From: a virus
Strand: one strand, 5' to 3'
IMG/VR virus record: IMGVR_UViG_3300031566_000358
Coordinates: 1 to 24,322 of that record
Length of the DNA: 24,322 bases
The notes under the pieces are model-generated. The model searched no databases, was not told where the DNA came from, and saw only the letters and a list, made by a program, of their open reading frames with translations. Each line of letters opens with the position of its first letter. The stretch's first letter is position 1. Positions 1 to 24,322 of the stretch are shown one piece after another. The position numbers were made by a program, and so were the translations under genes.

Positions 1-2463
1 TTTAATGAGATTGTCTTTAAGGTTCTGGATTTTCTTTTCGGTCTTTTGTGTGATGACCTTTTTGTGTCCTATCTGTTTGGGTCGTTTCTTTTCAACCGCC
101 CGAAGAAGTGTCTTTAACTGGTCGGTTGTGATTTTGGTCTTGGAGATTTTGCCTGTTAGAGTACGATAACCAGTATGTTTTAATTTCAGGTCTGATAAGG
201 CTTTTTTAGTGAGCCCTTTCTTGGCTGCGATGGCGCCTATTCGCTGTCGGAGCTTGGTATTTAGGTCTTCTACTTTCTGCTCAATTCCTGTTATTCTTTC
301 CTCTACTTTCGCTGGCTCTGCCTTAGTTGGCTGGGCTCGAATTGTATCAATATAATCTGCTACTGCTGCGTTAATAGCTTCTGTGCTGTACGGAATAAGA
401 TTTAAGTGTTCCTGTTTGCTTAGTGGTACAGGAGTATCTCTCCAAAGGACAGACTTTGTACCATTATCTACATTAGCAAAGATACCTTCTATTTGAACAC
501 CAGATAACGGACGCAAGGTACTTATGTAAGCATACTTTTTACCTTCTCGCAAAGGTTTAACATTTTCGTTTGATAAAGCCTCCCCATACCAACTCATTGC
601 TTTCTCTGCTCGGCTAAAACGCCTGAATACTGGGTGGTTAATCTTATCAAAATTCTCTTCTAATGCTGCTTGTAATGTGTCATATTCATCGTGACCTGCT
701 GGTTTACCTTCTTTAGTAAAATAAGTTACCTGTATTTTGCCTTTAACTCTCGCCGAAGGGTGTACGATTGATTCATCCGTCAATCTAATTGGTTTCGATT
801 TTTTTACTTTCGCTGGCTCTGCCTTAGATACGGGCTGGGCTAAGAACTTTTCTACTTCAACGCTTGTCATTTTGCTTGTATCATGGAATTGCCCTTTTAC
901 CACCCATCCATCAACAAAACCTTCTTCGAGCATACTTTTAACTGGGTCTATTTTTCCTTCTTCTTTAAGTTTATGGACTATCTCTCCGTGATTCTCGCCT
1001 GTAATTACACTACCATCTCTTAATCGAACGGCTGGAATTGGTTTAGCTGGCTCTGCCTTAGCCTCTGGCTTGGCTTCAGCCATTGCCGTCTCTTGGATTT
1101 CAGCCAATTCCCTTTCCATTTCGGCTACATCGGCCTCGAAACGGGCAGTATCCAGCTCCTCGATGATTTCGGCCTTGTGTTCCTCACTCAAAGGCGATTT
1201 CTCAACGGCCTCCTGTATCTGGTCTATACGTAAAGTCTTTTGTTCTTTGGCTATTAGTGTACCTGTGGCTGCGCCAACAGCAGAAAAACCACCTGCCATA
1301 GCAAGTTCCATCGGCCCACCTATTGCCATAGATTCGGCCACATTATCCATCCATTGTTGAGACCTATCGGTAAAGACCCAATTCCAGAAATTGCGATTAA
1401 ACTCCTGCGTACCTTCCTCTGCCGTACCCCTAAAGTACACCTTGACGCCTTCCCAGAGCATCTTCGGCAGACCTTCAGAAACGTACTTTTTGAAGTTCTT
1501 CATCAAGCCGAGCTTGCGGCTCAATGTCCATTGCTCAATAATCGCTTCACCCATTCCCGTAAACATTGATTGAGCAAGTGCTGGAAGTTCTTCTGTGCCT
1601 GTCGCTCTAACATCTGGATAGACCTCGAAAGATAACGGTATGCCCATAGCAATAATACCACCGGCAGGGCCACCAATAAGAGTTCCGGCAGTACCTTCGA
1701 GAACCATTCCCATAGATTCCACTAAGGATTGTACGAAAAGCTCCGGCCTTGCCGCATATTCCCTCAGAGTTCCCACAAAGCCTGCGCCGGGCAGTATATC
1801 TACCATTTCAGCCTTATTTTCTCGATAGTATTCGCCGATAGCCGCATACATCGTATCTGACCAATCGGCAAGAGTCTTATCCATCTTCTTTAAGTAGTCG
1901 GGTTTGTCCCTTTTTAGTAAAGTTTTCCACTGCCAGTCCCTCACCTTGCCGCCAAGCTCAGCCTCCATCTTCGCTGCGCCTACCGGCACTTGCAAAAGTC
2001 TCACACCGAGGTTCTTCAGGCCATGCTCAATAGAGGCCATATACTTCTTTCGGCCTTGATAATAATCTTTGTAGTCTCTTGTCGCCTTCATAACGTCTAT
2101 GGGTTTCTTGAAGGCTATTTTGTTAAGCTCATCAACGAGATTGTAGGTAACTTCCGGCAATTCATTGAAAATGATAGAATAGTAAAGACTGTTTTCCATT
2201 CTGGCCTTTGTCTCATCCGGCTTTTCTGTCATTCCCACCACACGGCCAATTCTGTACTTGACATCGAGAGGTGCTAAGTCGCTCAATTCGTATTTGTTAT
2301 TACCGAGAAGCTGGTCTAACTGCTTATCGTATTCCCAAGCGCCGGGCAGTTTCTCTCTGGGCAAGAATACTGTTCCGTAGTCTTTGGGCGCACGCCTTTC
2401 CTTTTCGGCAAGAAGTCCTCTGCGTCTTTTTTCGGTTTCAAGTTGTTCTTTCGTATATGGCAT
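1..2463 (-). CDS. Large internal virion protein (T7 gp16 position), partial, multi-domain
   Basis: ATG 2463 forms a TAATG overlap with the preceding stop. The frame stays open for all 821 codons to the window edge, so the protein is larger. Residues 1-240 are charged and helical (for example KKYMASIEHGLKNLGVRLLQVP). Two Gly/Ala-rich hydrophobic stretches follow, about 252-282 (VLEGTAGTLIGGPAGGIIAMG) and 378-405 (MAIGGPMELAMAGGFSAVGAA), then a coiled-coil-like Glu-rich segment (411-466). After that come small domains joined by three KAEPAK linkers (469, 547 and 714). The part from 477 (PAVRLRDGSVITGENH) resembles small domains of large phage polyproteins. Residues 720 onward are a charged helical tail. 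No lytic transglycosylase motif is visible in this part. Ejection of a giant protein into the host is likely from position. Confidence 0.77.
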   Translation of the reverse strand, partial: MPYTKEQLETEKRRRGLLAEKERRAPKDYGTVFLPREKLPGAWEYDKQLDQLLGNNKYELSDLAPLDVKYRIGRVVGMTEKPDETKARMENSLYYSIIFNELPEVTYNLVDELNKIAFKKPIDVMKATRDYKDYYQGRKKYMASIEHGLKNLGVRLLQVPVGAAKMEAELGGKVRDWQWKTLLKRDKPDYLKKMDKTLADWSDTMYAAIGEYYRENKAEMVDILPGAGFVGTLREYAARPELFVQSLVESMGMVLEGTAGTLIGGPAGGIIAMGIPLSFEVYPDVRATGTEELPALAQSMFTGMGEAIIEQWTLSRKLGLMKNFKKYVSEGLPKMLWEGVKVYFRGTAEEGTQEFNRNFWNWVFTDRSQQWMDNVAESMAIGGPMELAMAGGFSAVGAATGTLIAKEQKTLRIDQIQEAVEKSPLSEEHKAEIIEELDTARFEADVAEMERELAEIQETAMAEAKPEAKAEPAKPIPAVRLRDGSVITGENHGEIVHKLKEEGKIDPVKSMLEEGFVDGWVVKGQFHDTSKMTSVEVEKFLAQPVSKAEPAKVKKSKPIRLTDESIVHPSARVKGKIQVTYFTKEGKPAGHDEYDTLQAALEENFDKINHPVFRRFSRAEKAMSWYGEALSNENVKPLREGKKYAYISTLRPLSGVQIEGIFANVDNGTKSVLWRDTPVPLSKQEHLNLIPYSTEAINAAVADYIDTIRAQPTKAEPAKVEERITGIEQKVEDLNTKLRQRIGAIAAKKGLTKKALSDLKLKHTGYRTLTGKISKTKITTDQLKTLLRAVEKKRPKQIGHKKVITQKTEKKIQNLKDNLIK
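304..326 (-). repeat. Linker-encoding direct repeat, copy 1
   Basis: A 23-base stretch identical to 805-827 and sharing the 16-base core GCTGGCTCTGCCTTAG (plus strand) with 1046-1061. It encodes the KAEPAKV linker of the large internal virion protein. Confidence 0.85.
805..827 (-). repeat. Linker-encoding direct repeat, copy 2
   Basis: Identical over 23 bases to 304-326. Encodes the second KAEPAKV linker. Confidence 0.85.
1046..1061 (-). repeat. Linker-encoding direct repeat, copy 3 (16-base core)
   Basis: GCTGGCTCTGCCTTAG on the plus strand, the shared core of copies 1 and 2. Encodes KAEPA of the first linker. Confidence 0.8.
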
Positions 2464-3725
2464 TATTTCAATCTCATAAGTTCTGCATCAAGTTCTTCGT
2501 CCGTCATTTCAGATACGTCTTTGACTGTTCCTGTCTTCGCTTTCTTTTTAGCAAGCGCTGCTTCTTCGGTAGTGCCAAAATGTCTCCAGAACGGCGTACT
2601 CTCTTTTGGCCTCAGCGCTTTTCCTAATCTTTCAAACCAACTCAAGGCAATTGGATGAAGCATATTGTCATAAAACTCCGCTGTCTGTTTCGATGTAGCA
2701 TTAGGATTAGCCTTAAAGAATTGAATTAACTGTTCCATCTTAGAATCGTAATCAGAAACAGTTTCAATATTCTTATTCTTATACAAATCATCAAGATGTT
2801 TGAGGTATATTTGCGCTCTCGGCGTCTTTAATGGGTCAACCTTGGATTCTTGTATTTTGACTAATTCCTTATAATCATCTGTTGTAATTCCCTTGCCGAC
2901 AGTATCGCCTATCTCCTGTTCTGTTATTCCTTTCGGGTCTGCCGTTACCCGCCTAAGCAAAGGCCAATATACTTCGGGGTCTGTCGTTGCGGTCGCTATC
3001 TCTTCCTGACGTTTCCTGCGGGCTATCAAGTCATTACGTTGTGCGCTGGTAAGATTGGGGGCATTATTCAGGAATTGCAGGGACTCCTTAATAGGCATTG
3101 GCGAGGCTTTTTGCCAGTATGAATCTATCAGATTAAGCTCAGCACCGGAAGCTGCAAGTTTCTTGGTTTGAGTTATCACACGTACCCCATCAGACCTATC
3201 TATCATCCCCTCGCCAACACCCTGAGCGACATACTTGGAGAAATCGCCATATAAACCCGACTGTTCGATACCAGCCTGCCTCTCGTACAGTTCTGCCAGC
3301 CAGTTATCTTTGACCCTTGCTTTTGTAGATTTAGTTACACCGTCCTGCCATCGAGGTTCACGGTCGTTTCTAAACATCTGAAAATTAGCAGCGGCCATCT
3401 TGTTAGTCAAAACAGATGATGTGGATTTTGTTATATCCTCTAAGGCTTTGTCGTATTCCTTCTGATAACTTTCAGGGTCTAAGTTGCCCTCAAAAGACAA
3501 GCTGAGTGCGTTCATTCTTTCAGTAGCTATTCTCTCGGCCTGACTTAGTTGTGTGGCAGCCTGAATGTTGTAATACTTCTCTCCGAGTCCGAATATCGCA
3601 CCGCCCAGAGCCGATACAGCCTGCGCTATTTGTTGGCCGCCAGTTCTAACGTCAAGGTCTGCCCGTACCTGCGTTGACCTGCCAGGCAAACTTCCTCTTG
3701 CTCTCTGTATATTGAATTTTCCCAT
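2463..3725 (-). CDS. Internal virion / ejection protein (T7 gp15-like)
   Basis: I choose ATG 3725 (MGKFNIQRARGSLPGRS), which forms a TAATG overlap; a start ten codons upstream exists but lies inside the previous gene. The 420-residue protein is almost entirely helical: GGQQIAQAVSALGGAIFGLGEKYYNIQAATQLSQAERIAT is a typical opening for gp15-type ejection proteins. It continues with EGNLDPESYQKEYDKALEDI, LQFLNNAPNLTSAQRNDLIARRKRQEE and a C-terminal MTDEELDAELMRLK. No catalytic motif. In T7-like phages such a protein joins gp14 and gp16 in a channel across the cell envelope. Similarity is by layout rather than sequence identity. Length is shorter than T7 gp15, which exceeds 700 residues. Confidence 0.75.
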   Translation of the reverse strand: MGKFNIQRARGSLPGRSTQVRADLDVRTGGQQIAQAVSALGGAIFGLGEKYYNIQAATQLSQAERIATERMNALSLSFEGNLDPESYQKEYDKALEDITKSTSSVLTNKMAAANFQMFRNDREPRWQDGVTKSTKARVKDNWLAELYERQAGIEQSGLYGDFSKYVAQGVGEGMIDRSDGVRVITQTKKLAASGAELNLIDSYWQKASPMPIKESLQFLNNAPNLTSAQRNDLIARRKRQEEIATATTDPEVYWPLLRRVTADPKGITEQEIGDTVGKGITTDDYKELVKIQESKVDPLKTPRAQIYLKHLDDLYKNKNIETVSDYDSKMEQLIQFFKANPNATSKQTAEFYDNMLHPIALSWFERLGKALRPKESTPFWRHFGTTEEAALAKKKAKTGTVKDVSEMTDEELDAELMRLK

Positions 3726-3755
3726 TAGCCTATCTGTCCTTGGAATTGTTTCCAC
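3723..3755 (-). repeat. Imperfect 33-bp direct repeat, copy B
   Basis: Shares CATTAGCCTAT and AATTGTTTCCAC (plus strand, same spacing) with 6444-6476, about 2.7 kb away. It spans the junction between the gp14-like and gp15-like genes. Confidence 0.75.
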
Positions 3756-4339
3756 ATTTTCTTATTTGTAGGTTTGAATGTTTTGCCGCCCATTCCCGCC
3801 GCTCCGAATCCTGTGAGTAATGTTGCCCCTGCGCCAATATAAGATGCCTGCTTTGCTGATTCTCCTCGTTGTTTTGCTAATTGGCCGGTCGCTCTGTCTA
3901 TTTCGGCCTGAGATTCGGCTCGTTGCGCTGCTGTTTCAGCCTCGTATCCTATTAAGAATCTTTCAAGCTCAAGCTCCGCTTCCTGCTCCTCTTCCAAAAG
4001 GCCACTACCATAAGCACCTTGCCCTGCTATCTTCGTTCCCAAGGTACTCTGTATTCGGGCAGACTCCTTTGCGTGTTGTATCTGGTCGAATTTAGCTTTT
4101 GCTCTTGTAGCTTTGGCCTCTTTCTCCATAACTGCGGCGTTGTAGCTGGCTATGTTCTGGGCTGACTTGGCCTCAGATTGAGCTACACGACCGCCCTGTA
4201 TCTGGCCGGCTGCCATTACACCAGTTCCTACCAACAATAATGTTACGGGGTCAGCCATTATCATTTCCGGTGCATACAAACAGCGATATACAAAATAAGC
4301 CAAACCGCTTAACTGTAAAAATATCCTGAATATCTTCAT
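3725..4339 (-). CDS. Internal virion / ejection protein (T7 gp14-like)
   Basis: The frame opens at ATG 4339 (ATGA overlap, AAGGAT upstream) with MKIFRIFLQLSGLAYF; an internal ATG at 4258 giving MADPVTLLLVGTGVMAAGQI, with GGAAA before it, is the form usually seen in this family and may be the true start. A hydrophobic segment is followed by a long Ala/Glu/Arg helix (SEAKSAQNIASYNAAVMEKEAKATRAKAKFDQIQHAKESARIQS), then GLLEEEQEAELELERFLIGYEAETAAQRAESQAEIDR and a second Gly/Ala-rich hydrophobic stretch (QASYIGAGATLLTGFGAAG). This matches the small ejectosome protein that enters the outer membrane in T7. It ends KMWKQFQGQIG. TAATG overlap with the next gene. Confidence 0.8.
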   Translation of the reverse strand: MKIFRIFLQLSGLAYFVYRCLYAPEMIMADPVTLLLVGTGVMAAGQIQGGRVAQSEAKSAQNIASYNAAVMEKEAKATRAKAKFDQIQHAKESARIQSTLGTKIAGQGAYGSGLLEEEQEAELELERFLIGYEAETAAQRAESQAEIDRATGQLAKQRGESAKQASYIGAGATLLTGFGAAGMGGKTFKPTNKKMWKQFQGQIG

Positions 4340-4767
4340 TCTGTTATCCTTGCGTATAACCAGACATCACATCCATCTGGACAATATTTTTTCATAAGAC
4401 CTTCAAGTTTGAATCCTATCGCTTCAACCATTTTACGTGCCTTCGGAAAGTCCACTCTTACGGTGCATTGCGCCCGTCTCAATTTGTGCTTTTCTATTAT
4501 GTCGTCAACCTTATCCTTTATGGCCTGAAATGCCATTATTCCAAAGACACCTTCCCTCTTGCAATCGGCGGTAAGCATTAGCCAGAACTCGCCTACGCCG
4601 TCCCAGAGAACAATCGCACCGCCGACACCAACTATCTTGTCCTCGAATATCGCTGTAAAAGCAGGGGGCGTGGGTATCATTTTAGGATAGTTCTTAACCG
4701 CACCCTCTAAGGGGTTCTCTCGAACATACTCAAGATCGCCGTCCTGTAAATCTCGTATTGTTATCAT
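4336..4767 (-). CDS. GNAT-family acetyltransferase-like protein (T7 gp13 position)
   Basis: I choose ATG 4767 (MITIRDLQDGD): it overlaps the upstream stop as ATGA and has AGGA just before it; a longer start at 4812 would lie inside the previous gene. The 143-residue product has the GNAT layout: PAFTAIFEDKIVGVGGAIVLWDGVGEFWLMLT (strands 2-4), FGIMAFQAIKDKVDDIIEKHKLRRAQCTV and FPKARKMVEAIGFKLEGLMKKYCPDGCDVWLYAR (the 'A...e.iGF..EG....y..dg.D..ly.r' end). The acetyl-CoA-binding 'R.G/A' loop is altered (CKREGVFG), so activity is uncertain. GNAT-like proteins often occupy this place just before internal-virion genes in podoviruses. The next gene overlaps as ATGA. Confidence 0.8.
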   Translation of the reverse strand: MITIRDLQDGDLEYVRENPLEGAVKNYPKMIPTPPAFTAIFEDKIVGVGGAIVLWDGVGEFWLMLTADCKREGVFGIMAFQAIKDKVDDIIEKHKLRRAQCTVRVDFPKARKMVEAIGFKLEGLMKKYCPDGCDVWLYARITE

Positions 4768-5306
4768 CTTCCTGTTTTGTCCACTCTTGGTATTATTGCC
4801 CTGATTACACAAGGCATAGGGCCGTTATCTGAAATCACAAAATCATCTTCAACTCCAAAACCGCCATCGGGGTCTGCTATTGCATCACCTGTGAAAAGAG
4901 TAGTGCCAAGTGAAGGATTAAAGTCGTGAAGATTGTCCGTGTCCTCTCCGTACTTAGCACCTAAAGTCTTATAGAAACTGACCACAACCTCGGCAAATCT
5001 TTTTATACTTCCTTTTGTCGTACCGCCTTGAGTAACTATATCAAATCTCATAGGTTTGTAGATATACCTGTATTTCAATCCGAATTGTGCCTGATTGACG
5101 AAGTTATGTGCGTGTGGGTCTTCGGATGTAATATTTATAATTCCGTCTGAATCTACGACCTCGTCATCAAAGACTGTCGAAACGCCGTCAACGTCTGTCC
5201 CTAATATCGTTACCGTCTCTCCTATTAGATGACTTAGAGTAAACTCATTCTCGACCTGTTGTGCCGTACCACCTGATTCGTAGGGCGTATAACCGGAACC
5301 CGCTAC
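4764..5306 (-). other. Relocated C-terminal domain of the nozzle protein
   Basis: Codons 381-560 of the preceding entry. In intact nozzle proteins the FCCH-like element is followed by 'GYT.Y.SGGT ... LSHLEGETV.ILADG ... LPYTS...PMRL ... K.I..V.VR.YKT'. Here the corresponding run is GYTPYESGGT, LSHLIGETVTILG, YRYIYKPMRFDIV and KRFAEVVVSFYKTLGA. Both the order and spacing agree. Confidence 0.78.
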
Positions 5307-6446
5307 CTCTGAAGGCGTAGGAGATGGAGTAGCCGATGGGCTGGCGCTCGGACTGATAGATGCGCTCGGACTCTTTGAGGCTGACGGAGATTTTGATGCC
5401 GAGGGACTTATCGACAACGAACCGGATAGACTGACAGACGATGACGCCGAAGATGAGGGGCTAATGCTGGCGCTCGGAGAAATTGATAGACTCGCCGATG
5501 CGGATGGTGATATAGACGGTGAAACCGATGGGCTAATAGATGGTGAAACGGAGGCCGACGGGCTAATTGAAGGACTACGGCTGGCACTTGGAGAAATGGA
5601 AGGTGATACCGAAGCCGACGGTGAAACAGACGGTGAAACAGACAGCGAAATTGAAGCTGACGGCGATATACTGGCTGATGGACTTAGCGAAGCCGTCAAA
5701 CTCGGTGAAGCCGATGGGCTAATCGAGGCCGATGGGCTGGCAGAAGCGCTCGGACTTATTGATGCTGACGGACTGATGGACGGAGATACGCTTGCACTCG
5801 GTGACTTAGAGGCACTTGGCGCACCTGCAATTACAATACCAATTGTTATAGCTACCCATTGTTCAGAAGCCGTTAATGCAAATGCCGCCGTTCCTGTCGC
5901 TCCTGCTGTTACTTGGTTTGTAGTTTGATAAGCAGCGCCGCCGGAAGGCCCAGAAGCATCTCCGCTATAATCTACCGTAATTACAGTTGTTCCAGAAGGT
6001 TCACCATCATCCACTGTTATATCATCATCATCCGCACCGAATATTCTTAGAATTAAAGCGCCATCTTTTGTGGTTGTAACCGAAGGACAGGTTGGTGTAG
6101 CAGAAGTCCCAGATGTTTGACCACTTATATTTATCGGCAAAGTGGGATGAGCGCCGGTAATTCTTAATATAAAACCATAAGCTCGTTTTTCTCCTGTCCA
6201 TGTAAAATTATAGGAAGCAGGTTCACTTGCACCTGCAATTTTATAAAAAACCCAAGCACTTATAGTTGAAAAACCAAATTGTATATATGTCCAACCAGTT
6301 GAAACAATATCAATTGGGGCACCTCCTACAACAACAAAGGCGACCATCAAATCATTTTCAACAACACCCGTTGGTTTGTTTATCGTTAAAGATTCAACGA
6401 TTGTTGCTGCTTTTGCTTCTGCGAAACTTGAATATGCTACTGCCAT
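4764..6446 (-). CDS. Ser-Pro repeat protein fused to a nozzle-type C-terminal domain
   Basis: A 560-residue protein starting at a TAATG overlap. Residues 1-208 are a beta-rich domain (LTINKPTGVVENDLMVAFVV, ISAWVFYKIAGASEPASYNF, GALILRIFGADDDD, QWVAITIGIVIAG) of a kind often found in phage tail or surface proteins. Residues 211-379 are Ser-Pro repeats like those in the upstream LamG protein. Residues 381-560 begin VAGSGYTPYESGGTAQQVEN and continue with LSHLIGETVTILGTDVDG, YRYIYKPMRFDIV and KRFAEVVVSFYKTLGA, the hallmark C-terminal domain of gp12-type nozzles. That domain is absent from the nozzle gene itself. The protein may therefore be built into the nozzle with its repeats exposed. Its stop overlaps the next start as ATGA. 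Confidence 0.8.
   Translation of the reverse strand: MAVAYSSFAEAKAATIVESLTINKPTGVVENDLMVAFVVVGGAPIDIVSTGWTYIQFGFSTISAWVFYKIAGASEPASYNFTWTGEKRAYGFILRITGAHPTLPINISGQTSGTSATPTCPSVTTTKDGALILRIFGADDDDITVDDGEPSGTTVITVDYSGDASGPSGGAAYQTTNQVTAGATGTAAFALTASEQWVAITIGIVIAGAPSASKSPSASVSPSISPSASISPSASASPSASISPSASPSLTASLSPSASISPSASISLSVSPSVSPSASVSPSISPSASRSPSISPSASVSPSISPSVSPSISPSASASLSISPSASISPSSSASSSVSLSGSLSISPSASKSPSASKSPSASISPSASPSATPSPTPSEVAGSGYTPYESGGTAQQVENEFTLSHLIGETVTILGTDVDGVSTVFDDEVVDSDGIINITSEDPHAHNFVNQAQFGLKYRYIYKPMRFDIVTQGGTTKGSIKRFAEVVVSFYKTLGAKYGEDTDNLHDFNPSLGTTLFTGDAIADPDGGFGVEDDFVISDNGPMPCVIRAIIPRVDKTGR
5310..5816 (-). repeat. Ser-Pro repeat tract 2 (about 169 residues)
   Basis: Residues 211-379 of the 560-residue protein, built from SPSA/SPSI/SASV units, with more irregular members (SPSL, SASR, SLSGS, SPTPS) than tract 1. 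Codons vary between units. It lies just upstream of the relocated nozzle-type domain. Confidence 0.9.
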
Positions 6447-6476
6447 TAGCCTATTTCCTCGCTAAATTGTTTCCAC
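6444..6476 (-). repeat. Imperfect 33-bp direct repeat, copy A
   Basis: On the plus strand it starts CATTAGCCTAT and ends AATTGTTTCCAC, with ten less similar bases between. The same two blocks at the same spacing occur at 3723-3755. Each copy encodes a WKQF...IG C-terminus, the TAA stop and the overlapping ATG of the next gene. Confidence 0.75.
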
Positions 6477-6685
6477 TTCTTGTCTTTTTCCTTTTGCTGG
6501 TAGTATTCCTGCAAAGACAATTCAGCGGCTATTTCCTTTGTCGTCATATCAGTTTTATAATGCTTCTTAATAATCGGAGCTAAAGCCAACCATTTCTGCT
6601 TGTTATCAACAGGTTTTGGTCTTGGCTTAACCGCCTGTTCAGTATGTCCGGCTATAAGAAAACCCATAATCAATATCCATTTCAT
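6446..6685 (-). CDS. Small protein with N-terminal hydrophobic segment (79 aa)
   Basis: ATG 6685 overlaps the nozzle stop as ATGA. The protein begins MKWILIMGFLIAGHTEQ, which fits a short signal peptide or membrane anchor, then Pro/Lys-rich VKPRPKPVDNKQ and a helical WLALAPIIKKHYKTDMTTKEIAAELSL. It ends KKWKQFSEEIG, very similar to the C-terminus of the ejection-type protein at 4339-3725 (KMWKQFQGQIG); the DNA around both stops is also alike. It lies in the segment that appears inserted into the nozzle gene. Function unknown; possibly a C-terminal remnant of an internal-virion gene joined to a new N-terminus, or a secreted host-directed protein. Confidence 0.62.
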   Translation of the reverse strand: MKWILIMGFLIAGHTEQAVKPRPKPVDNKQKWLALAPIIKKHYKTDMTTKEIAAELSLQEYYQQKEKDKKWKQFSEEIG

Positions 6686-9363
6686 GCGCTTGGACTGACC
6701 TCTCTGAACGTCAGTAACTCAAATGTATCCACCGTCAAAACATTTACGGTATAAACATTACCATTCACTTCCGTCATTCCGACCACTCCTGCTATGTAAA
6801 CTTGTTCTCCATCATTAAATCCGTGACCGACGGCAGTAACGACCGGAGGGTCGGCGGCTGTAATGTTTGTTATGGTCACGGCTGCGCCACCGTCCCATTG
6901 ACCACCACAATCCACAAACCACGCATCTTCTAAATCAACGTCAACCCTCGGCTGTAACTGCTCGACTGTCCTTGCAGTCGAACCGTTTATTGTTCTGGAA
7001 ACGGTCAGCCAGACCTCATCCTCGTCTGTGCCTGGAATCACAGATACAGACTCTACAACAACGTCAGTTCCGCCTATGATATGATTCGCCCACGCTATTA
7101 CATCCTGCTCCCTCTCGTATGACATTGAGATTAACTTGCCATCATCCAGAACAAACCAGACAATATCATCAGGGTTTTTTTGGTGTGCCATACAGGTAAT
7201 GCCCGTCAGTGTGATATGCTCTGCCAGCGCTGTAAGGTCGGGCGTTACAAACTTCTGCTTGTAATCACTAAAAGTCAATTCCCTTAGTTTTCTACCAGGG
7301 GAATCAACGAAAAGAATTGTATCGCCAACCTGTACCGGCTGTATCTTGGCCGAACCTCTGGCGGTCTGGGGTCTTGCATTGAAATTGGTGGGAGTTATCT
7401 CCTCATCATTCGCCGTTGCTCTTATCCGCCATTCACCGCCCCTCGTACCTACGATAAGAGCCTCAATAGACGACATCCATCTGATACCGTTTCTTTTGTC
7501 CGATGATAATGTACGCCAGAATGAATCACCGTCTTTAGTGCCTTCCTCAAAATCGTCAAAATCACGAGAACCACTAAACCATATAGTCTGTGGCCGATAA
7601 GTAGTACCACCGTAAACCGCCCTCTCCTCAAAGAATGTGAAGGCTGCCGGATAACCCCTGTATGCCGACCATGCGCCTTCGTTCCATCTCTTTGTAGCTT
7701 CAGTAGAAGCAAAGTCGGTTATAATCTCTGCCGTGACTTGCGTGGAACTCGTATAACCAATAACTCGACATATCCCGCTCTGCGTACTTTCATTTACGGT
7801 AATTTCAGCGTGACAAGTTCCACTTGTCCACGTGGTCACGTTCAACCTGTATTGAACATTATCCGATTCCTCGGTGTAAGTATCGTTAAGATGTAAATCA
7901 TTTGCCGTTACAAATGTCCTGTAAGTTTCCCAACCTTCGCTACTCTCGTTTCGTTGAAGTTCTATAGTGCCCGTCCATTCGCCGTGAACATTCCAGGAAA
8001 ATGAACCCTTAACATCTATGGGAGCGCTCATAACTCCGGTAGCTACTGCATCATCGCCCGTCTTAAAGACTAATCTTGGTTGGGTCAGTTGAAACAAAGC
8101 GCCCGGCGAAGTGGCATGAGAAGGGTCGAATACCGCCGAAGATGAAACGAGGGTTATTTCTTTATAAGTCAAGTCTACATTTGTTGTTCCCCAAGCCTCA
8201 AGTTCATATAGAATACAATCGGCGTAAGCATCAGAATTTACCCAAGTGGTCTTGGTATATAGATATATCTTTACAGCCGTAACATCTGTCCAGGGGCCGA
8301 TTATATTTGATTTATTGTTAGTGGACGTACCTACCGAAGTCCATGCTCCACCCTGCTGAACAGAAACAGCTACAGTACGGGTAGAAGAACCATTGTTATA
8401 CCATCCTATCCAATATTTAATCTCATCAAGTCTCGTTACCGTCTCAATAAAAGTGAATGTCATTGTGAAATACGACCATGCGCTATAGCTATTTAATCTT
8501 TCCAAGGCGTTATTGTGACCACGCCTTTTGCGGTAAGTCAAAACATTGCCATCGTTAGTAGCGGCGACCGTACCGGAAGCCGTACCGGATGCAAGAGACT
8601 CTGCAGCCACACCAGTGTTATCAGAGGAAGCATAATCCAAAAAGGATTTCCACGTATCGCTCGGAGTAATTGTTACATCATCATCTTTTGCAAGATCGTT
8701 TCTTTTCAGGAAAGGGCCGTTAGTAAAATTGATGACCGACAAATCGAAAGTATAAGCCGTTGTCCTCGTTAGTTTTCGAGGGGGATATTCGTTATGAGTA
8801 ATCCAGACGACATCCGCAGACTGATGAAATTGTAATTCAAATAAATCCGATTCCTGATACGGAGTAGGAGTTTCACAGATAGGATAATCGTCAGAATCAA
8901 GGTCGGCGACTACCCAATCAGTGAAATTGCTCGCAGGGTCATCGTGGTCGCCGTCATCGTCTGAAGTATGTGCTACTAAACATCTATAAACTACAGCGGT
9001 ATGAGTAACGAACTGACCCATTATATAAGCGGTAGCATCAGCCCACGCCGTAGGTGTAGTAGTCGAACCTACTAATTGAGCACCATCGTAATAGAACCTG
9101 ATATATTCAGGCCCGACTTCCATCTCGTAGGCAATTGTATCCGAAAACTGAAAGTCAACCATTCTCGATACTTGAGACGAATCCTTTGTTGATGCTATAT
9201 ACTTTGTGCCCGGCCGTCGCTCCGAACAACCATAAATGCGGGGTATCATATTCCGCAACGTCCGGCAACTGGAAGAAAATTTCTTTAAGTCAGACCTTGC
9301 ATCTATGAGGGGACTCACTTCTCCGGTATTTGATGATAACACAGGTATATTAGTTGTTGCCAT
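6682..9363 (-). CDS. Nozzle / tail tubular protein B (T7 gp12-like), lacking its C-terminal domain
   Basis: An 893-residue protein of the podovirus nozzle family. The N-terminus is diagnostic: NTGEVSPLIDARSDLKKFSS, then CRTLRNMIPRIYGCSERRPGTKYIA and ELQFHQSADVVWITHNEYPPRKL. A CBM5/12-like insert lies at about residues 101-150 (WADATAYIMGQFVTHTAVVYRCLVAHTS). The middle contains RTLSSDKRNGIRWMSSIEALIVGTRGGEWRI and GRKLRELTF, also typical. Residues about 829-885 form an FCCH-like element (VVTAVGHGFNDGEQVYI). Full-length relatives then continue with a 'GYT.Y.SGG' domain; here the protein instead ends FREVSPSA at TGA. The missing domain is found in the gene at 6446-4764. ATGA overlap with the next gene. 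Confidence 0.88.
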   Translation of the reverse strand: MATTNIPVLSSNTGEVSPLIDARSDLKKFSSSCRTLRNMIPRIYGCSERRPGTKYIASTKDSSQVSRMVDFQFSDTIAYEMEVGPEYIRFYYDGAQLVGSTTTPTAWADATAYIMGQFVTHTAVVYRCLVAHTSDDDGDHDDPASNFTDWVVADLDSDDYPICETPTPYQESDLFELQFHQSADVVWITHNEYPPRKLTRTTAYTFDLSVINFTNGPFLKRNDLAKDDDVTITPSDTWKSFLDYASSDNTGVAAESLASGTASGTVAATNDGNVLTYRKRRGHNNALERLNSYSAWSYFTMTFTFIETVTRLDEIKYWIGWYNNGSSTRTVAVSVQQGGAWTSVGTSTNNKSNIIGPWTDVTAVKIYLYTKTTWVNSDAYADCILYELEAWGTTNVDLTYKEITLVSSSAVFDPSHATSPGALFQLTQPRLVFKTGDDAVATGVMSAPIDVKGSFSWNVHGEWTGTIELQRNESSEGWETYRTFVTANDLHLNDTYTEESDNVQYRLNVTTWTSGTCHAEITVNESTQSGICRVIGYTSSTQVTAEIITDFASTEATKRWNEGAWSAYRGYPAAFTFFEERAVYGGTTYRPQTIWFSGSRDFDDFEEGTKDGDSFWRTLSSDKRNGIRWMSSIEALIVGTRGGEWRIRATANDEEITPTNFNARPQTARGSAKIQPVQVGDTILFVDSPGRKLRELTFSDYKQKFVTPDLTALAEHITLTGITCMAHQKNPDDIVWFVLDDGKLISMSYEREQDVIAWANHIIGGTDVVVESVSVIPGTDEDEVWLTVSRTINGSTARTVEQLQPRVDVDLEDAWFVDCGGQWDGGAAVTITNITAADPPVVTAVGHGFNDGEQVYIAGVVGMTEVNGNVYTVNVLTVDTFELLTFREVSPSA

Positions 9364-10910
9364 TAAAAGACACTCCTTGTACTACTGGTAAGATTCCTCA
9401 CTTCTGTCACTATTCCACCCACTACTTTTATGTGAGTAATCGGGCCTTCGTAATTGATACCACCGAAGAAATATGACGGACTTGCGGATGCAGATGGGGA
9501 TATAGATGGTGACGCCGAAGAAGAAGGACTTATCGAAGGCGAAACTGAAGCAGACGGTGAAATTGAAGGCGAAACTGAAGCAGACGGACTAATAGAAGGA
9601 CTGGCGCTCGGACTCACGGATGCCGACGGGCTAATCGAACCTGTCAAACTCGGCGAAGCCGATGGGCTGATGGATGGTGAAATTGAAGCTGAAGGCGAAA
9701 TCGAAGCAGAAGGGCTAATGCTCGGACTGACTGATGGCGAAACCGATGCAGAAGGACTAACCGATGCCGAGGGACTAATGCTTGGACTCACAGACGCAGA
9801 CGGTGAAATTGATGCTGACGGACTAATTGACGGACTCACCGAGGCAGATGGACTAATACTTGGTGAAGCCGATGCTGACGGGCTTATGCTCGGTGATACT
9901 GACGCAGACGGCGAGATAGACGCTGATGGGCTTATGGATGGACTGACGGAAGCCGAAGGAGAAATTGAAGCGGACGGACTGATACTTGGACTAACAGAAG
10001 CTGAAGGACTAATCGAGGCCGAAGGACTAATCGACGGTGAGACAGATGCCGAAGGACTAATGCTCGGAGAAACAGACGCCGATGGACTAACTGATGCACT
10101 CGGAGATATACTCGGACTAACGGAATCGCTCGGTGATATTGACGCAGACGGGCTAACCGATGCCCCTGTTGACACATAACCACCGAGAAGAGCAATCTCG
10201 GCAGGGTCTTTGAACATACAAAATGGCTCTCGGTAGAGTTGGGATATTTCAGAAGCAGATAAGGCACGTAAATATTCTGAAAAAATAACTGAGTCACATG
10301 CACAAGTAGAGCCAAGTGTTCTTGGCCCCATTGTATTTGTAGGTGCAGCGACTTGAGCTATTGATACAAGTTCAACACCATTTGCATATAACCGAATTGT
10401 AGCCTTGTCCCATGAAACAACAAAACAAGCTATGCTATTTCCAAAAGGCCAACCGTCCGTATAAACCTTTTTGGTTGATACTACTGTACCACCAAATTCA
10501 ATTCTTATATTAAACCAATATAAAGTCCCGTCTCGATGTTCCAAAGAGAGCATTATTGTGTTATCATCGTCTCGATAACCATATATTATAGTGTCTTCAC
10601 TCCATAATGCTGCTGGTTCTGTAATTTTCGCCCAATAAACCCATGTAAAACCATTACTGTAATCGTGATATGGGGTATTAATTAAAATATGATTATCACC
10701 ATTATCATCTGTAGTTATCTGAGACCCCATTGAGCCAGTTGACCAAGCAGCAGTACCCATCAATGTTGCAGTAGTACCATTCCCGCTCAAATCAAAGACT
10801 TGACCGCCTGAGCCTTCAAGCATAGGCCAGAAGCCAGCATCAGGCACAAGACCACTATCGTAGTCTAATGGCCATCCCATAGGTGGTTTTTGTTGATATG
10901 GCCAACCCAT
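9363..10910 (-). CDS. LamG-like domain protein with Ser-Pro repeat stalk (fibre-like)
   Basis: A 515-residue protein in three parts. Residues 1-20 carry a repeated MGWPxxxxPP/MGWPLDYDSG element. Residues about 25-235 are a concanavalin/LamG-type jelly roll: GFWPMLEGSGGQVFDLSGNGTTATLMG is a typical opening, with FTWVYWAKI, ATIRLYANGVELVS and the diagnostic end YLRALSASEISQLYREPFCMF. Such domains often bind sugars. Residues 251-479 are a serine-proline repeat (SPSA, SPSI and SASV combinations). The last 36 residues (from YFFGGINYEGPITHIKVVGG) are a short folded end. It probably acts as a virion fibre or host-binding protein with an extended, possibly glycosylated, stalk. TAATG overlaps on both sides couple it to its neighbours. 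Confidence 0.8.
   Translation of the reverse strand: MGWPYQQKPPMGWPLDYDSGLVPDAGFWPMLEGSGGQVFDLSGNGTTATLMGTAAWSTGSMGSQITTDDNGDNHILINTPYHDYSNGFTWVYWAKITEPAALWSEDTIIYGYRDDDNTIMLSLEHRDGTLYWFNIRIEFGGTVVSTKKVYTDGWPFGNSIACFVVSWDKATIRLYANGVELVSIAQVAAPTNTMGPRTLGSTCACDSVIFSEYLRALSASEISQLYREPFCMFKDPAEIALLGGYVSTGASVSPSASISPSDSVSPSISPSASVSPSASVSPSISPSASVSPSISPSASISPSASVSPSISPSASISPSASVSPSISPSASISPSASVSPSISPSASASPSISPSASVSPSISPSASISPSASVSPSISPSASVSPSASVSPSVSPSISPSASISPSASISPSISPSASPSLTGSISPSASVSPSASPSISPSASVSPSISPSASVSPSISPSSSASPSISPSASASPSYFFGGINYEGPITHIKVVGGIVTEVRNLTSSTRSVF
9474..10160 (-). repeat. Ser-Pro repeat tract 1 (about 229 residues)
   Basis: The tract is built from SPSA, SPSI and S-V/I connectors, giving runs such as SPSASVSPSISPSAS. 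The same amino acids are written with many different codons (for example AGC, TCA, TCC, TCG for Ser and CCA, CCG, CCT for Pro), so the DNA repeat is imperfect although the protein repeat is strict. Confidence 0.9.
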
Positions 10911-11554
10911 TAGGCATCAGCTCCACATTCAACGACAAAAGCTATTTCGCTATTATTTATCGTAACTGTATCCTCAAGGAAAACAAACTTACCAAGATGA
11001 GTAAGTTTGCCGGTTGTTGGGTCTGTTACAGAAAGTGTAGTTTGCGCTGCCGCTTCCTGTGCTGCAAAGTCGGATTTAACAGCTACGGCAGCATATGCCA
11101 GTACGTTAACTTTTGTTATTGTTACCCATTCGTCAACAGAATCTTCTTTCCTGCCCTGAACAATAACTTCAATGCCGGTTGTGTTTGCAGTTACCGAAGA
11201 TTGACATACATCAACAGCAATAATTGAGTCCCATGAAGCACTTGTATCAAAAGCCGAACTCTCGGCAACGGCTGGCGGTGTTAATGCCAACCAAGCATCC
11301 TCTTGATTAGCTGTTTTCGTAGGTGTCGTAATTGATGTTGTCCTCAATAACTTAGTTCGATAATGAACTCTACCACCATCAGGGTCGTAAGCTCCGTTAT
11401 AGATTACCCTTGCTGCCTTATATACAAGTGGTATGTGAAACTGGTTGCTATATACAGACGAGTTCGTTGCATGGTCTTGGGTATAAATGTCAGAAGTTGT
11501 TTCCTTCTGGTGCATAATCCCATCTAAAATTAAAATTGTATCTACCGCTGCCAT
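10910..11554 (-). CDS. Unassigned virion-associated protein (214 aa)
   Basis: ATG 11554 forms a TAATG overlap with the glycosyltransferase gene and has AAGGAGA about eight bases upstream. The N-terminal part begins MAAVDTILILDGIMHQKETT and includes NQFHIPLVYKAARVIYNGAYDPDGGRVHYR; then a Thr/Ala-rich stretch. The second half is strand-rich (WDSIIAVDVCQSSVTANTTGIEVIVQGRKED and TVTINNSEIAFVVECGADA), with an Ala-rich segment between (VAVKSDFAAQEAAAQ). I see no catalytic motif. It lies between the modification enzymes and the fibre-like protein, and its beta-rich make-up fits a tail or decoration protein. It could also be a fibre-assembly partner. Its stop overlaps the next start as TAATG. Confidence 0.7.
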   Translation of the reverse strand: MAAVDTILILDGIMHQKETTSDIYTQDHATNSSVYSNQFHIPLVYKAARVIYNGAYDPDGGRVHYRTKLLRTTSITTPTKTANQEDAWLALTPPAVAESSAFDTSASWDSIIAVDVCQSSVTANTTGIEVIVQGRKEDSVDEWVTITKVNVLAYAAVAVKSDFAAQEAAAQTTLSVTDPTTGKLTHLGKFVFLEDTVTINNSEIAFVVECGADA

Positions 11555-13161
11555 TATTTAATCTCCTTCAAGAATTCATTGAATCTGTCTTTTGTTTTAC
11601 CCCATCCGGGTATCTCGTCCGCCATTAGCCAGCCCTGACAAGACTTCGGACTTCTGAACTGGTCTTGCCTGAACCTGTTGGCGGTCAGGTTATATGCGTG
11701 TCGAATATCTATATTCGGGAATTGAGACTCCCAAGAAACCGCTTTGTAGTTATCAATGCCCCTCGGAAAAGCGTGTGTGCCAGGTTCGTATCCTATCTTG
11801 TAGTCGTGACCATTGTTGCCGACCCTCTCAATTCTTTTGCGATAATGTTCTACGAGTAACTCTCGATAGGCACATAAACCTGAAGTCTGCTGGGTATAGT
11901 AATAAAGTGCCTGTCCGTCACTCTCCCGCAACTTCCAAGTGTTAGTATTGTAATAATAGACATCTTTCAAATCCGGCGTGAAATCGAAATGGGTAGGATG
12001 GTATAACATATCGTGTTCGACCAGAAAGGCAATGTCCGTATCCAGAGCCTCCAGACCGGCAAGAATCTGCTTGAACATTGTTACACGACCTCTAATGTCC
12101 GGCAGTACGATGTTCGTACCGAAATCAATGGGATACAACGAAACGGATACGATAGGGAATCCCATATTATTAAGGAGCTTGCGATTGACTTGAACTATCT
12201 GCTCGGAAGCCCTGTTATCGGTATAGTACACCAAACCTTTAGATAAATCCTGACGTGCCTGCCACGTAGGAACGGGAGCAAACTTATCTATGAGCCATTG
12301 AAACTTTCGCTTCTGCAAAGGCCACTTGTTATTTTTCCAGAGGTCACGCGAATACTGACGTGCCTTCTCCTGTTCTGAACCGTGTATCTTATAAGGAAAG
12401 CCAAACGGCCCCGTAGTACGGAACATATGGGCGAACCAAGTTTTTTTATTGACTACATGCCTGCCGCCAGACAACCAAGCCTTACAAGCGATTTCAGCGC
12501 CGACTTGTCCCCAACTGCCGTGCTTTTCATCGAGGCCGCCTAACTCTAAGAACCTCTTTCTATGTTGAAACCAGCACGCCCCCTGACCATTCATAACGTC
12601 AACTATGTCACCTTTAGCCTCCGGCCTCTCTCCATAACTGCCCCAATACTGAACCCTCAAGTCTTTATCGAGGCACATAAAATCTGTTTTTCTGCTCTTG
12701 CGAATCTTCCAGATATATTTCATCTTTAGAGGAAACTGGCAGTTCGGGCATTTGTTCTCTTTTTTGAGTCCGAATTTGTCCTGATAGAAGTTATGCCCGT
12801 TCTCGCAGACCCAATCAAAGACGTGAAGATTATACATTCGGGGAAGAACAGTCCAGTCGTACTCACAGTCGGCCATTAACTTAACGTCAAAACCTTCATC
12901 GAGCATTGAATGAGCATCCGTTTTGAGAATGTATTTAGCCCGGCTTAGATTTGCAGCTTCGTTGACGGCAGCCCTTTGGCCTATTGGTGTGGTATGGTGG
13001 ATTATGGTTACGCGGGGGTCATCTTTTATCTGTGGTTCAGGCCAGTAATCCTGAATGACAGCGATAATCTCCGTGTCCGCCTTAATTGCAGACAGAATCT
13101 TCTCGATAGTTCCGGCAAGGAACATCTCATTACGTGCTGGTATTATTACTGATACATCCAT
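11554..13161 (-). CDS. Two-domain glycosyltransferase: GT2 plus second GT-A-like domain
   Basis: Residues 1-300 are a GT2 domain paralogous to the first cassette gene: MDVSVIIPARNEMFLAG, IKDDPRVTIIHHT, LKTDAHSMLDEGFDVKL (DxH metal site, Asp82), GGRHVVNKKTWFAH and WLIDKFAPVPTW. It has an insert at about 119-141 with Cys119, His123, Cys138 and Cys141, spaced like a zinc site, that the paralogue lacks. Residues 307-535 are a separate domain starting GLVYYTDNRASEQIVQVNRKL, with IAFLVEHDMLYHPTHFDFTP as a possible acidic metal site and ending GWLMADEIPGWGKTKDRF. It resembles a second transferase domain but I cannot name its family. A 31-base gap with a weak ribosome-binding site separates it from the upstream gene; its stop overlaps the next start as TAATG. 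Confidence 0.82.
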   Translation of the reverse strand: MDVSVIIPARNEMFLAGTIEKILSAIKADTEIIAVIQDYWPEPQIKDDPRVTIIHHTTPIGQRAAVNEAANLSRAKYILKTDAHSMLDEGFDVKLMADCEYDWTVLPRMYNLHVFDWVCENGHNFYQDKFGLKKENKCPNCQFPLKMKYIWKIRKSRKTDFMCLDKDLRVQYWGSYGERPEAKGDIVDVMNGQGACWFQHRKRFLELGGLDEKHGSWGQVGAEIACKAWLSGGRHVVNKKTWFAHMFRTTGPFGFPYKIHGSEQEKARQYSRDLWKNNKWPLQKRKFQWLIDKFAPVPTWQARQDLSKGLVYYTDNRASEQIVQVNRKLLNNMGFPIVSVSLYPIDFGTNIVLPDIRGRVTMFKQILAGLEALDTDIAFLVEHDMLYHPTHFDFTPDLKDVYYYNTNTWKLRESDGQALYYYTQQTSGLCAYRELLVEHYRKRIERVGNNGHDYKIGYEPGTHAFPRGIDNYKAVSWESQFPNIDIRHAYNLTANRFRQDQFRSPKSCQGWLMADEIPGWGKTKDRFNEFLKEIK

Positions 13162-13192
13162 TTATCATTTTCATTTTTTCCCTTTCAAGGAA

Positions 13193-13867
13193 TCAAGTTT
13201 TGCCCCAGCCATCGGGGTTTGCCACTAACAATTTATTCTCTCTGTTCTCGATAAAATATTTCATCATAAGATTGTGCATTTTCTGTTTTGGTATTTTTAG
13301 TCGGTATCCTGATTCTTTTTTTACATCAGGAGTATAGACCGCAGGAATCAATGAACGTGAGTATATCTTATGTTTTGTCCCCCTGCGGCGAAGCCTTTCC
13401 ACTAACTCCTTATCTTCAGGGCCGTAGAACTCGAATCTTTCATCGAATCCACCAGCGTCAATAAATTCCTCTTTTTGAATAATCAAAAGTGAATCCCAAG
13501 GGCCGGGTATCATCCAGACCGCTCTTGCATCTATCAAAACCCTTATCACATGAAAGAAGTATCCAGACGGCAGGTTATCCGCATTGGCCAAAACAAGATA
13601 TTCTCCACTTGCGGCCAATGCTGAGAGGTTTCTTGCTTTCGCCATGTGGTAGTATTTATGTCCCGTATGCTTTACATATACTATGTTGTTACCGTCTTTG
13701 AGTTGCGGCAGGGTCTTGGCATATTCCTCCAAACCGTCATCTGAATCATAGTCCAATATAACAATCTCCACCGGCGGACTCCTCTTCGCCGCCGCAATTA
13801 CCGCTACCAGCGATTGCTTCAAGTCGTCTATCCTGTTCCTAATTGGTATGCAATAACTTATTACCAT
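13193..13867 (-). CDS. GT-A glycosyltransferase with galactosyltransferase-type C-terminal region
   Basis: A 224-residue protein with MVISYCIPIRNRIDDLKQSL and VEIVILDYDSDDGLEEYA at the N-terminus (GT-A strands 1 and 2). It continues with ASGEYLVLANADNLPSGYF at the DxD position (ANADN) and GGFDERFEFYGPEDKELVERLRRRG in the C-terminal half. The last segment matches the conserved region of family 7/27 galactosyltransferase C-terminal domains ('GGFde.f.gyg.ED.dl..Rl...G'). The protein ends NPDGWGKT, similar to the ends of two other cassette enzymes. The start at 13867 overlaps the methyltransferase by seven bases; AGGA is close upstream. The acceptor is unknown; galactose or N-acetylgalactosamine transfer is suggested only by the family. 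Confidence 0.84.
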   Translation of the reverse strand: MVISYCIPIRNRIDDLKQSLVAVIAAAKRSPPVEIVILDYDSDDGLEEYAKTLPQLKDGNNIVYVKHTGHKYYHMAKARNLSALAASGEYLVLANADNLPSGYFFHVIRVLIDARAVWMIPGPWDSLLIIQKEEFIDAGGFDERFEFYGPEDKELVERLRRRGTKHKIYSRSLIPAVYTPDVKKESGYRLKIPKQKMHNLMMKYFIENRENKLLVANPDGWGKT

Positions 13868-14355
13868 AGTCCTATCTTATTAACGTCCACAAAATTACTT
13901 AATACCTTCGTTCTGGGTCTGGTTAAGAATTGATAACTATATTTATAGAGTGGATATGTTTCTTTATAATGATAATATCTTTCGTCTCTACCACAGGTAT
14001 CGTGTATTATTACAAACTTTGCATAATCGGCCACTCTGCGAGCTTCTATGTTGCGCCTATTCCATTCATGGTCTATAAAGACAACGTCCCAAGGCTTTTC
14101 AATATCTATCTTGTCCCAGTCCTCTACGTAATTAACAATATGAAATTCACACACATATTGCGTGGCTATCTTGTAATAATTTATGTTACTGTCATAAGAT
14201 ACAAGTCTTCTCTTATCTGGAACGCACAACCAATGCAAAACCGGCGTACTGAACAATCCTGTACCACATTCCAGAACATCACCTGTAGTCTCAATTATCA
14301 TCCTTATCAACAATGGTAAATGTGAGCTAAAACGAATATGTTGTTCTGGTCTCAC
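13861..14355 (-). CDS. Class I SAM-dependent methyltransferase of a sugar-modification cassette
   Basis: The start is GTG 14355 (GTGA overlap with the upstream stop) with AAGGAGGT just before it. The 164-residue protein follows a pattern I associate with methyltransferases found beside glycosyltransferase genes. It starts with RFSSHLPLL, then GDVLECGTGLFSTPVLHW (SAM-binding motif I, E-C-G-T-G), RRLVSYDSN (acidic end of strand 2), and PWDVVFIDHEWNRRN. The later AKFVIIHDTCGRDERYYHY and TKVLSNFVDV complete it. This would be a compact Rossmann-fold enzyme, perhaps methylating a transferred sugar. The substrate is unknown and a catalytic base is not obvious. The next gene begins seven bases before its stop. 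Confidence 0.78.
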   Translation of the reverse strand: MRPEQHIRFSSHLPLLIRMIIETTGDVLECGTGLFSTPVLHWLCVPDKRRLVSYDSNINYYKIATQYVCEFHIVNYVEDWDKIDIEKPWDVVFIDHEWNRRNIEARRVADYAKFVIIHDTCGRDERYYHYKETYPLYKYSYQFLTRPRTKVLSNFVDVNKIGLW

Positions 14356-15236
14356 GTTACCTCCTTGATAATTTCCATAATGGTATCAACAGCCTTGACG
14401 TGGTTGTGATGTTCCAGAACTATGTTCCTGTTCGTAATACCATCTTCGGGTTTGTATTGAGATATTAAACCCGTAAAGACTTTGGTTTTGCATTCAAGAC
14501 TATAAGCCCTGCCTGAAAGATTATTCATTCGACTTCTTCGATAAGTATCTTTATTGATATAACCATCGCCACGTCTGCGGTCGAAGACTATCACAGGACG
14601 GCAACAGGCCATTGCCTCAAGTACCCCTCTGCCAAGAGATATGACTATATCCACTTCGTTTATATAGTCCTCTACGTTATATTTGGGATGTGAGGTGTAA
14701 CCAAGGTGGCGGAACTCGATACCTATTATTTTACACGCTTTTTGAATAGTTTCGTATGTCCGCCACCTTTTGAAGTTACTTAAAAATAATAACCGTTTAG
14801 GTTTTTCGCTGACAGGCTTTGTGCAATGAAATCTATCGGTGTCAATGAAGTTTCGTACTATTTGTACGTTTGTAATATCGTAAGAGGCTAAATTCAATAA
14901 GACTTCTTCACTGACTGCGATGTACTTATCAATATGAATATCCACCGGCGGCTGTTCCAATTCAGGTAGTATTCCGTGCGAAGTGAATATCATCGGTGTA
15001 TCAAGCCACTTGTTTCTCATCTCTCTCGCTAACGTGCTGTGTTGTGCGAGAATAACGTCCGGCCTTTCAGCCAATAACAACGATGATATGGTATTCATAC
15101 GTGCCGCCAGTGCGCCACCTTCGGGACTATAAACAACAACCTTATGACCTCTTGATACGAGCTGGTTATAAAGCGTTAGCGTATAGGTAGGAACGCCTGT
15201 ATAATTCAAAAGAGCTGTACTTATCAAGATGTCCAT
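14352..15236 (-). CDS. GT-B fold glycosyltransferase (GT4/GT1-like)
   Basis: I choose ATG 15236 (MDILIST) over the ATG five codons earlier because GGGA is then well spaced; it overlaps the preceding gene by 13 bases. The 294-residue product begins like GT-B enzymes: a first strand, then 'GVPTYTLTLYNQLVSRGHKVVVYSPEGG'. Next come DVILAQHST and the linker IDKYIAVSEEVLLNL. The C-terminal donor domain has KRLLFLSNFKRWRTYETIQKA and DIVISLGRGVLEAMACCRPVIVFD, matching the family's 'G.G...LEAMA.G.PVI' nucleotide-sugar site, with Cys at the usual Gly. It is somewhat short for GT4, whose members usually exceed 350 residues. Sugar and acceptor cannot be read from sequence. Confidence 0.83.
   Translation of the reverse strand: MDILISTALLNYTGVPTYTLTLYNQLVSRGHKVVVYSPEGGALAARMNTISSLLLAERPDVILAQHSTLAREMRNKWLDTPMIFTSHGILPELEQPPVDIHIDKYIAVSEEVLLNLASYDITNVQIVRNFIDTDRFHCTKPVSEKPKRLLFLSNFKRWRTYETIQKACKIIGIEFRHLGYTSHPKYNVEDYINEVDIVISLGRGVLEAMACCRPVIVFDRRRGDGYINKDTYRRSRMNNLSGRAYSLECKTKVFTGLISQYKPEDGITNRNIVLEHHNHVKAVDTIMEIIKEVT
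14359..14366 (-). promoter_or_regulatory. Full-consensus Shine-Dalgarno before a GTG start
   Basis: AAGGAGGT lies three bases before GTG 14355, within the end of the preceding gene. It is the strongest ribosome-binding sequence in the cassette and fixes the non-ATG start of the methyltransferase gene. Confidence 0.75.
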
Positions 15237-16090
15237 TCGTATTTTTCCCATCCTGGTACTGGCGCAAAATGGTCAATGAGCCATTTGAAGTCTCTTATTT
15301 GGCCAGGCCACCTATTGTTCATCCAGTAATCGACAATTCGTTCAGAACCTTGTTGTATTTCCTTTCGGGCCAAGTAATAGCCACGTCCGTACTGCTTGCC
15401 TTTGTGTAAATGTGCATACCAAGTCTTTTTATTGCGAATGACCCTCCCGCCAGATAACCATACCTTATTACCTAATTCCTGCGCTTCGCGTGTGAATGTG
15501 CCGCCAATCGTATCGTCCATACACCCTATCTTGAAGTAATAGTCTCTGTGCATAAACCAGCAGGAACCCTGAAAGGTCATCAGGTCGTCTATTAAAACGT
15601 CTTTGCGATTCCTTTCTTCTTCGTACCCTCGCCAGATTACTCCGCTATACCCAGGCTCCCAATACCTTCCGTCTTCGGGCTTTTTCTTTATGGGCGGGAT
15701 AATGTATAGATAATTTACTGTCTTACTATCGTCGGGCTTTCTCTTCCATTTCTCAGCGTCCAGACTATACCTTGTAGGCACGGCCAGCCAGTCAGGTTCG
15801 CAATCCGCAGCAAGTTTAATATCAAAGCCCTTATCGAACGAACAGTGTCCGTCACACTTCATTATGTATTTGCCTTTAGCTATTCGGGCGGCCTCGTTTA
15901 TGGCTTCACGCATACCGTGTCTTGTGTGATGTATCAGAACAACGTGCGGGTCGTCCTTAATAGGTACTTTAGGCCAGTCACCATCAAGAACAGCTATAAT
16001 CTCAATATCACCTTCGGCAGACTCTATCAGACCGTCTATGGTCGGCTGTAAGAACTGTTCATTGCACGAAGGTATAATTACCGATAGCAT
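15224..16090 (-). CDS. Family 2 glycosyltransferase (GT-A fold)
   Basis: A 288-residue GT2-type enzyme that should transfer a sugar from a nucleotide donor. The N-terminus MLSVIIPSCNEQFLQPTIDG and EIIAVLDGDWP are the first two strands of the GT-A fold, and KYIMKCDGHCSFDKGFD holds the metal-binding DxD-like site (CDGH, Asp near residue 79). The acceptor half includes GSCWFMHRDYYFKIGCMDD and the conserved-looking GGRVIRNKKTWYAH. It ends FKWLIDHFAPVPGWEKYEWTS. The N-terminal domain of the 535-residue gene at 13161-11554 is clearly a paralogue, sharing IKDDP, the 'D.H...D.GFD.KL.ADCE.DW' run and NKKTW. TAATG overlap with the adaptor gene; GGGAG six bases upstream. First gene of the modification cassette; the acceptor is unknown. 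Confidence 0.88.
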   Translation of the reverse strand: MLSVIIPSCNEQFLQPTIDGLIESAEGDIEIIAVLDGDWPKVPIKDDPHVVLIHHTRHGMREAINEAARIAKGKYIMKCDGHCSFDKGFDIKLAADCEPDWLAVPTRYSLDAEKWKRKPDDSKTVNYLYIIPPIKKKPEDGRYWEPGYSGVIWRGYEEERNRKDVLIDDLMTFQGSCWFMHRDYYFKIGCMDDTIGGTFTREAQELGNKVWLSGGRVIRNKKTWYAHLHKGKQYGRGYYLARKEIQQGSERIVDYWMNNRWPGQIRDFKWLIDHFAPVPGWEKYEWTS

Positions 16091-16890
16091 TAAGAACTCC
16101 CTAACTTGGTCGGGTCTCTCGATGTTCTAAATGCGGCAAGCCATGTATTGTAATCGAAAAGACCCTTAGTGTTCTGCTCCTGCCTGTCCATTGCCCTGAC
16201 CTTTGACATTAAGCCTGGTTTCCTTGCAGTACCATAAAGTTCATCTTTGAGAAGGACGTACATTTCCTTGTCCTGCGTAATTGGCATACATAACTTAACG
16301 GCAAGTGATAGGACAAGGACTTCGATGAAAAGCGGGTCGAATGATGCAACGGTCTCTACTTTTTTGGTATAGACATAATCTACCGAAGTCTCTCTGGTGT
16401 AATACTTAGTCCCTTCGATTATAAAGGAATACACGGAACGGTGAGCATCATTGTCATCGTAAGTGTACCTGCTCGCCAAAAAGTCGGCCGGCAAAGACCA
16501 CATAAAGTCCCACTCATTAACAGGAGTATAATCAACCGCTGTGAGCGTAGTCCAATAAGTAGCTTCAACAACGCCGGTTCCAGGCTCATCGTCCAAGTCG
16601 CCGGAAGTATGAGCAAGCAGACATTTATACCAGACAGAATCATTCGATACGTACTGGTCGGTTGTGTAAGCCGTAGCCGTCACCCAAGACGAAGCAAGCC
16701 TTATCCTTGCCCCTGCGAACCGCCACCAGTAAGACCTTAACAGAGCATCTCTGGTCTGTTCGTAATGAAGGTTACACTTAACGGCTGTAGGGTCGGTATC
16801 GGCTGTAATCAGAGCGACCGTTACTGTCTTATGGCCTATTCTGCCCAAGGCCATATTACACAAATCCGTCTTCGTTGTAGGCGAAGCCAT
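16090..16890 (-). CDS. Adaptor / tail tubular protein A (T7 gp11-like) with inserted sugar-binding-like module
   Basis: The N-terminal 55 residues (TKTDLCNMALGRIGHKTV ... CNLHYEQTRDALLRSYWWRFA) are the hallmark of the gp11-type adaptor: 'CN.AL..iG', then 'C...Y...RD..L....W.FA'. The C-terminal half continues the family (WDFMWSLPADFLASRYTY; DPLFIEVLVLSLAVKLCMPIT). The adaptor joins portal to nozzle. Between these halves, at about residues 68-115, is an extra element (WVTATAYTTDQYVSNDSVWYKCLLAHTS ... YWTTL) with the spacing of a CBM5/12 chitin-binding-type module: Trp, 'Y..g.yV....v.Y.C..aHtS', then 'YW'. The nozzle gene has the same element. The stop overlaps the next start as TAATG. Confidence 0.87.
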   Translation of the reverse strand: MASPTTKTDLCNMALGRIGHKTVTVALITADTDPTAVKCNLHYEQTRDALLRSYWWRFAGARIRLASSWVTATAYTTDQYVSNDSVWYKCLLAHTSGDLDDEPGTGVVEATYWTTLTAVDYTPVNEWDFMWSLPADFLASRYTYDDNDAHRSVYSFIIEGTKYYTRETSVDYVYTKKVETVASFDPLFIEVLVLSLAVKLCMPITQDKEMYVLLKDELYGTARKPGLMSKVRAMDRQEQNTKGLFDYNTWLAAFRTSRDPTKLGSS

Positions 16891-16899
16891 AATATCTCC

Positions 16900-17277
16900 T
16901 TATGCCGGTGAATCAATGTATTCGATGTAAAGATGATACAGAACATCACTATCAGAATCGACATACATAGCAGTATTGGCTGTCAGAGAAATACCCCATT
17001 TGAAGTCCTTGCTGTAAATTATACCAGCAGCCTCTAACTGTACCGGCCCAAACAATGTAGTCGTAGCGCCATCGAGAATCGAAATTGACTGTGCGGTAAG
17101 TGTACCCACTGTAATATGTGTGAGTATTAACTTTCGTCCATCACCAGGGGCAGCTACCAGTGACTCTGCAGTTGCAGAGTTGTTATCTGATACATTAAGA
17201 AAGTGACGTGTAGCCCCCAGCGGCAGGTCTTGTGATAAGTTTCTTAGTACACCTGTATTTGATGCTGCTAAAGCCAT
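16900..17277 (-). CDS. Beta-rich small structural protein (125 aa)
   Basis: ATG 17277 follows AAGGAGAATAAATT. The protein is nearly all alternating hydrophobic and polar residues, consistent with a beta sandwich: RKLILTHITVGTLTAQSISILDGATTTLFG in the middle and KDFKWGISLTANTAMYVDSDSDVLYHLYIEYID at the C-terminus. The order 'LTHITV....SISILDG....L.GP.....G' and 'W..SLTANTAMYV' is the kind of repeat-free jelly-roll pattern seen in phage decoration and tail-associated proteins. It lies directly before the adaptor gene. I cannot tell a head decoration protein from a minor tail protein; no enzymatic residues are apparent. Confidence 0.72.
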   Translation of the reverse strand: MALAASNTGVLRNLSQDLPLGATRHFLNVSDNNSATAESLVAAPGDGRKLILTHITVGTLTAQSISILDGATTTLFGPVQLEAAGIIYSKDFKWGISLTANTAMYVDSDSDVLYHLYIEYIDSPA

Positions 17278-17289
17278 AATTTATTCTCC

Positions 17290-17586
17290 TTATGCTCCGT
17301 ATTTAGCTTTTTTGAAGTGACCTTCGGGATAATCCGCTTGGTCGCAGGTCGCCCTGGTTCTGTAAGCGCTAATAGCACCAGGCCATTCGACACTACTCCA
17401 TTCAGAACCGAGAAGTAGATTAGCATCGGGAGTAGCATCGGTAATCTCCGTACTGTTTTCCCTTGCAAATCCTTCTGCCATTGCGTCCAAATCATCTTCA
17501 TTCATCGAATCTACTGTTTTGAAACGATTGTTCTTGATGTAATGAACAAATGCCCAAAAAATATCATTTGTCGTTGCCGTTCCCAT
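17290..17586 (-). CDS. Small protein of unknown function (98 aa)
   Basis: ATG 17586 is preceded by AGGAGAATAAATT, the same leader as its neighbours. The protein has a helical N-terminus with aromatic residues (TTNDIFWAFVHYIKNNRFKT), an acidic helix (MNEDDLDAMAEGFARE), then a Trp/Gly/Ser stretch (LLLGSEWSSVEWPGAISAYRTRATC) and a C-terminal basic tail (GHFKKAKYGA). No known family motif is visible. It is clearly a real gene from its ribosome-binding site, spacing and codon periodicity with the neighbours. Position among capsid-proximal genes suggests a minor structural or assembly protein, with low certainty. Confidence 0.68.
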   Translation of the reverse strand: MGTATTNDIFWAFVHYIKNNRFKTVDSMNEDDLDAMAEGFARENSTEITDATPDANLLLGSEWSSVEWPGAISAYRTRATCDQADYPEGHFKKAKYGA

Positions 17587-17589
17587 AAT

Positions 17590-17817
17590 TTATTCTCCTA
17601 TTAGTTTGCCGTTTTCGTCTCTCGGCCATATATTAAGTTTCTGTTCACCAAAAGGTACGGTGACCTGTATCTTTGTGGAATACGTAGGCTCACCGTACCT
17701 TGTGGTATATCCTGCTTTGGCATTTCTGCGCAAAACTTCCTCACGAACATTCTTCTCAGATTCAGTAACTGAAACAATGTCCATTTCAGCGTTTTTTGCT
17801 CGTTTAAGAATCTGCAC
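17590..17817 (-). CDS. Small protein of unknown function (75 aa)
   Basis: The GTG at 17817 has AAGG six bases upstream; an internal ATG at 17784 is the alternative start. The product has a helical charged N-terminal half (VTESEKNVREEVLRRNAKAG) and a beta-rich second half (YTTRYGEPTYSTKIQVTVPFGEQKLNIWP), ending in KLIGE. The stop lies inside the ribosome-binding region of the next gene. The preceding 32-codon frame overlaps it by 14 bases and may be its real N-terminus. The 'YGEPTYSTKIQVTVPFGEQKLNIWPRD' part looks well ordered, but I recognise no family. It lies between capsid and adaptor genes, so a minor head protein is plausible. Confidence 0.62.
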   Translation of the reverse strand: MQILKRAKNAEMDIVSVTESEKNVREEVLRRNAKAGYTTRYGEPTYSTKIQVTVPFGEQKLNIWPRDENGKLIGE

Positions 17818-17902
17818 GTGCAGCCTTTTCTCTTTCTTCGACTCGCCTTTGCTGATATTCTTCTGCTGATTCTGTTTTCTCTGGTTCTTTTTCTTCTGCC
17901 AT
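17804..17902 (-). CDS. Small charged protein (32 aa), possibly the N-terminus of the next gene
   Basis: ATG 17902 follows a strong AAGGAG with an eight-base spacer and opens a 32-codon frame of almost purely charged residues (MAEEKEPEKTESAEEYQQRR and on), predicted helical and ending at TAA. The next frame begins at GTG 17817, 14 bases before this stop and one base out of phase. A single-base frame change near the overlap would join both into one protein of about 105 residues with a charged helical N-terminus. Either two overlapping genes or one gene broken by a frameshift (natural or a sequence error) fits; the good ribosome-binding site belongs to this ATG. Confidence 0.5.
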   Translation of the reverse strand: MAEEKEPEKTESAEEYQQRRVEEREKAARADS

Positions 17903-17916
17903 AATAAATTCTCCTT
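17903..17916 (-). promoter_or_regulatory. Repeated strong ribosome-binding leader (first of three copies)
   Basis: On the minus strand this reads AAGGAGAATTTATT directly before ATGGC. Nearly the same leader, AGGAGAATAAATT plus ATGG, stands before the genes starting at 17586 and 17277, and shorter relatives precede 18804 and 16890. The copies may reflect duplication or selection for equal high expression of the small head proteins. Confidence 0.6.
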
Positions 17917-17927
17917 AGTTAAGGGTT

Positions 17928-17957
17928 GGGGCCGGAAAGGAAAAAATGACCGACCCC
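17928..17957 (-). terminator. Stem-loop after the capsid-proximal gene (partial terminator or processing site)
   Basis: On the minus strand GGGGTCGG pairs with CCGGCCCC over eight base pairs (one T-G wobble) around a loop of 14 bases containing a run of T. No T run follows the stem, so it is not a canonical intrinsic terminator. It sits between the stop of the 277-residue gene and a strong ribosome-binding site, and might be a leaky terminator or RNA-stability element that lowers expression of the genes downstream of the capsid block. Confidence 0.45.
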
Positions 17958-17970
17958 TTCCCAGTTAAAC

Positions 17971-18804
17971 TTAAATGCTAATCTGTAGCATTACCATTGG
18001 CATACAACCTGTTCCTGTTTGCGATGCATCTGTGACGAAACCTGCCCTCTGAAAACCGTTTTCAAGCGTAATTATGTTTGAGCCGTTTACAGAACCGTCT
18101 CCAACAAAAACACACTCTCTGTTATCAGCAGTAGAAGCAATATCAGCATCAGCACCACCTGGTACGCACCAGCACAATCCCCAAGTCTGAATCCAGAGAT
18201 TGTAACCTGTAGTAACATAAATGTTTGGCACGCCCATAACAGAGGCAACCTGGTTGTTTTTCTTTGCGAGATAACCGTAAGCATTTAACGGCAATTCCAT
18301 AAAGCCTGTTGTGTGTTGAATGGCGAATGGGTAATCTACATAAACCATTATTGTCCCACCACCAGCAACAACTGGCTCGTTACCAACCACTGTCCTTGTT
18401 TCAGTAGTGGCTGCCGCTCCGTGCCCGACAACAAGTTGCGCACCTGCAAGCTCATCTTTGGCTATAGCGCCAGCGCCGTAACCTTCGGCAGCAGCTATAG
18501 TAACCAAAACCGCCCTGTCACCTATTTCAATAGTCAGGGTGTGGTTTGAGTTAATTAATTCTGCCACAGTTACCGTAGCAGCATTAACTGCGCCATAACC
18601 AGCGTACAAAGTATCTTTGGAACGGGAATATCTAAATACTTTTCCATCCCAAGTAATACCACGAGTGCCCCAGACATATCTCTGGGTTGTCTCAGCTGTG
18701 TAGTAAGCAAGTTGACGTTCATGGACTCCAGAGGAAGAAGTGTAATCGTGCGGGCCTCCACCCCAAGTAATAGGCTGATGAGGTAATGTAAATACTGAAC
18801 TCAT
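17971..18804 (-). CDS. Unassigned structural protein downstream of capsid (277 aa)
   Basis: A strong AAAGGAG precedes ATG 18804, 16 bases after the capsid stop, so it is probably made in quantity with the capsid. The protein is Gly/Ala/Thr-rich with alternating hydrophobic strands and no charged helices, which suggests a beta-sheet fold. Segments of note are ITWGGGPHDYTSSSGVHE near the N-terminus, TVTVAELINSNHTLTIEIGDRAVLVTI, and a Trp/Cys-rich patch NLWIQTWGLCWCVPGG around residues 205-220. The last 20 residues (TGTGCMPMVMLQISI) look like a buried strand. I recognise no enzymatic motif. The best guess from position is a head decoration protein or capsid-associated spike. A hairpin follows its stop codon. 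Confidence 0.75.
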   Translation of the reverse strand: MSSVFTLPHQPITWGGGPHDYTSSSGVHERQLAYYTAETTQRYVWGTRGITWDGKVFRYSRSKDTLYAGYGAVNAATVTVAELINSNHTLTIEIGDRAVLVTIAAAEGYGAGAIAKDELAGAQLVVGHGAAATTETRTVVGNEPVVAGGGTIMVYVDYPFAIQHTTGFMELPLNAYGYLAKKNNQVASVMGVPNIYVTTGYNLWIQTWGLCWCVPGGADADIASTADNRECVFVGDGSVNGSNIITLENGFQRAGFVTDASQTGTGCMPMVMLQISI

Positions 18805-18820
18805 TTTAATTCTCCTTTAA

Positions 18821-19741
18821 TTAGGGCGTTTCAAGGTCGATTTCGACCACCGCCGGGCCTTCTACCCTGGTTGCACCGAGACTTTGTTCCACATAAATCT
18901 GCACGCTGTAACATTTCGTGGGAAGCTCATCAATTCGGACTGTCGGCTCCTCGGCAATTGAAAGCACGATAGCATCTTGCGCAAATGCGTAGCATACGGT
19001 ACATCCTGCATCTTCGGTATCCGCAGGAAGTTCTGTATGCTTGATGAACTTGAATCCCATAAATGTATCTATCTGGCCTTGAGCCAGCGCTCTTACAGTG
19101 TTATAGTCCGCACTCTTAACTTCAGTGGTGTTGAGTAATTGGTTGATGTTATAAGGGTTGCAGAGGAAATAACGCTGCCTTCTATCGTTGATATGCGCAT
19201 CATCAAGAAGTTGTTTGCAAGTCAAAAGTTTGGCGATAGTCAACGCCGTTTCTGTAACGGCGCTATGGTTACTACCGGCAGCAGCAATCGTGCCATCACC
19301 ATCTACGAGACGACATTCGCCTACGTCATAGTTATTGACCGTAGTACCCCCTGTATGGCCGCTGTAAGCGGCTCCACCGAGGGCTGCGATGATAACATCG
19401 TCTATCTGGCGATTGGCAGCCGCAACTGCGTTTCGGACATAAACCGATTGAGGGTCGATAAGCATTTTGAGCTTATCGGTACTATCAATCAGGTCAGCCC
19501 AGTTGTAGTCGGCTACCGACAACTTGCGTCTTGAGTGCGGTGTGTCAATCTGCGGGGTGTTCCCGTGTCGAACATTCTTCGGCTGCATCGACGTAGCACC
19601 GATTCGCTCGACATACATTGTGTCGCCAGTCATGTCCTCCATTCTGCAACATCCCCGGAGAAGTGCTGTTTCTTCCTGGGATAAGAGCAGAATGTTGTCC
19701 TTGTACTGGTCAACAAATGCTACTGGTATTTGAACACTCAT
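18821..19741 (-). CDS. Major capsid protein (T7/podovirus-type, HK97 fold)
   Basis: A 306-residue protein directly after the scaffold. It has the layout of the podovirus capsid family: the N-terminal VAFVDQYKDNILLLSQEETALLRGC, a glycine/aromatic beta region (MTGDTMYVERIGATSM), and a central DLIDSTDKLKMLIDPQSVYVRNAVAAANRQIDD helix that matches the 'D..D....L.DP.......A.A..R..D' spine-helix pattern of this family. The C-terminal half contains TFMGFKFIKHTELP and a YAFAQDAIVLSIAEE strand region, the usual end of the A-domain. It forms the icosahedral shell. AAAGAGGT precedes the ATG. The protein is slightly short compared with T7 gp10 but normal for the wider family. The 155-base leader before it is the main place to look for separate transcriptional control. 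Confidence 0.9.
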   Translation of the reverse strand: MSVQIPVAFVDQYKDNILLLSQEETALLRGCCRMEDMTGDTMYVERIGATSMQPKNVRHGNTPQIDTPHSRRKLSVADYNWADLIDSTDKLKMLIDPQSVYVRNAVAAANRQIDDVIIAALGGAAYSGHTGGTTVNNYDVGECRLVDGDGTIAAAGSNHSAVTETALTIAKLLTCKQLLDDAHINDRRQRYFLCNPYNINQLLNTTEVKSADYNTVRALAQGQIDTFMGFKFIKHTELPADTEDAGCTVCYAFAQDAIVLSIAEEPTVRIDELPTKCYSVQIYVEQSLGATRVEGPAVVEIDLETP

Positions 19742-19896
19742 TAGAAAACCTCTTTAATTGTCGTTTCAAACTACTGCGGAATGGTTGTCCGACAATCGGG
19801 CCTATCCTACCTAACGCTGGTAAGCGGGCGGATTACCGCCGTTTTTGGGCCTCGTAAAAGGTTGTCCAATGAATTACACCAATAGGGCGTTATTGC
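19742..19896 (-). promoter_or_regulatory. 155-base gap before the capsid gene; possible leader
   Basis: This is the largest non-coding stretch in the window. It holds a short perfect GC stem (separate entry), an odd palindrome TTGTCCGACAA at 19785-19795, and two copies of GGTTGTCC (19783-19790 and 19860-19867 on the plus strand). AAAGAGGT is about eight bases before the capsid ATG. I see no convincing sigma-70 promoter; TTGGTG, 17 bases and TTTTAC on the minus strand match too poorly to call. A gap placed precisely before the most highly expressed gene suggests a phage-specific promoter or an RNA-processing element, but this is an inference. Confidence 0.4.
19827..19840. other. Perfect 5-bp GC hairpin in the capsid leader
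   Basis: GGCGG-ATTA-CCGCC forms a perfect five-base-pair stem with a four-base loop. On the plus strand it is followed by G and five T residues, which looks like an intrinsic terminator. On the minus strand, the coding direction, the T run becomes an A run before the stem, so it would not terminate the late transcript. It may be an RNA-processing or stability hairpin at the 5' side of the capsid message, or a terminator for antisense transcription. Confidence 0.45.
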
Positions 19897-20778
19897 TTAT
19901 CTATTAGTGCTTTGTCTTAATTCCTCTCGTAATTTCATTATTTTATCAATCAAGGGTTGTCGTACCCTTTTATCTTTATGTGTATATTTCGGGTCTGCCA
20001 TAATTTTCGTTATCTGCTCCTGTATATCGCCAGGCGTAGCAATCTTGGAAGATACAATATCGCCGTGCTCGGCGAACTTGCTGCCGATATTGGATAGTAT
20101 TCTTGATGTATCAACTAAATCACCAATCACGCCCCCATCTTTTAATGGTGTCTGTAACCATCTATCCCTGAGTTCATTGTCACCATTTGTTCCTTTTTCA
20201 ATAGCATAATTGCCCATATGCCTTCTTTGCTCATAAGCATTGCCTTCTTCTTGCATTAACTTATTTTTGGATTCTTGACGAAAAGAGACAATCGCATCGA
20301 CTTGAGCTTTCATTGCAGTCAAAACATTTGCATTATTGAACTCCATTAGCGCAGCAACTTGTTTCTGGTTCAAACCTATCTTGTGAAACAAATCCTGTGC
20401 AGCAAGAGCAAGGTCGGCGTTCCAATGTTCCTCTGGGAAATCTTCCGGTCTGGTTATATTATAATCCACAGCCGCAGGCGGACGGCCACCGGCAGTATGC
20501 CACGCATCCCATTCTTCATCACTTGTGGCATCGTTGGGAATTGCAATTTTGTCCAAAGGCACTTGCTTGCGAATATGAACATAGCTTTTGGCAAGAGTTT
20601 CTGGCTCCTTGAAATTTGGCAAAGTCTTATCGCCGTGCAAGGATTCGTCTTTAAGCAATTTGTGCCAATCCTTTACGAAATTGCCATCTTTTCCTACCAA
20701 TGAAACAGAAGCCGTCTCTGCTGTTGCCGTTGCCGTTTCTGTCGCTGTTGCCTCGGTTGATGTTTCTTCAGGCATCAT
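19897..20778 (-). CDS. Capsid assembly scaffolding protein (T7 gp9-like)
   Basis: A 293-residue acidic, helix-rich protein directly upstream of the major capsid gene, the standard position for the internal scaffold that guides procapsid assembly and is later removed. It has a low-complexity Thr/Ala/Glu N-terminus (TEATATETATATAETA, residues about 8-23) and a conserved-looking segment around WHKLLKDESLHGDKTLPNFK. A 'DPxDW'-like region with EEWDAWHTAGGRPPAAVDY, long helices, and a basic C-terminus (HKDKRVRQPLIDKIMKLREELRQ) follow; in scaffolds the basic helical end is the part that contacts the coat protein. The phrase 'W....G.P....Y' is typical of phage scaffold-like proteins. Two consecutive ATGs (20778 and 20775) are possible starts; spacing from AAAGGAT slightly favours the second. 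Confidence 0.8.
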   Translation of the reverse strand: MMPEETSTEATATETATATAETASVSLVGKDGNFVKDWHKLLKDESLHGDKTLPNFKEPETLAKSYVHIRKQVPLDKIAIPNDATSDEEWDAWHTAGGRPPAAVDYNITRPEDFPEEHWNADLALAAQDLFHKIGLNQKQVAALMEFNNANVLTAMKAQVDAIVSFRQESKNKLMQEEGNAYEQRRHMGNYAIEKGTNGDNELRDRWLQTPLKDGGVIGDLVDTSRILSNIGSKFAEHGDIVSSKIATPGDIQEQITKIMADPKYTHKDKRVRQPLIDKIMKLREELRQSTNR

Positions 20779-20934
20779 TTATCCTTTCAGTATTTTTATG
20801 GCCTCTTTTATAAGAGTATTCTTGCTAACAGGTGCTGTGCCACTAACAGCCTCCTGCAACTTCACTATTGCTCTTTCTTCTTTAGTTAGTTCACGGCTTG
20901 CTTGTGCCTCAAATGGTGGTTCTTTGTCATTCAT
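20779..20934 (-). CDS. Small helical protein (51 aa)
   Basis: I choose ATG 20934 (MNDKEPPFEAQ) because AAAGGAT lies five to six bases upstream and it overlaps the preceding stop by eight bases; a longer reading would start deep inside the zinc-ribbon gene. The product contains SRELTKEERAIVKLQEAV and ends KNTLIKEAIKILKG, both predicted amphipathic helices. It ends in TAA immediately before the scaffold ATG, so the genes are abutting. No motif identifies a function. A small helical protein next to the scaffold could be an assembly factor, but that is only positional. Confidence 0.65.
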   Translation of the reverse strand: MNDKEPPFEAQASRELTKEERAIVKLQEAVSGTAPVSKNTLIKEAIKILKG

Positions 20935-21388
20935 TTTTATCCTTTCGCTCAAAATGTTTCTTGTTTTCCGGGTCATTCAGGTAAGGGTCGGCTATGAAAA
21001 TTGGCAGTTCATAAACAAACGCTTCAGTATTAACAAATATACCTTTCGAGCGACATTTCGGGCATACGAGTATTTTGCCGTCCTCTACCGCAGGAACCAC
21101 AAATCTTTCTTTGCAGTCCTGGCATTTGTATTTCTTCGCCTCTGGATGATTCTTAAAAAATATAGCCTTTTCCTCAGAAGATTCGCAAAAATACTTCTTG
21201 CCGTCCATATTGATTTGAATGACCTCTTTATTCAATACCTTTGACGGCGCTTCTGACCCTTGTTTTGCTATAATCTGCAATAACTGTATTTGAGTTTTTA
21301 ACGCATCCATTTCCTCCTTATGCTTTTGCTCGATTTCTCTTATTCTTCTTGCGTTAATATCCTCGTTAGTCAGTTCTTCTTTAGCCAT
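20927..21388 (-). CDS. Coiled-coil and zinc-ribbon protein of the portal-scaffold interval
   Basis: I choose ATG 21388 (MAKEELTNED), preceded by AAAGGGAAA; an upstream TTG would add five residues. The 153-residue product has a charged helical N-terminus (ARRIREIEQKHKEEMDALKTQIQLLQIIA, residues about 14-42) likely to form a coiled coil. The segment QINMDGKKYFCESSEEKAIFF follows, then two Cys pairs, KCQDCKERF and VCPKCRSKG, separated by about 16 residues, a classic four-Cys zinc ribbon. The C-terminal 35 residues are acidic with no clear motif. Zinc ribbons often bind nucleic acid or act as structural clips. Its place among head genes suggests an assembly or regulatory role, but none is demonstrated. 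It overlaps the next start by eight bases. Confidence 0.72.
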   Translation of the reverse strand: MAKEELTNEDINARRIREIEQKHKEEMDALKTQIQLLQIIAKQGSEAPSKVLNKEVIQINMDGKKYFCESSEEKAIFFKNHPEAKKYKCQDCKERFVVPAVEDGKILVCPKCRSKGIFVNTEAFVYELPIFIADPYLNDPENKKHFERKDKNE

Positions 21389-21683
21389 CTTTTTCCCTTT
21401 CAATATTTATTGCTTTTTTTTGTTTGACCTCGTATGGGTCTTTGTTCAACTTAGCATATATGTAAATAATCATGTCTCTTTGTCTTGAAGCAGATACAAC
21501 CTTATGCGTATCAATATTACCATTATTATCCAAATACATCGGATGGGTTTTATATAATGGGACATGAGTCACATCAAACTTAATCTGAGCCATCAAATCG
21601 CGCAAAACTCTTTTGCCTGCCTCTGTGCCGAAGGTCTGTTGATAGTCGATGATTGTCTGTTTTTCGTCTCTGTCGATTTTCAT
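21381..21683 (-). CDS. Bbp19-like phage protein
   Basis: A 100-residue protein starting at the ATGA overlap with the preceding gene. The stretch DYQQTFGTEAGKRVLRDLMAQ, followed by a spacer and ASRQRDMIIYIYAKLN, matches the layout of the Bbp19 family of Bordetella phage BPP-1: an aromatic-rich 'F.T..G..VL.DL' element, then an Arg-containing helix ending in 'I...L'. These proteins lie between portal and capsid genes in many podoviruses; their role in the virion is not known to me. The C-terminus is highly basic and its last codons supply the purine-rich ribosome-binding sequence of the next gene, with an eight-base overlap. Family call moderate, gene call strong. Confidence 0.72.
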   Translation of the reverse strand: MKIDRDEKQTIIDYQQTFGTEAGKRVLRDLMAQIKFDVTHVPLYKTHPMYLDNNGNIDTHKVVSASRQRDMIIYIYAKLNKDPYEVKQKKAINIEREKDG

Positions 21684-21817
21684 TTATGTTTCGGTTTTCT
21701 ACCTGTCTTTAACGATTGCCCCGTCTTGGATTGGGCTATTCTCGCAGCCTTACCCTTACTCATTCCCGTTGATACTAATTTTGTATAGACTTTGTGTACT
21801 TTGCTTCCTTTAGGCAT
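21680..21817 (-). CDS. Small basic protein (45 aa)
   Basis: I choose ATG 21817 because of the strong GGAGG upstream; it overlaps the portal stop by eight bases. The product, beginning MPKGSKVHKVYTKLVSTGMS and ending KTGRKPKHK, is very rich in Lys and Arg and has the pattern 'GxSxxKAxRIAQSKTG', seen in many short phage proteins encoded near portal or terminase genes. Charge and size suggest nucleic-acid contact, but no defined fold or motif is visible. Its stop overlaps the ATG of the next gene as ATGA, so the two are probably translationally coupled. I cannot assign a function. Confidence 0.75.
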   Translation of the reverse strand: MPKGSKVHKVYTKLVSTGMSKGKAARIAQSKTGQSLKTGRKPKHK

Positions 21818-23447
21818 TTGTGGCCTCCATAACTTTCCCCGCCGGACTGCCTTCTTCCGGCGCACCTGTGGTCTGTCCATAAGCCTGAGCAGCGACCTGA
21901 GCAGCTTCAAGCGCCTGTTGTTTCTGAAGTTCGGCCTGACGTGCTTTCCTGATAGCGTCCCTGTCGTCTGTTGACTTTATATCTTCAGCTCTCATACCTA
22001 ACTGACGGCATAGATTCCTGTATCCTTCATCAACGTTGATATTATCCATTATTTCTGGAATTTGTTCTTTCATCTGAAGACCTATCGCAACGCCTTTCTG
22101 GTAGGCTGCGGCCTGTCCTGAACTAAGAGCATTTGCCATTAAACCTAAATACTCAATCTCTACAGTCTCAAGACCAAGCGGTGGTCTGGGTATCTCACCA
22201 TTCTCTATCTCAAGCATCAATGTCCTTTTAAGTAGAGGCTCATAATGCTCCGTTTGTAATCTACCGACTGGTTGACCTACCCGTCTTAGTCCTTCGAGTG
22301 TTCTTTCACGTATCTCTACCGTAGTCCTTCTGTCGCCTTTAAGACCTGTAATTGGATTAAAGACGTTCTTATAAAAAGCAGTATGAACTTCTTCTCGTTC
22401 AGCCTCAACTTCTTCTTTAGTAGCTTGTAGATTGCCTTGAACACCTTTTATTGGAGCTATCGAATTTAATTCCTGAACACGATTGATAGCTCCTGCGAAT
22501 ACTTTAACCTCACCCTCAAAACTTTCGAGAACTTCAAGGGCTGGATTATTATGTTTATTGCCGCATTCTACCTTGTCACACCTCATCTTCTGTAAGACCC
22601 TGACCTGTGGAAGTATCTGTGTTCCTATGCCCCTGCCCATAATTTCGCCTGTAGTCACCATCCATCTTGCAGGATGATATGGAAAATCAGGAAATCCACC
22701 TTCGTCAATCAAATGCTTGTGTTCTACTTCGATATAGACAGACTCCCAAGGCATATTCATCGGGTCTTCCGAATATCGTGGGTTCCTTTTTTCTCTCGGT
22801 TTGACTACGTGCAGTATCTGGAATATATCCTCTTGTTTCTTGGAGTCTGCGTTAGCCTCCAATATCTTCTTGCCTGCCTTATCACCCCATTGCTGAACAG
22901 CCTGCCTTGCGGTGAAGGGGAATTTTATCATCATAGTATCTACAATGCCCTCATTGTTCAGGAGCATTATGTAGAGCGCTATATCGTAGTCCTTGAAATT
23001 CAGACCACCAGCCTTTACAGACCATTCGGAATAGGTATTTCCCGTCCCGAAACAGATAAGAGAGCGCATAAACTCGCTCTCCTGCGACATGAAATTGGAA
23101 GCGAATAAAGACCTGTGATGCTTATCGGTAGCCCTCGCACACCAATCTTCGTATTCATCCGATTGTCCGCCGATATTGTCTTTAGATACATTCCACTGAA
23201 AGAAATGTTCTCCAGCGGGAATAATCGCAGACAACAGGCCATCAGCCATTTCCTTTGAATCGGTAATAGCAGTAGTATCATAAACCTTTTTGGTCTGTTC
23301 CGTGCCTCTGTACTTGGTAGTGGATATGTTGCTTTCACGAGGAAACATTAAATCGGCGGTCTCCTGCCAGAGATTGCGGAAGTTGCCGTTCTTGCCCCAC
23401 TCGATTTCGTATGATTTTATGTACTGTTCTGCTGTTTTATCTGCCAT
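21810..23447 (-). CDS. Portal protein / head-to-tail connector (T7 gp8-like)
   Basis: A 545-residue protein of the head-tail connector family typified by T7 gp8, of normal length for it. Twelve copies form the ring at the capsid vertex through which DNA is packaged and ejected. Family-like stretches are the N-terminal helix (AEQYIKSYEIEWGKNGNFRNLWQE), the segment around residues 55-85 (YDTTAITDSKEMADGLLSAI), GRGIGTQILPQVRVLQKM, and the helical part near residues 370-410 (TTVEIRERTLEGLRR). The C-terminal 70 residues are Ala/Gln-rich and helical (KARQAELQKQQALEAAQVAAQAYG), as expected for the crown or barrel. Its last codons contain the GGAGG sequence that serves the next gene, which starts eight bases before the portal stop. 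Together with the capsid and scaffold genes this fixes the phage as podovirus-type. Confidence 0.93.
   Translation of the reverse strand: MADKTAEQYIKSYEIEWGKNGNFRNLWQETADLMFPRESNISTTKYRGTEQTKKVYDTTAITDSKEMADGLLSAIIPAGEHFFQWNVSKDNIGGQSDEYEDWCARATDKHHRSLFASNFMSQESEFMRSLICFGTGNTYSEWSVKAGGLNFKDYDIALYIMLLNNEGIVDTMMIKFPFTARQAVQQWGDKAGKKILEANADSKKQEDIFQILHVVKPREKRNPRYSEDPMNMPWESVYIEVEHKHLIDEGGFPDFPYHPARWMVTTGEIMGRGIGTQILPQVRVLQKMRCDKVECGNKHNNPALEVLESFEGEVKVFAGAINRVQELNSIAPIKGVQGNLQATKEEVEAEREEVHTAFYKNVFNPITGLKGDRRTTVEIRERTLEGLRRVGQPVGRLQTEHYEPLLKRTLMLEIENGEIPRPPLGLETVEIEYLGLMANALSSGQAAAYQKGVAIGLQMKEQIPEIMDNINVDEGYRNLCRQLGMRAEDIKSTDDRDAIRKARQAELQKQQALEAAQVAAQAYGQTTGAPEEGSPAGKVMEATNA
21824..21828 (-). 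promoter_or_regulatory. Shine-Dalgarno sequence deciding a start
   Basis: GGAGG lies six bases before ATG 21817, inside the end of the portal gene. It selects this ATG over the longer frame upstream, whose start would lie inside portal coding sequence without a comparable signal. Confidence 0.7.
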
Positions 23448-23450
23448 TTT

Positions 23451-23633
23451 TTATCCCAATAAAGTTTTGCCCATACCTTCAGGCGCAAGCTCGCCGGTGA
23501 TAATGGTCTCGGCACGACCCTTGCGTTTCTTGGGCTTGTCACCTTCACCCTTCAACGCCTCGGTTACTACTTCCGGTGGCTCTTCGACTTCAGGCATTTG
23601 TATCGGTTCGGGTTTCTTGAAAAGTCCGCCCAT
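23451..23633 (-). CDS. Small conserved phage protein upstream of portal (60 aa)
   Basis: The protein starts MGGLFKKPEPIQMPEV, has a Pro/Glu-rich middle, a basic KPKKRKGRAETIITGEL segment and ends GMGKTLLG. The pattern 'MGGLFKxP ... R...TIxTGxL ... KKTLLG' is one I associate with short proteins encoded next to the portal gene in many podoviruses; their function is not established. AGGAG lies about nine bases before the ATG. Three bases separate its stop from the portal ATG at 23447. It has no membrane segment or catalytic motif and is probably largely disordered, with a conserved C-terminal tail that might bind the portal or terminase (inference). Confidence 0.78.
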   Translation of the reverse strand: MGGLFKKPEPIQMPEVEEPPEVVTEALKGEGDKPKKRKGRAETIITGELAPEGMGKTLLG

Positions 23634-23801
23634 TTAGTTTTCTCCTTCTGGCCCGCCTGATTCGGATTCAGGCAAGATATAAGACGCCTGCTTAACACGA
23701 AAACTCACAACGTCCAAAACGCCGCAAACTTCTTCGGTGGTCAGTCCTTTGTTAATGTACTCATTCACAATATCAGTTATCTCTTTTGATAAATTGTTCA
23801 T
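23634..23801 (-). CDS. Small acidic protein (55 aa) between terminase and portal
   Basis: A 55-codon frame starts at ATG 23801 after an AAAGG sequence seven bases upstream and ends in TAA directly before the ATG of the next gene. It begins MNNLSKEITDIVNEYINKG and contains TTEEVCGVLDVVSFRVKQA, predicted helical, followed by an acidic Gly-rich tail (ESESGGPEGEN). The tail codons also carry the AGGAG ribosome-binding sequence of the next gene. The gene fills the only gap between terminase and the following small gene with the expected spacing. Small helical proteins at this position are common in T7-like and P22-like late operons; I do not know a function. It could take part in packaging or portal assembly, but that is only from its position. 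Confidence 0.75.
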   Translation of the reverse strand: MNNLSKEITDIVNEYINKGLTTEEVCGVLDVVSFRVKQASYILPESESGGPEGEN

Positions 23802-23812
23802 TTTTTAACCTT

Positions 23813-24322
23813 TCATACTCTTGCATAATCGTTGTTGGCTACCGTCTGGCGGGGTTTTCTGTTTCTTCCATGTTTTGTCACTATGCCCGATTTGTTTCCA
23901 GCCAGAAGTAAATAATTCAAGCAATGACGGAAGTGGTCTGGGTCATTTGTTTTGCGATAACGATAGACCATTTGTTTTGTTTTCTTGTTCAACTCCTCTA
24001 CCTTAAACGGAGAACATAACTGTCTGGCAAATTCGATTATCTCAGGACTCCTGCGAGGAAGAACTAAATTGCCAGGCGTTATTACCAACCTATGAGAAGT
24101 ATCCATAATCTCTGTTCGACATACGCTTACCATCTTCGTGTTCGGATTAAATATCGAACCAAGAGGGGTAGTTTCCTTGTACTCACATAACCATACTTTG
24201 AAATTTACCTTCTTTTGGAAATGTCTCGCCATATCTTCGTATGGCCGAATATCGACTACGCCGACCTTAACATTAAACCTTTTACAAATGTCCTCTATCT
24301 CATTCCAACTATCCATCCCCTC
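23813..24322 (-). CDS. terL: Terminase large subunit, C-terminal nuclease part (partial)
   Basis: The frame is open through the right edge of the window, so the true start and the ATPase domain lie outside; about 169 codons are visible. The visible part looks like the RNase H-fold nuclease of a large terminase, which cuts concatemeric DNA during packaging. VGVVDIRPYEDMA has the strand-then-Asp pattern of a catalytic acidic residue, and DPDHFRHCLNYLL near the C-terminus has the D-x-x-H layout of the last acidic position. The tail after this (GRNRKPRQ) is basic. The ATG at 24316 is in frame but probably internal. Terminase directly upstream of the portal is usual in many podoviruses, unlike T7 itself, where it lies at the far end of the late genes. 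The assignment rests on motif pattern and position, because the diagnostic Walker motifs are not in the window. Confidence 0.78.
   Translation of the reverse strand, partial: EGMDSWNEIEDICKRFNVKVGVVDIRPYEDMARHFQKKVNFKVWLCEYKETTPLGSIFNPNTKMVSVCRTEIMDTSHRLVITPGNLVLPRRSPEIIEFARQLCSPFKVEELNKKTKQMVYRYRKTNDPDHFRHCLNYLLLAGNKSGIVTKHGRNRKPRQTVANNDYARV

Follow-up and report, generated by a model that had tools for sequence, protein, structure and literature searches.

The nozzle of short-tailed phages forms the DNA exit tube of the tail and is one large chain per subunit in the solved structures considered here, namely, those of T7, SU10 and Cobetia phage Carin1. The T7 gp12 nozzle consists of a platform, a seven-bladed propeller and a tip, and the fibre dock sits in the link between the propeller and the platform (PMC6702177). 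In the SU10 nozzle gp17, additional domains are inserted into the propeller and the nozzle is decorated with short fibres, which are separate trimers (PMC9509320). The Carin1 nozzle (PDB 8ck1_A) is a single chain of 830 residues. The Manatee Spring podovirus ct8d5349 (MW202898, locus L017) encodes an undivided nozzle of 850 aa without a stalk, which has an FCCH element between the body and the C-terminal domain. In contrast, in cultured Xanthomonas phages of the CP2 type (10KY502B, SAC, CP2 and Olaya were examined), the nozzle is made of two adjacent genes. The cut is located in the middle of the body (position 309 of the body model), and no stalk protein is present. CP2 and four relatives have been placed in a proposed genus "Usmevirus" (PMC8143317), with no mention of a split in the text consulted. 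No split podophage nozzle was described in the titles and beginnings of abstracts surveyed, a search that was necessarily incomplete (papers consulted further: PMC6702177, PMC9509320, PMC12309495, PMC8143317 and PMC7241545).

In the window analyzed here (the whole stretch of 24,322 nucleotides of viral record IMGVR_UViG_3300031566_000358), the nozzle is encoded as two separate proteins, the second of which carries a long Ser-Pro array and an extra head domain. The following features were identified, from the nozzle body towards its downstream neighbour:

6682..9363, minus strand: nozzle body (893 aa), comprising N-terminal platform strands, a beta-propeller with inserted domains, and an FCCH element that is cut short
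9184..9363, minus strand: first ~60 residues of the body, the stretch that in T7 gp12 gives three strands to the platform barrel (PMC6702177), and the position where the N-split relatives are cut
6694..6879, minus strand: FCCH element (residues 829-890), truncated before its last strand
6685..6696, minus strand: four residues SPSA ending the body, a probable remnant of a Ser-Pro array
6446..6685, minus strand: small basic ORF (79 aa), overlapping the body frame by 4 bases
4764..6446, minus strand: second nozzle polypeptide (560 aa), comprising the beta head, Ser-Pro array, last FCCH strand and C-terminal platform domain
5832..6446, minus strand: N-terminal beta head (~205 aa)
5310..5810, minus strand: Ser-Pro array (167 residues, 83 Ser and 29 Pro)
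5253..5306, minus strand: last FCCH strand (VAGSGYTPYESGGTAQQV)
4767..5246, minus strand: C-terminal platform domain of the nozzle (residues 401-560)
4336..4767, minus strand: acetyltransferase-like gene (143 aa from the ATG at 4767), overlapping the 560-aa frame by 4 bases and marking the ancestral downstream end of the nozzle gene

The 893-aa protein ends with TFELLTFREVSPSA, and the 560-aa protein resumes with EVAGSGYTPYESGGTAQQV followed by the C-terminal domain. According to the profile search, PHROG 376 (gp12-type nozzle, tail tubular protein B) matches the 893-aa protein at profile positions 168-592 (E 2.5e-148) and the 560-aa protein at positions 559-710 of 712 (E 2.5e-12, residues 400-558). 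Thus, the two proteins match complementary parts of the profile that overlap at 559-592. TBLASTN analysis found the same 152-167 residues in Pelagibacter-phage nozzles (best E 3e-11), and the one of those best hits that was examined, Skadi-4, is an undivided gene of 743 aa. No second complete nozzle was found in the window record or in the longer records of its relatives (seven records searched), although the window is only 24 kb and none of the records is known to be complete, so this point is not final. Upstream of the nozzle, a tail protein of PHROG 394 occupies the tail tubular A position, with seven genes intervening. Downstream are the acetyltransferase-like gene (PHROG 4177, E 2.8e-22; acetyltransferase PHROG 1249, E 0.0029; no Pfam hit at 0.001) and PHROG 418.

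Notably, the join between the two pieces is located inside the FCCH element, whereas the preliminary description placed the end of the body just after it. The Pfam E1_FCCH family matches the body with 31.2 bits against a cut-off of 29.5. An FCCH model built for this analysis covers only positions 1-58 of its 80 positions in the window, and it matches the bodies of the window and its four split relatives only up to position 58-63. The missing tail scores 17.1 bits in front of the C-terminal domain of the window. When seven decoys that were by accident the true site are set aside, the next decoy scores 6.0 bits. However, the FCCH tail is not significant by itself in one of these relatives, L106 (5.1 bits), and no value was reported for another, L107.

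The predicted model of the 893-aa protein matches the solved nozzle 8ck1_A at Z 38.1 over 496 residues and T7 gp12 at Z 23.7. The predicted model of the C-terminal platform domain superposes on 8ck1_A 622-830 (Z 5.9), 9efk_M 663-818 (Z 6.0) and T7 gp12 674-792 (Z 4.6). This structural match alone is weak (rmsd above 5 A), and the assignment of the platform domain rests on the sequence match. The beta head is predicted to be mostly strand (pLDDT 54-95 by block of ten) and shows a weak likeness to Ig-type adhesin domains (best Z 6.5), which gives no function. It also matches PHROG 3329 of unknown function (E 2.9e-6), and a search of solved structures with the head profile gave nothing credible. 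The pLDDT of the Ser-Pro array is mostly 29-40. The small ORF shows no family above a curated cut-off (PriCT_2 scored 18.7 bits under its cut-off of 22) and none in PHROGs.

The same split was found in a contig differing from the window at 3 of 17,363 bases and in four further contigs (L106, L107, L108 and L110), the bodies of which are 57-62% identical to that of the window. L106 starts inside its body at the contig end. In all four, ORFs of 66-100 aa are present at the place of the small gene, and the same neighbours, acetyltransferase and internal virion protein, were recognized by eye. L106 and L107 have 26 Ser-Pro-type residues at the place of SPSA in the window, L110 has nine and L108 has none. 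Overlapping frames, by 1-17 bases, occur at both joints in the window and these four contigs. In a phylogenetic tree constructed from body and C-terminal columns, the five formed one clade with high support (99.3/100, SH-aLRT/bootstrap). A first tree gave this set 98/94 (bootstrap/SH-aLRT), although it misplaced locus L005 because the insert of L005 lay in the slice used, and in a smaller tree with fewer columns the clade was not resolved (22% of bootstrap trees). The only relative found among genome contigs was a Demequina MAG whose nozzle ORF runs into a transporter-like stretch; this contig is probably chimeric and was not used as a host clue.

Comparison of L106 and L107 showed dN/dS of 0.080 for the body and 0.078 for the C-terminal domain, indicating purifying selection in the one pair with unsaturated dS; most dS values are saturated. 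In this pair, the amino acid identity was 92% for the body, 94% for the C-terminal domain, 64% for the head and 35% for the small ORF, with a matching dip in DNA identity, as expected for a host-contact module. In other pairs, the head is as conserved as the body or more so (window/L107 61% and 62%; window/L110 62% and 57%), and fast change of the head therefore rests mainly on one pair.

The preliminary description proposed that a module of a small gene, a beta domain and a Ser-Pro stalk had been inserted into the nozzle gene, leaving the nozzle as two polypeptides, and this interpretation is supported. The undivided L017 has an FCCH in the same slot and the same downstream neighbours, acetyltransferase and then internal virion protein B, while another undivided relative, L020, keeps this gene order with no FCCH in the slot. 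The slot itself is a habitual insertion site. Of 99 ORFs carrying both body and C-terminal domain, 33 have 78-166 residues between them, 21 of these with an FCCH; two of the 66 short junctions (L029 and L045) came out negative and are uncertain. The preliminary description nevertheless requires three corrections. First, the split is old and shared by five lineages rather than peculiar to this phage. Second, it is one of several nozzle splits at different positions, including the one in cultured Xanthomonas phages. Third, the stalk had been placed at the tail tip, but by T7 precedent (PMC6702177) the separated domain is the adaptor-facing platform, and the stalk is expected at the level of the fibre dock.

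Taken together, the data indicate with reasonable confidence a two-polypeptide podophage nozzle. At the sequence level, the display module sits in the loop before the last strand of an FCCH element, which itself occupies the link between the beta-propeller and the C-terminal platform domain. The two pieces probably rejoin non-covalently, the platform barrel taking its first strands from the 893-aa protein and the rest from the 560-aa protein, and the FCCH getting its last strand back. Each nozzle subunit would then carry, at the level where other podophages attach fibres, a flexible stalk with a head that most likely contacts the host. Both co-assembly and receptor binding are inferred, in the absence of virion data and of a model of the complex, since only single chains were folded. 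In receptor-binding proteins, the N-terminal tail anchor is usual (PMC12692247), whereas here the nozzle domain is C-terminal and the head N-terminal.

Of the alternative explanations, the one that survives best, although it appears unlikely, is that the head and stalk do not bind a receptor but act as a spacer, a shield or a sugar-coated decoy, the Ser-rich array possibly being glycosylated by the phage's own glycosyltransferases. Indeed, four glycosyltransferase-family genes lie between the adaptor-like gene and the nozzle, and a second Ser-Pro protein (LamG-type) lies next to the nozzle. However, there is no direct evidence of glycosylation, and in L106/L107 the head diverges strongly while the anchor does not, although the identity of the stalk was not measured separately as protein. 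No support was obtained for recent recombination between the Ser-Pro arrays of the 515- and 560-aa genes, as the longest shared exact DNA is 17 bases against a mean of 16.1 (maximum 23) in 100 synonymous shuffles.

It is also doubtful that the 560-aa protein is a free tail or baseplate-like protein that borrowed a nozzle platform domain, with the truncated 893-aa nozzle working without one. In locus L170, a 596-aa protein carries an extra copy of the platform domain beside a plain 209-aa copy, showing that the domain can ride on another protein. At the same time, L170 itself keeps a plain copy, and in the records of the five C-split genomes one platform match was found each, on the second piece. 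In addition, 149 of 176 nozzle groups keep body and platform on one ORF, and the FCCH element is cut so that the two pieces complement each other.

A single nozzle chain produced by frameshift, stop read-through or intron splicing is very unlikely. The frames overlap closely at both joints, but the overlaps of body and small gene differ between the five genomes (4, 4, 4, 17 and 1 bases), which does not look like one conserved recoding site, albeit without a systematic search for slippery sites. No Rfam family matched at E up to 1 in positions 4300-9400, Pfam at E up to 0.1 gave no intein or homing-endonuclease family for the 79- and 560-aa proteins, and read-through would still leave the head and array between the halves. 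Finally, decay of the gene, an assembly error or a defective genome can be rejected, given the near-identical contig, the four diverged contigs with conserved frames, the dN/dS of 0.08 in the one pair with unsaturated dS, and the different nozzle split of cultured Xanthomonas phages.

A survey of 176 nozzle groups showed that 19 are multi-ORF, cut at five positions: after ~60 residues, at two mid-body positions, before the last blade, and before the platform. The surveyed loci came from searches seeded with this family, several of them limited to 80 loci, so 19 of 176 is not a frequency estimate, and four of the 19 are CP2-type phages of one kind. L059 (unknown bases at its break) and L117 (chimeric) were not counted as splits, L114 is the other end of the L106 contig, and duplicate loci were merged. 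The body and C-terminal models were built from 12 sequences that include the window, and the hits of the window itself are therefore by construction; L106, L107, L108, L110, L119, L120, L127, L133, L136, L139, L140 and L170 were not among these sequences.

In the N-split relatives L025, L026, L119, L120, L133 and L139, body-model positions up to about 60 are a separate ORF, with extra genes in the gap in most. In L025, L026, L119, L120 and L133, an extra domain precedes the rest of the body. L026 is a short fragment whose body has a further interruption. No Ser-Pro array was seen in these phages (by a scan of L025 and L026, and by eye in the others). L025, L119 and L120 lie in one 9-row clade with the window and form a supported group (99.6/98). 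L026, L133, L139, L127, L136, L140 and L170 were not included in this tree, so that the independence of their splits was not tested there. Profile comparison of the heads of C-split and N-split phages was inconclusive as to common origin (probability 16% over 44 columns). A GLUG domain was confirmed by Pfam for L127 only; L005 and L139 had no Pfam hit at 0.01, and for them and for L136 and L140 the likeness was seen by eye.

Interestingly, display modules may ride on many of the fragments, and some genomes encode two versions of the same segment, one plain or lightly decorated and one decorated. L170 has two C-terminal pieces of 209 and 596 aa (the last-blade start of the latter was read by eye), L025 has two N-terminal pieces of 61 and 356 aa, the latter with LamG, and L139 has two N-terminal pieces of 137 and 436 aa. 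As a tentative hypothesis, the nozzle in this phage group may be a segmented scaffold, and one hexamer could be built as a mosaic that shows different adhesins on different subunits.

Annotation can miss such pieces: of ten CP2-type records, nine list the match only as "hypothetical protein", and four of the ten were examined and shown to have two nozzle ORFs. The splits found in this phage and its relatives suggest that the DNA exit tube doubles as a scaffold for displaying host-contact modules. A nozzle that assembles from separately translated pieces shows where the DNA gate of short-tailed phages can be cut and decorated, and how these phages may display host-contact domains at the fibre position.

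All genes in question lie on the minus strand and are arranged as follows:
9363-10910 (-), a 515-aa protein with a LamG-type domain, directly upstream of the nozzle
6682-9363 (-), the 893-aa nozzle body
6446-6685 (-), a small basic ORF of 79 aa
4764-6446 (-), a 560-aa protein carrying the C-terminal nozzle domain

The last of these is followed by an acetyltransferase-like gene and an internal virion protein gene. According to a profile search, PHROG 376 (the gp12-type nozzle, or tail tubular protein B, family) matches the 893-aa protein over profile positions 168-592 (E 2.5e-148) and the 560-aa protein over positions 559-710 of 712 (E 2.5e-12); positions 1-299 of the profile also fall in the 893-aa gene. 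The preliminary description, in which the C-terminal domain of the nozzle was placed at the end of the 560-aa protein, is therefore correct.

The nozzle body ends inside an E1_FCCH-type element (Pfam 31.2 bits, cut-off 29.5). According to a model built from six intact copies, the FCCH of the window stops at position 58 of 80, and those of all five split bodies stop at positions 58-63. The missing last strand stands directly in front of the C-terminal domain of the second protein, with scores of 17.1 bits in the window and of 20.5 and 13.7 bits in the related contigs L108 and L110, respectively, whereas in the related contig L106 it is not significant alone (5.1 bits). Of 2,000 decoys, the seven best were inspected and are by accident the true site; the next decoy has 6.0 bits. 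In addition, short CBM_5_12-type stretches were detected in the nozzle body (residues 106-137, above the cut-off) and in the adaptor-like protein encoded at 16090-16890 (residues 69-105, below the cut-off).

A search with the head of the 560-aa protein found three more contigs with the same gene order (L106, L107, and L108), and a search with the body added a fourth (L110). Identity to the window is 57-62% for the body, 47-62% for the head, and 44-57% for the C-terminal domain. In each of these contigs, a body (762 aa in L107, 732 aa in L108, and 894 aa in L110; in L106 it is cut by the contig end) is followed by a basic ORF of 66-100 aa and a second piece of 552-586 aa, with the frames overlapping by 1-17 bases. 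The small ORF occupies the same place in all five split genomes, has a net charge of +5 to +14, and diverges quickly; three of the five begin, by eye, with a hydrophobic stretch. A near-identical contig (L004) differs from the window by 3 bases in 17,363. Notably, the body ends with 26 residues of Ser-Pro repeat in L106 and L107, with SSSVSASPS in L110, and with SPSA in the window, while L108 has none. This suggests that a Ser-Pro array flanked the break on both sides, consistent with a cassette bounded by such arrays. No second complete nozzle was found in the seven records searched, which include three of 45-47 kb with a C-terminal split but are not known to be complete.

A domain inserted in the body (residues about 238-398) is present in the window, in L106, and, by eye, in L110 but is absent from L107 and L108, although L106 and L107 are 92% identical where they align, indicating another presence/absence module. 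The 515-aa protein encoded directly upstream of the nozzle has a LamG-type domain (Pfam 30.7 bits), a long Ser-Pro array, and a short C-terminal tail. A similar LamG protein of 503 aa occupies the same place in L110, a 433-aa one with an array in L108, and a 328-aa Ser/Thr array protein in L005, a relative with an uninterrupted nozzle. In addition, four glycosyltransferase-family genes (three GT2-type and one GT4-type) and one gene without a Pfam hit lie between the adaptor-like gene and the nozzle (11554-16090, minus strand), with a possible link to modification of Ser-rich stalks.

As for undivided relatives, the nozzle of Manatee Spring podovirus ct8d5349 is one 850-aa gene with an FCCH in the same slot, followed by an acetyltransferase and internal virion protein B. 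Two Pelagibacter phages keep the order tail tubular A, nozzle, acetyltransferase, internal virion protein B. Of 99 ORFs carrying both body and C-terminal domain, 66 have at most 11 residues between them (two of these, from loci L029 and L045, gave negative values and are uncertain) and 33 have 78-166 residues, 21 of the latter with an FCCH. The slot is thus a habitual insertion site.

A phylogenetic tree was constructed with 646 body and C-terminal columns. In this tree, the five nozzles split before the C-terminal domain form one group (SH-aLRT/bootstrap 99.3/100), three nozzles split near the N-terminus form another (99.6/98), and both fall with L005 in one nine-member group (100/100). An earlier, larger tree gave 98/94 (bootstrap/SH-aLRT) for the C-split set, while a shorter alignment did not resolve it. 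The nozzle of L005 is one uninterrupted 1342-aa protein with an insert of about 570 residues near the end of the propeller.

Across 176 distinct nozzle-bearing groups, 149 have one ORF, 20 have several, 6 are cut by a contig end, and 1 looks chimeric. In a Demequina MAG contig (L117, 739-3561), a nozzle ORF runs inside its FCCH into a transporter-like stretch (by eye), and this looks like a chimeric contig. With one locus containing unknown bases (L059) left out, 19 multi-ORF nozzles remain, although these loci were gathered by searches seeded with the family and the numbers are not frequencies. The 19 nozzles are cut at five places: before the platform (window/L004, L106, L107, L108, and L110); after ~60 residues (loci L025, L026, L119, L120, L139, and L133, the last of which is cut twice); at model position 309 in four CP2-type Xanthomonas phages of one kind (10KY502B, SAC, CP2, and Olaya); at about position 348 (loci L127, L136, L140, and again L133); and before the last blade (locus L170). 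In L127, L136, and L140, the second piece starts with an extra domain of roughly 430 residues, identified as GLUG by Pfam in L127. The nozzle of L133 (703-3790) is apparently encoded in three pieces of 61, 569, and 397 aa. Notably, three genomes carry two versions of one segment. In L170 (2737-7447), the nozzle cut before the last propeller blade is followed by two alternative C-terminal pieces, one plain (209 aa) and one with a large insert (596 aa). L025 (6007-10434) has N-terminal pieces of 61 aa and of 356 aa, the latter with LamG, and L139 (3223-7477) has N-terminal pieces of 137 and 436 aa, one of which carries a large repeat-rich extra domain.

The AlphaFold2 model of the body (mean pLDDT 77.8) matches the Carin1 nozzle 8ck1_A at Z 38.1 over 496 residues (2.6 A), LME-1 9efk_M at Z 31.8, and T7 gp12 at Z 23.7. 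In the model of the 560-aa protein (mean pLDDT 63.5), the array is unstructured (pLDDT mostly under 40), while residues 385-559 match 8ck1_A 622-830 (Z 5.9), residues 400-556 match 9efk_M 663-818 (Z 6.0), and residues 458-560 match T7 gp12 674-792 (Z 4.6). These Z values are low by themselves, but they agree with the sequence matches. The best match of the head is an antigen I/II adhesin domain at Z 6.5, which is too weak to name a function. In T7, the fibre dock joins the propeller to the platform on the outer surface, and the C-terminal platform barrel takes three strands from the 45-residue N-terminus (PMC6702177). By that precedent, the break lies at the fibre-dock link, and the cut after ~60 residues in the N-split relatives lies at the other platform/propeller link.

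The separate frames and the conserved gene order are accompanied by purifying selection in the one pair with unsaturated dS, L106/L107 (dN/dS 0.080 for the body and 0.078 for the C-terminal domain). In that pair, the head differs far more than the anchor (64% identity against 92-94%), and the identity of the small ORF is 35%. Accordingly, DNA identity of the pair falls from 85-95% at the end of the body to 58-75% over the small ORF and head and returns to 90-93% in the C-terminal domain. It is inferred that the pieces are translated by restart at overlapping codons and assemble by strand complementation in the platform and FCCH, and that the head is displayed on a flexible stalk at fibre level, where it contacts the host.

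The main reading of the preliminary description, that a module was inserted into the nozzle gene and left the nozzle as two polypeptides, is supported at the sequence level, protein evidence that both pieces sit in the virion being absent. No description of a split podophage nozzle was found in literature searches, which covered few subscription papers and were not exhaustive. The split is older and more general than was first supposed, and the stalk, which the preliminary description had tethered to the tail tip, is expected at the side of the tail instead.
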